From assembly GCA_963971305.1 (NCBI GenBank), contig OZ020308.1, forward strand, positions 24,395,275 to 24,459,274: a DNA stretch of 64,000 nt, in the 5' to 3' direction. Within the stretch, counting starts at the first letter, position 1; every line of letters starts with the position of its first letter. This document shows positions 1-64,000 of the stretch, piece by piece. Under the pieces are notes generated by a model. The model was not told the DNA's origin, made no database searches, and saw only the letters and a program-made list of their open reading frames with translations. This DNA comes from Arcuatula senhousia (lineage: Eukaryota > Mollusca > Bivalvia > Mytilida > Mytilidae). Both the position numbers and the translations under genes were made by a program.

Positions 1-665
1 TTTACTTGAGAATGCATATAAGGTTTAAGTCCTTTACTTAATTGCCTCGGGTTTGGATCTTTTACTTGATTGTCTTGTGTTAGGTCTTTTACCTGATTGT
101 CTTGGTTTTTACCCTTTTAATCCATTGTCTTGGGTTTGGGTCATTTACTTGATATCCATTTGTTTGGGTCTTTTACTTGGTTGCCTTTGCTTTGGGTCTT
201 TTTCTTGATAGCCCTTTGTTTGGGTCTTTTTCTTGGTAGCCATTACTTTTGGGTCTTTAAATTACTGTTTGCCTTGGGTTTTGTGGGTCATTTACTTGAT
301 TGCCTTGGGTTTTGGTATTTTACTAAATAGCCATTTGTTTGGGTCTTTTACTTGATAGCCCTTTGTTTGGGTCTTTTTCATGGTAGCCATTGGTTTTTGG
401 GTCTTAAAATTACTTGTTTGCATTGGGTTTCTTGTGTCTTTTACTGATTGCCTTGGGTTTGGGTATTTTACTAAATAGCCATTTGTTTGGGTCTTTTACT
501 TGATATATACCCTTTGTTTGGGTCTTTTTCTCGGTAGCCATTGGTTTTTGGGTCTTAGAATTATTTGTTTGCCTTGGGTTTCTTGGGTCTTTTACTGATT
601 GCCTTGGGTTTGGGTATTTTACTAAATAGCCATTTGTTTGGGTCTTTTTCTTGATTGCCTCGGGT
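1..665. repeat. Tandem satellite with higher-order structure (about 25-bp subunits in ~150-bp units)
   Basis: Variants of TTGGGTCTTTTACTTGAT follow each other about every 25 bases. A distinctive subunit containing ACTAAATAGCCATTTGTTTG recurs at about 322, 470 and 622, which gives a ~150-bp higher-order unit of about six subunits. The array is already running at the window edge, so its true length is unknown; it ends near 665. Short open frames here are by-products of the repeat. Confidence 0.85.
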
Positions 666-3411
666 TTGGTCCGGTTGATTATATTGCTGTACTGGTAAAG
701 TCGTGATTTTTAAATTACTTTCCAGAGCAGATCCGGACTATTTTTGAAAAAGACTGAGCTCTTCACAAAGTCTAGAACGAAAAGGTTTCTCCACCCCCAT
801 ATTTTCCAAAACAATGCAAAATTTACCTAGAAAACGGGTTCGGCCCCCGGAACCTCTCTGGATCAGCCATTGCCATACCATAAGGGGTAGTAGCTTTTTA
901 CGTCAAAGAACGTGTAGTACCATTTGTACAAGTATAGGACAAGCATGTATTTTGCTTGCGCTTCTTTGATAGATTGTGGAGTTATATGAATGAGTTTATG
1001 ACCACATTTATTTCCCTGTAAACTGCAAAATCTATCAGAATCCTGAAAATAGAACCGCTTCTGACAGTTTACAGAATTAGCTCCCTACAAAAAGATGCAA
1101 TATAACTGTAAAATTCCTTGAAACACCAAAGAGATTAATTCAGCTTTTGAATAATAGATATTTTGTAAGCCATTTCAGCGAAAAAAAGATAAGCCCCGAC
1201 AAAATTTCCGAAGCAAGACTAATATAGTACTAAAATTCATTAAAAATCAAACCAAAGTCCTATATCAAAAACGTGTTTCTGGGATATGAAAATTCCCGAT
1301 TGATTTATGATTTCCGTACCGCTGAAATATTGTGACAATATCGTATTAGAATCAATTATTTATCAGTATAGTTATACAATTAATTGATCAATTATGTTCA
1401 GATTTGAAAACTTGGATCTCCAGACATCATGGAATCTAAGTTTATACATAACTTGATTTCCTATCATTTCCAATTAATTTTCAGAACCGACTCCCTGGTT
1501 AGTCTGTAGCCTGGTTTTCGTACATCTGGAAGTTAAGGCCGTTCATGATCATGATATTGACCAGGGTTCTAGATAATTTAAGCTTAGATTGCATATCTTT
1601 AAATGATTGGTATTTTAGATGCTGTGTCACATGCATGCTAATATTTTGTACCAGTCCAATAATATGAGTTTGACAAAACTAATGAATTGTTTTAAATGTT
1701 CCTCTCTGACGTTCGTGGGAGTTTTGAGTAGTATACTTTCGATGATATATATCTTTATTCTCATACAGTGAGTCCAATACATTGGTACAGAGAAAAACAC
1801 AACATAATAAAATTAAACAAAATACGAAAATAACAAATATGTACACATAAAGAACTCCATTTTTCGGGTGATTTGAGGATTTAATCTTCTGGAATGGAAA
1901 CGACTACCAGTATAGGTGGCCGTTATCCGATAATAGCGGAAGTTCGTACCTAGTAGCGAAAGTGAGAACAACAAACACGTTCTAAAATGGCTTAAGATCC
2001 TGGCACTGGCATTTGACCGAGACATACTGAAACATTTTCCGTGCTTTGATTATAAAGTAAGCTCCTTTTCCATCTTTCAAAAGCCAATGTCAGCCTAAAC
2101 TTCAATTCGCTAATTACTTACCATAGGTCGCGGTGGTTTCTTTCGGCACTCATCTGTTTTTCCAGCTTTGTTAGAACCGTCCGTTCTGTGGGTTCAAAGG
2201 CTGAAAAACCAATTTGCCCTGAAACTAACCCTTCTGATAACCCTTAGACTCACCTACTTATCTGCATATATGGATTTAACAGTACAATCGAATATTTTTC
2301 ACGTTCGAAATATTTTACTTAATCGAAGACCTAAGCAGTGCTCTTACGATTTGTAAATATTTGGGTTCTATTGTAATTATCGGCCAGTTTTATTGGAAAA
2401 AACTTTCATTATTGGATTTTCGTATATTTGCTATAAACACCGGCATGTAGCACCAATAGAATAGAGTGCATGCAAGTTCCTTGTTCAAATCGCCTGCCTT
2501 AAAATTCTTACGTGATTCAAACAATTGATTGTTTGTAAATATTTTGCTGTTTATATTTGAAATACGAATGATAGCTGGCTAATTAGAAAGGCCTTATATA
2601 AAAATATTGGCATTTACTAAATGTGTAATCACGGCGAACTGTGATCCAATTTTATATTGTTTTTCCTGGGGGAGGAAATGTGTTATGTTCTGCTTTTCAA
2701 TCAAAATGTATTGTTAGTAGTAATCAGGAGAGATTTAACCTGGGCTGGAGAGTACCTCATGTTCAGGGTAAGTCTTTAAGGCAGAAATATTTTAGTTTCA
2801 CAGGATTTTTGTAAATTCTGTCCAGAGAACGTTTGTTTTATATATCTCAACAGTTTCATTTTGAAATGTGTTGACCTCGGTGTTGACTACATAGACATCT
2901 AGTAGTACTTGCCATAGTATTACTGCATGAGATAATTCTCGTGTCAATGTGAGTTTGCAGTGTTGTTTTTGTTGATGTTGTATTTTAATGTATTCTCTCT
3001 TGCATACTTCAAGTTACCTCGAATGTCTTTTGGTCCTTGTTTTGACCTTAAGATTCTTATACCCTTTTGTAATTCCTGCCTATCTTAAGCATTTAAATAC
3101 AAAGTATTTATCATAAACCCAACTTGCTCACAGACAGACGGACAGACCTTGCAGAGCCTTCGCTAGACCTGCAATTATTAAATGAAATAGTCATGTGATT
3201 CAATTCTGCAGTTACGTACATTATATAAAAAAAATAGAGAAGTGATCTTCGGTTTACCATCTTGTATAGCAATAGATATGTCACAGGATATCCTTCTTCA
3301 TTAGAAAGCAAATTATTTACATTCTTTAAAATACATGTTTAAATATTTTGTTTTTCAATCGAACCTTTTCTCACTGTTTGTGGCTATCAGTTAGTCGCTT
3401 CATTTTACTTT
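666..3411. other. Intergenic, no gene recognised
   Basis: AT-rich sequence with no open frame showing recognisable motifs. The only gene-like sign is a good splice-donor context (CAGG|GTAAGT) around 2766-2773, which could be the end of a non-coding or short exon. There is no supporting partner exon, so it is not called. Confidence 0.4.
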
Positions 3412-4012
3412 ATGACATCAAAACCGACTTTATTGACTTGTCGTTTCATGTTTTTGAAGAAAAAAAAAACATTAATTGTAGAAATTAGAGAAATAAGACA
3501 ACTTTATTTAGACCCCATACTTCAAACCAACTCGAACCTACAAAATCTTAATGATAAAAATCTTTTTATTTGGCTAATGAGTACTGAAGACAAGAACATC
3601 TTAATTAACATTTGTAAGCTAATTGAAAATCTATTTACCAAAAGAAATGAAATTTTAAGTAAATAATTTATATAAATCTCATATTTTTTTTTGTATTTAT
3701 TGTTCACTGTCAGTCTATGTTATTATCTATAAAATAAAAAAAAAATGTACACGCTAAAAGGTTTGTTCACATTTATTTGTTATATTGTATTTAAACATAT
3801 ATTATATATATAAAGCCGTGAACCGCCTAAGAGTATCTCTTTACTATATATCTGGCAGAAATGGGTCATCAATCAGTCTTCTCTTTTATTATTATTAATC
3901 ATTGATAATTTAATATTGTTCTTTTTTGTTTGTTTACTTAATTGTAATTTCACTGCTCCATGTGGGCGCCATGATTGGCAAATAAACAATTTGTTGTTGT
4001 TTGTTGTTGTAT
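3412..4012 (+). mobile_element. 3' end of a LINE (non-LTR retrotransposon), 5'-truncated
   Basis: An open frame at 3412-3666 looks like the C-terminal tail of a LINE ORF2: a short charged helix with EDKNILINICKLIENLF followed by KRNEIL. It is followed by an AT-rich 3' UTR and a tail made of TTGTTG repeats at about 3988-4012, just after GGCAAATAAACAATT. The RT and endonuclease domains are absent. The assignment rests on the tail structure and the C-terminal style; the family is not assigned. Confidence 0.5.
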
Positions 4013-4034
4013 GAGTGGCTACAAAAACAAGAGG

Positions 4035-4137
4035 CATGGGTGGCCGAGTGGTCTAAGGCGCTGGTTAAAATACCACACTATTCACTAACCGATTACCTCT
4101 AAGTTGGTGTTCGAGTCCCGTTTGGGGGGGGGGGGGG
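4035..4137 (+). mobile_element. tRNA-derived SINE head, partial copy
   Basis: It contains a pol III A box (TGGCCGAGTGG) and B box (GGTGTTCGAGTCCC) spaced as in a tRNA with a long variable arm (Leu/Ser type). It stops in a G run at 4124-4137 where the next copy begins. It lacks the tRNA-unrelated body and tail, so it is a truncated copy, not a functional tRNA gene. Confidence 0.65.
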
Positions 4138-4386
4138 CTGGGTGGCCGAGTGGTCTAATGCGCTAGTTTAAATACCACACTATTGATCACTAGCCGATTA
4201 CCTCTCAGCTGGTGTTCGAGCCCCGTTTGTATTTAACAAAAAAGGGACTTCCCCAACTGTATGTGATTAGGTTAATCAGTTACCTGCCCAAGGTTGGTGG
4301 TTTCCTTCGGGTCCTCCGGTTTCCTCCACCAATAAAACTGACCGCCCTACATGTCCCAGGTGTGTCGATAAAGGGCGTTAAACACC

Positions 4387-4423
<37 letters not shown>
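4138..4423 (+). mobile_element. tRNA-derived SINE, complete copy with (AC)n tail
   Basis: The tRNA-like head (A box at about 4142-4152, B box at about 4210-4223) is followed by a ~160-base unrelated body. It ends GGGCGTTAAACACCAAC and then an (AC)n run at about 4387-4423. The 3' tail core TAAACACCAAC is the same as that ending the repeats at 27.4-35.3 kb and abutting the LINE at 32433. This suggests retrotransposition by a shared LINE machinery. Confidence 0.75.
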
Positions 4424-4426
<3 letters not shown>

Positions 4427-4545
4427 TCCCGTTTGTATTTACAAAAAAAGGACTTCCCCTACTGTATGTGATTAGGTTTGTCTGTTACCTGCCAAAGGTT
4501 GGTGGTTTTCTCCTGGTATTCCGGTTTCCTCCACCATTATATATA
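4424..4545 (+). mobile_element. SINE body fragment, same family
   Basis: Resumes at the B-box end (GAGTCCCGTTTGTATT) and repeats the body of the preceding SINE (GACTTCCCC, TATGTGATTAGG, CCGGTTTCCTCCACC) before an (AT)n run. It is probably a third tandem copy truncated at both ends. Confidence 0.6.
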
Positions 4546-6460
4546 TATATCTTTATTTCCTCTTATGCAGAGATTCACATATAAATAGCATTTTGCTGTT
4601 TTTATAGTAAATACAAGTTGCCTTTTCAAATTTTGTAAATTCCAATGTTGTGCTAGCACGAAAATGCTGGCGTTTGCAACATTCATTTGACATTTTTACG
4701 GTGTTTTATTTCCAATAACTTCTTTTCCAACCTTTTGACTGACGAGCTTTAAAACTGAGAACTAAGCGACAGCCGGGTTTGACAATTATACATTATTAGA
4801 TTCTGCTAATGCATTAAAATTATTTTAACTTACAGAGCATAACAGGATGTGTGGGTTTAAAAACCTGGTATCCATATAAATCCATAATTCATGGAAAGTA
4901 AATTTATCATAGGATTTTATTTCATATAAAATTAATATCAAAATATCAACTGCAATTATGAAACTATAAAAGGTAGTGTAATGTGCCATTAGTTCATAAG
5001 GGACTTATATAAATGACGATAGCTGCAGTTGCGATTTCTGACTTGTCAATCCATGTTGCTGTTTGTTGGTACTATCATAACTATTTCAATCCGTTTATAA
5101 CAAATTTCACAATATTCAGGTACTCAACTCTTTATGAAATATAATAAAGATATAATCCCCGACGTAAATGAATCATCTTGCTACTAAAATAGTCTTAAGT
5201 TTGGCTTTGTTTATAGCAAAATTTTCGTCAAATATAGTTTTATGAATTATTATGTGGTCCCTTTAAGGGTTAAAGTTCTGGCTGCTGGAGTTTGGTTTGC
5301 TGCGATCAGACATAAAAATATATTCCCTGGCGTTCACATGATAAATCATTTCAATATAAATTCATAAGGGAGTCTTTATTTATGTTCTTTCATTATCCAC
5401 ACCGACAGATCCCTGTTTATTGGGTGTTTATGAAATTGATGGCTCTAATGGCATTTTGGGGTATTTTATAGAAACCTATTATTATGAAATTACGTTGTGC
5501 AATCCATAATCGAAAAAACCCTGCCGAAATCAATAGAGCAAGGTATTTACTGTCTTTTGTGCCATTATTATCCCTGTTTGATGCTTTTGTGATAAAAGTA
5601 CTAGTATGTTCAAAAATGGCATATGTTTACTACTAGTTTATTAGCTTTTTTTTTCGTTTAACCAACACATGTGTTAAAAATATTATGAAAAAAAATTGTT
5701 TTAATGTAATGAAAACGTCAACACATGGTGTTTGTATCTATATGTTGGACATACATGACATATGCTAAAAATACACACTTCATTAACATTACTATGTAGG
5801 CACCAAACATAAGGTTTATATATACAGCTCTATGCTCGGAAACAAAGCAAAGACAAACAACTAAATTGCAACCAGGAACAAAAGCTTACAAAAACAAAAC
5901 CCAAAGTTAAACACATGTGCTCCGAAAGGGTATGAACTTCTTGTTCGTTGCAACACCTCTGTGTTGCTATGTTATTAAAAATGGTCAAACCTGAAAAAAG
6001 GAAGACAAAAGCCAAATAAGTAGACGAACCTTACAAGTTCGGACTGTTGTGCTTTTGAGTAGTTCGTACATATCGCAACTGTAGAATGGTCATTTCAATA
6101 CTAACTTAGCTTTATTGTAAATTCACAGAGACTTTATCGTTGCATTATCACCTTTACGATAAATGTCAAGTGTGGTATAACTTTATAAATTTGATAGCAT
6201 GATAATGGTCCCGGGCTATTTTAGAAAGCAGATTTTAGTCTAGATACAGCTTTAATTATGAAATTTCACTGCACAATCGCTAATGGAAAAATGAGAAATG
6301 GATAGAAAATAGACTCGAAGGTATTCCCTGTTAAAATAATTTATAGTTGGCATTTATTTTATTTTCTAGTAGTTTTAATCCCGGAGCAGAATATGGATTG
6401 GAATATGCATTGTAGAGCAAGGAATCAAAAAGCAGGTATGATAAAGATTTAGATCATTTA
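4546..6460. other. Intergenic, no gene recognised
   Basis: AT-rich, non-coding by eye. Faint similarity between about 5480 and 6255 (ATTATGAAATTTC/ACGTTGTGCAATC-type stretches) suggests an old dispersed repeat, too weak to delimit. Confidence 0.35.
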
Positions 6461-6656
6461 TTTTCGTGGGTACCAATTTTCGTAGATTGCAGAAATTATG
6501 CCAGTTCGTGAGTTCTTATGAACTCGTGGTTCTGAAGTTTGCAGAACATGTAAAACAATGTTAAATTTCCTTTTCGTGGGGACTAAATTTCGTGGATCAG
6601 CCCCAGACACGACAACCACGAATATTGGTACTTCACTAAAAATTCTGAAACCACAG
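6461..6656. repeat. Foldback (MITE-like) repeat with TTCGTGG/CCACGAA ends
   Basis: The left part reads TTTTCGTGGGTACCAATTTTCG and the right part contains CACGAATATTGGTACTTC, which is its inverted counterpart. A second pair of TTCGTGG/CCACGAA words lies inside. The length is ~195 bp with no coding capacity. Short inverted-repeat elements of this kind are common in bivalve genomes; the superfamily is not assigned. Confidence 0.5.
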
Positions 6657-9222
6657 TAGCCAAAATGTTTTCTGTTGTTGCATAAAGTTTTGGGTTAAAT
6701 AGTCTTCGCTACACAAGCTGTCAATGATGAATAGTCAGTTCCAAAACAAAGTGCCAGGTAAACTTTAACTTAGTCTCGAACTGTGTCTGATGTGCGTTTC
6801 GTCGTTTAAAAACTCATCAGAGACGCCATAACCAATGGTTGAAAGCCCACCGAAAAGAAGAAAGTGTAAAGCACGAAAAAAGAACAACAACAAAAAATCG
6901 TCTAACGAGGGGCAAATTTACTCTTGAACTGACAACGGTTGATGGTAGACTCTTAGGTTTAGAACAAATAAGACTAAGGGACATTGCAGCTAAAATTAAA
7001 AGCAAAATACAACAATAAGAATACACATATACAACTAGAACTTTGCAAAGGTTTGCAAAACTGTTAAAGAAACCATAATTTGTCACATTTTGAAGGCAAA
7101 AATAATGTATATCAGCAAAAGTAATGCAACAAAATAAGACATTTCCAAGAGAAAAGAAAAATGTCAATTTAAGCATTTCCTTCTTCAGAAAACCCATCAA
7201 GGACAATCCGTATAAACCTTTGGTATTCAATAAGTAATCTTGGATCATATTTACTAAGGGTTAATTACTCCAACACTTCTTCAACATCCATGAAATGAAT
7301 TCTCTGCGCTCATTACATACCGGTTACAGATAGATAATACTCCATTGATAAACGGATCTTTCTCATTACTTCAGATTAAGTTTGCCCTTTCCAAAAGCTC
7401 AGTAAATAAACTAGATCTAAATGGAATGGAGTTTTATCATGAAACAAATTAATGAAGAAATTACCAATATGGAATGAATTAATATGTATGGAATTTTAGT
7501 AGGTTCAATTTTCCAAGACAATTTGAAATTTTGTTTTCGAATACTTTAAGAGGGTTATGGATGTTTTTTTTCCCTGTCAGTACCATGCGTGCACAGGTTT
7601 TAACTAAACTTTTGCAAGTACCAGGTGCATATTTTGGTATAAAATGTAGTCTTTTATTTAAGGTTTCATCAATTATTTCTAAAAAAAATTCAACTCAACA
7701 GATATAAACGTAGGGATTAAACCATGAAAACGCTTTTCTGCCACTTACTGAATTCAAGTTATCCTTAAAACCAAGGGTGTCGTTTAATAATGCGATCTAA
7801 AGGTGGTAAAGTAATAAAAATTCGGTAGGATAGAATTTTCTTAAACTGTCCCAAAAGAGGTATCTTACGTGCAAATGTTTGAAAAATGAAATAAGATGAA
7901 TTGGTCACCGTGCTTATTTTTGTGATTTGTTCAAAAGACGATTTAAATTTTGCAATTTTGATATAAATTACATAGAGGGGAATGGGTTTTATTTAAAGTT
8001 TCAAATTTCACAGGATAGATTATTGTCAAAACTTCCATTGTCCTCAACATTTTATACAAATTATCTCCCTTGAAAAAAGTACGGTAAATGTTAAAAAATG
8101 AATTTTACAGTTAGGTTTTTGTTTCAAACTTACTTTTACCTAAAAATTTATCATTCTAACAACCTTCAAACAGTTAAATAGTATTTTTTTGTTTGAGCTT
8201 AAAATTAGTAACATGCTCAGAAAAGATGCTCGGTGTTAGAACACTACTACCTTAAGCTTAAATTGCACGCTGCCCAGTTTACATTCATGTAACGAAATCG
8301 AGCACGCAAATTGCAATTATCGCTCAAAATTTATGAAACTGCACCAAATGTCAGTAACCGATCATATTTTTTTTTTTATAAAGCATCGTTCAAGGCTTCA
8401 AAATTATCGTTTTCGCTACTTTAAAAATGTGCGATCCATTTCTTAATTAGATGACTTTGACACGATATTTTAAATGTTCTTTCAATAATACCAGTGTTCT
8501 TTGCTTAAAGTGGTATAATGATGTGAGGATTCTAATCATCTAAAGTGTCCTTTGTCCAATCAGCTCTATTTCGTTCCGTTACTAGCACAAACTTCATTTT
8601 GCAAGCCTAATGTCAGAAGCTCTATAACAAATCTATGGTAATTGCTTGTAATTTGAAAATGATTAAGTTTCGAGGAAGCAAATTAAATTTTCTCCAATGA
8701 TTCGGAAGTTTAATTTATCTGCTGCAGTTTTCTATGTTAGTGAAATGTTCTTTTTGTAAAAAAAAAATCAAAAAAATCATTATCTGCAAATTTCAATTAC
8801 TATAAATACAAATGTTATTAGACCATGTTAAAATAGACCTAATATTTTGCACAAATAATAATTTCGTGTATTTGTGCAGACCAGCTATTATATCAAAAGA
8901 GGAACGAAAGTTTACCAAACAGAGACTATATATTATTGCCAAAGGAGAAAAGTTGTAAAGGGGAATTCAAATAAAATACGCGCTCTGAAGGAAAATATTC
9001 ATTAAAACTCACCAAACAACTCACAACTATGCATCAGCAACGCGAACTCTCTTTGTAAAAGTCCAGAATGGATTGATTAAGACGTTTATTCTAGTTGAAC
9101 TTCCTTTCCAAATAAGACCTGCTTGCTAATTAAGGGTAAACATACAATATTTATATTACTCTTAAATTAAAATAGAAAAGATACGATTTGATATTGTGCA
9201 ATTTTCTTTCTATATTTTGTAG
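6657..9222. other. Intergenic / likely intron and 5' region of the copine gene
   Basis: AT-rich with no supported coding sequence. It ends in a polypyrimidine tract and AG (9221-9222) that precede the copine exon, so its 3' part should be intron if the gene has an upstream 5' UTR exon. No donor or promoter could be chosen with confidence. Confidence 0.35.
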
Positions 9223-9254
9223 GTGCTAGCGTGACGATATGGGATTCCTAGTGG
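9223..9254 (+). promoter_or_regulatory. Splice acceptor, short 5' UTR and overlapping uORF before the copine CDS
   Basis: A pyrimidine-rich tract ending TTTTGTAG at 9215-9222 defines an acceptor. The following exon has an upstream ATG at 9239 opening a nine-codon uORF that stops at 9266-9268, overlapping the ATG at 9255. Ribosomes finishing it could reinitiate at the in-frame ATGs at 9285 or 9291, so translation may start at one of those instead of 9255. Confidence 0.5.
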
Positions 9255-10277
9255 ATGATCTACTATAGCGGATCTTCTGTAGCTATGAACATGACGGTTG
9301 TAGCCTTTATTATGTACACTCTTGCCAATATGGCGGGCATTTTCTTATTCTGGTTGTATAAGAGACGTGACAAATCAATCAAACAACCAACCGAATCTCA
9401 GGTCATTGAAAACGCCATCATAAGAAGGCGTCGACTGAAACATCAGCCATCTTTATTTGCCTTACTCGGTCTCGCCTCGCCTGATAGAACATTTACTGCA
9501 ATAGAGGATCATTTCCATAGTTTTTCAGAAGTCAGTGATGCGTGTAAACGAGCAGGACTAGAAAGATGTGGTCTCATTATTGGTGTGGATTTTACAGCAA
9601 GCAACGAATGGCAGGGACGAAAAACTTTCAATAGTCAATGTTTACATAAAATCATCACAGGAAGGGTCTATAACCCGTACCAAAAGGTCATATCAATCAT
9701 AGGTCAAACTTTAGAACCATTTGACGACGATAATTTAATCCCAGCCTATGGATTTGGGGATTCGTTGACAAACGATGAAGATGTGTTTTGCTTCCTCAGC
9801 AACGGGAATGCATGTAAAGGCTTTGGGGAAGTATTAGAACGATATAATGAATATGCAACAAGTCTTAGTTTTAGTGGACCGACAAACTTTGAGCCAATCA
9901 TAAGCAAAGCCATAGAAATTGTAAAATTAAGAAAATCTTATCATATCTTGATTATAATAGCCGACGGACAGGTGACTGAAGAGACAAAAACAATCCGAGC
10001 AATAGTCGAGGCGTCGGAATATCCCTTGAGCATCGTCGTCATTGGCGTCGGCGACGGACCATGGGATATGATGGAGGATTACGATGACTTTTTACCCAAT
10101 AGAAAATTCGACAACTTTCAATTCGTAAATTACCATTCTGTGACTTCTAAAACAAAGAACCCGGATGCCAGCTTGGCACTACATACGATGATGGAGATAC
10201 CACACCAGTATAAAATTATCAAATCTTTACAATATTTAGAATCACCAGACAGTAAAAATTCAGATATTATATCATAG
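9255..10277 (+). CDS. Membrane-anchored copine-domain protein (vWA-like)
   Basis: The 340-residue protein has an N-terminal hydrophobic segment at about 14-35 followed by KRR, fitting a single membrane anchor with the rest cytosolic. Residues ~85-325 form a copine domain: a vWA-like fold with the metal-binding DxTxS site at D112-T114-S116, the MIDAS threonine near T210 (GPTNF) and D237 in ADG. Copines normally carry two N-terminal C2 domains, and plant RGLG relatives carry a C-terminal RING finger. Neither is present, so this is a copine domain with a membrane anchor in place of the C2 lipid-binding module. Family knowledge suggests Ca/Mg-dependent protein binding or scaffolding; the partner is unknown. 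The coding region is one exon behind an acceptor at 9222. Start choice is uncertain (9255, 9285 or 9291). Confidence 0.85.
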   Translation: MIYYSGSSVAMNMTVVAFIMYTLANMAGIFLFWLYKRRDKSIKQPTESQVIENAIIRRRRLKHQPSLFALLGLASPDRTFTAIEDHFHSFSEVSDACKRAGLERCGLIIGVDFTASNEWQGRKTFNSQCLHKIITGRVYNPYQKVISIIGQTLEPFDDDNLIPAYGFGDSLTNDEDVFCFLSNGNACKGFGEVLERYNEYATSLSFSGPTNFEPIISKAIEIVKLRKSYHILIIIADGQVTEETKTIRAIVEASEYPLSIVVIGVGDGPWDMMEDYDDFLPNRKFDNFQFVNYHSVTSKTKNPDASLALHTMMEIPHQYKIIKSLQYLESPDSKNSDIIS

Positions 10278-10537
10278 CTCTAAGGGGCAATCAACCTTTT
10301 CAGGGATAAAATATGTGTATTGAATCAAATTATACATGTTTATTTGATGGTTTCAGATACGTTTTTAATGACAATGATAGAATTTTTTTTTTTGCTTAAG
10401 GCTATAATTACGGGTGTTCATAATGATGCCATTTAGGAATTTAACAACACTTAATTCAGCTTGTTTAATCATCAGTTTTAGAAAAAGCAAATTGCACTCT
10501 GTATATTTACATAAATTTTCGTAACAATCTGTTGTTT
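10278..10537. other. 3' flank of the copine gene
   Basis: Non-coding. No close canonical AATAAA follows the stop; the nearest clear ones are more than 1.3 kb downstream (about 11690 and 11770), so the 3' UTR is either long or uses a variant signal. Confidence 0.3.
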
Positions 10538-11010
10538 GATACCATCACAGGCATTTTGAACCTTGCAGGTGCTTTACAAATTATAGAAATGAACCCATAA
10601 TAAGTCCAGAGTCCTTAAAAAAATGACAATACATTAATCCAGGGGGGGGGCTACTTGCTATAATCTAGATGATATGAGTGTGCCGCAGTAAAGGGTCATG
10701 TTTTTGATACCAGCACAGGCATTTTGAACCTTGCAGGTGCTTTACAAATTATAGAAATGACCCCATAATAAGTCCTTAAGTTAATGACAATACATTGATC
10801 CAGGGGGGGGGGGCTACTTGCTATGATTTAGATGATATGGGTGTGCCGCAGGAAAGGGCCATGTTTTTTATACCAGCACAGGCAGGTGCTTAATGACCCC
10901 ATAATAAGTCCTTAGAAAATTGACAATACATTGATCCAGGGGGGACTACTTGCTATTATTTTGATGATACGAGTATGCCGCAGGAAAGGGTCATGTTTTT
11001 GCAACCAGTT
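10538..11010. repeat. Tandem repeat, ~160-bp unit, three copies plus a fragment
   Basis: The word ATACCAGCACAGGCA (or ATACCATCACAGGCA) starts units at about 10538, 10704 and 10870, and the fourth begins degenerately near 10991. Units share CATAATAAGTCC, ACAATACATT and a G run followed by CTACTTGCTAT. The third unit has an internal deletion of ~30 bp. The open frame at 10931-11149 runs through the last unit and is not a gene. Confidence 0.8.
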
Positions 11011-12489
11011 TGTCTTAAACAGGGTATCTTTAATCACACCTTCTGTCTTGAACAGGGTGACAATTTCTATATTGCCATCCTGCTATCAACCTTTCGTGCT
11101 TGATGTAAAAGAATACAGGAAGAATACCTCTGAATATCACATTATATAGAATGGAAAATGGTTCAAAAATTAGTACAATATAAAAATATATAAACTAAAA
11201 TGTCTTAATCGGGATCTAGTTTTTGCCGTTTTTGGCAGAAACCGGGTGTATTTTTTTTATTTTTCACTGCCTTAAACAGGATGTAGTTTTTGCCTTTTTT
11301 GTCTAAAACAGGGTGTATTTTTCACTTTTTCCTGTCTTAAATAGGTTAAATTTTTAAAAGGGCTATCGGCACAGTATTACTCAAAGTATTGCTAAGTAGC
11401 CCCCCCCCGGGACATTGATGCACTATTTTAAATCCTTTTCAAGTTCTTGATGCTTTGTTTACTATGTTTGTCCGAAAAATGATCTTGCCTATAATCTGTA
11501 TACATGCTAAATCTATGGCTTAATGAAATGTCTTTTCTTTGCCTTGTTAAAACCCCACGATTATCTGCTCTTAATTGTGCAAGATGTGGTCTGTAATATA
11601 GGGTGGTAAACGGTTCTTGTCCTTTTATCAAACAGTTCAAAGAACATGTCTGTCATTGTATTAGTAGTTTTATCACAAAGTAATATTAAATAAATTAATA
11701 TACCTGACTGTACATGTATAAATAGTTAGTGTTTTTAACTACATTGTCTTTCCTATTTAATTTATTTGAAATAAAAACAATATTATATATTTTTTTATTT
11801 TACCAGCTTTGTGTAACGCGTATAAACGGGTACACGAGGTATTTCCGACCAACATTGGAAATTTGAAGAAAGTCCCGAAAAACTTACCTGTGTATGAATT
11901 TTGATATATCGAAAAGGTCAACAGCTAAGAGAAATTGTTGGACAACAGCCACTTGGCACCTGCTGTTTACTATTTTCTCCTATTGTCCTAGAATTTAAAC
12001 ACCGTCATTTTTCTTCGACTGTCTTCAGATTTCCAGTGGCAAACGATAGCCAATAATACCCCATGGGTTACCGGTGTCCATGTGACATATATGTATTATT
12101 ATTTATTCATCAAAGACCAATATTGGCTGAATAACAAAAACAATAAGTAGATGAACGACAGGCCTGAAATCTAACCGATGCTGAGCCCCGCCCATGATGT
12201 TCCTGCATACCAAATATATCAAGTAATTGCTGAAAAAAAACTGTTAATGAAATAGTTTCTCATCCGCCCGCCAGTACGACGATGATGATGATCATGAATT
12301 TGGTGATTTATGGCCAGTCTATGATAGGGGATATTGCAGTCGTTGACTTCATTCTACAGCTCTAGGTTTCTTGCTGCATCTTTATGTTGCTTCTTTCGTC
12401 GATCTGTTAAAGGTAGATGTGTTGCTGGACTTGGACCGATGTCTAGATTTTGGAGGGTTGGTGTTTTGAACGTTAAATAATAAGATGTG
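11011..12489. other. Intergenic, no gene recognised
   Basis: Contains degenerate short repeats of an AACAGGGTGTA/TTTTTGCC type at 11180-11350 and a C run at 11401-11408. Nothing coding was recognised. Confidence 0.35.
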
Positions 12490-13460
12490 TAATAGGTGTT
12501 CGCAACACAGCTCGCATACACAGGCGGTAATTTAGAAAGACCACAATGAAAAACAGCCAGCAACCTTCAACGAGGCCAGTAGGCATTGCTCGCCGTTTTG
12601 CGATTGGACCAAGGTCAAATCAAAATGAATTCAATTCAAATCCAGTATTGAATTAGTCGAAGAAAGACACCCTTCTTAAACAAGGAACAGAAAACATCAA
12701 AACGACAAGAACAAACAAAAGGTTTGTCAGAGATTCCTGGCTTAGGACAGGCACATAAAAAATCTGGCGGGGCAGAACTAGTTTTATGGACCTAACTTTC
12801 CCCTATCAATAACCCTCGACAAAAGCAGAAAAGTTAAAACACAATAAAGAACAAATCGATTAACGGTCCATTCCACTAGAGAGAATCTTATACAAAAGAC
12901 AACAAGAAGGAAGCACAGTTACCAACGGGGTATCCGAATGTCAAAAGTCTGAAAGGCCAGAGACAAAACCAGTAAACACCAACGAGAACGGGACAAAAAA
13001 AAAGACATGTAAAACACGGAAACACAAAAACTACTGAATATTAATTAACAACACGAACTCTAGTCGTAACGAGAGTGAAATCAGATGCTCCAGAAGATTA
13101 AGCAGTTCCTGCTTGCTACAGCCCATCCGTCGCGTTGCCAAAAGTCAATTCAGTGTGTCAAATCTTTTAAAGAAGACAAAACAAAACCCTATTACAAACC
13201 TAGACAAAAGACAGCAAAAAGGAAGCACAGGTACAATAGGTCATCCGAAAGTCAAAAGTCTGAAAGGCCAGAGACAAAACCAGTAAACACCAACAAGAAC
13301 GGGACAAAAAAAAAAGACAACATGTAAAACACGGAAACACAAAAACTACTGAATATCCATTAGCAACACGAACTCTAGTCGTAACGAGAGTGAAATCAGG
13401 TGCTCCGGAAGAGTAAGCAAATCCTGCTTGCTATAGCCCACCGTCACGGTGCCAATGTTA
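12490..13460 (-). mobile_element. Decayed 3' region of a Penelope-like element, with an internal ~310-bp tandem duplication
   Basis: On the plus strand it carries AAAAACAGCCAGCA, GATTCCTGGCTTAGGACAGG and ACTAGTTTTATGG in the same order as the 3' UTR of the Penelope-like copies at 53.1 kb and 57.2 kb, but diverged. A block with AAAGGCCAGAGACAAAACC and CGAACTCTAGTCGTAACGAG occurs at 12952-13150 and again at 13262-13450, a ~310-bp duplication. The RT remnant lies next to it upstream in element orientation, so both belong to one old insertion. Confidence 0.65.
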
Positions 13461-13499
13461 AAAAAAGACAAAACAAAACCCTATGACAAACCAACATCT

Positions 13500-14045
13500 G
13501 CACTCATCTGAGATATCGAAATCCTATATTTGTCAATAAGCGCATGATGTCTTCCGTAATATTTCTTTTGTAAAGACAGCAACCGAGGAGCAACATAACC
13601 CTATGTGAGCAGTTTTTGTGTCAGACGAGACGCTCTGCCAAGGAAATCGATGTAAGTCTCGCAAGCTCTGGAATAACGAATCAATTGAGATACGTAAACT
13701 TCTTAAGCTGGAGCAGACGGAATATTGTTACACAAGAAGGGAAAGTTGACGATTGGAGAGTTGAAGTCATCACGTTTGTCATAGAGCTTTGTTGAAAGTT
13801 CTTTGAGAGTATATTTCAAGATGTGGATCTAAATATGAAGCAAACTACCTAGAATATGTATTGTCCTTTATCTCGACTTCCTGAGAATATAAAATATGGA
13901 GAAAGTCACCAAATCAGTGAAAGGACACCATCAATATAACGGAGAGTGAGATTAAAATAGAGAGCTAGTCTACGATCTTTTTTCGTCTTAAAGTGATTTT
14001 AAGAAGTCTGCTTCATATGAATGAAGAAACTAATCAAAATTTCTT
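13500..14045 (-). pseudogene. Penelope-like reverse transcriptase pseudogene
   Basis: Reading the minus strand piecewise gives, in order: HSYEADFL (end of RT motif B block), FNLTLRYIDGVLSL (motif C, with YIDG instead of YIDD), LSTKLYDKRDDFNSPIVNF, QLIRYSRACETY, a KLL-stop-GYVAPRLL block and KYYGRHHALIDKYRISISQ. These are collinear with the intact element at 53.7 kb (TKIYDKRDDFSFPIVNF, QLVRYARICSG) but belong to a clearly different lineage. Several in-frame stops and frame changes and the D-to-G change at the catalytic motif show it is dead. Confidence 0.8.
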
Positions 14046-14770
14046 CTTCAGGGCCTGTTTGGTGGACGTCTTTGCAGGATCCGCAACCATGTCAGTTTGA
14101 TCTCTGTCTTTTCTGCAGGAATTGAAAAAGACCATTTCATCTCCCTATTTTCCAAGCTGACTGTGTGCATCAAAGCCAAGATCACAGTAGGTAGATACAT
14201 ATTGAGAATTTAGAGATGTCAAGCTGGCGATTCAGACTTATGGTCCGCCAGTTCGACGCCTGATATTCGCCGTTTTATAACTTATTTACACTGATTTTCA
14301 CTATGCGAAATTCAATCAAAAAAGTTAAAAATACACTATTGACCCACTCTTTGTAAAAACAAAACAACTTCTGGTGTGCATGTCACAGTCTATAAAATGA
14401 AGACCCAAAGGAAACGCAAAATCAAATGACAAAATAAACTACTATAAAGAGCTTAGTATAAAGCCCAAAGGTATCGGAGGGGGTACTGAATTAAAAAAAA
14501 ATATGCCAATATCGACCATTTTGCTATTCTACTAGTGTTACCATGAACCGTAAAACAGCGTGAACCGACAAGTATGTTTAAAAATGTTATACAATTCTTT
14601 GCAATATATATTTATCCTTAGACGGTTATTAATGGTCCATGACTTGAATAGAAAATAATGACCCAAAATCGATATCAAAGTTATCCCACGTTTACAACTA
14701 AGTTAGCTGATTCCACGAATGAATGAAAACAAAGAGATTGTTACGAAGACATACGGTATTCTTTCAAAAG
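14046..14770. other. Intergenic, no gene recognised
   Basis: The left end may contain more decayed Penelope-like sequence, but no frame could be followed. The rest is AT-rich non-coding. Confidence 0.35.
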
Positions 14771-14806
14771 AAACGACTTCCGGTTGTTTTTCACCGTTAG
14801 AAGAAT
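14771..14806 (+). promoter_or_regulatory. Possible promoter and 5' UTR exon of the ApaH-like phosphatase gene
   Basis: ACTTCCGG at 14776-14783 is a consensus ETS-family site typical of TATA-less metazoan promoters. It is followed within 25 bases by a strong splice donor, AAGAAT|GTGAGT, at 14806/14807. Joined to the acceptor at 15614 this would give a short 5' UTR exon and an ~808-base intron. Inferred from spacing and motifs only. Confidence 0.35.
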
Positions 14807-15614
14807 GTGAGTATTTTATAATCAAAATATTAGCAAATCATTAGTGCACAATTTATGTTTTAAGTTAAATTTAAGTTAATATGAAGGATATTTTGATTAA
14901 ACATGTGGTTTAAATGGTTTAACTTGTCGTCTGAACAACAAACAATCGTATCGTCTGTAAACAATAAATACAGTACAGCTATGGTAAGCACTTACGTATA
15001 GTTTGTTTCCTCAAAGTCTTGCTAAAGTTTACTTTAAACAGCACAAAAGTCTCTAATTTAGGTATTAAGGTTGGTCGCATCTATTTTAGAAAATAAATAA
15101 GTTAAAAATTAATGGTTATAGAAAAAAAAACATTAAATGATGATAAGTTCGTGACAATGTGGCGGGAAAATGTTTTCTATTGCATATACCAATAGCTACT
15201 AAAACCTTCGATAAAATATATGATTTTAACATAAAGCTTTGTGAATCACTTCTTTATAATATGATAAAGACTTTGAACACCCTCCCCCCCAAAAAAAATA
15301 TGGGGGTCTTTGGCAAAAGTTATGATGGTTACTAAAACAAGTGTATTTACAATTAAACCACCGATAATCCTTAAGACAAATCTTAGAGACACCACAGAAA
15401 ATGATCATTACTACAACCGACAGAAAAACACACAACAAACCTAAAATGAACTTTCGTTAAATCAAAAGTAACATCTTGTACTCTGAAAAGGTAAAAATCA
15501 AGTTCTGCTTGTTGAAGTAAAATCAAATAATACATGTATTTGAGTTGAACAGGACATTAAGGCATTGACGACTTTTTTATTCCTTCAATGTTGTTTTTTT
15601 TTATATATTTTCAG
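14807..15614 (+). other. Putative 5' UTR intron of the phosphatase gene
   Basis: Bounded by GTGAGT at 14807 and a long T-rich tract ending ATATTTTCAG at 15614. It includes an AT-rich interior with no gene. The acceptor is very convincing; the donor partner is inferred. Confidence 0.4.
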
Positions 15615-16433
15615 ATGATAAGTATTACTGTAACTATTTATTATCTAGTCAAAAGATTAATGCATCGATTTGAGTTTTCTTCTTGTGATCCGCCGGAAAT
15701 AGGAAAACCTTCCGTTCCACATATAGTTCTCCATGAAAGTGACATTGGAAATCGACATTTATTCTTTATCGGTGATGTTCACGGGTGCATTGACGAACTA
15801 GATGAACTCTTATCATTAGCAGAACAGGAAATAAAAGGAGGCAGTTTATTACCTATATTTGTTGGAGATTTGACTAACAAAGGACCCGCTAACGACGCGA
15901 TAATTAAAAAAATCCGCCGTATGGACGCATATGCAGTGCGTGGCAATCATGATGAAGCAATATTGAAAAAGTTCTGTTTGAAACTACGTCATGAACCCGA
16001 GTTTGATCCACCAGAAAAATACCAATGGACAAGAAAGTTGAACGACGAAGATGTTAAATATTTATCAAATCTTCCCTATACAATTACAATTCCTTCAAAA
16101 AACATCCTGGTTGTCCATGCTGGAATAGTGCCGGGTGTGTCACTTGAAAACCATAATATTACTGACCTTATTAAAATGAGAAGTATAGAAAAAGAAAATG
16201 GCGGATTCAAACCATTAGAAACCTCATCGAATGCAGCACCGTGGGCCTCGTTTTGGAACGGACCGGAACATGTGATATTTGGACATGACGCTCGTAGAAG
16301 ATTGCAACATTATCCTTTTGCAACAGGGATAGACACTGGTTGTGTTTATGGTAACATGTTATCAGGATATTTGGTTGATAGTGATCGCATATTACAAATC
16401 CGAGCTAAGAAACGTTACAAACCAACAGATTAA
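15615..16433 (+). CDS. ApaH-like metallophosphatase (ALPH-type calcineurin-like phosphoesterase)
   Basis: The start is placed at the ATG directly after the acceptor TTTTCAG (15608-15614); the nine codons upstream that stay open are intronic. The 272-residue protein begins with a short hydrophobic stretch (ISITVTIYYLV) and then a metallophosphoesterase domain with all metal ligands: GDVHG 53-57, GDLTNKG 84-90, RGNHD 109-113, HAG 168-170 and GHD 223-225, plus DTGCVYG at 240-246. The LTNKGP form of motif two and the overall size fit the ApaH-like group, whose members hydrolyse dinucleoside polyphosphates or cap-like pyrophosphates in other lineages. The substrate here is unknown. The hydrophobic N-terminus could be a signal anchor. 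A diadenosine tetraphosphatase or a general Ser/Thr phosphatase are the alternatives. Confidence 0.88.
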   Translation: MISITVTIYYLVKRLMHRFEFSSCDPPEIGKPSVPHIVLHESDIGNRHLFFIGDVHGCIDELDELLSLAEQEIKGGSLLPIFVGDLTNKGPANDAIIKKIRRMDAYAVRGNHDEAILKKFCLKLRHEPEFDPPEKYQWTRKLNDEDVKYLSNLPYTITIPSKNILVVHAGIVPGVSLENHNITDLIKMRSIEKENGGFKPLETSSNAAPWASFWNGPEHVIFGHDARRRLQHYPFATGIDTGCVYGNMLSGYLVDSDRILQIRAKKRYKPTD

Positions 16434-16654
16434 GTCTGTGTGGAATCTACTACCGATAGTGTGAAACGGCATTAGCATATCGTCACAAGTGATAATGAAG
16501 CTCCAAGTTATTCAGGATTAAATTTCTAAAATTGTCGCCGTTTGCAAACATGTAGTTGAACCATCTTACATTTTCCGAGTTGGAGATTTGACTATAGGGC
16601 TTAAAAAGAGATTGGTGTTAAAATGCTTCTTTGAATGATGTTTATGTTGAGAGT

Positions 16655-16660
16655 AATAAA
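16655..16660 (+). terminator. Polyadenylation signal AATAAA of the phosphatase gene
   Basis: A canonical AATAAA 222 bases after the stop codon, the first clear one in the 3' flank. It fits a short 3' UTR ending near 16675-16690. Confidence 0.5.
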
Positions 16661-17280
16661 CTACTCGGTTATTGAACCAGACTAACATTTATACAGTGTG
16701 TTTGTCTATCCGTCAGTTTGTCTTACGGTATGATAAGTTTTCATAAAAAAAAAAAAAAAAATTATATCTCTTTTTTTTAGATTGTCTATACAGTTTTTTC
16801 ATCGAATACATAAAAGTTTAAAAGTTTGTCACATCATGCAGTTTTGCCGTTTTATCTACTTGTTTGCAATTTCTTTCTCATGCAATTTACATTATATTTA
16901 AATTTCAAATTTCAAACTATATATAAAAGGAATAATCTCCAAAATTGAATATTTTTCTACATCATTAACTTTCATACGAATGGGAGATTTTATATTCAGG
17001 TGTTTATAGAAACCACACGGGAAAACTGTTATGATGAATGTGCATAAAAATATGAATGAAAATATAGATATAAATAAATAGATAAATAAGACACCAATGT
17101 TAGCACAACACGTAACAAAAAAGTGTAAAAGAAGGAAGAAAGCAAGCACACACCGTAATAACACCAATCACAAAAACCATAATCAAAAAACAACAACAAC
17201 AATAAAAAAAAACAATCAAACAAAAACATTGGAAGCTTAGTCCAACACCTAATTATATATGTAGACGATGTGATGACCGT
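16661..17280. other. Intergenic, no gene recognised
   Basis: Includes an A run at 16746-16760. The two overlapping minus-strand frames at 16898-17229 are low-complexity F/L/Y-rich translations of A-rich sequence and are not genes. Confidence 0.45.
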
Positions 17281-17515
17281 CGAAAGCCCGTGTGGTTAGC
17301 GATTAGGACGGAGGCAGAGCTTTTGTCACCGGGAAAGTGCTCAGCCAACAGAGTAATTATAGTCATTAGTGTGTACACCATCAAGTGGCCTTCAAAATTT
17401 AATATTCTTTGATTCTTACCCCACTCATATTTCTTATCATCATAATTTCTTGTTCATTTTCATCCTTTACATGTTCATCCAAATATTGTTGCAGGGACGT
17501 AAAACACCAACTTAA
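17281..17515 (+). mobile_element. Old, diverged copy of the ACTC-tailed SINE-like repeat
   Basis: Retains GTGCTCAGCCAACAGAG, TGTGTACAC, a pyrimidine-rich block with TTATCATCAT and ATGTTCATC, and the ending GACGTAAAACACCAACTT, in the same order as the copies at 27.4, 32.5, 34.2 and 34.7 kb. Heavily mutated and internally shortened. Confidence 0.65.
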
Positions 17516-17989
17516 AAAAGATAAGAAATTCTTTGTTTTAGAATAAATTTTCAAAACTTTTCAATAAGGGAAACAAAAAAAGCGAAAGACTATGTGTTCA
17601 ATTAAGTATAAATGTATTGCTATGCACTATGGGCGGAAACGGAATTTTTAACAGAGGGGAGCATGCAGGTTCCCGATGCCACACGTTCCGATGAGACGAA
17701 GCAGGGCAGATCCAGACAAAATTTTTCGAAAATCTTGATATAAACGAAAAAATTACCCAGAGAGTCCGACGTGAGTTGGTGTGTTTTATGCCCCAGCAAG
17801 GCTATATACTAGTAGGTTAAATTAGGGATATAAGATTTCTGTAGTAAAACTTGCAGAGGGCTCCTAATCTTGTAGCATCCAATCTAGATCACATAATTCA
17901 TCCACGTACTTTTTATTTGTACAATTTATTTATGGCAATGCAGAACAACCACCAAACAACATGGATTTGATAGTTGCATCGCAAGTCAA
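17516..17989. other. Intergenic, no gene recognised
   Basis: No coding signal or repeat boundary could be defined before the segmental duplication starts near 17990. Confidence 0.35.
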
Positions 17990-18624
17990 TGTGCAACTCA
18001 ATGTGCATCTGTGAAGCCTTCTAAAAATAAGAATATGTTCAAAAACATTATTCCACCTCGTAGCATTTAAAAGTTGATTTAACCTGAACGGAAACCTGCA
18101 TGATTTGGGACAAATAGACGGTCGGACAAACGGAACTCAACACCATATGCCCTCTCCTTTTGTAGATAGGACATACAATTCAAGTGATTTAAGTTGCAAT
18201 TCTTACATGTCGGAAGCACGTACCAAGCACATATGCATGATAATTAAAATATTATATGGCTATTTTCATAACCCCCCTTATCTCCCTTAACCGATATCAT
18301 AGCCTCGAGCTAATATTGTCAGATCTCGGATGACATGAAAACAGCCATATCAAATTCAAATTCAAATTCAAAATTCAAATTAGTTTATAGTCAAATAATG
18401 AACAAACAATACAATATTGCGTAATCCAATACAATACATGAATACAAAGTTTAACTACATATACTCAAACGACCTATTACCGTGGTATGCCTAATTCCGT
18501 GGTATTTTGTTTCTCTTACATTTTTTTCTTTCGCTTGATTTGAAACTGGTTCCAACTGTAATATGAAACAGATATTTGTTAAATAAAGACATCATAATAA
18601 CAAAAGTATGACAAATCTTGTCAT
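17990..18624 (+). repeat. Segmental duplication, unit 1 left part
   Basis: From ATGTGCATCTGTGAAGCC onward this matches 32970-33364 almost base for base, including GATTTGGGACAAATAGACGG and CTGCCTAATTCCGTGG-type words. Unit 1 has about 235 bp more around 18254-18488, including a LINE 3' fragment, and 20 bp more near 18570. The match resumes at 26605 after the 8-kb insertion. Confidence 0.88.
18350..18458 (-). mobile_element. LINE 3'-end fragment with (GAATTT)n tail
   Basis: On the minus strand it reads a short 3' UTR ending AAACTAATTTGAATTTTGAATT repeats. It matches the 3' end of the decayed LINE at 44335-44440 (ATTGCGTAATCCAATACA, CATGAATACAAAGTTTAAC). A dead-on-arrival 5' truncation of ~110 bp. 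Confidence 0.8.
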
Positions 18625-18891
18625 AATTAAAGAAAAGTTCAGATTGAATAAAAATAATTTATTATAGCCATTTTAGGTAGTCAGTCATTAATACAGATGA
18701 TCAGTAAACGCAAAACGATAAATACGTAGCAATTACAAACATCAACTGTAATCATTTACTATCAAAAATAAAATACAAGTTAACAGAAATTCTATTAAAA
18801 ACAAAAATTATACAAATGAAATATGAATATTTCATTCAACCGCCATACCGAAGGTCCGCCATAAAAAAGTCAGAATACGCTGTCCTCTAAA

Positions 18892-18954
18892 CTCCTTGCG
18901 GGGAAACGAACCCCGATCTCCTATAATAGGTGTTTTCCAATAAACTACAAGGAC
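18892..18954 (-). other. tRNA-like cloverleaf remnant in the Ngaro 3' region
   Basis: On the minus strand GTCCTTG and CAAGGAG can pair (6 of 7) as an acceptor stem. GTTT/AAAC form a D-like stem, and CGGGG-TTCGTTT-CCCCG is a perfect T arm containing a B-box-like GGTTCGTTTCC. The anticodon arm is only 11 nt (CCTATTATAGG), so the total is 63 nt and it is not a standard tRNA. It could be a tRNA-derived remnant or a fortuitous fold. Confidence 0.35.
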
Positions 18955-19012
18955 TATTTATAGAGTCTACAGCATAAATCCTCTTTATAGGCAGACCATT
19001 ACGAAAAATATG

Positions 19013-19206
19013 TAGATCAGCAGAAGTCTCCATCCAACAACAAAATGTTATAAAAGGATTCAGAGATAGCTACCTCTACATATAAACACATTGAAGATAA
19101 TTATACGAATTAAAAGTACAACAATACAAATAAAATATAGATCAGCAGAAGTCTCCATCCAACAACAAAATGTTTTATAAGGATTCAGAGATAACTACCT
19201 CTATAT
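19013..19206 (-). repeat. 124-bp offset direct repeat in the Ngaro 3' region
   Basis: TAGATCAGCAGAAGTCTCC with the following ~50 bases occurs at about 19013 and again at 19137. Ngaro elements carry split direct repeats in this region, so this could be part of the B1/A2 block. No matching copy was found at the 5' end, so it may also be a simple tandem duplication. Confidence 0.6.
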
Positions 19207-19260
19207 ATGTTAATATATACATTTTACATTCTAAAAATAAGCAAAGCATTCCAAACAGAC

Positions 19261-19806
19261 TTAATAAGCATGAGCTAAAGTGTTAGCTACAAAATGATAA
19301 ACTTTATTCAAACCAGATACGGACAAATGTAGTCCATCCACAGAAAACAAATACTTAATTGGTTTTTTGAATTTGCAATAAAAAGACTTGTCACATGCCA
19401 TATAAAAAATCTTATCTGTATTTGAACAAGAATTTCTAATGACACTATTAAAATTGTCCACTAGCACATTTGAATCCTTAAAATCTTTTGGACGAGGTAG
19501 AATACTAGAAAGAAAAATTGAGCAATCTGGATTACATTTTCTAATTTCCAAAATACTAGTAGACAAATTAAATTCAAAATGTCTTGGACTTATACTAAAA
19601 ATATCATTGGTGCATATATGAATAATAATATTCTCATATTCACTCCATCTAAAAACCCTCCCTTTAAGTTTCCCCAAAAGTCTATCTGAAGTAAGACCTC
19701 CAAAGGCCTGTAGCGGCGTATTCTTCATATCAGGAAGGTAACTGAACATTGAATCACTTATAATCAAAGTGGATCTAGACCAAGCTTTAAGCCCTATACA
19801 ATACAC
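19261..19806 (-). CDS. SGNH/GDSL-type hydrolase ORF of the Ngaro element
   Basis: About 181 residues with the block order of SGNH hydrolases: a nucleophile-serine block IISDSMF (usual GDS, here SDS), a hydrophobic IIIHICTNDIF block (usual GTND, here CTND), and a C-terminal DGLHLS with the catalytic Asp-His pair. Some Ngaro elements are known to encode such a hydrolase after the recombinase; its role in the cycle is not established. No ATG opens this frame (the first usable codon is GTG at 19806, the frame opens after a TGA near 19847), so it may need readthrough, splicing or a non-AUG start, or the start has been lost. The glycine changes in two blocks hint at decay. Confidence 0.7.
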   Translation of the reverse strand: MYCIGLKAWSRSTLIISDSMFSYLPDMKNTPLQAFGGLTSDRLLGKLKGRVFRWSEYENIIIHICTNDIFSISPRHFEFNLSTSILEIRKCNPDCSIFLSSILPRPKDFKDSNVLVDNFNSVIRNSCSNTDKIFYMACDKSFYCKFKKPIKYLFSVDGLHLSVSGLNKVYHFVANTLAHAY

Positions 19807-19954
19807 AAATTCATAAACATAATAATCACAAATTCAGTAAAACATTGGTATATATATGTAAATGTGTAATTAAAACATATATTATAAATATATCCTAAAT
19901 AAAATTATGCCTGCTAAAAAACAGTATACAATAAAGCTTTAGCAACCTTAAAAA

Positions 19955-20944
19955 TTACAAGTGAGCCATCATTTTACTACAGACACCAATTTTATCCACC
20001 AGATAATATTCTAAATACAGTTTGTAGGCGTCACTTTTCCAGTCCCCTTGTAACTGAATTAATTCAGCGGGAACACCACACTGAAATACCCATGTTGCAC
20101 CCCTATGAGATGAGTAATCTGTCGAATTTAACCCAACCTTACTCAATAATTACCTCAATTTTTTCTGAAAAATAAAGTATGATACAGGTTTAGATGAAAA
20201 CTTGTCTCGCATTAAAAATGCAGGCGAGCTATAGGATGCAGGAAATTTGTTCACCATATTGATATAGGCGGTCACCGGGCATAAAGGAGAATCTAATTTC
20301 TTAACTAAAGGAATTTCAAGCTTTCTATCTCCGAATTGAATTGTTTTTGACCAAGAAAATTGGACTAGTAAATAATCATCAAAAGTACGCACATCACCCC
20401 TTTTAAGACTTTTAGAAATATCAGTCTGAGTACCAACTAAATTAGATTTTCTACTCATAAGAAAAAAGGCAAAAAGAAACATGCACCAGAAAGTATAACT
20501 GTTATCAAAATCCATAGCATCCCTAATTTTACTCAAAATATCTGGTGTTATAGGCAAGGCAAATTTGACTACATGAGGATTACATCGCCGTAAGCCTTTA
20601 ATGAACAATTTATAATAAAAATTTTGGAAATGTGTAAAAGGAAGATCTAATAACAAATGTAATACCTGAACACCATGTAAGTAATTTACAATGGCATCAA
20701 CACTCTTAAAAGATCTACATAAAAATTGAGCATATAAACATAAAGTATCAACACTACATGGAAGTGACTCAAACTCATAATATCTACAAAATAAAAGGAA
20801 GGCTCTCCATTGAGTCTGTAAATTTTTTCTAGTTCCTTCTGAGTGCGCTGACGAAAACGATACTCTTTTTTCTTGTTCCAAAGTCTTTAAATCAGTATTT
20901 CTGTATACTTCACCAGTCGTGAAGAAATCTGAAAAAATGTTCAT
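19955..20944 (-). pseudogene. Tyrosine recombinase of the Ngaro element, interrupted by one nonsense codon
   Basis: The frame opens at ATG 20944, overlapping the end of RT-RNase H by 35 bases. The N-terminal half has a SAM-like helical domain (EGTRKNLQTQWRAFLLFC) and the first catalytic arginine in LMSRKSNLVG. A TAA at 20152-20150 interrupts the frame, which then continues in phase with the C-terminal catalytic part: YSSHRGATWVFQCGVP and GDWKSDAYKLYLEYYL, containing His, Arg, Trp and the nucleophile Tyr region. The box II stretch looks a few residues shorter than the usual HSFRRG form, so catalysis may be lost independently of the stop. In a live element the enzyme would integrate the circular cDNA. 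Confidence 0.8.
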
Positions 20945-22652
20945 CTAACTTAATCTCCTTCAGACGCATTCCCGTTTTTAAAGATTCGAATTTTGTTCGA
21001 TATTCCGATGAAATCGTCCATCTTGAGAGAAAATCAGGTAATCTATTGTCAATGCCTTCAATGTACTCTGCTTTCAACTCACATTCATTAATAGCACAAA
21101 TAAAACATATCTCTCTTAAACAAGCTTGTAGAAAACGACTTCTGGTTCTGCCTTGGTTAATAACTGAAACTGAAACTTTATTATCACAGTAAATACGGAT
21201 CCTTTTCCCTTTCTTAGCCCAACATTTGAGACAAACTATAACAGTCAACAATTCTAAAGCATTGATATGTAAATTTAAGTTTTTGATAAATTCTGGAAAT
21301 TCGGAATGAAAATACTCTTCCCCCGATAAACCTCCACAACCAACAAGACAAGCGTCAGAAGACATAAAGGTGTCTGGTTCAGTCCACTCCTGTAGATTTA
21401 TAATGGATATACCATTGTAAATCATTAGGAACTTAGACCACCACATAAGATCCTTTCTAAGTTCATCAGGTACATCCAAAACACAACTTTTATCTGAAAA
21501 CTCCCTAAAAAAATTCAAAATTCTTGAAATAAAGATACGTCCAGGCCTTACACAAGATGCAACGAAGTTTAACTTCCCTACAAGAGACTGCACTTCCTTT
21601 AAACTAGCAGCGTGTTTATCTAACCAACTATTAACAAGATCAGAAATTTCTATCAATCTATCGGGAGTAACCTCCATTGTCATTTTTAATGTATCAAACC
21701 AAATCCCTAAAAAACACATACAATATACAGGACTACATGCCTTTTCTAAAGACTCTTCTAAACCACATTGATCAAGCACCCATTTTAACATCAAAAAGGA
21801 ATGTTCGGCTCGATCTTGAACTTCAGCACCAGCAAAGTCATCCAAATAATTCACAATTGAAACACCATGATTATTGGCTATAAAATTAACTGCATTAGTT
21901 ACCCTCTGACAAATGTAAGCAGATGAGGTTAAACCCATAGGTAAAACTCTATCAATGAAAAAATGACCTTTCCACGAAAACCCCACTAAATTGTAATCTT
22001 TTGGATCAATCGGAATCTGCCTATAGGCCCTACGTAAATCTCTTTTAAACAACAAACAACCTTGACCTTTCATTTTAATAATATCAATGAATTCATCTAC
22101 CCGAGGATAATGCAAATCTGTTTGTTTGTCAAGATAAATGTTCTTATCAATACCGTCATTAACAGATTTACCCCTAGGGAAACTTAAATCTAAAATAACC
22201 CTTCTTTCCAAAGATTCACCTTTCGGTACAGAATTTAATGGTGACAAAGCCAAAGTATCAAGAAAAGGGTTCTTTTGAAATGGTCCCAAAACAGCACCAT
22301 ACTTCATCTCTTTATTTATGTATTTATCAATTTCTTTAGAAAAGTTTCTTGCTCCACTATGATTTTTAACTTTATTATTAAAAACCTTAATCGTTTCCCT
22401 TTGAAAACCAAGTGGCCAACCAAAATTTAACATTAGACAAATCTCATTGTCATGATACATTTCTAATTCTCTATCCCAAAAGGAAATATTCAGTCCCGAA
22501 AAGACGGGAACTTTTAATGTGTTAAAATTGTATCCGGTGCAAAATGTCAATTCATTGTGCAACGAAATCAACTTTGATTGATCAATTAAAATAGAACTTG
22601 AAATTTCAAAGCATAATCTACAATGGTCTTTGTTAAATAAAACTTCTTCCAA
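20910..22652 (-). CDS. Reverse transcriptase-RNase H of the Ngaro element
   Basis: 580 residues without a stop. RT motifs: RRVILDLSFPRG (~150-161), KRDLRRAYRQIPI (~203-215, motif A Asp), RVLPMGLTSSAY (~235-246, motif B) and IVNYLDDFAGAE (YLDD 269-272, motif C). RNase H follows: SSDACLVGCGG, NALELLTVIVCLKCW, IYCDNKVSVSV and IDNRLPDFLSRW supply the D-E-D-D set. The MGLTSS and YLDDFAG forms are typical of DIRS-class elements. The reported start is a TTG; the frame follows a TGA six bases upstream that ends the gag frame in the same phase, so expression may depend on readthrough or reinitiation. Codon use is A/T-rich like the surroundings. Confidence 0.9.
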   Translation of the reverse strand: MEEVLFNKDHCRLCFEISSSILIDQSKLISLHNELTFCTGYNFNTLKVPVFSGLNISFWDRELEMYHDNEICLMLNFGWPLGFQRETIKVFNNKVKNHSGARNFSKEIDKYINKEMKYGAVLGPFQKNPFLDTLALSPLNSVPKGESLERRVILDLSFPRGKSVNDGIDKNIYLDKQTDLHYPRVDEFIDIIKMKGQGCLLFKRDLRRAYRQIPIDPKDYNLVGFSWKGHFFIDRVLPMGLTSSAYICQRVTNAVNFIANNHGVSIVNYLDDFAGAEVQDRAEHSFLMLKWVLDQCGLEESLEKACSPVYCMCFLGIWFDTLKMTMEVTPDRLIEISDLVNSWLDKHAASLKEVQSLVGKLNFVASCVRPGRIFISRILNFFREFSDKSCVLDVPDELRKDLMWWSKFLMIYNGISIINLQEWTEPDTFMSSDACLVGCGGLSGEEYFHSEFPEFIKNLNLHINALELLTVIVCLKCWAKKGKRIRIYCDNKVSVSVINQGRTRSRFLQACLREICFICAINECELKAEYIEGIDNRLPDFLSRWTISSEYRTKFESLKTGMRLKEIKLDEHFFRFLHDW

Positions 22653-22660
22653 ATCTAGTC

Positions 22661-22901
22661 AAGCCTTTGATTTGTTTGGACAAATCTCTGAACATTCAGG
22701 GTGATTTTTTGAAACCTTGTCTTTTTGCAAACAAGTTGCACACACGTGGTGAACAAATCTATTAACCCCTCTTATAACAATTGAATGTGGAGACTGCTGG
22801 TCACATTTGTTTCTTTAAAATCGTGGACAAAACCAAGTTTGTTCTTGATTTGAACTTTTAGAGAAGACATTCGATTTGAAATTGGATTGTCTCACTTCTT
22901 T
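22661..22901 (-). pseudogene. Ngaro gag-like ORF, 3' part (downstream of the nested insertion)
   Basis: Minus strand, in phase with the 5' part once the nested element and one AGGCAG copy are discounted. It contains a zinc-knuckle-like region: WFCPRF, then a TAA at 22817-22815 where glutamine is likely in relatives, then RNKCDQQSPH and later HHVCATC and HPECSEIC. The spacing of Cys/His suits a nucleic-acid-binding gag module. The frame ends in TGA just before RT-RNase H. Confidence 0.7.
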
Positions 22902-22907
22902 AGGCAG
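22902..22907. repeat. Target-site duplication AGGCAG, left copy
   Basis: AGGCAG at 22902-22907 matches 25911-25916 on the other side of the palindromic element. Confidence 0.85.
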
Positions 22908-25900
22908 TGTAACAACCGTTATTGTAATAAAAACCGTTATTGTAATAAATTTTGTTATATGAATTTAAAGTGGATTTTTTTATTCTACGCGAAGGAATTA
23001 ATTGTAACTAAGATATTATCACCAATAATAATTGAATATTTTAACTAATTATGAAAATAATTAACATTTAAAAACAGTTTATTACAATAACAGTTGTTAT
23101 CACAATAACGGTTGGCATAGTCAACCGTTATTGTAATAAACTTTTTTATATCGTAAAATTTAAATTTTTGAATTAATTTTACTTCTTAGTTGAGGTCAAA
23201 ATATATTTGTGGATTGCTAAATACCGATATCAGTTGTTATTATTACTATTAAAACCAAGAAATGACTTTGAAGTTTTTATTACAATAACGGTTGACGACC
23301 GAAATCCTTAGTGTAACAACAACTGTTATGGTAATTAACTTTTTCAATCAATCTTATTTCGTCTTTAAAACATCTTAAATGACTAATAGTCACGGAAAAT
23401 CGGCATTTCAGTCTTCCTAAACAGTTATTTTTTATATTTTCGAACAAATTTCAGAAATTAGGATTTTTTCTTACAATTTTGGCTAAGTGTTTGATTTGTT
23501 CTGAATATATGAATATATTGACTGAAATGGATATAGATGATCTACTTGTACATGAATATACTAATTGATTCATTATTAAGATATTTTGAGTCACTTCTAA
23601 ACAAAATATGTCTTCGAAGTTTTTATTACAATAACGGTTGACGGCCGAAATCCTTATTGTAACAACAACCGTTATGGCAATTAACTTTTTCAATCAATCT
23701 TACTTCGTCTTTAAAACGTCCTAAATAACTTATAGTCGCCGAAAATTGGTATTTCAGTCACTTTAAACAGTTATTTTCTATATTTTCGAACAAATATCAG
23801 AAATTAATATTTTTTTTTACAGTTTTGGCTAATTAGTGTCCGATATGTTCTGAAAATATGAATATATTGTCTGAAATGGATATAGCTGATCTACTAGTAC
23901 TTGAATATACTAATTCATTCATATTTATGTCATTTTGAGTCACTTCTTAACAAAATATGTCTTTGAAGTTTTTATTACAATAATGGTTGACGAGCAAAAT
24001 TCTTACTGTAACAACAACCGTTATGGTAATAAACTTTTTTAATCAATCTTATTTTGTCTTTAAAACATCCTAAATGACTTGTAGTCACGGAAAATCGGCA
24101 TTTCAGTCTTTGTAAACAGTCTTCCTTTATTTTCGAAAACTCATTCAAGAAATTAAGATTTTTTCTTACAATTTTGGCTAAGTGTCCGATATATTCTGGA
24201 AATATGAATATATTATCTGATATGGATATAGATGATCTACTAGTACTTAAATATACTAATTTATTCATAGTTAAGTCATTTTGAGTCACTTCTAAACATA
24301 AGTCATCTTTAAAGATTTTATTACACTAACGGTTGACGACCGAAATCCTTATTGTAATAACAACCAATATGGTAATAAACTTTTTCAATCAACCTTATTT
24401 CGTCGTTTGATCATCCAAAATGACTAACAGTAACGGAAAATCGACATTTCAGTCTTTTTTAACAGTAATTTTCTAATTTTTTTAACTAATTTCAGAAATT
24501 AAGATTTTTTCTTACAATTTTGGCAAAGTGTCCGATTTATTCTTGAAATATGAATATATTGTCTATAATGGATATAGATGATGTACTAGTACTTGAATAT
24601 ACCATGGAAGTAATATTACTTCCATGAATATACTAATTCATTCATATTCGAGTCACTTCTAAACAAAATATGTCTTTGAAGTTTTTATTACAATAACGGT
24701 TGACGACTGAAATCCTTATTGTAACAACAACTGTTATGGTAATAAACATTTTCAATCAATCATATTTCGTCTTTAAAACATCCTTAATGACTTATAGTCA
24801 CGGAAAATCGGAATTTCAGTCTTCTTAAACAGTTTTCCTTTATTTTCGAAAACTAATTTAAGAAATTAAGATTTTTTCTTACAATTTTGGCTAAGTGTCC
24901 GATACATTCTGAAAATATAAAAGTATTATATGAGATGGATATAGATGATCTACTTGTACTCGAAAATACTTATTGATTCATATTAAATTCATTTTGAGTC
25001 ACTTCTAAACAAAATTCATGTTTGAAGATTTTATTACAATAACGGTTGACGACCGAAATCCTTATTGTAACAACAACCGTTATGGTAATAAACTTTTTCA
25101 ATCAACCTAATTTCGTCGTTTAATCATCCAAAATGACTAACAGACACGGAAAATCGACATTTTAGTCTTTTTTAACAGTTATTTTCTATATTTTTGAACT
25201 AATTTCAGAAATTAAGATTTTTTCTTACAATTTTGGCTAAGTGTCAGATATATTCTGGAAATATGAATATATATTATATGAGATGGATATAGATGATCTA
25301 CTAGTACTTGAATATACTAATTGATTCATATTTTAGTCATTTTGAGTCACTTCTAAACAAAATATGTCTTTTTGAAGTTTTTTATTACAATAACGGTTTA
25401 AAGTGACTGAAATACCAATTTTCGGCGATTATTAATCATTTAGGATGTTTTAAAGACGAAATAAGATTGATTGAAAAAGTTTATTACCATAACGGTTGTT
25501 GTTACACTAAGGATTTCGGCCGTCAACCGTTATTGTAATAAAAATTTCAAAGTCATTTTTTGTTTTAATAGTAATAATAACAACTGATATCGGTATTTAG
25601 CAATCCAGAAATATATTTTGACTTCAACTAAGAAGTAAAATTAATTAAGAAAATTAAATTTTACGATATAAAAAAGTTTATTACAATAACGGTTGAGCAT
25701 GCCAACCGTTATTGTGATAACAACTGTTATTGTAATAAACTGTTTTTAAATGTTAATTATTTTCATAATTAGTTAAAAATATTTAATTATTATTGGTGAT
25801 AATATCTTAGTTACAATTAATATCTTCGCGTAAAATAAAAAAATCCACTTTTAAATCATATAACACATTTTATTACAATAACGGTTGTTATTACAATAAC

Positions 25901-25910
25901 GGTTGTCACA
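22908..25910. mobile_element. 3,003-bp palindromic (foldback) DNA element with ~510-bp inverted termini and an internal ~350-bp tandem array
   Basis: The left arm (22908 to about 23425) and right arm (about 25399-25910) are inverted copies: TGTAACAACCG at the left and CGGTTGTCACA at the right. The inner blocks (AGTGGATTTTTTTATT, ATTATCACCAATAATAATTG, ACCGATATCAGTTG and others) also occur in inverted order. Between them six ~350-bp units run head to tail. The 18-base word CAACCGTTATTGTAATAA and its inverse punctuate arms and units. No ORF above ~105 aa has recognisable motifs, so it is non-autonomous. A 6-bp TSD flanks it. The transposase superfamily is unknown. Confidence 0.88.
23277..25398. 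repeat. Internal tandem array, ~350-bp unit, six copies
   Basis: The paired motif (TTTATTACAATAACGGTTGA, ~25 bases, CAACCGTTATGGTAATAAAC) starts units at about 23277, 23621, 23970, 24317, 24683 and 25030, with a half pair at 25380. Periods are 344-366 bp. Units share TTCAATCAATCTTATTTCGTC, AAATGACT..AGTCACGGAAAATCG, TTTTGGCTAAGTGTC and ATATGGATATAGATGATC. Small frames in the array (such as 23975-24289 minus) are repeat by-products. Confidence 0.88.
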
Positions 25911-25916
25911 AGGCAG
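25911..25916. repeat. Target-site duplication AGGCAG, right copy
   Basis: Identical to 22902-22907; supports insertion of the palindromic element into the Ngaro gag region. Confidence 0.85.
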
Positions 25917-26430
25917 TATGTGACCATTCAAAATAATATTTTCTAACACTTGCGGATCATCTTGCCAACTTTTTCTACCAAGTTCAATTAATCTTAACCA
26001 AGCTGCATAAAATTCTAAAATGGCGGTCCATTGATAGATAGAGATCAAATAAGAGACTTTTTGTAACAATTTCAGACGTCCCTCTTTTTCTATTTTATTT
26101 TTAGAAAAATTATTCATAATTTCTAGCTCACCAGCTACAAACAATTTAAAATTCAATTGCTTAAACTCAATTTCACGGCTGACATACTCATACTGTAAAA
26201 AATTGTGTGGAAAATACTGCGGATCAACTACTTTTTCTGAAGGTTTTGTAGTAAGACCAGATCTTAACGTTTTGCTAGAACTTGAAAAGAAAACTACTAC
26301 ATGATCAAAATAAAAAAAAAAAAGAAATTAAAATTGAGAAAATATTGAACTTAAAATATTCAAACTTTATCATGACTACCTTATTCAGATGTAACTGGAA
26401 ATAATAATCAGAAAAAGGCTCAGTAGACAT
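25917..26430 (-). pseudogene. Ngaro gag-like ORF, 5' part
   Basis: Minus strand. An ATG at 26430 opens a short frame (STEPFSDYYFQL) that meets a stop in a T-rich stretch near 26315. A second frame, open from about 26300, carries the recognisable part: FLQYEYVSREIEF, LNFKLFVAGELEI, GRLKLLQKVSYLISIYQW and FYAAWLRLIELGRKSW. The FVAGELE and YQWTAILEFYAAWLR blocks match the conserved core of Ngaro/DIRS gag-like proteins as I know them. It stops at the nested insertion at 25910. The T-rich segment may be an intron or an indel. Confidence 0.7.
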
Positions 26431-26604
26431 TTAAATAGTGAGTAAAAATTTACTATCCAATGAACTAATACATGTTTATTCGGCTTGAATGATTATGCAA
26501 ATTGCTATAGTTCAGCAATCTTTTCAGGGTCAACGAAAACGACAAATTGATACATTTAAACTTTCCCTTAATTAATTATTTTTAAATAGAATTAAAAATA
26601 TCCA

Positions 26605-27960
26605 ATTGGTATGACATATATCAAAGATTTTATGATATTTTTACAAGATCAAAATTCTTCAAAAATTGAATTATGTCCCTTTGTATTTCAATTATAATTA
26701 TTATCTTAAAATGTAATAAATAAAATATTATAACATTAAAATCAATTGAAATAAAAAAAAATAATTATTATCATTTTTACAGCGTAAAACCCAAAACTGT
26801 ACAAAAAAAGGTATTTTGCAAATATTTTACCCTCTTTGCACCGTCCTTTGTAAATTTATTTGTTAAAAGGAGCTGACTTAGAACATTTGATGATTTATCA
26901 TACTAAGTTTCATTAAGTTTTTGCAATGCTTCTGTTTTCAACAGGAGCGATATTAAAGATAAGTAGTCTAACATAAATCTTCTAAACATCCCTTTTCACC
27001 CTTGTCCTTAATGCAGAACGCGAACTGTCGGTTACCTAGCGTATTTTTAACATTTAGAGTAAACCGGCCGTAGTTTCGCCTATAACAATCGCGTCAGATA
27101 TTGTTTTTCCCATTTGAATCAAGGCATACAGATTTCCTGAAAAAGAAAAATGAAAAAGGTTGACCTCGATCTGACAGTGAACAGAGAACAAATAAGTATA
27201 AATATATAAGGTCTGGCAAAGATTAGGCACATATAATTCCCAACCTTCTAACAATCAATTTACATACTATACAACTAGAACTATTCAGAATACCAAATTA
27301 ATACAATGAACGACAAAATCATTATGATACTATTTTGCGGTCTACATTAAAGACAAGGATATTAGAAATACAGTTATTTAATTAGACTGGTCAATTAAAG
27401 CAAATTAATTTTCTCAATTTAGGGAATATGGTATTTAGTGAAGCAGGTCCTTTTCGAAAGGTCCCGTACGGGGCCCGGGTGGCATATAGGCCCACAGCAG
27501 AGCATAGCTTGTCGTAAGAGGCGACTAAGGGTCTTGGGATTCTGACGTCGGGTAAGTTCTCAGCCCACAGAGCGACCAAGTGTGTACCCTAGGTGGCTGA
27601 ATAGGGTAGCCCTCGTCCGCGGGGGTTGTCAGGTCTATAATACGGAAACCCTGCATTAACGCCGACCATAGTGGGCCAACGTGTGTGAAGAGTGCAACGT
27701 TAACGCTTCATGCACGTAAAAGACCCCTTTGTGGACCGCCAAGTAGTGCACCACATAGACTAGATTTTCCGCTCCTTCCCACCTCTCCCCTTTTCCTGTG
27801 GTTCTTCAAAATTTACCGGTCATTTGTTTCCCACCCCATTCCCATATTTCATTTATCATCATCATTTCATGTTCATTTTTATCATCCTTTTCATGTTCAT
27901 TTTCATCATCCTTTTCATGTTCAACGCCTGTAGATAACCTATATAGCGTTTCACGGGCGT
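26605..27960 (+). repeat. Segmental duplication, unit 1 right part
   Basis: Matches 33365-34722 nearly base for base, from ATTGGTATGACATATATC through the ACTC-tailed repeat. It contains no gene; the minus-strand frame at 27054-27254 is duplicated at 33799-34017 simply because the DNA is. Confidence 0.9.
27425..27960 (+). mobile_element. SINE-like dispersed repeat (ACTC-tailed family), copy A, split by a LINE
   Basis: Runs from GGTCCTTTTCGAAAGGTCCC through GATTCTGACGTCGGG, GGTAGCCCTCGTCCGC, TGTGTGAAGAGTGC and AAAAGACCCCTTTGTGG, then a CATCATTT/CATGTTCA-rich block, to TTTCACGGGCGT. The remaining tail (TTAAACACCAACTCACTC) lies at 32434-32467 beyond the inserted LINE. Body length is about 530 bp, long for a SINE, and no convincing pol III boxes were seen, so the class is provisional. 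Confidence 0.75.
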
Positions 27961-27972
27961 AATGCAAGAGAA

Positions 27973-28170
27973 GTGGGTCATAGTTTAGGATATGGACAAA
28001 GATCATATGTAGAAGGACCAAATCATTGGCAAAATTATGGTCAAAGGTCAGATTTTAGTTATAACAATGAAAGATACCAAAATTACCAACAAATAAGGGG
28101 TCAAAATTCAAGTTCATTTAATGAAAGGGAAGACCTTATTAGAAGACTAGAAAACATTCTGAGAGTGTAA
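27973..28170 (+). pseudogene. C-terminal remnant of the LINE ORF1 (gag-like)
   Basis: About 65 residues, in an open frame that runs back to the element's 5' edge without an ATG. It is rich in Q, N, Y, G and S with a repeated YGQRS (GHSLGYGQRSYVEGP, WQNYGQRSDF) and ends in a charged helix, REDLIRRLENIL. ORF1 proteins bind RNA; only the disordered tail is left. The assignment rests on its position upstream of ORF2. Confidence 0.5.
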
Positions 28171-28727
28171 TTCATTACATATTATGTTGTAAAAAATGCA
28201 TAATGCATGTCAGAAAAGGGTTGGACATGAAAAAATTATTTTTTTGTTAAGCATAATATTAAGGTATATTATGATCTTGTAGATAAGTTTGTAGTTAGCA
28301 AATCTTTTTGAGTTAGAATTTATATAAATGTGACTGTTTGTCATAAATGAACAAATATTATCAGTGTGTTATGTTTGTAATAGTGTGAACAAAATAACAT
28401 GCATTTAGAAGCATTTGAATGATTTAATGAAAATGTATCATGAATTTGTTTAAACAACCTGTAGGTTTTCTTGTTGAAATATTGAATTATCTCCCTTTCA
28501 CTTGTAAATCAAAAAAAAATAAAAAATGCAGAGATACATTTTTTGTATTTGCAAAACAAGAATTATTATTATTATTGTATTTTTTTTTTTTTTTTTTTAT
28601 TAAATTGTTTTATTTGATAAAAAATAAATAACAATGTGATAAATACATATATTAAACATAAATGAAAATATTTCTATTGATAATTATTATCGCTTGATTT
28701 GGTCTAAAAGAATCTTTCAAATATATA

Positions 28728-31700
28728 ATGAAAAGATATATTAATAAACTAAGTATATCAGCATGGAATATACATGGCCTAGGTGACAAACCAAATGATG
28801 AATATTTTAGTAAATACATACAAAGTGATATAAATATTTTATTAGAAACGTGGAAAGGTGAAAGTCAAGAATATAAAATTGAAGGATTTAACCAATTTAG
28901 TAAATGCCGAAAGAAAAAAAAAGGTTCAAGAAGGTACAGTGGTGGAATTATTATTTATTATAAAAAACAAATGCATGAAGGCATATCATATGTTGTTAAA
29001 GGAACAGATTCTGAAAATAGATTATGGATTAAATTACAAAAAAACTTTTTTGGCTTACAAGAAGATATTTATGTGTGTGCAGTGTATATACCTCCACAAA
29101 ATTCAAATCATTTTGATGACGACTTTGTCAAATTAGAAGAAGAAATTTTACGTTTCTCTAATAAAGGAGAAATTTTAATTTTAGGCGATCTTAATTCAAG
29201 AACGGGTCTAAACCTAGATTATATAGAAAATGATAACACAAATATTAATAGGTTTGTGGAGAAAGAATTATTACCAACACAATATTATAAATCAGATTAT
29301 TGTTTTAAAAGAAATAATAGAGATATAGTGGTTAACTCACATGGAAATGAACTAATAGAATTGTGTTTGTCATCTAGGTTACGTATACTAAATGGTAGAT
29401 ATATAGGAGATTTACTAGGAAATTTTACATATATGTCAAATAATGGGTCTAGTGTAATAGACTATGGTATTGCTAGTGAGGGTCTTCTTTCCTCAGTTCA
29501 ATTTTTTAAGACCTGTCAATTTAACTATTTATCAGATCATGCTCAAATTGAAGTATTTTTAAAATGTAAATACAAGTTACAAAATGCAGAAACTTTTAAA
29601 GAATGGTCAAAATCTATGTCATTTAAGTGGGACGACCAGAAGTCTAATTTGAAACTTACAAACTGTCTTGCAGAAAAAGAGACAATTAGATGTATTGTAG
29701 ATTTTGAAACTGAAGACATTAATGAAAGCCAATCAGGTGTTGACGGGGCAACAAATAAACTTACAAATATATTAACAGAAATTTCAGAAAAGTCTTGTGT
29801 TCTAAAATTAAATAATAATAAGAAAAGAGTTAATAAAAGAAGACATAAATGGTCTGATCATTCAATTGTAGAAATGAAACATCAAATCAATAAAATAGCA
29901 TCAAAATTAAGAACATATCCATTTGATCAAGAAGGTAGAAATAAATATTTTAGCTTACTTAAAACATTTAAAAAAGCAGTTAAACACAAGAAAAATGATT
30001 ATAGAAAAAAAGTTATGAATGAACTAGAAAACTCTTTTGAAAAAAATAAAGTAGACTACTGGAAAATGCTAAAAGATATGAAGAATGAAAAGACAATAGA
30101 TAAGGATGATAATGAAGAAATTTTTCATAACTTAGATGATTTAGAACATCATTTTAAAAACCAAGGAGAAAGTAACAAAATAGATAAAGAATTTCAAAAT
30201 AATATAGAAAGTAAATTAATAGAAAGAATTAATAGTCTAGAGTTCCAAGAAATCACAGACAAACCTTTTACAATAACAGAAGTTAAGAAAATAGTTAAAA
30301 TTCTAAAGAAAAATAAAGCAAGTGGTCCAGATAGAATAGTAAATGAAGTTATAAAGCAGAGCAGTACTATCACAGCAAAAGCTTATACTAAACTTTTTAA
30401 TGTGATATTGAAGTCCGGTTATTACCCAAAATCATGGGAAGATTCATATATTATCCCAATTCATAAGTCTGGAAATAGACATGATATGAATAATTATAGA
30501 GGAATTTCTCTAATGAATTGTCTCTCAAAGGTGTTTAGTGCACTTCTTAACTCGAGATTAACTTGTCTAATGGAAAAAACATACAATAAAACACAATTTG
30601 GTTTTAGACCTAACCATCGAACTTCAGACAGCATATTCATTTTAAAATCTATAATAAATAAATACCTTCATAAAAATAAAAAGAAACTTTATGTGTGCTT
30701 CGTAGACTTCCAAAAAGCCTTTGACTCCATCTGGAGAGATGGTCTATTATATAAACTTACTAACTATGGAGTAGGAAAATATTTTTTAAAAGTTTTAGAA
30801 AGTCAATTTAAAGAGACAAGATGTGCTTTTAAACATAACAATTTGGTATCTAGATTTTTTTCAATTAACAAAGGAGTTCGACAAGGAGACAGTATTAGCC
30901 CTACACTATTTAATATTTTTATAAATGACTTAAGTGATATATTTAGTGAAGCTAGTTGTTCACCAGTCTCACTCCTAAAAAGTAAACTTGGATGTCTGCA
31001 ATTTGCAGATGACCTGATTTTGATATCTGAAGACAAAGCAGGTATTCAAAAAAGTTTAAACAATTTATCTAATTACTGCAGTAAATGGCAATTAACAGTG
31101 AATGTAAAGAAAACCAAAACAATGATTATACAAAATAAACCAGGAAAAATTATTGAATCTTTTGCAGAATATAATCAACAAAAACTTGAAAATGTCAAGG
31201 AATATAAATTTCTGGGATGCCTCATAGTAAACAATGGCAGTTTGGCCAAATGCACTATAGATTTAGCTAAGAAAGCAAGAAAGGTTCTTTTTGCAATAAA
31301 ATCGTATACTTCGAACTATGGTATATTACCTGTCAAAGTTTCATATAATATGTTTAAGCAGTTAGTTCAGCCTATTATGACATATAATGCTGAAATCTGT
31401 TTCATGGATAGCTATCTTCCCTTGTACAGAGCTCAAGCTCGGGGGTCAAAAAATAATGTGATAATAGATGTCCTATCCTTCATAGACAAAACCCAAATAG
31501 AAAAAGTACATCTCAATTTTATAAAAACTACTCTGGGAGTAAAAAAATGTACCACAAACTGTTTTTCAAGGGCAGAACTAGAAGCTCTCCCTGTGGAAAG
31601 TTTTATAAAAACCCAAGCTTTAGTCTATCTTTCTAGACTACACAATGAAAATTTAAATCCTCTTTTAAAGGAGGCATTTGAGTTAACTAAACAATTACAT

Positions 31701-32294
31701 TCACAAAAGGTGTTCTCCTGGTTTTCCTTTGTTTCAACTATTTTGGATGAAATAAACTCTAGCATTGAACAGTTTACAGAATGTAAAACTGTTAAGCAAT
31801 CAAAAGCACTTAAAACTGAAATAAAAAATAAAATTGACTTCTATTATGAAAATTTAATTCAAAATAAGATTGAAAATCTTACAATTAATAATAAAAATTA
31901 CTTGTATAAATTTATTAAATCTAAAACTGGATCACAGGAATTTTATCTTTCAAATACAAACTATGAAATAAGACAACTTTTTTCAAAATTTAGACTATGC
32001 GATCATTTTCTTAACATAGAAACAGGTAGATATAAAAAAGTTGAAAGAAATAAACGAGTATGTTTAAAATGTAATTTGGTAGAGGATGAGTGTCATTTCT
32101 TTTTTCATTGTAAGATATATGCATCAATCAGATCTCAATTAATCAACTATTTAAATAATCAATATAAAGATTTTAGTTTAAAACCTGAAATAGAAAAACT
32201 AAAAATTATTTTAAACCCCTCAACACCTGAAGAAGTTAAAATAATTGCCTCTTTCTTCAAACAGGCATTAGAACTGAGGAAGGAAGAACATTAA
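28728..32294 (+). CDS. LINE ORF2: AP endonuclease-reverse transcriptase, intact
   Basis: 1,188 residues without interruption. The N-terminal AP-endonuclease (~1-275) has SAWNIHGLG, LLETWKG, LILGDLNSRTG (~150-160) and SDHAQIEVF (~270). The RT has KKNKASGPDRI, FVDFQKAFDSIWRDG (~658), GVRQGDSISPTLFN (~715) and LQFADDLILIS (FADD ~760). The C-terminus has a CCHC knuckle, CLKCNLVEDECHFFFHC, near 1110-1128, a feature shared with the other LINE fragments here (44.6, 51.6 and 52.9 kb). Domain order and motifs fit the Jockey/I-like branch; a finer family is not claimed. It makes the nick and primes cDNA at the target. An unbroken frame means it could be active if the promoter is intact, but the 5' end is missing. 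Confidence 0.93.
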   Translation: MKRYINKLSISAWNIHGLGDKPNDEYFSKYIQSDINILLETWKGESQEYKIEGFNQFSKCRKKKKGSRRYSGGIIIYYKKQMHEGISYVVKGTDSENRLWIKLQKNFFGLQEDIYVCAVYIPPQNSNHFDDDFVKLEEEILRFSNKGEILILGDLNSRTGLNLDYIENDNTNINRFVEKELLPTQYYKSDYCFKRNNRDIVVNSHGNELIELCLSSRLRILNGRYIGDLLGNFTYMSNNGSSVIDYGIASEGLLSSVQFFKTCQFNYLSDHAQIEVFLKCKYKLQNAETFKEWSKSMSFKWDDQKSNLKLTNCLAEKETIRCIVDFETEDINESQSGVDGATNKLTNILTEISEKSCVLKLNNNKKRVNKRRHKWSDHSIVEMKHQINKIASKLRTYPFDQEGRNKYFSLLKTFKKAVKHKKNDYRKKVMNELENSFEKNKVDYWKMLKDMKNEKTIDKDDNEEIFHNLDDLEHHFKNQGESNKIDKEFQNNIESKLIERINSLEFQEITDKPFTITEVKKIVKILKKNKASGPDRIVNEVIKQSSTITAKAYTKLFNVILKSGYYPKSWEDSYIIPIHKSGNRHDMNNYRGISLMNCLSKVFSALLNSRLTCLMEKTYNKTQFGFRPNHRTSDSIFILKSIINKYLHKNKKKLYVCFVDFQKAFDSIWRDGLLYKLTNYGVGKYFLKVLESQFKETRCAFKHNNLVSRFFSINKGVRQGDSISPTLFNIFINDLSDIFSEASCSPVSLLKSKLGCLQFADDLILISEDKAGIQKSLNNLSNYCSKWQLTVNVKKTKTMIIQNKPGKIIESFAEYNQQKLENVKEYKFLGCLIVNNGSLAKCTIDLAKKARKVLFAIKSYTSNYGILPVKVSYNMFKQLVQPIMTYNAEICFMDSYLPLYRAQARGSKNNVIIDVLSFIDKTQIEKVHLNFIKTTLGVKKCTTNCFSRAELEALPVESFIKTQALVYLSRLHNENLNPLLKEAFELTKQLHSQKVFSWFSFVSTILDEINSSIEQFTECKTVKQSKALKTEIKNKIDFYYENLIQNKIENLTINNKNYLYKFIKSKTGSQEFYLSNTNYEIRQLFSKFRLCDHFLNIETGRYKKVERNKRVCLKCNLVEDECHFFFHCKIYASIRSQLINYLNNQYKDFSLKPEIEKLKIILNPSTPEEVKIIASFFKQALELRKEEH

Positions 32295-32433
32295 TTATTG
32301 ATGACTTTATTTTTATGGATAGTTCTACATGTATGTATTGTATTGAATGTGTTTTGTACTGTGAACTTTATATTGATGTCATGTGTGTGTATATTACTGC
32401 GACCCAATTATGGGCCAATAGTATTTGAATAAA

Positions 32434-32467
32434 GTTAAACACCAACTCACTCACCCACCCACTCACT
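32434..32467 (+). mobile_element. Detached tail of repeat copy A
   Basis: TTAAACACCAACTCACTCAC and ACTC repeats immediately after the LINE, matching 34721-34752 in unit 2. Confidence 0.7.
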
Positions 32468-32967
32468 CCTTTTTGAGTTGATTAAGGTTCCAGCCAAAGT
32501 CAAATGGGGTGAGTGGGGGAAGGTTTCAGACCAAATATTCCTAGCTTAACGTAGGAGGCGACTACGGCTCTTAGATTCTGACGTCGGGTCAGTGCTCAGC
32601 CCACAGAGCGACCAAGTGTGTACCCTAGGTGGCTGAATAGGGTAGCCCTCGTCCGCAGGGGTTGTCAGGTCTATAATACGGAAACCCTGACCGCTGACCA
32701 TAGTGGGCCAACGTGTGTGAAGAGTGCCACGCTTCATGCACGTAAAAGACCCCTTTGTGGACCGCCAAGGCTAAATTTTCTGCCCCTACCCACCTCTCCC
32801 CTTTTCCTGGGGTTCTTCAAAATTTACTTGTCTTTTGTTTCCCAACCCACCATCATGTTTCATTTATCATCATCATTTCATGTTCATTTTATCATCCTTT
32901 TCATGTTCATCGCATATAGCGTTGCACGGGCGTAAAACACCAACAGACTCACTCACTCACTCATTCT
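32468..32967 (+). mobile_element. ACTC-tailed SINE-like repeat, copy B
   Basis: Same family: GATTCTGACGTCGGGTCAG, CCTCGTCCGCAGGGG, AGAGTGCCACGCTTCATG, and an ending CGGGCGTAAAACACCAAC with (ACTC)n. It starts with GATTAAGGTTCCAGCC, like the second copy of unit 2. It ends where segmental unit 2 begins. Confidence 0.8.
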
Positions 32968-34204
32968 TTTATGTGCATCTGTGAAGCCTTCTAAAAATAA
33001 GAATATGGTCAAAAACATTATTCCACCTCGTAGCATTTAAAAGTTGCTTTAACCTGAACGGAAACCTGCATGATTTGGGACAAATAGACGGTCGGACAAA
33101 CGGACCTAAACACCATATGCTCTCTCCTTTTGTAGATAGGACATACAATTCAAGTGATTTAAGTTGCAATTCTTACATGTCGGAAGCACGTACAAAGCAC
33201 ATACATGACATATGCATGATAATCAAAATATTATATGGCTATTTATCTGCCTAATTCCGTGGTATTTTGTTTCTCTTACAATTTTTTCTTTCGCTTGATT
33301 TGAAACTGGTTCCAACTGTAATATGAAGACATCATAATAACAAAAGTATGACAAATCTTGTCATATTGGTATGACATATATCAAAGATTTTATGATATTT
33401 TTTACAAGATCAAAATTCTTCAAAAATTGAATTATGTCCCTTTGTATTTCAATTATAATCATTATTTTAAAATGTAATGAATAAAATATAATAACATTAA
33501 AATCAATTGAAATAAAAACAATAATTTATTTATCATTTTTACAGCGTAAAACCCAAAAACTGTACAATAAAAGGTATTTTGCAAATATTTTACCCTCTTT
33601 GCACCGTCCTTTGTAAATTTATTTGTTAAAATGAGTTGACTTAGAACAATTACTGAATCATCATACTAAGTTTCATTAAGTTTTTGCAATGCTTCTGTTT
33701 TCAATAGGAGCGATATTAAAGAAAAGTAGTCTAACATAAATCTTCAAAACATCCGTTTTCACCCTTGTTCTTAATGCAGAACGCGAACTGTCGGTTACCT
33801 AGCGTATTTTTACCATTTTGAGTAAACCGGCCGTAGTTTCGCCTATAACAATTGCGTCAGATATTGTTTTTCCCATTTTAATCAAGGCATACAGATTTCC
33901 TGAAAAAGAAAAATGAAAAAGGTTGACCTCGATCTGACAGTGAACAGAGAACAAATAAGTATAAATATATAAGGTCTGGCAAAGATTAGGCACATATAAT
34001 TCCCAACCTTCTAACAATCAATTTACATACTATACAACTAGAACTATTCAGAATACCAAATTAATACAATGAACGACAAAATCATTATGATACTATTTTG
34101 CGGTCTACATTAAAGACAAGGATATTAGAAATACAGTTATTTAATTAGACTGGTCAATTAAAGCAAATTAATTTTCTCAATTTAGGGAATATGGTATTTA
34201 GTGA

Positions 34205-34745
34205 AGCAGGTCCTTTTCGAAAGGTCCCGTGCGGGGCCCGGGTGGCGAATAGGCCCACAGCAGAGCATAGCTTGTCGTAAGAGGCAACTAAGGGTCTTGG
34301 GATTCTGACGTCGGGTCAGTGCTCAGCCCATAGAGCGGCCAAGTGTGTACCCTAGGTGGCTGAATAGGGTAGCCCTCGTCCGCGGGGGTTGTCAGGTCTA
34401 TAATACGGAAACCCTGCATTAACGCCGACCATAGTGGGCCAACGTGTGTGAAGAGTGCAACGTTAACGCTTCATGCACATATAAGACCCCTTTGTGGACC
34501 GCCAAGTAGTGCACCACATAGACTAGATTTTCCGCTCCTACCCACCTCTCCCCTTTTCCTGTGGTTCTTCAAAATTTACCGGTCATTTGTTTCCCACCCC
34601 ATTCCCATATTTCATTTATCATCATCATTTCATGTTCATTTTATCATCCTTTTCATGTTCATTTTCATCATCCTTTTCATGTTCATCGCCTGTAGATAAC
34701 CTATATAGCATTTCACGGGCTTTAAACACCAACTCACTCTCTCAC
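34205..34745 (+). mobile_element. ACTC-tailed SINE-like repeat, copy C (unit 2 counterpart of copy A)
   Basis: Uninterrupted: body, then TTTCACGGGC, TTTAAACACCAACTCACTC and an ACTC run. Gives the intact reference for the LINE insertion site in copy A. Confidence 0.8.
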
Positions 34746-35272
34746 TCACTCCTTTTTGAAAGTGATTAAGGTTCCAGCCAAAGTCCAATGGGGTGAGTGG
34801 GGGAAAGTTTCAGACCAAATATTCCTAGCTTGTCGTAAGAGGCGACTACGGCTCTTAGATTCTGACGTCGGGTCAGTGCTCAGCCCACAGAGCAACCAAG
34901 TGTGTACCCTAGGTGGCTGAATAGGGTAGCCCTCGTCCGCAGGGGTTGTCAGGTCTATAATACGGAAACCCTGACCGCTGACCATAGTGGGCCAACGTGT
35001 GTGAAGAGTGCCACGCTTCATGCACTTAAAAGACCCCTTTGTGGACCGCCAAGTAGTGCATCACATAGGCTAAATTTTACGCCCCTACCCACCTCTCCCC
35101 TTTTTCTGTGGTTCTTCAAAATTTACCGTTCCCTTGTTTCCCATCCACCCCATATTTCATTTATCATCATCATTGCATGTTCATTTTTATCATCCTCTAC
35201 ATGTTCATCGCCTGTAAATAACCTATATAGCGTTGCACGGGCGTAAAACACCAACTCACTCACTCACTCACC
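34746..35272 (+). mobile_element. ACTC-tailed SINE-like repeat, copy D
   Basis: Counterpart of copy B, directly following copy C. Ends GTTGCACGGGCGTAAAACACC and (ACTC)n at 35272, which is also the right edge of the segmental duplication. Confidence 0.8.
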
Positions 35273-35969
35273 GAAATTCTACATACAAAATATCGAGACG
35301 GAATTTGGTCACTTCATTTTTACAGGCGATCCACGGAAAAAAATACACAGTTCCTTCAAATGTCATGATGAAGCAAGCGTTTTCCGCTCAATACCATCTT
35401 CGTGGTCTTTATATCATTTTTCATTATAAGTGGCGCTGCAAAAATTGCGTATCCCCAGGATTGTTCCAGGGTTGGACCAGACCTTCCTTTGAAAATTTAA
35501 ATTTTAGCAATTTTTTTTTCTGAAAACACCATTTTATCCTTAAGCAGCAGAATTTCAGTGTGAGTTTAGATTATAAAACTAAGTAGTTAATTCCTTACAT
35601 CCTCCAATGGCGATTTGGAACTTCAACCTGATTTTTACAGGCGATTTTAAATCGGTCAACTTCAGTCGCCCTAGAGAGATATCCCGGATCATGATACTAG
35701 AAACATATAATTGCAACAAAATAACGTACAATCACCATGATTCGTTAGAAATTGAAATTATTCATATTTTTATTACTCCTTACGTTGACATCTTAGGTCA
35801 TTTTAATGACAATATATATAATTGAAGTTTAAAAGATGCGTTTTTTTATATTTTATTTTTATTATTTTTTTGCCTACTCTTTTTACCGCACAAATCATGT
35901 ATAATATGTAATGAAACAAATATAATTTGTTATTGATATGCCCTATGGGAACTGTGATTAGGACATAAG

Positions 35970-35970
<1 letters not shown>
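35273..35970. other. Intergenic, no gene recognised
   Basis: A weakly similar pair of words around TTTTTACAGGCGAT (about 35319 and 35632) hints at a small repeat. Open frames here have no recognisable motifs. Confidence 0.35.
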
Positions 35971-36062
<92 letters not shown>

Positions 36063-36095
36063 TTTATTTATTTATTTATTTATTTATTTATTATT
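35971..36095. repeat. (TTTA)n microsatellite
   Basis: About 30 nearly perfect tetranucleotide copies with one slip near 36061. Confidence 0.97.
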
Positions 36096-37299
36096 TTAAG
36101 TATAATATCATTATGACCCTCTGATTATGACCCTTGTGGTGCCTGTTTCAGTGGTACCAATGTCCCATCATCCTTGTGATTTTTTCATCAGATATCCTGT
36201 ATCCAAAAATAGTTTTTTTCCCAATATTTTATACCTAAACAAGTCTATAGTTGCACCGCATGGCCAACCTAGATTATGTCCCTTATGTTATTAATTATTT
36301 GCATTTAATTTCGATCCTTTCTTATAACTATAAATTATAATCATTTCTTATTAAAACAATATGTAATAAAAACTTTAATTTAATAATATTAAGTTTTAGA
36401 TAAAAACACAACAAATATTTACAATAACAAAATACATTATAAACTTTTCATAACTTATTTTTAATTTGTAAATTTCATTAAATTTCAATTTTGTACCTAG
36501 GAATACAAAGTTTCAAAGCAATTTTTGATAAGCCTCCTGATTCAATATCATGAGGCACCAAATCTAGAAATATAAAAAAAAAAAAAAAAAAAAAAATCTA
36601 GAAAATTATAGACGACTACCAGAATACAGAACAGATGACTTATGCTAAGAAAAGGACCAGCGAACACTCGAACTGGCATATATATAAAATTTGGGAAGGA
36701 CCACTAAACTTGAAAGGGGGGCTTTGAATTTTTGTTTTGACCAGATTTTTTAAAATTTTTATTTTGAATGCGTGAGAACAGAATTTTTATTTTTTGGAGG
36801 CGTTTTTCATTATAAGCATTATTCCATATAGCAGAAATCCTTCTTCAGAATATTTTTTTCTAATATCATTTTCAAAATATTTTTTTTAGGAAAAAAACAA
36901 ACCCCCCTTCAAGTGAAATGGTCGGTCCCTTACAACACAGTTCAGACAAACATATATTTACAACTGTTTTCAGATTTAAAAGACTTTTTCGAGTTCTTAT
37001 TCTGTTTTAAATGGTCGCTCTTCCTACCTCTTTAATTTATAGAAACAAATGCCTGTGGTGTATTTGGATAATTCAGGACTTTTCAGGATTTAAGCTAAAT
37101 GTATAAAATTATAAAATGTCAATTTATGAATCTTTTATGACAAATGTCATACACGTTATAACGTGTGCAACAATAACAGAACAATACTTAAGAATGTCCT
37201 AGTACATGTACCAGTACTTACAACTACTCATAACTCACAACTTTACCATATAACCCATAACATTTTTATGACACTTTCTAATGCATTGAATTATCTTTA
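36096..37299. other. Intergenic with old dispersed repeat
   Basis: 36265-36480 resembles the TTGTGTCCCTTA-type repeat seen at 42640 and 50465. An A run lies at 36572-36595. No gene was recognised. Confidence 0.4.
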
Positions 37300-37631
37300 T
37301 CTATATTACTAAAATAACGAAGCGTGTTTTGTTAGCCGGGTTGCAGCCAAAACAACAAATGCTACGACTAAGCTTAATATATCAAAAATAGGGGATGGTT
37401 GCGCCGTTTGAAAATTTCATCAGCACATACGCAATTATGCATATGTCTGCAGTTAGCCAATAAACCTAATTCATTGATCCGGATATTGTTCATAAAAAAT
37501 TCATATGTGCCACTCGACATTTTGGTGGGGTAACACAATCAAAGATAGTAACTGTATCTTTTATTGTGTGGTCTTTTTTTAAAAGCAATTCATCGATTTA
37601 TTTTTCCCGCGAATTCGCGGGTTTCTCCTAG
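37300..37631 (+). mobile_element. Non-autonomous Helitron, 332 bp
   Basis: Starts TC (TCTATATTACTAAAATAACG) after a host A at 37299 and ends CTAG at 37628-37631 before a host T at 37632, the A|T target and TC...CTRR termini of Helitrons. A perfect 16-base palindrome CCCGCGAATTCGCGGG at 37606-37621 sits 6 bases before CTAG, the expected 3' hairpin. No TSD or terminal inverted repeats, as expected. No Rep/helicase coding, so a hitch-hiking derivative. Confidence 0.88.
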
Positions 37632-38928
37632 TGAAATATATGATGACCATATTGATCGAGTAGCACAATCTCATATTTTCCAAATAAAGAAATAAGTGTT
37701 CAATGTCAACTTAACAAAACGGATGTTTACGTTTTGCAGCTACTTCATGATCATGTTTAGATTTCATTTATCAAAACATTTTTTTGGTTTGAGTGCTTTT
37801 AGTTTAAACATATGTATCCTGGATTGGGAAACAAGCTTATAGCTTCTATAAGTCCCTCTCCAGTTTGCTGTTTGCGAGTGTGACCTTTGTACTTTGTGTA
37901 CTTTTCGTTTAATACTTTTGGTTACTGACCTTCCAATGTTTTATTTAAATGCTGCTTATGAGAGGTTACTCCTTGAAATATGCATACACCATAACCTAAA
38001 TTACCCGTTTTTATACCCATTTTGGTATTTGTATTTCAAAAGAAAAGTTTAAACCAATTTGCAAAAAAAAAATAATAAGAACAAACTTTCCATACTTTAG
38101 TGTTACATGTAACACATACATCATTTATCAAATTTTACATACATCTTTGAAAACTGCATATTTAATTATTTATAAAACATTGGTAGACAAAAACGAATAC
38201 CGAGGGACAACCTTTCAAAGAGCTATTTGTGTGTGTGTATGTGAAACATGGAAAACCGGCAATGATAATTCACTCGTGATATAATTTTTTTGGGGTCGAT
38301 GCTTAAGCTTGTTCGCCTCCCCGTTCCACTGCACGCTCATCTATCAAAAAGATCGACTGAAAAACTTTAGCACTTGTTAAAGATCAGATGGTCTTTTCCC
38401 GAAAATTTTGTAAAAACGATAGTGATTCTACACGGTGACTGTATTTGAACTACCTATACCCTTTGGTCGCTAGCTCAATAAGATTGTAAACATTCATGCC
38501 TCCCCCCTCTTTTGGTTATACTCACAGGTGCTTGTGTATAATCAAATGTTGCTCGCTAAGAATTGGCTACCCGGACACTGAAAAATAACAAGACCGGCCC
38601 GCTTAAGCCCTAATTTTTTGACATCATATCTTAGAGACGAGGCCAACCGGGTCGTGCCTATGGTTTTCTTTTTGTTGTTTGGCTCAATGAAAATCACAAT
38701 TAAAAAAAAAATTAAATAAATAAAATAATTAATTTAAAAAATCAGACAGTAGTTACAAGGAATAATTCTGACAAGGAAAATTCCTTGGAAGTAACCATCC
38801 AAAAGTGCAATTGTATTTGAAGAAATTAAAGGAATAATTAAATGACAAAGGTACATGGGGTATTTTTTTTTTCTTTAACAAAAGTAGTGCATTGATTGTA
38901 AATACTTTTCTGCACTAAATGGCAAAAA
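37632..38928. other. Intergenic, no gene recognised
   Basis: No convincing coding or repeat structure was seen. Confidence 0.35.
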
Positions 38929-39430
38929 TTGGCTTTGAATTTTCTATACGGTTCGCATATATGCTTATTATTTCTTTATTTAGTCTTTATAGTTTTTTGC
39001 CTCTTGATGAAAACAGGCGATGCAAAAACAGAAATGAACCTTGGTTTACAGCATTACCAATGTTCATTTGATACCCATTTACAGTATAAAAATGCATATA
39101 CGTTCAAGTGTCTATTTTTATTGTATCTACTTTATAAACAAAGGTGCATAAAAAAATATTATTGCAAAAATTGATCTAGATAATTTTTAAATAATCTATA
39201 TTATCATATCATTACATTTAAATAATGATTTTAATATGGTTTTTATTCTAATTATAACTCATATGTACAATTATAAAATTAAATGTATATTAAAAAAAAA
39301 AAACTAGGGGACACAACTCCAGGCCGTAACTATAAAAAAAATGACAATTTTTGTAAAATAATTAATCATAAAAATTGCCGCCATTGAAAGTTTGTCCAAG
39401 TTTTTTTTAATTCATGGGTGTCGTAGATTA
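38929..39430 (-). repeat. Dispersed repeat, inverted copy of the TTGTGTCCC/ATATGAGTTATAA family
   Basis: Read on the minus strand, 39440 to 39090 gives GTTGTGTCCCCTAG, TAATATACATTTAAT, TGTACATATGAGTTATAA, TTGCAATAATA, TATGCACCTTTGTT and TATAAAGTAGATA. These are in the same order as plus-strand copies at 42640-42840 and 50465-50660. The open frame at 38929-39174 lies inside and is not a gene. Confidence 0.6.
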
Positions 39431-40400
39431 TCACTTTTTAGGCTGTGTTTATGTCATTAATCTAGGGTAGAGTAGAGTACGACCGCTTATATCATTTTTC
39501 TACCCACGCTGAATGAGGAGTCCAACTCTCAAAACATCACGCCTATAGAATTACAGTTTGAAATGGAGGCTAACTCCAGAGTAAGAACCCGAGTTACAAG
39601 AGTATCAAAGGAACGCCTGGAGTAATAACTCGAATTTCAGCAAAATGCCTTATTATGAATCCATACTCTACCCACGAATTAGTCCAAATAATTATGCTGT
39701 CTTGGAAGCCTTCTATAATTTTTGACGTTTGGTCTTCTCTGGGGATATCTATCAAGGCCGTAGCCAGCGGGGTGCGTTATGTGTGTTTGCACCCCCCTTT
39801 AGAGAGAATTTTTCTAAATTTCCTAGGGAAAATTGACAAAACTGAGGTTAACAACCCCTTACAAATTTTCATCAAAACGCACCCTCCCCCGGGGCTCTGG
39901 AAAGTTTGCACCCCCTTTTGAAAAATTCTGGCTTCAATCTTTATTGTCATATAAACTATATATACAGTTTGTGACAGTATAACATAGACATAAAGTTATA
40001 CACATGTAACAAGTTGAAAAAATATATGAAGCAAATGTTTAAGGTTCCCCTGTCCTCAGTTCTATAGACTTTTTAATAAAGGATCCTAATTTACATGCAT
40101 TTACCTCTGTTGGTGTTGATGGGTTTAATATATGTATATAATTTTTTCACTGATGTTTATGTCTTTAAAAATGCTATTAAAATAAAGAAACTCAAAATAT
40201 TCTTTTCTTAAGTATTAAAAAGTCCAAATGACAAAAAAAAAAAAAAAAAAAAAAAAAAACAGAAAGACGTCATGATTATCTGGACTTCCCTGAACACAGT
40301 AAGAAAAAAAAAGCATAAACGTGATGAATAGACTTTCCGACCTAGCTTGTAATCCGGGCTTGTAATGACCTGTTGAGCCGCAATATTTGACTTATCTATA
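39431..40400. other. Intergenic with an A/T homopolymer tract
   Basis: A ~27-base A run lies at 40232-40259. 40255-40440 resembles 48340-48420 and 48750-48790 (AATAGACTTTCCGACCT, AATATTTGACT..ACACAAGCGCCTGT), a shared dispersed repeat. No gene. Confidence 0.4.
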
Positions 40401-40404
40401 CACA

Positions 40405-40576
40405 AGCGCCTGTGGTAAACTAAAAGTAATTGAACACAAGTGTAATTGAAGCACTGTTTTTTTAACAGTGTAACGTTTAGTTATGAAAGCTTTTTGAAAG
40501 TCTTAGTTTTTAAAATCCACCAGTCCACAGGTGTCACTTGTGTGCTTGAACAGTAAAAATTTGTATTTGTAAAAAG
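40405..40576. repeat. Dispersed repeat related to 49822-49970
   Basis: Both copies read AAGCGCCTGTGG, a CACTGTTTTTTAA-like run, CAGTGTA-AACGT, TTTTGAAA, CACAGGTGTCA/CAGTGTCAAACAC and TTGAACAGTAAA in order. Copies are diverged. Confidence 0.55.
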
Positions 40577-42629
40577 TGGCTCCCGCAGGGTTAAAAACGA
40601 CCTGCGACCTGAGGGCTTTGACGTTACGCACGATATTGCGTTGCGTAAAGTAACATAAAATACTTGACGTTTTTCCCTTAAAAGTGGAGTCTAGCTATAC
40701 TTTTTAATTTTGTAAAGATTCAAAGTGTCATGCAATACAATCTTTGACCTAATTCTTATAAACTATAGATAATAGCTTTTTCAAATTTTATAAAGTTTTT
40801 TTTTTATTCTTCACTGTCTGTTTATTCACTCATTTTATTGTGTACATGCATGTATATACATATAGATCTTTTTTTCCGTTTCCAGTTCTCCGCTCAATGC
40901 ATCAGTTTGAATGAATTTTCATCTGTCGTAAAATAACAAATTGTGCAAAATTTTAGAAAGATTTGACTAATCCTTTTGTTTATCTTTCAAATCAAATGAA
41001 ACAAAAACCCGAATACAAGGATGCGACGCACAATCAGATCGAGAAAATAAACGAACAAGAATAACGTTAGCGGCTATAAAATACATAAAAAATATATTTA
41101 ACTTTTAAAGTTTTAATCAAACGATACTCACTGCATGTATTTCCATAAGAGTCTAGTCTCCTCTATGTGGGATTGTAGTTTGTTTTTTCTTTTTATATGT
41201 TATACGCATCGGCATGGCAAGAATTTGCAGTAATTATTTTGTTGTTTCATACAAAAAATCTACAAATTTAAACAAAATTAATACTCCCCCTTTGTTGCCT
41301 TTGACAATTATTGTAACTTTTCAAATTCTGAAATCTATATTCTCTTTTAAGGAAAACGTATTTTCTTGGATTTAAATTGAATCTTGACTCCTTTCCGTTT
41401 ATACTCTTAAGCCACAGGGTTAATCTTTTTCCATGTATATTAGAAAATTCCGCTTTATTGCACTTTATTCATGACTTCGCTCGATGTAAAAACGTTAAAT
41501 CGCAAGAATGGACATTTCGGCTAGATATACGCAAATTGTGACAATTTTCACTAAAACAGCATTATATCCGGGCTCTTGGGTATTTCGCCAGTGATTTAAT
41601 AGAACTTTTGATATGTATCAAATCGGTGCGATTTTCCCTTTTTTTTTTTTGGTTAAAAAATAAACCATCCAAAATTAATATTTTGATGCTTTTGTTGCTG
41701 TTTGTAACATGTTTGTAAAATGACGTTCCGGAAAAGATGGCTAGATGTAGCATTTGCCAACTAATAAGAGAATGGACGGCTCAATTTCTTTCGTTGACAA
41801 ATAAAATCATAGACTTATATTAGAACTGTTATGGGAAAAACAAAGAGTCTCTTGTGAGCCAAACATTTTAGGCAAATACAGTATAAAGTTTAGTATTGCA
41901 TTATCCTTTTTTTGTTTTGGACAGGGGCAATGCATTATTTATTTTGTGCCTCACTTGAAAGAAACGTCGAACAAAAAAAAAGGAAAAATAAAGTTTCAAC
42001 AACCATATAGTGTCTATATAGTAAAGATCTGGTATACACAATTTAATAAAGCATTCTGAAGGCAAAATAAAAGCGCCCCACCAAATAAGGCACACAACAC
42101 AGTCTATAAATGTGACGTTGGACAAGACATTTTTGACTTTGGTAAACAAGTTAAAGTCACATATTTTAAAAAAATGCAGCATGACATTTAAATAAAAAAT
42201 ATATTTTTGAAGTGGCGAAAAACTGTGCTTTGAGTATGCGAATCGTGTTTAATATATCTTGAAAATATAGAACTACACAAATACAAGAAAGAGGAACACT
42301 CGGCTTGGTCGCAATATCATGCAAATCGTCTTTTTAAGGGCGACTTCCGACCTACACTTCATAAAATAGACCTATGCCAAAAAACGACCTACGACCTCCG
42401 CCAAAATATGCCTTTGCGGCCTCAGGCCCCTTTTAAAAGCGGGGGGTACCCTGCGCGAGCCCCTTCTTTCAACCAAAGTTCTTTTAAAAAAATTGAAAAT
42501 TTTATACACTGACTCTTTATGGTAAATAATAAATCAAACCAAATTCAATAAAGAAACAAGCCTTTATTTTTGCAATTGACACCATGCAGCGCGTTTACAG
42601 CATGAAATTGTCGAAAAAAACAATGATAA
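40577..42629. other. Intergenic, no gene recognised
   Basis: Possible weak terminal inverted similarity (GGCTCCCGCAGGG at 40582, inverse near 42450) is noted but unproven. No frame shows known motifs. Confidence 0.3.
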
Positions 42630-43400
42630 TTATATCGAACCTAAGTTGTGTCCCTTATTTTTCTAATAATATACATTTAATTTCATAGTTGTACATATGA
42701 GTTATAAATAAAACAAAAATATATTTAAAACATTATTTAAAATGTATTTTGATTTGATAATATAGCACAAATTAAAATGAACAAGACCAATGTTTGCAAT
42801 AATAATTTGTATATGCACCCCTGTTCATTAAGTTGATTTAATATCTCCAACAACTTGAACTCTTGTTTGAGGGCGCTTACATACCAAGTTTCAAAACTGT
42901 TTTTGAATCGCCTCTTGAATATTTGAGAGGCTACACATAAATAAACAATAATAGAAAACCCTCAGGCTATAAAATCACTTATACCCGGATCTTGTATTTG
43001 TGTTCCATCGTAATGGTTCACCCGAACGAATCTGAATAATTAATCTCCCTTTTAATTGTACATGAATGATTTAGAAATTTTAAAAAACGAAAAATCCGAA
43101 TTTCTCAAAATTTGCAGCGATTGCAGTTATGGACCCCAAACATGCTGTGCCAAAATCTCAGATCATTCAGACTTTAAGAGATATATGCTATTACCCTTTT
43201 ATTTCAAAGGAAATCAATGGAAGTGGAGCGTTTCTTGTTTAGTATACAATTGCACTTACTTATTGATGGTCATTGCTGAACTTTTTTGATTAAAGATGAA
43301 AATGACGGTTCACTTTATCAAATGACAAAAAGAAAACCATAGGCCAGTGCTCGTTTCTAGGATAAATGATGTAAAAAAATTCCTGGGTAATTATGCCAGT
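42630..43400 (+). repeat. Dispersed repeat, fullest copy of the TTGTGTCCC family
   Basis: Begins GAACCTAAGTTGTGTCCC and shares its first ~220 bases with 50457-50680. Its right part (TTGCACTTACTTATTGA, AAATGACGGTTCACTTTA, CAAATGACAAAAA) matches 60183-60345. It is non-coding or long decayed, so a non-autonomous element of ~0.75 kb is likely. Confidence 0.6.
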
Positions 43401-44116
43401 GCTGTATACTGTTTCCTTGTGTTTACAATATGTACATATTTTTGGATTAATTTGCAATTATTGACATCTTTCACCCTGACCACTGATTATTGGTCATTAC
43501 TTGTAGCAATCAAAGCTAGACTCGTGTACTTGTATCTGAGAAGTTTAAGCATTACACGGGGGGGGGGGGGTGTCACGTGCACCGGGTGACATCCCCCTCC
43601 ACTGGAAATTTAATGTTCGACTCCATTCGTCTGTCTATACACTCGGGTTAGCCATTTGGACATAATACATATTCATGGATGACAGGAAAGTGATTGAATA
43701 TATTAAATAATTTATTTATGTATTCTATTTAGACTCTTTATAATTAGAGAGCCGATTCAAAAACAGTAATGAAATTTGGTATGTAAGCAAATAAGTAATG
43801 GGCGTTCAAATATTCTATTATATCTACTTTATAACCAGAGGTGCATAAAAAAAACACTATAGCAAAATTTGATCTAGTTATTTTTTGAATAATCTATATT
43901 ATTCTATAATATAAATTATTCTTTAACACATTTCATTATAATCATCTAGGTGAATAAAAAAGGATATTGACCTGGAAAAGTGATATTGACCTACAAAATG
44001 GCGGGAAACGTTATGATGGTGTTTACTGCATTTTCTACTTATTGTATTTTCTGTTCAGACTGTGCTTATTTAACACTTCAAATGCATCTTTTTGTCAGAT
44101 ATTGGATAATATAATA
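43401..44116. other. Intergenic, no gene recognised
   Basis: Contains a 13-base G run near 43558-43570 and at 43810-43915 another partial copy of the TATCTACTTTATAA/GGTGCATAAAAAAA repeat segment. Confidence 0.4.
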
Positions 44117-44270
44117 AAACAATTACTGTCTTTTGTTTCGATAAATGTGCAGTGTTATTGACTTTTGAAAAACTAAGATATTCACCTCGCCCTTCGGGCT
44201 CAGTGAATATCTGTTTTTGCAAAAGTCAATAACACTGCACATTTACCTCAACAAAAGACAGTAATTGTAT
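44117..44270. repeat. Snap-back hairpin MITE, ~68-bp arms, GCCCTTCGGGC centre
   Basis: CAATTACTGTCTTTTGTTTC at the left returns inverted as GACAGTAATTG at the right. GTGCAGTGTTATTGACTTTT and AGATATTCACC are also matched in the opposite arm. The centre is TCGCCCTTCGGGCTC. Non-coding. Confidence 0.85.
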
Positions 44271-44334
44271 ATTATCACATCAAAATAAATCTTAAATGAT
44301 GTTTTAAATATGTTTTTGGTTTTAATTATTCAAA

Positions 44335-47160
44335 TTCAAATTCAAATTCAAATTAGTTTATTGGATAAAGCATAGTCAAATAATGAACAAACAATACAAT
44401 ATTGCGTAATCCAATACATTACATGAATACAAAGTTTAACATAGAAAATACATATTTTCAGAGTATAATGTAATTTACACATGTATACTGTTATATAACT
44501 ATATAATATTAAACATTTTCATTTTTGTATAGTAATGTTTAAATGTGTATTTAAATACTAAAGATCATATAAATTTGGCTGAATAATTATTACTCAATAG
44601 ACTGTTTCAAGAATTTATCTCTAACTGAAAAGGATTCTTGTAAAAATAAACAAACATTTTTGGTGTCCTGTATTGTGGTAGGATTTAAAAGGTTACTGGC
44701 AATTTTTAAAGGGGTATCATTTATGTCGTTTAAATTTTTATTAAACAAAGTGAAAAATTTATCTCTTAGTTTATTATAAGTGGGACAATCTAATAAAAAA
44801 TGTAGTTCATCTTCTACTTTACTGTTGCATTGTTTACAAAGTCTTTCTTCCACAGGAGTAATAGGTTTACTATATCTACCTGTTTCAATGGCTAAGCTAT
44901 GTGCGCTTAGCCTCAGTTTAGTTTATTTTGATCGAAGGTGTTTATTTATATTGAATTTCAGGTAGTCTTGAAGTTCAAAATCTTTGGTAATTTGACTAAA
45001 AAATCTAAGTTTCCCTGTATTATTATTTTTGATGTGTGAAAGTTCATTTAGTAGTTTTTGAGAGAAATATGATTTAATTTCTTTTTCAAATTCTATATGA
45101 GTTTTTTCAAGACTATCTAAGTTGAATAAAGTTTTAAAATTTTCTACTGATTTCATCCATGAGGATGTAATGTTTGTCTTCCTCAAAGGCTGACCTTGAC
45201 AAGTCGTACACATGCTCTTTGGATGATTCAATTTCTAAAAGGCGTTTATAATATTTAAACATTAGTTTGAAGGCCTTAAAACATAAAGGGTATTGGCCTA
45301 GCCCCATCTGGATTCCAAAAATAGAGGTTTTGTTATGAACACCAAGGATGTGTTTCAGAATCATGTTCTGTGTTTTTTCAAATGTGAATTTGTTTAAATT
45401 CTCTAAGTTAAGTTTTTGGTCAGCAATTCAAATTTCTGATCCATATGTAAGAATAGGAACTATCATTGATTTATATAGTTTAATCCATTTCTGTACAGAT
45501 AAATTTTCAGAGGATGATATATTGGTTTTTAAGGCAAAGAAAGCTTTTCTTGCTTTTTTAGCAAGGACTTCTGGTGCATATTTTAACTGACCATTATTAG
45601 TGAAAGTAATTCCAAGATATTTATACTGATCCACATATTCTAGTGTTTTATTATTAAATGTAATTGAAAGTGTAGGTTTAGAGTTATTTCTAATTTTTTT
45701 ACCAAGTGTCATAACTTTTGTTTTCTTAGTATTAATTTTTAGGTCCCATTTTTAACAATATTTTCCAAGAGAATTAATACAGTTTTGTAGTCCTATTGGT
45801 GATTCTGAGATGATAACTTAGTCATCTGCGTATAATAGGTGATTAAAAGTATGGTTATGTAGTCTTACTGGGTTTGTTTTAGATTGGTCATCAAAAACTG
45901 AATCTATATCATCAACAAATATGTTAAACAATGTGGGGCTTAGACTGTCCCCTTGTTTGACTCCAAGGGTTGCCAAAAATGGTTCACTAACTTACACGAG
46001 TACAGTGTATAAGAGTACATATCTTTAATAATATTAAGGAAGTTACCCCCGATTCCTTTCCTTTCTATTTTTTGAAAGAGTTTATTTCGATCTACACTAT
46101 CAAACGCTTTCTTGAAATCAACAAAACAGAAATACAATTTCTTTTTTTGGTTATCTTAATATTTATTAATGAGCGTTTTAAGTATAAATATATGATCTGT
46201 GGTTCTATAACCACTTCTGAAACCTCCTTGATTAAAGCTAAGGAGTTCCTTTTTTTCTAGGTAGTCTGACAATCTTCTTTGAAGTAGAGAAGTAAATAAT
46301 TTGCCTACACAACTTGTAACGCTTATACCTCTATAGTTATTACAGTGATTAGGGTCTCCAGACTTAAAAATTGATGAAATCAGAGTATGATTCCATATTT
46401 TAGGGAACTTTCCATTCCTAAGAATTTTATTAAATAAATTTACTATAGTTTAAACTAAGGTAGAGTTTCCTACTGTGATAAACTCATTTAAAATTAAGTC
46501 AGTTCCTTCCTTTTTACTGTTTTTTAATCTTTTGACACCTTTTTTAACTTCATTACATGTAAATGGGTAGTCTAAGGGAATGGATTTTTGTTCTTTTCCT
46601 TCTGCTGAGTCTTCTTTATTTAATTGTGATTGATTATTGGTTAATAATGATTTATAATGTTCGACCCATTCTGATTCAGTTATTGAGTTGAGGGACTCAG
46701 TTTTATGTTTTTTGATTCTATTAAGAGAGCTCCAAAACTGTTTCGAGTTATTTGGATCTATTTCATTAATGTTGTCAATAAGTGACGAAAAAAAGTTATT
46801 TTTCAACTGTTTTCTAAGTTTATTATATTCTCTTACCATTGTATGATAGGCATTTCTAATCCAAATATTTTTAGGGTCTTTGTGTAATTTCTTTCCTAAT
46901 GATCTAACCTCTCTACGTAGCATAAGACAATTATTTGACATCCAAGGCTTTTTAGGTTTTATTTTTTTACTTCTATTTTTAGGTCTCCTTGGACGTTTAA
47001 AAATTAGTGTTTTAGAGGCAGCTTGAATATATATATATATTGTTAAGGTTTTATACAAGCATATCAATATCTTTCAAATTTATCATCTTCAATTAAGGAG
47101 TTAAGAGTGAGGATATTATCTATAGAATCCTTTTTTAACTCAATTATGAAATTAAATGTT
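44335..47160 (-). pseudogene. Decayed LINE ORF2 (5'-truncated) with (GAATTT)n tail
   Basis: Minus strand. Fragments follow the ORF2 order: an N-terminal linker (LKKDSIDNILTLNSLI near 47110), FTCNEVKKGVKRLKNSKKEGTD (~46500), CFVDFKKAFDSVDRNKL (~46120), a YADD catalytic motif followed at once by a TAA (~45815), YKYLGITFTNNGQ (~45620) and the C-terminal knuckle LCKQCNSKVEDELHFLLDC (~44800). At least five stops or frameshifts separate them. The 3' UTR ends at 44335 in TTGAATTTGAATTTG repeats. The AP-endonuclease is missing. The same tail occurs at 18350. Confidence 0.88.
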
Positions 47161-47648
47161 TACCTTAAAAAAAAAAAAACAAAGGGACACAAATCTAGGC
47201 CGTTACTATCATTGAGGAGGGATCGTCCATTTGATATTATTCTGTGCAAACAATTGGTCTTGAACTGTGATGAAGGCATTGTCTGTGAACCGTTCTCTGC
47301 AAAAATAATTTTTCTTCTTCTTCTTGCGTTAATCAGCAACGGAGTATTACCATCACGCTGATGTCGTGTCATCAAGTGCAGGGTGCTGTACATGAATATG
47401 TTCCAAACAAATAAATATAAATAAATAAAATAAACGTCTTTTACAGTTTAAAAGGAACGGTGCAGGTTAAAAACATGATGATCAGGTCTATGGCATCGCT
47501 GTGGCTCTGGTCTCCGGATGGAAGTGAGACCATAGGTGCTCCTTGAAGCTGGCGGGGTCTTTGTGTGCTACGATGTTACCAGGTGGTCTGTTCCAGTCAT
47601 GTATTGTGATCATGTATTCCGTGATCTGTGATTGATACCTCCACAGTG
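47161..47648. other. Intergenic, fragment of the TTGTGTCCC-family repeat
   Basis: 47165-47215 reads an A run, then AAGGGACACAAATCTAGGCCG, the inverted end of the family at 39300. No gene. Confidence 0.45.
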
Positions 47649-47744
47649 TAATAGGTTCTTACACGAGTCTTTATTGAAGATCAGGGATTTCTTACACAAG
47701 TGGAAGAAATTCCCGATCTTCAATCAATAACGAGTGTAAGAACA
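47649..47744. repeat. Snap-back hairpin, ~40-bp arms
   Basis: GTTCTTACACGAGT at the left and ACGAGTGTAAGAAC at the right, with TTGAAGATCAGGGATTTCTT opposed to AAGAAATTCCCGATCTTCAA, around a short ACACAAGTGG loop. Confidence 0.85.
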
Positions 47745-48774
47745 TATTTCTTCCGTTTTTAACAGTGAAAAAAATAATTTCATGAATGAATATAACGAGG
47801 TCAAAATCCAATTTGCATATATTGAATTAATGCGCAAAAATTAAATTTGCATATATTGAGTTAATGCGCGACCAACACAACCGATTTACATGTAAATTTC
47901 GTTTTTCCATTTTTTTTTTATTTGTAAACAAACAGACGACATATGATTAATTTATTCATTGACCTTTCAACTTTTACGAACTACTTTTTTTTAAAGGTTT
48001 TTGATTGGTTGATTTCTCTATGACAGAAACTGTCACATGATCCTGTCTGTCATGGGCTGTCTGTCATAGAAAATAAACAAAAACGGAAGAATCAATATTT
48101 CCTGTGAATTTTGATTTGAGAAATTTTTGCTTATTTCCTGTGAACTGAAATCCAATTTTCATTTTCTGTGAACCGTGATCAGGACCCCTATCAGCCCCCC
48201 CCCATTGAGGCAAGTGAAAAAATTGACCATTTCATGAATTTTATAAAAACAGTTAAGAATTGAATGAGAATTGCCATTGAAAAGTTGTCCAACTTTTTTT
48301 TTTGGATTCGTGAGTGTTGTAAATTATCCCTTCTTTTAGATACGAGAAAGAAAAATAAAAGCATGTTAACGTGATCTGAATAGACCTTCCGGCCTGGCTT
48401 GCCAAGCTTTAGTCCGTTTTTGACTTCATGATAGACAATCGGTCATCGTGTGTATAACATTTACCAAACGTAATATTTTCTGGGGATGAAATACAACTTG
48501 AACCGTCGTAATTATTTGGACTACCAAGGGACATACAAATACTGGTTTCTTATTTTAGTCATGGTAAAGTTTAAAACACAGCTAGGCGCTTTTTGTGTAC
48601 AGTCAAATTTTACTGGCTAGGTCGCTAGGCAATGGCCACCCCACTGAAAAATATTCGCTAGTCAAATTATGCAACCCCACTGAAAAATATTCGTTATGCA
48701 CATGAGGACCAACTCACTGAAAAATAGTTTTCAGTGGGGTGACCATCGCTTAGCCAGCAATATTTGACTATACA
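47745..48774. other. Intergenic, no gene recognised
   Basis: Short local duplications (TTTGCATATATTGA-TTAATGCGC twice at 47810-47870; CCACTGAAAAATA three times at 48640-48730). No gene. Confidence 0.4.
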
Positions 48775-49306
48775 CAAGCGCCTGTAGCTACAATAATGTA
48801 GCTCCTTTGACATCTATGATTGGGCGGAGCTACAATCATCGGCCTATTACTCGTAATTGAGCAAATCAAATTTCTTTCTCCATCTCAAACAAAGCTTCAA
48901 GATGGTTCGAAATTACCAATAACACTTAATAGTATTTGGTCCATAAAAATTTCAATATAAAGCCGTATAAGCCGTATATTAATTTGTTAGATAGTTTTCA
49001 ATATTCTGATCCTGAATTCCATAATAAAGTTCCGAGGATCAACAAGGGACTTCAAAAATTGATATTTTTACGAAAGTCGTTTAAATTTTGCAAAATGTCC
49101 GAAATTCTAACTTGATTCGTCATTAAAATACTAAAAGCAATATTTTAATACCAAATTTGACGTCTTAATTATAGGTTGAATTACGCCCGGTGCGATTTCG
49201 CTTTCGGGCGTTGCTCCATTACGAGCAATGGATTGCATCAATTGTAGCTCCGCCAATCATAGATGTCAAAGGAGCTGCCTTATTGTAGCTAAAGCGACAC
49301 AGGCGT
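48775..49306. repeat. Foldback element, ~95-bp terminal inverted repeats
   Basis: Left end: GCGCCTGTAGCTACAATAA, CTCCTTTGACATCTATGATT, GCGGAGCTACAAT, TTACTCGTAATTGAGCAA. The right end is its inverse: TTGCTCCATTACGAG, ATTGTAGCTCCGCC, AATCATAGATGTCAAAGGAG, TTATTGTAGCTAAAGCG. About 340 bases of unrelated AT-rich interior. A MITE of undetermined superfamily. Confidence 0.85.
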
Positions 49307-49818
49307 TTGGGTCCAGGATTTTATTTTATTATAACTAATGTGTATATCAAAAATTTCATCTCGTATACTATTTCCACACATATTATACATCTTGCATACC
49401 AAGTTTCATAAAATTCTGTTTAGTAGTTAAAGAGGAATTGCATTCACAAACTGTGATCAGTATTTTGTGCAAACTTCTCAGTCCAAAGGGCCATAACTCC
49501 TACAAAAATTTCTGTTTGAATGCACAACTACAAATTAAGGGTGTATTTCTTGCATACCAAGTTTGGTTAAATTGTGTTAGTATAGAGACGGGTGAAAATT
49601 TGTATATACACGTTATTCATAATAAAATAAAATCCTGGACCCAAACGCCTGTGTGGAAATAGTATAGAGACGGGTGAAAATTTGTATATACACGTTATTC
49701 ATAAAAAAATAAAATCCTGGACCCAAACGCCTGTGTGAAAATAGTATAGAGACGGGTGAAAATTTGTATATACACGTTATTCATAATAAAATTAAATCCT
49801 GGACCCAAACGCCTGTGT
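49301..49818. repeat. Second foldback element with its right end tandemly triplicated (~81-bp unit)
   Basis: CAGGCGTTTGGGTCCAGGAT at 49301 is inverted as ATCCTGGACCCAAACGCCTG at about 49631, 49716 and 49797. The ~81-bp segment TAGAGACGGGTGAAAATTTG through the terminus is repeated three times (49582-49818) with one or two base differences. The left end overlaps the right end of the preceding element by a few bases. Confidence 0.88.
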
Positions 49819-49821
49819 AAA

Positions 49822-49970
49822 GCGCCTGTGGCTAAAAATGACCGAAACACCGTTTTTTAATACAGTGTATAACGTCTAGGTATGTCAGCCTTTTGAAATT
49901 TTTAATTTTATAATCGACCAGCAGTGTCAAACACAACCTTTTCCTTGCGTGATTGAACAGTAAATAACAG
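49822..49970. repeat. Dispersed repeat related to 40405-40576
   Basis: See the shared order of words AAGCGCCTGTGG, CAGTGTATAACGT, CAGTGTCAAACAC and TTGAACAGTAAA. Confidence 0.55.
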
Positions 49971-49971
49971 G

Positions 49972-50274
49972 CACTTGTTTCTATCAATAATGAGGGGGGG
50001 CGATTATGTATAAAATCTTGTTTTGGACATCCCTGATAAAATAAAGGGCTCTTTATTTTATACATACTCGACCCCCCCCCCCCAAATGGGCCATTATTGA
50101 TAGAAACTGTATGTATAAAATAAAGAGCTCTCAATTTTATACATATTCGACCCCCCATAATAAAGAGCTCTTAATATTATAGATACATACTCGACCCCCC
50201 GTTATTGATAGAAACCGTATGTATAAAATAACACAATCATACTCGACCCACATTATTGATAGAAACAAGTGTCT
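49972..50274. repeat. Small foldback element with CACTTGTTTCTATCAATAATG ends
   Basis: ACTTGTTTCTATCAATAATG at about 49974 is mirrored by CATTATTGATAGAAACAAGT at about 50251. The interior is a set of degenerate ~70-bp repeats carrying ATTGATAGAAAC, ATAAAATAAAGAGCTC and CATACTCGACCCCCC. Non-coding. Confidence 0.75.
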
Positions 50275-50277
50275 GTG

Positions 50278-50375
50278 GTGAAGAATAAGAATAAGAATAA
50301 GTTTATTAACCAAATCAACGGCCCCAGAAGAGGCATACAAAACAAAAATTACAAATAAAGATGATTGTATCAAAT
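50278..50375 (-). mobile_element. LINE 3'-end fragment with (TTATTC)n tail
   Basis: On the minus strand GGGGCCGTTGATTTGGTTAA, TAAAC and then TTATTC repeats. The same style of ending occurs in plus orientation at 59830-59893. Confidence 0.55.
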
Positions 50376-50456
50376 ATCGTTAAAATAACTTAGTAAATAT
50401 TGTACGCTGGGCCACATTGGATTGCTCTGACAAACTTTTTCATGATAAATATTTCG

Positions 50457-50690
50457 AACCTAAGTTGTGTCCCTTAGTTTTTAATAATTTACCTTTAATT
50501 ACATAATTGTACAAATGAGTTATAAATAAAGCAAAAACACACCTAAAACATTATTTAAAATGTATTTTGATATGATAATATAACATATTTTAAAATGAAC
50601 AAGATAAATTTTTGCAATAGTAATTTTAATATGCACCGTTGTTAATAAAGTAGATTTGATTAGTACAAACACTTGAGCGCCCTTGTTCAG
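50457..50690 (+). repeat. Dispersed repeat, TTGTGTCCC family
   Basis: GAACCTAAGTTGTGTCCC, ATAATTGTACAAATGAGTT, AACATTATTTAAAATGTATT and ATATGCACC in the same order as 42640-42840; roughly 80% similar by eye. Confidence 0.65.
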
Positions 50691-50769
50691 TAACCTATCA
50701 TACCAAGTTTTAAATACTGTTTAGAATTTCCTCTTGAATCATCGAGAGGTCATACATAACATAAATATA

Positions 50770-51003
50770 GAATATAGGACTTTTTTTATTGTGAGATTGG
50801 ATATTATCACTTGTTTTGGTGAACCCGAAGGGTGAACCAAAAAACAAGTGATAAAGTCGATCTCAAAATCAAAAAGTCATATATATAGAATATAGGACTT
50901 TTGAATCTTGAGATCGAGTTTATCACTGGTTTATGGTGAACCCGAAGGGTGAACCAATAAACCAGTGATAAACTCGATCTCAAGATTTAAGAAGTCCTAT
51001 ATT
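50770..51003. repeat. Two tandem snap-back hairpins with a GAACCCGAAGGGTGAAC centre
   Basis: Each unit (~110 bp; 50777-50888 and 50889-51003) is a near-perfect hairpin. The arms contain GATCGAGTTTATCACTGGTT and its inverse, and the loop is GTGAACCCGAAGGGTGAAC. Outer ends carry ATAGGACTTTT and AAAAGTCATAT or AAGAAGTCCTATAT. Two successive copies are ~80% alike. Confidence 0.88.
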
Positions 51004-51004
51004 C

Positions 51005-51360
51005 TCTTTATCGGTAATCTCGAGCAACAAAATGTGATTTTTTTCCTTAAAAAGGGGTCTTTTAATGTTTTTTATAAGGAACTTTTTTGTGTGCGCACTG
51101 ATAAAACACGTGCTACAATGTGCTACGTCACCGTACTGACCCGATAATTTCGGTGATAAACACCTGTTCATGATACAGGGTTTATCAGCGGCAAACATCA
51201 AAGGAAAAAATGTAATGATTACCGATAAATTCTCTTTATCGGTAATTAAGTGTGACGTAACGTACTGACCCGAAAATTTCGGTGATAATAATAAACACCT
51301 GTTCGTGAGAAAGACTTTATCAGCCAGTACACATCAAAGGAAAAATGTACTAATTATGTA
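51005..51360. repeat. Tandem duplication (~120 bp) with TCTCTTTATCGGTAAT borders
   Basis: CGTACTGACCCGATAATTTC, GGTGATAAACACCTGTTC, TTTATCAGC and ACATCAAAGGAAAAA occur at 51131-51215 and 51260-51345. TCTCTTTATCGGTAAT occurs at 51003 and 51230. Confidence 0.75.
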
Positions 51361-51369
51361 AGACAGAAG

Positions 51370-52235
51370 ACACTCTATTACCAATCATGGTCCCTCGATG
51401 GGCAGGATTATTACAATGATTAATACAGAACTGTACAACGATAGAGGAAATAGCCAAAATGGGAATAAACTTAGAACGTTCCGTATGTACAAGAATTCCG
51501 TTAAAACTGAACCATATATAAAAGTGAACGTCTCGAGAATGGAACGACGAACTATGACCCTCTTTCGCTCCGGTTCCCTTTCCCTGGCCATTGAAACTGG
51601 GAGATACTCCAGGCCGCCTACACCTGTTGACCAAAGATACTGTATGCTATGTGACAGTGAATCAGTAGAGGACGAAAAACATTTCCTTTTTGATTGCAAT
51701 CTATACAATGACTAGAGATATGACTTGTTTCACGAATGTTCCAAACATATCACAAACTTTGACAATCTTGATCGTGACGATAAATTTGTAAACATTATGA
51801 ATTGTTCAGAAATCCAGTCTTTTTTCTGCAAATATTTACATAAGTTTTTCATTCGCAGAAGATTATTCCTATAATTTTTATTTGTATTTTTAAGCTTTTA
51901 ACTATTAGGTTTTATCTAGTAATAGAATTGAAAGACTTTGTCAATTTTAAATATTTTTATTACGATAATTATAGTATCATTTTACTATTAATTTTAATAT
52001 TTTTGCTAGAAATTTTGAATTAGTTTTCTTCTTCTTTATTTTAAAGTATAGATACATAGAGATTTTTATAAAAGTTTTTATAACATTGATTGCATTGTTT
52101 TTGTAAATATAGATTTTAAAAGTGTCTCATAAGTCAATTTATGGCTGGATATTGTTTGTTTTTTATGTGTATATATTTTTATCATTGTGCTTATTATGTA
52201 TGACAAACAATATGTGACACTATAATAAACAATTT
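51370..52235 (+). pseudogene. LINE ORF2 C-terminal fragment with 3' UTR
   Basis: An open frame at 51398-51715 encodes NGNKLRTFRMYKNSVKTEPY and a CCHC knuckle, YCMLCDSESVEDEKHFLFDC. A TAG then interrupts it, and the same frame goes on as RYDLFHECSKHITNF to about 51870. A T-rich 3' UTR follows. Only the last ~160 codons of an ORF2 remain. Confidence 0.75.
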
Positions 52236-52239
52236 ATTT

Positions 52240-52460
52240 ATAATACAACTGAAGAAATTAAGACCGTTACTTCTTTTATTAAACAGTCATTAGAACTGAG
52301 AGAAGGAGACCTGTCATAAATATTTTAGCTGTACAATTGTTAATTTAGAAACCACCATGATTTATGTTGTTCTTTGCTTGTTTTGTATTCATGTTTATGT
52401 TTTAAGTTTTGTAAAGCTATAACCAATGCGGTTTACTGTGTGCTTTAATAAAATAAAATA
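52240..52460 (+). mobile_element. LINE 3' fragment (uninterrupted reference for the 53.1-kb insertion site)
   Basis: GAAGAAATTAAGACCGTTAC, TTATTAAACAGTCATTAGAA, CTGTCATAAATA and a 3' UTR ending GTGCTTTAATAAAATAAA. Encodes the ORF2 end KQSLELREGDLS. The same sequence is split at 53083/59510 in the next copy. Confidence 0.8.
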
Positions 52461-52599
52461 AATTAATTATAAAAAAAAAGTAAAGCAAAGATTAAACTGT
52501 ACGATTGTAGCAATATATAATGAGTAAAGATGCCAAAGTAAAATATTTAGATGGGAGCCTGGATATAAATAGATATTAATAATCAATAATTCAAATAAT

Positions 52600-53082
52600 T
52601 TAAACAATTGTCAAACAATGAAAGAAGTTTAACAGCATAAAAAAATAGTTACAGAAAATTGTGTAATTTTTTATAAAGAAATTATATTAAATAAACTAAA
52701 TAATTTAAATGAAAATGATAAACACTGTCTGTATAAATCTCTAAAACAAAATGTAAATGAAATGGAATACTATCTATCATATCATAATAAAACATTAAGA
52801 ACCCTTTTATCTAAAATTAGACTAAGCGATCACAAACTAAGTATTGAACTTGGTAGATATAGAAAAATCCCAAGAGATCAAAGACTGTGTGCCATATGCA
52901 ACACACTTGATGATGAGTCACACTTCTTCCTTGAATGTAAAATCAATTCTAATATTCAAACTGTCTTTTTGCAATATTTTAATAACAATTATGATTTTAA
53001 TAAACTAAGTAAAACTGAAAAACTAACAAAAACTCTGAATCCAACTACAAGCGAAGAAATTAAGACCGTTACTTTCTTTATT
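52600..53082 (+). pseudogene. LINE ORF2 C-terminal fragment, split by the Penelope-like insertion (left half)
   Basis: Open from about 52640. It encodes KLNNLNENDKHCLYKSLKQN, LRTLLSKIRLSDHKLSIELG and the knuckle LCAICNTLDDESHFFLEC, then PTTSEEIKTVTFFI, where the inserted element takes over. It resumes at 59511 with KQSLELREGDLS. Similar in layout to the intact LINE at 28.7 kb, but a different family. Confidence 0.8.
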
Positions 53083-53731
53083 AATAGAAGAAAATGAGAT
53101 GTGGAATAAGTGTACGCGACACAACCTACATTATAAACGTAAATTTTAAATATCCACAATGGAAAACAGCCAGCAGCCTTCAATGTGACCAGCGGTCGCT
53201 GCTCGCTGTTTTTCAATTGGCCCCTGGATTGAAAATAAAATACATATGATTCAAGCCCAATCCCAAAGTGCATTGAAAGACCCTCTTCTTGACAAAAAAC
53301 AATTAACAAAAATTCGACTAAATACAAACATAAGCTTTGATAAAGATTCCTGGCTTAGGACAGGCACATTAAAATGTGGCGGGGTTAAACTAGTTTTTTG
53401 GCGCCAACCTTCCCCCTAATGACAATCAATAACAAAGCACAAACTAACACACAGTAAAAATCAAATCGATAGAAGTTCAATTCAACAAGAGAGTATCTGA
53501 GACAAAAGGACAACAGGTAATTAACGGGACGTAAAGATACTCTCTTGAGAACACTCGAAGTTACTGACAGCTAGCTAAGAAGCATCCATCGACTGATGTA
53601 AAAAAATCAAGTATGTCGATTTTAAATCCGACACAACACGTCAAACACTTGATTTGATGATGCATCATCACACAAAACCGACACACTTGACCGCTGTAAT
53701 GCTCAAAAATGACATAAGTATAAAAAGGCAA

Positions 53732-56700
53732 TTAACATTTTAAAGTAAGTATCAAATTATCAATATTTTTACCAAAGAAGACTAAATTCAAAGATTTTAC
53801 TAAAATATCCATTTCATAACCTTTATTTAATAAAGTTTTAAGCCAATTTTGCATTCCCAACGGATTGTTTTTGAATTTATTTGCTCTATAAACAACATTA
53901 CCGTAGAAATTTGGATGGGATATTCCCTTTACAATCAAAAGTCGTCGTGTGCTATTAAATTTTCCAATAAGGTATAGATATTTATGATAAAACTTAGTAA
54001 ACGACTTCACTAATTTGTGGTAACGATATCCTTGTTTTAGTAATTTTTTTGTAATACACTGGTTTTTATCATTAAAATCAGACACACCACTGCAGATCCG
54101 AGCATATCTTACCAACTGTGAAATATATACTCCGTAAGACGGAGCAAGTGGTACATCTCCCTCTAGAAAAGGAAAATTCACAATGGGAAATGAAAAGTCA
54201 TCCCGTTTATCATATATTTTAGTGTGTAATTTTCCATTGATTATACTTAAATCTAGATCTAAAAATGGGCATCTATCACCAGTAAGGTTAGATTTATTCA
54301 AAGTTAATTCCTTGGGATAAATTTCCGTAATAAAATTAGAAAATGTCGGATTGTTTAGTGAAAGAATGTCGTCTAAATATCTGTATGTATAATTAAAAGT
54401 TTCAATGAGATGTTGTCTGTTGGGGTCTTTTTGAAGTTTTGCCATAAATTGGGATTCATAACAATACAAAAAAAGGTCAGCAATAAGTGGGGCACAATTA
54501 GTTCCCATAGGGATACCAATGACTTGGCGATAAATTGTTCTCCCAAAACGAATATAAATGTTGTCCAAAAGATAATTTAGAGCAGTTATCATTTCTGCAT
54601 CAGTCCAATTGACGTAACCTTTATGAGTCTCGTTGCTAAAAAACGATTTATTAAATAATTTAGAAACTTTAGAGCAGATATAGTCACTTTTAGATTTATC
54701 GAAACACCATTTAACCAGATATTCAAATTGTTTTTTAATAAGACAGTGAGGAAGGTTAGTGTACAAAGTAGAAAAATCGTAGCTATCAACTGTATTGTAA
54801 GTACCTTCAAAAGCGCGAAGTTTGTCTAAAACATCGAGCGAATTTTTCACACTCCAAAAATGATTTATGCCACTGTTTTCAAATACCTTTTCGCAGTATC
54901 GAATAATAAATTCTTTCATAGTAGTCAAAGCAAGTGATAAGACTTTAGAAATATTAGTGAGAGAACACTTACTTGAAGCAGATATGAAACGGGATTTATA
55001 AGGATTTTTGTGTAGTTTAGGGATCCAGTACATTGTAGGTAGTTTATTGTATGTAGGAGCGGCTCGTAGTGATGTGGTATTTAAAATATGGTCCTCAATA
55101 ATACTACATTCTGTAGATTGTACGCGAATAAAAGTGTTGGAGCTTTTAATTTCTTGCATCAACACTTCGAGGTAATATTTTCGTCATACAATAACGACAT
55201 TATTGGCAGCTTTGTCTGCAGGAACGAAAACGTATTGTGAACCAAGTGAACGCATTTTTGTCTTAATTCTTTTTAGATATGTATTTGGCCGAAATTCTAC
55301 AAAGGAGTTTTGAAAATGATTTATTCTGAGTTTAACAATTGACATGAAGTTATTTATAAAATTGTCAAGAGATTTAGTATCTGCTTCTTCTCTCTTGATC
55401 CAAGATTTACAGAAAGAGAGAAGTGCAGTTTTGATACAATCAAAGCAAGAATTCCAATTGATCTTTGAGGGGGGTCTAAATTTTGGGCCCTTTTTCAGAA
55501 AATTTATTACCTCTGGGTCCTTGACGATGGTAAGGTCACCGGTAACAACATGGTCACAAGGAACATATTTAAAATCAGAATTACTACAGTCGCATGACAA
55601 AGGAATATTCGTATCCAGTTCTTCATCAGTAGTGGTTGACGTATAATTAAAAATAATGTTTCGGGTAGGTTTTTTATATTTATAAGATACAATAGGAGGT
55701 TCAGTATTAGAAAAATAAGGTGGAATGAGATCTTTGATTTTTGGATCCGCAAATATGCTAGATATGTTTATAAAATCAAGTCCTCTATTAATATATGTTA
55801 ATTTGATAAAATGTCGAATGTGGTCTAGAGGACTATCAATTTTTGGAAACAATTTAAAATAACAGAATGCATTTATGATAAGTGCACCTTCATATAAGGG
55901 ACTGGCGTGAGATATAGTTTCACAGTCCAGTTTAATATTGTTTAGTTTAGAAATAGGTATAGAACACAGTTTACAAAGTAATTGATGTCTTCCGTTGTTT
56001 TTAAATATTTTAACAAGATCTGTAATGGTAATGTTTGAACGATGTTGTATTCTAGTATTATGATTTATTCGCCTACCATGCGACCGCTTGTTCCTTTTAC
56101 GAGGAACCGTCAAATTCATGAAATTAAAGTTTGAAGATCTGGATATGTTACCTTGTCCCATGATGTTATCGTTAAGACCCAGAGGGTAAGCCGTTTGGAG
56201 TTTTTTAATCCACTCCAGTTCTGCAAGTCGTCTTGCCTTGCAAAACTGGCGTTTACTTAAATTGGAATCTCTTTTAATGATTTCAATGGGTTGAACCTTT
56301 ATGTACTGAATGTCATGATTATGCTTATTTAAATGTTGATATAAAAGGCATTTATATTTTTTGAACCGACGAAAGCGATACAGATGTTCAGCTGTTCGTT
56401 TTGATAAATATCTGCCGGTCTCCCCAACATATTGAATGTTGCAACCAGGCTTTGATCGTGTAATTAAATATATCAAATTGTTTGTACGTCAGCTGACATC
56501 TTCAGTGAGCTGAATAGAAAATTTTCGTCCATTTACAGAAGATTTGACAGTGGTGTCCCTGATTAATCTGTTGCATGTTTGTCATTTTGGAGCATTACAT
56601 GGAGAAATTTTAGGATATCCACGGTAAGAGCTGTTAAAGTTACCTTTTTTAGTTGTGTTTATTTTATTATGGTTTCGATTTTGAACTTGAGACGATTGAA

Positions 56701-56833
56701 CAGAAGTTTTAAAATTATTTCTGGTATTGTAAGGGTGGCCATTATTTACATTAGAGTGACGGGTTACGTTAGATGTGGATATCCTAGGTTTGGGTATACA
56801 ATTAAATGTTCTTTTTCTATTTCGTAATATCAT
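53732..56833 (-). CDS. Naiad-type Penelope-like polyprotein (GIY-YIG endonuclease-RT) with three in-frame UGA codons, probable selenoprotein
   Basis: From ATG 56833 to TAA 53732 the frame is 1,034 codons (1,033 residues if UGA is read) with only three interruptions, all UGA: 56584-56582 (residue 84), 56491-56489 (residue 115) and 55186-55184 (residue 550). Contexts are PCNAPK-U-QTCNR, TEDVS-U-RTNNLIYL and ANNVVIV-U-RKYYLE. In relatives these are cysteines as I know them. Domains: basic N-terminus 1-80; Cys-rich knuckle 80-116; GIY-YIG nuclease from LIYLI (120) through YVGETG (~135-140) with HL..HNHD; CxC linker SCDCSNSDF near 413; RT with DFSTLYTNLPH (motif A), GIPMGTNCAPLIADLF (B) and RYLDDILSLNN (C, YLDD). 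The enzyme would nick DNA and reverse transcribe at the target. UAA termination and the lack of any frameshift argue for a functional frame. A SECIS element was not identified by eye. Confidence 0.85.
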
Positions 56834-57217
56834 GATGGTAGTCGTAAGGAGAGAAGATGGTGCTCAAAAACACAATAGGATCGGTATGAAAGCATATGTA
56901 TTAAGCTGAATATAATATAATAAGGTATAACGGACTAATCTATCCTGCTACAACTACTATAAATTCCCGACAAGATAACATAAGAACGCAACAACATAAA
57001 AACAACAACAGGGACAAGTAGTAAAAGCATGACAGATTAGAAAACCAAAGAGGTGGGCGATAAAATATAAAGTAAATGAAGGTGGAAGTGGGTGGGAAAC
57101 TATGTAAGCTATCACGTGTACAGGTATACCATCATTAAAATATATAAGAGCATACACCTCAAGCACGGGGATACGTTCTACTGCATCCACACAGCACAAG
57201 AGACAAACTCTGCAAAA
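56834..57217 (-). other. 5' region of the full Penelope-like copy
   Basis: About 384 bases between the truncated upstream copy and the ATG. An in-frame TGA at 56866-56864 precedes the ATG and sets the start. No hammerhead ribozyme core could be picked out by eye. Confidence 0.5.
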
Positions 57218-59510
57218 AATAGAAGAAAATGAGATGTGGAATAAGTGTACGCGACACAACCTACATTATAAACGTAAATTTTAAATATCCACAATGGAAA
57301 ACAGCCAGCAGCCTTCAATGTGACCAGCGGTCGCTGCTCGCTGTTTTTCAATTGGCCCCTGGATTGAAAATAAAATACATATGATTCAAGCCCAATCCCA
57401 AAGTGCATTGAAAGACCCTCTTCTTGACAAAAAACAATTAACAAAAATTCGACTAAATACAAACATAAGCTTTGATAAAGATTCCTGGCTTAGGACAGGC
57501 ACATTAAAATGTGGCGGGGTTAAACTAGTTTTTTGGCGCCAACCTTCCCCCTAATGACAATCAATAACAAAGCACAAACTAACACACAGTAAAAATCAAA
57601 TCGATAGAAGTTCAATTCAACAAGAGAGTATCTGAGACAAAAGGACAACAGGTAATTAACGGGACGTAAAGATACTCTCTTGAGAACACTCGAAGTTACT
57701 GACAGCTAGCTAAGAAGCATCCATCGACTGATGTAAAAAAATCAAGTATGTCGATTTTAAATCCGACACAACACGTCAAACACTTGATTTGATGATGCAT
57801 CATCACACAAAACCGACACACTTGACCGCTGTAATGCTCAAAAATGACATAAGTATAAAAAGGCAATTAACATTTTAAAGTAAGTATCAAATTATCAATA
57901 TTTTTACCAAAGAAGACTAAATTCAAAGATTTTACTAAAATATCCATTTCATAACCTTTATTTAATAAAGTTTTAAGCCAATTTTGCATTCCCAACGGAT
58001 TGTTTTTGAATTTATTTGCTCTATAAACAACATTACCGTAGAAATTTGGATCGGATATTCCCTTTACAATCAAAAGTCGTCGTGTGCTATTAAATTTTCC
58101 AATAAGGTATAGATATTTATGATAAAACTTAGTAAACGACTTCACTAATTTGTGGTAACGATATCCTTGTTTTAGTAATTTTTTTGTAATACACTGGTTT
58201 TTATCATTAAAATCAGACACACCACTGCAGATCCGAGCATATCTTACCAACTGTGAAATATATACTCCGTAAGACGGAGCAAGTGGTACATCTCCCTCTA
58301 GAAAAGGAAAATTCACAATGGGAAATGAAAAGTCATCCCGTTTATCATATATTTTAGTGTGTAATTTTCCATTGATTATACTTAAATCTAGATCTAAAAA
58401 TGGGCATCTATCACCAGTAAGGTTAGATTTATTCAAAGTTAATTCCTTGGGATAAATTTCCGTAATAAAATTAGAAAATGTCGGATTGTTTAGTGAAAGA
58501 ATGTCGTCTAAATATCTGTATGTATAATTAAAAGTTTCAATGAGATGTTGTCTGTTGGGGTCTTTTTGAAGTTTTGCCATAAATTGGGATTCATAACAAT
58601 ACAAAAAAAGGTCAGCAATAAGTGGGGCACAATTAGTTCCCATAGGGATACCAATGACTTGGCGATAAATTGTTCTCCCAAAACGAATATAAATGTTGTC
58701 CAAAAGATAATTTAGAGCAGTTATCATTTCTGCATCAGTCCAATTGACGTAACCTTTATGAGTCTCGTTGCTAAAAAACGATTTATTAAATAATTTAGAA
58801 ACTTTAGAGCAGATATAGTCACTTTTAGATTTATCGAAACACCATTTAACCAGATATTCAAATTGTTTTTTAATAAGACAGTGAGGAAGGTTAGTGTACA
58901 AAGTAGAAAAATCGTAGCTATCAACTGTATTGTAAGTACCTTCAAAAGCGCGAAGTTTGTCTAAAACATCGAGCGAATTTTTCACACTCCAAAAATGATT
59001 TATGCCACTGTTTTCAAATACCTTTTCGCAGTATCGAATAATAAATTCTTTCATAGTAGTCAAAGCAAGTGATAAGACTTTAGAAATATTAGTGAGAGAA
59101 CACTTACTTGAAGCAGATATGAAACGGGATTTATAAGGATTTTTGTGTAGTTTAGGGATCCAGTACATTGTAGGTAGTTTATTGTATGTAGGAGCGGCTC
59201 GTAGTGATGTGGTATTTAAAATATGGTCCTCAATAATACTACATTCTGTAGATTGTACGCGAATAAAAGTGTTGGAGCTTTTAATTTCTTGCATCAACAC
59301 TTCGAGGTAATATTTTCGTCATACAATAACGACATTATTGGCAGCTTTGTCTGCAGGAACGAAAACGTATTGTGAACCAAGTGAACGCATTTTTGTCTTA
59401 ATTCTTTTTAGATATGTATTTGGCCGAAATTCTACAAAGGAGTTTTGAAAATGATTTATTCTGAGTTTAACAATTGACATGAAGTTATTTATAAAATTGT
59501 CAAGAGATTT
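57218..59510 (-). mobile_element. Penelope-like retroelement, 5'-truncated upstream tandem copy
   Basis: Bases 57218-59510 repeat 53083-55375 at offset 4,135 with very few differences (for example CCATCC versus CGATCC near 53917/58052, His to Asp). The copy ends within the linker region, where LINE sequence resumes (AAACAGTCATTAGAACTG). It contains RT and 3' region only. Confidence 0.92.
57867..59508 (-). pseudogene. Truncated Penelope-like ORF: linker end, UGA, complete RT
   Basis: Same RT as in the full copy including YLDD. It lacks the GIY-YIG domain, the CxC motif and the first two UGA sites. The third UGA is kept at 59321-59319 in the same context, so two independent copies carry it. 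It has no own start and is probably unable to transpose, but could act as a promoter-bearing pseudo-LTR for the downstream full copy. Confidence 0.88.
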
Positions 59511-59692
59511 AAACAGTCATTAGAACTGAGAGAAGGAGACCTGTCATAAATATTTAGTTGTACAATTGTAAAATTTAGATACCTCCATGATTTATGTTGT
59601 TCTTTGTTTGTTTTGTATTCATGTATATGTTTTAAGTTCTGTAAAGCTATAACCAATGCGGTTTACTGTGTGCTTTAATAAAATAAAAAAAT
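59511..59692 (+). mobile_element. LINE 3' end, right half of the split copy
   Basis: Resumes with AAACAGTCATTAGAACTGAG and continues GACCTGTCATAAATA, a short 3' UTR and GTGCTTTAATAAAATAAA, closely matching 52270-52460. TTAA at 53081-53084 and 59509-59512 is shared microhomology or a 4-bp duplication. Confidence 0.85.
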
Positions 59693-59819
59693 AATAATAC
59701 CTAAAGCTACAACGATGAGTGTTATTAATATTATTTTATTTTGGCAGCCCTCCCTGTAACCAGAGCATGCACATATACAAGAAATCGACTGAGTCATATA
59801 CTGTATAATTATCATAATC

Positions 59820-59893
59820 ATTGTATCTGATTTTTTGCCCCTTGAGGGCCCTTGATTGGAAATAAAGCCATTCTTATTCTTATTCTTATTCTA
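59820..59893 (+). mobile_element. LINE 3' tail with CATTCTTATTC repeats
   Basis: GAGGGCCCTTGATTGGAAAT, AAAG and then TTCTTATTC units; plus-strand counterpart of the tail at 50278. Confidence 0.55.
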
Positions 59894-60099
59894 TACATGT
59901 CATGGTCACCAGGGGACGGTGCTTCAGGACTGCAATAGTTATCATCAAAGTAGCAGTATAATAATTTATGACAAATGTGTAACATTACTCTCCGCGGCTC
60001 ATATGAATGTGATCTGTCCTTATAACAACCAGGCGAACTTATCAATCTAATCGTACATGCGACACAACAAGAGGTTTGAAAGACAATCTATGTCATATA

Positions 60100-60345
60100 G
60101 ATGCGGACAATTGCACTATTTATTCATGAAATTTTTCATGTACATTTGTCATATTTGTCATAAATTATTTCTGTTCTTCAAACACAATCGCACTTACTTA
60201 TTGAAGGTGATTGCATTTTTTTTTTTATTAGTCACTGTGATGGAAATGACGGTTCGCTTTACCAAATGACAAAAAAGACATAGACCCGTCCCGTCCCGTT
60301 GGCTCGTTCCATTGATAAATAATGTCAATAATTCCCGAGTAACCT
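60100..60345 (+). repeat. Dispersed repeat, right part of the family at 42630
   Basis: CGCACTTACTTATTGA, GAAATGACGGTTCGCTTTA, CCAAATGACAAAAA and GCTCGTT..GATAAATAATGT align with 43250-43395 in order. Confidence 0.65.
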
Positions 60346-60439
60346 ACTCCTCAAGATTTAACTTAATTTTTGGAGCCTTAAAGCCTCGAAGCTTTATAAG
60401 AGTTTTATTAATAGTTCTTAATAGCAAGCATGTATGAAC

Positions 60440-61265
60440 AAGATAAACAAGAGGTCACTGTGGCCTATATCTTATGCATGAATGACTTTGGTTATGTTCT
60501 TGCTTGAATCAACCAACATTTTCCGTTGAAAAACATTGGTTATGTTCTACTCGCGTTCTATTAAAAACCGTAACAGCTAGGATTTTGCCCAAACATAAAA
60601 AATGAACTTCACTTGTTTCTCTTTTTCCTGGTTTTTATTTGATAAAAAATGATTGAAAAACGGCTTGGCAATATCAATTTATAATAAGGTAGGTTTACTT
60701 AAAACATATTGGAAAATTTTCCAATGTTGCGTTACTTTTTTGAGAGAGTATATATTTTAAACATGAATGTCTTTGGTTAAGTTCTCGGTTAAGGTCCATT
60801 ATTCGGATACTGGATGTTGTGGGTCAATGATATTTCACCACTAGATGGGTTATGGTTAGGGTGGCACTACCTTCTAGAAATAAAGTCACCGTGGCCTATA
60901 TTTTATGCATGATCGACTTTGGTTAAGTTCTAGGTTAAGGTCCATAACTTGGATTCTAGATGTTGGGGGGCCAATGATATTTCACCACTAGATGTGTCTT
61001 GGTTAGGGTGACACCACCCACTAGAAGTTAGGTCACTTTGACCTATATTTTATGCATGAATGACTTTGGTTAAGTTCTTGGTTAACGTTCATTACTCGGA
61101 TACTAGATGTTGTGGGTCAATGATCTTTCACAACTAGATGGGTCGTGGATATGGCTTCACTACCCACTAGAAATTAGGTCACTGTTACCTATATTTAATG
61201 CAGGAATGACTTTGGTTTAGTTCTTGGTTAAGGTCCATAGCCCAGATTATACAAATTGGGGTAAA
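60440..61265. repeat. Tandem repeat, ~147-bp unit, four good copies plus a degenerate one
   Basis: CATGAATG(A/T)CTTTGGTTAAG starts units at 60761, 60907, 61056 and 61202 (periods 146, 149, 146), with an older piece at 60475. Units share GTTAAGGTCCATTA, GATACTGGATGTTG, GGTCAATGATATTTCAC, CACTAGAAATTAGGTCAC and CTATATTTTATGC. Confidence 0.88.
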
Positions 61266-61399
61266 TGATATTTTAAGAACGTGAGCCCATCCTGGGTCTC
61301 ACAGGCACACTTTCTAGTTAACCATCGTTCCAACTACTACCGATTGGTATTTAAATTGACATACATATACGCTGTATACAACATACATACATATACACG

Positions 61400-61492
61400 G
61401 CTGCTGGCGGTTGTCCATTGTGGTTTTTCTAAATTGCCGTTTAATTGTGGGCTGTGTCGCGTACACTTATTCCACATCTCTTTATTTTCTAT
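61400..61492 (+). mobile_element. Penelope-like element terminal fragment, opposite orientation
   Basis: TCCATTGTGG, TGTCGCGTACACTTATTCC and ACATCTC are the reverse complement of the terminal region at 53090-53170, so this small piece is inverted relative to the copy 61800-62285. Confidence 0.75.
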
Positions 61493-61589
61493 ATCATAAT
61501 ATGGTAAATACTTTGAACAAGCAGTTATTTGGTGTGATATATATAAGGAAATCCCCGGCTGAAAACATCTTGTTTCTTTAACACTTACG

Positions 61590-61790
61590 TCTGGACTAAC
61601 GAATAGTATTGTTTTACTAAGAAAAGTTATTTTCATGGTTGACACTCAGAGCTTTAGAGACAAAAAGTTGTTTTTAAAACTATATTCCTTTTTTGACCGA
61701 GAAAAAGACGTTGTAATGGTTTTAATGGAACTCGAATGGAGACTTGTGTTGTACTGAGACGATCATCTCTTCGTCCCATTTGTGTCTTAC
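61590..61790. repeat. Degenerate ~40-bp tandem repeat, left segment
   Basis: TTTACTAAGAAAAGTT, GACAAAAAGTTG and GACCGAGAAAAAGACG-type words resemble the array after 62560. It seems to be interrupted by the fragment at 61800. Confidence 0.45.
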
Positions 61791-61799
61791 AATCGTATA

Positions 61800-62285
61800 G
61801 AAGATAATGAGATGTGGAATAAGTGTACGCGACACAACCTTCAATATAAACGACAATTTAAGAAATCCACAATGGAAAACAGCCAGCAGCCTTCAATGTG
61901 ACCAGTGGTCGCTGCTCGCTGGTTTTCAATTGGCCCTGGATTGAATATTAACTACATATGATTCAAGTACAATCCTAAAGTGCAATGAAATACCCTCTTT
62001 TTGACAAAAAAAAAAAAAAACCCAAAAAACCAAAACAATTTACATAAATTCGATGAAATACAAACATAAACTTTAATACAGATTCCTGGTTTAGGACAGG
62101 CACATTTAAAAATGTGGTGGGGTTAAACTAGTTTTTTGGCGCCAACCTTCCCCCTATTGATAATCAATAACAAAGCTCAAACTAACACACAGTAAAAATC
62201 AAATTGATAGAATTTCAATTCAACAAGAGAGAACCTGAGACAAAAGTACAACAAGAGATTAACGGGGCGTGGAGATTGCGTTGTG
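61800..62285 (-). mobile_element. Solo Penelope-like 3' region, diverged
   Basis: Follows 53086-53520 in order: GAGATGTGGAATAAGTGTAC, AAACAGCCAGCAGCC, GATTCCTGG-TTAGGACAGG, TTTTTTGGCGCCAACC and AACAAGAGAG. About 10% different with an A-rich insertion at 62010. No RT is attached. Confidence 0.85.
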
Positions 62286-62559
62286 TTTTGTTACTACCAG
62301 ATCCTAAGATTGCAATAAAGGAGTAAGATTTGTTAAAAAAAAAAACGTTTTTACCAAAAATTTCTTTATATAAATGTCAGGCCCATCGGATCTGAGTCTC
62401 CAATTACTCTGACATATTGCCTTATTTTGTCTTTTCTCTCTCCAAGTTCGGTAGTTTTTGTAATCATCCTATTTATGTAAGACCAGCCCGGTTAACCCCA
62501 TCCCCAAACTATCATTATCATTTATCGAATGATTGACACTAATGTCCGAATGGACGAAA

Positions 62560-63330
62560 AGTTGTTAAACACTAGTGATTTCACTACAAAAAAGTTGGTA
62601 TTTTTTACTGAAAAAGTAGTTTTGAAACTGGCTCGTCAGTTAAATTACAAAAAATGTTTAAATCAATATATGTAATGCTTATGGCTTCCCAGACAAAAAA
62701 GTTTTTTGTTTGCCTTTCGAGGCTCTACTAATAAAAGTATTTACATATTGGAAACTCATGGATTTACTGGCGAAAAGATGTTACTGTATGGCACTTATGT
62801 ATTTACTAAAGAAAAGTTTTTTTTACATGTCTGAAACTCATGGACACCTGACGAACATTTGTTTGTACGGTTGACATTTTATACTTTACTGGTAAAGCGT
62901 TTAACATGTGTTTAAATGTTTGACACAATCACACTCATGTTTGGGGAAGCTATTATTATATTTAGCACTTGTGAATGACGAAAAGTTGCTATCATGCTTG
63001 TTATGATGCTTTGCACTCATGAATTTACTGACGAAATGTTTTTTGTTTGATACTCGTGGATTTACTGCAAAAAAATTGTGGTTTTTTGCGTTTGCCAATC
63101 GTGGAATTACTGACGAAAAGTTGTTTTTATGTTTGTACTCGTGGATTTATTGGCGAAAAGTTGTTTTTATGTTTGTACTCGTGGATTTATTGGCGAAAAG
63201 TTGTTTTTATGTTTGTACTCGTGGATTTACCGACGAAATTTTTTTATGTTTGTACTTGTACTCGTGGATTTAAACACGAAAAGTAGTACTCATGGATTTA
63301 CTGACAATTTATTTTTATGTTATTGACATG
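62560..63330. repeat. Degenerate to near-perfect ~39-40-bp tandem repeat
   Basis: The best part, 63110-63235, is three near-identical 39-base units containing CGAAAAGTTGTTTTTATG and TTTGTACTCGTGGATTTA. Degenerate relatives extend left to about 62560 and right to 63330. Overlapping small frames over 63019-63326 are repeat translations. Confidence 0.8.
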
Positions 63331-63487
63331 AAGGTTACAACGACTTCTATTTTGAGTCATGTTCATTTATTTTCCATACCAGTTTTACCTTTTCCATGAC
63401 ATCTTTGACCATTTGTTTAACCATGCATGAGTCGTGGGTGATTTGTGCTTTCATGACCGTCGTTCATCTGCCTTAGGGAGCAAACAT

Positions 63488-63737
63488 TTGATTTTTATGG
63501 GGGGAGGGGGCTATGGATATTTTGTCGTCTTTCCTTTTGATTTTCTGAAAAAGCTGAACCTGGACTTTTTTGGCGACAATTTTTTTTATTTTTAAATCTA
63601 TTAAATTTTCAGCCAAGACTACCATCCTGCCTTTTTTTTTAATTCTAAGCACTGTCCTACCTTTTTATTTTTGTATTTTTGCCATCCTGCCTTTTTATTT
63701 AAAAATTTCACCATAGCCCCTCCCCCATAAAATCATA
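63488..63737. repeat. Small MITE with ~26-bp inverted ends
   Basis: TGATTTTTATGGGGGGAGG followed by GGGCTATGG at the left is the inverse of CCATAGCCCCTCCCCCATAA-AATCA at the right (63711-63736). The interior holds CATCCTGCCTTTTT repeats. Confidence 0.75.
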
Positions 63738-64000
63738 TTGGAAACCTGAAACTTACCTTTACAAATATCTAATTAAGCGTTAGGCAAATTATGATGAAAC
63801 AAAGTCTATTACTATAAATTTTAATAAAGTCCCGATACAAATTAAAGATTGACATCAGTGTGTAAAAATATACTGAAATCTACAACTACTTTCAAAAATG
63901 CACCATATAAAGTTCATGTAATAAATGCATCGTATCACATGCAGTTAGATATGAAATGGACGGCTTGCTTGTATAATTCGGCGTTATATATCAACTTAGA
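63738..64000. other. Intergenic, nothing recognised
   Basis: AT-rich sequence to the window edge. Confidence 0.4.

Follow-up and report, generated by a model that had tools for sequence, protein, structure and literature searches.

Naiads, a type of Penelope-like retrotransposon, have an IFD insertion in the fingers, and those of spiders and clams reportedly gained multi-selenocysteine proteins independently. The element described here, from the bivalve Arcuatula senhousia, resembles the Naiads in its N-terminal GIY-YIG nuclease, CxC linker, C-terminal telomerase-like reverse transcriptase (RT), tandem pseudo-LTRs and several in-frame UGA codons. In PMC11167929, Penelope-like elements are described as head-to-tail units with pseudo-LTRs, and DNA nicking and primed reverse transcription are outlined for PAc of Anolis. 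Canonical Penelope/Poseidon elements such as PAc share with our element the presence of GIY-YIG and RT in one ORF and the head-to-tail pseudo-LTR units, but in PMC11167929 they are given a C-terminal nuclease and a hammerhead ribozyme, whereas the nuclease here is N-terminal. Selenoprotein P, which contains multiple selenocysteine (Sec) residues according to PMC8230778, likewise has several Sec codons in one message, though it is a host protein of unrelated function while the present element is mobile. Among the papers listed by literature searches, none dealt with a selenoprotein transposon, judged by title or the start of the abstract. We consider it very probable that this element is a Naiad-type Penelope-like retrotransposon whose one protein is multi-selenocysteine.

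The window, as we call the whole stretch of 64,000 nucleotides that was analysed, contains one full unit of the element and a truncated one, with the following features.

53083..57217, minus strand: full element unit (5' UTR, ORF, 3' UTR), 4,135 nt; repeat spacing 4,135, 3' end common to most siblings
57218..59511 (about), minus strand: 5'-truncated upstream unit in head-to-tail tandem, with codons about 487-1034 and the 3' UTR
53732..56833, minus strand: ORF of 1033 codons plus TAA with UGA read as Sec, from ATG at 56833 to TAA at 53732
56180..56614, minus strand: GIY-YIG endonuclease region, residues about 74-218
56582..56584, minus strand: UGA codon 84; Cys in 9/9 relatives with a residue there
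56489..56491, minus strand: UGA codon 115; Cys in 9/11 relatives with a residue there
56456..56458, minus strand: codon 126, CGA (Arg) in the window, a putative lost fourth Sec site; UGA in 19/20 copies
55586..55594, minus strand: CxC motif, residues 414-416; C416 in 24/24 and C414 in 22/24 relatives
53927..55678, minus strand: telomerase-like RT region, residues about 386-969
55184..55186, minus strand: UGA codon 550; UGA in 23/23 copies, the truncated upstream unit included
53605..53693, minus strand: SECIS-like hairpin of the 3' UTR, form-2-like; from fold, descriptor, covariation and covariance model
57740..57828, minus strand: identical SECIS-like hairpin of the upstream unit; from descriptor and covariance model

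The GIY-YIG nuclease lies N-terminal to a telomerase-related RT, both cysteines of the CxC linker are conserved, and tandem units with a pseudo-LTR arrangement and 5' truncation are seen, all of which are characters of Naiads. Neighbouring units are also found elsewhere in the host genome, for example on contigs C9 and C10. The full and upstream units are 99.956% identical with a single codon differing (locus row L001), and this near identity would point to a recent insertion; together the sequences suggest a young, multi-copy Naiad-type Penelope retrotransposon that has recently inserted. No Rfam match to a ribozyme, the hammerhead included, exceeded the gathering score in the window, an absent match being weak evidence. 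Searches with the window protein gave no match at E<=1 in the PDB by sequence and only a sub-threshold SWIM match in Pfam; a model of the nuclease gave no Foldseek match at E<=0.001, and none of 18 pattern matches in viral contigs was confirmed as a relative.

The 3' end of the element recurs in an older and diverged form at 61796-62276 of the window (blocks 62% and 91% identical), with an inverted partner at 61426-61492, and another Naiad-like remnant with stops lies at 13526-13801 (minus strand), 48% identical to residues 868-959. The window also holds two other retrotransposons, one an ORF with reverse transcriptase and endonuclease matches (28728-32294, plus strand) and one an ORF with a reverse transcriptase match (20910-22652, minus strand), as well as a tandem array of about 6 copies of a 346-nt unit (23262-25398). 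A Copine-matching ORF (9255-10277, plus strand; 340 aa) and an ORF matching calcineurin-like phosphoesterase (15588-16433, plus strand; 281 aa) are both open without introns.

The first-pass annotation had described the ORF as interrupted solely by three UGA codons in Cys-type contexts. Translation of the frame from 56833 to 53732 bears this out: the in-frame stops number exactly three and are all UGA, falling at residues 84 (PK-U-QTC), 115 (VS-U-RTNN) and 550 (VVIV-U-RKYY), and the frame contains neither UAA, UAG nor a frameshift before its terminal TAA. The expectation that relatives would have Cys at these positions also held. In an alignment of 24 relatives, counted at each site over those with a residue there, Cys is invariant at 84, is found at 115 in all except P0007 (Trp) and P0038 (Leu), and occupies 550 in 11/12, the exception again being Trp in P0007. 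At site 126 (alignment A1) Cys is present in 9/10 relatives with a residue there, with Trp once more in P0007. This sequence, 42% identical over half of the query, has Trp at 115, 126, 414 and 550, and looks as though its prediction had taken UGA for a Trp codon. Trp also stands at 414, the first Cys of the CxC, in both P0007 and P0038, as if UGA were read as Trp, and residue 414 is a possible further Sec site. From the conservation pattern, residues 84, 87, 115, 126 and 131 appear to form a Sec/Cys cluster that binds metal or has a structural role. Cys families also occur in the same host genome: in locus L016, which is decayed and has stops of several types, the codons corresponding to 115, 126 and 550 are TGC, and in locus L027 the residue corresponding to 550 is Cys. 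Among 13 short database relatives from the profile search, 10 (40-83% identity) stop exactly at residue 549, as judged from the protein ends; the others (P0031, P0038 and P0043) end elsewhere.

For sibling copies, the host genome (1.036 Gb, 1803 contigs) was searched and 40 of 2,245 first-look candidates were scored; the alignments used are those of at least 1,000 nt, and L003 and L005-L008 were left out because these loci are the same places as L009-L013. The first set comprised 23 alignments, two of them the window's own units, with TGA at codon 550 in all 23, at 84 and 115 in 6/6, and at 126 in 5/6, the sixth being the CGA of the window. A further 14 copies of the same subfamily (A, see below) gave TGA at 84 in 13/13 and at both 115 and 126 in 14/14, although the copies are partly non-independent, three in this further set being neighbouring units on contig C9 and two on C14. 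Summed over the siblings, UGA is found at 84 in 19/19 and at 115 in 20/20, with 550 and 126 as listed above. Thus the count of three UGA sites given in the first-pass annotation is correct for the window copy and wrong for the family, which has four; Arg at 126 has probably weakened the window copy. The first-pass annotation had also overlooked the upstream unit and the SECIS-like hairpin. At codon 87, A copies have TGC in 12/13. The thirteenth (L060; G000 C6:27376837-27377007) shows a Cys-to-UGA change there, matching subfamily C.

Across the 23 alignments, departures from the commonest base fall most often on the third codon position (108, compared with 54 on the first and 43 on the second). 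Stops other than the UGA sites do occur in siblings (TAA 5, TGA 2, TAG 1) and several copies have indels. These stops vary in position and in kind, whereas the UGA sites are fixed, in keeping with the earlier argument that decay should mix its stops, and from the sequences this ordinary pattern of decay looks different from that of the fixed UGAs.

A protein search of the host genome, in which 44 of 46,209 first-look candidates were scored, separated three subfamilies, to which rows were allotted from their identity, the length of the frame and the number of stops. Among the 44 scored rows, 25 belong to A (93-100% identity), 14 to B and 5 to C (80-81%), and the protein identity of B and C to the window family is about 81%. 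Exactly 3 UGAs and no other stop are found in 8/14 of the listed B rows, and exactly 5 UGAs and no other stop in 4/5 of the listed C rows. In two B copies the codons corresponding to 84, 115 and 126 are UGA and that at 550 is TGT, the latter also being present in 6/6 further B copies. Two C copies have UGA at 84, 87, 115, 126 and 550. All UGAs in B and C are at Cys columns, and Cys and UGA are exchanged at 87 and 550.

When one copy per subfamily is compared along the entire ORF, dS is 1.0-1.3 and dN/dS 0.09-0.11. The ratio is 0.05-0.08 for codons 551-1033 and 0.09-0.10 for codons 127-549; the only loose stretch is codons 1-83, at 0.41-0.52, and for codons 85-125 synonymous sites are saturated in 1/3 subfamily comparisons. 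On these rates, the sequence beyond the UGAs appears to have been long kept as protein. The recurrence of the UGAs is more than chance, since the same UGAs are found in siblings, 84 and 115 are UGA in both diverged subfamilies with synonymous sites near saturation, and 10/13 short database relatives end at residue 549. If the element were instead a decayed retrotransposon, its UGAs being nonsense mutations of a dead copy common to siblings by descent, the other stops and indels carried by single copies, and the change at 126 in the window copy itself, would be readily understood. Such a history is contradicted by a dN/dS of 0.05-0.10 beyond the UGAs, and it sits poorly with the UGAs at 84, 115 and 126 common to subfamilies at dS of about 1.0-1.3, with the placement of every UGA site on a Cys column and with the retention of SECIS-like hairpins described below. 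We regard decay as extremely improbable.

Eukaryotic SECIS elements are described in PMC2746813 as having two helices, a GA quartet and an apical AAR as conserved features. The hairpin at 53693-53605 fits that description, with a 20-bp stem, an internal loop of UGAU opposite GGAU, a second stem, and an AAA that begins 12 nt after the core UGA. Its stability corresponds to a z of -5.62 and 0/200 shuffles were as stable. A descriptor, set after the candidate had been seen and run over both strands of the 64-kb window, matched twice, both times in the element units; it also matched 3/3000 Markov versions of the UTR. Sibling loci gave 27 hairpin rows at 97.9-100% identity, five of which are duplicated among later loci. 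The window and 20 loci were scanned with a covariance model based in part on window sequence, and 21 strong matches resulted: the window has two and 19 of the loci have one each, while L025, a truncated locus, has none. The weak matches that are left come from these hairpins read on the opposite strand. No SECIS was found with Rfam in the window at the gathering score, nor in 53000-53760 at E<=10. Weak Rfam matches to microRNA, sRNA and twister families were taken as chance.

Across A, B and C, 94.8% of cells in the stem alignment are paired, versus 30-44% when the pairing is slid. Three stem pairs are changed on both sides (four according to RNAalifold in its own structure), though 3/5 covariation measures do not beat column shuffles, with three lineages (n=3). 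The C hairpin has UGAU and AAA in 5/5 copies (L030, L031 and L046-L048), and A and C both show the two helices, quartet and AAR of PMC2746813. In B (L029, L032 and L034-L045; hairpins at L029 3239-3331 and L032 3240-3332) 14/14 copies have UGGU in the core, facing a GGAU that is unchanged, and AAU in place of AAR at the apex; the core and AAR features are thus lacking while the helices are kept and the stem is fully paired. A SECIS-like hairpin was present in the full copies examined, in a non-standard form in B, and none was recognised by Rfam. The UGG core and AAU of the 3-UGA subfamily B are the most unexpected finding of the analysis.

What this means for B can be read in two ways. The SECIS of B may be dead and its copies spread in trans by A or C proteins, to which we give a little less than an even chance. 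The replacement of UGA by UGG and of AAR by AAU in every copy points this way, the GA quartet and AAR motif being conserved SECIS features in PMC2746813, as does a scan with relaxed thresholds, which gave no other SECIS-like match in the 805 nt that follow the stop in L029 and L032. Supply in trans is harder to square with the same purifying selection on B against A or C (dN/dS 0.05-0.10 over codons 127-1033), with the 8/14 listed B rows that have only the three UGAs, and with the fully paired stem. The other reading, which we hold tentatively and think rather unlikely, is that the B SECIS works though non-canonical (UGG, AAU) and serves three Sec codons, the number of Sec sites shifting (3, 4, 5; L060) within one genome.

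The B hairpin also bears on whether the UGAs are passed without Sec at all, by leaky readthrough to another amino acid or by translation of the pieces through reinitiation. Besides B lacking a canonical SECIS core, such a course would be compatible with the piece after codon 550, which is an open 477-aa frame from GTG, and Sec insertion is itself a deduction from sequence. Leaky readthrough leaves unexplained why the UGAs sit on Cys columns, why UGA and Cys codons are exchanged (B has TGT at 550 and A has TGC at 87) and why the 3' UTR carries a SECIS-like hairpin, and we judge passage without Sec to be very improbable. The reading first proposed for this locus, a multi-selenocysteine Naiad, is supported by the Cys columns, the fixed UGAs and the SECIS-like hairpin, and Sec would be incorporated at the UGAs.

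The host appears equipped for this. Three tRNA-Sec loci over the cut-off (78.7-79.9 bits) were found in its genome, with a model that also matches 14/14 control genomes and exceeds the cut-off in 5. Matches to SepSecS form six blocks inside C3:67547981-67558464, the pattern that exons would give, and one of the blocks has stops; control matches were obtained in 3 genomes, Bacillus subtilis included. These matches are supportive, not proof. The movement of the multi-selenocysteine Naiad probably depends on the host selenium machinery, given the UGAs at Cys positions and the SECIS-like hairpin in its RNA. In the mechanism we envisage, the 3' UTR SECIS would recruit host Sec-insertion factors and the ribosome would read each in-frame UGA as selenocysteine, giving the full nuclease/reverse transcriptase. 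Sec would replace Cys in and just before the GIY-YIG nuclease (84, 115, the siblings' 126 and subfamily C's 87) and also at residue 550, close to where the polymerase fingers begin. The protein would presumably nick DNA and prime reverse transcription of its RNA, and mobilisation would leave the 5'-truncated and head-to-tail units.

As a multi-selenocysteine Naiad the element would be a further case of a known kind. What may be new is the series of 3, 4 and 5 UGAs in one genome, the exchange of Cys and Sec at residues 87 and 550, and the altered SECIS of B. Because gene callers break such proteins off at every UGA, multi-Sec retroelements are easily mistaken for dead copies. If the reading is true, copying of the element would be tied to the selenium that the host supplies and to factors on which host selenoproteins also rely. 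The three coexisting subfamilies would then offer one nuclease and reverse transcriptase in matched Sec and Cys forms, such that the gain of Sec over Cys would be directly testable, and the series of 3, 4 and 5 Sec sites would be a natural experiment on how Cys and Sec are exchanged and how SECIS elements evolve.
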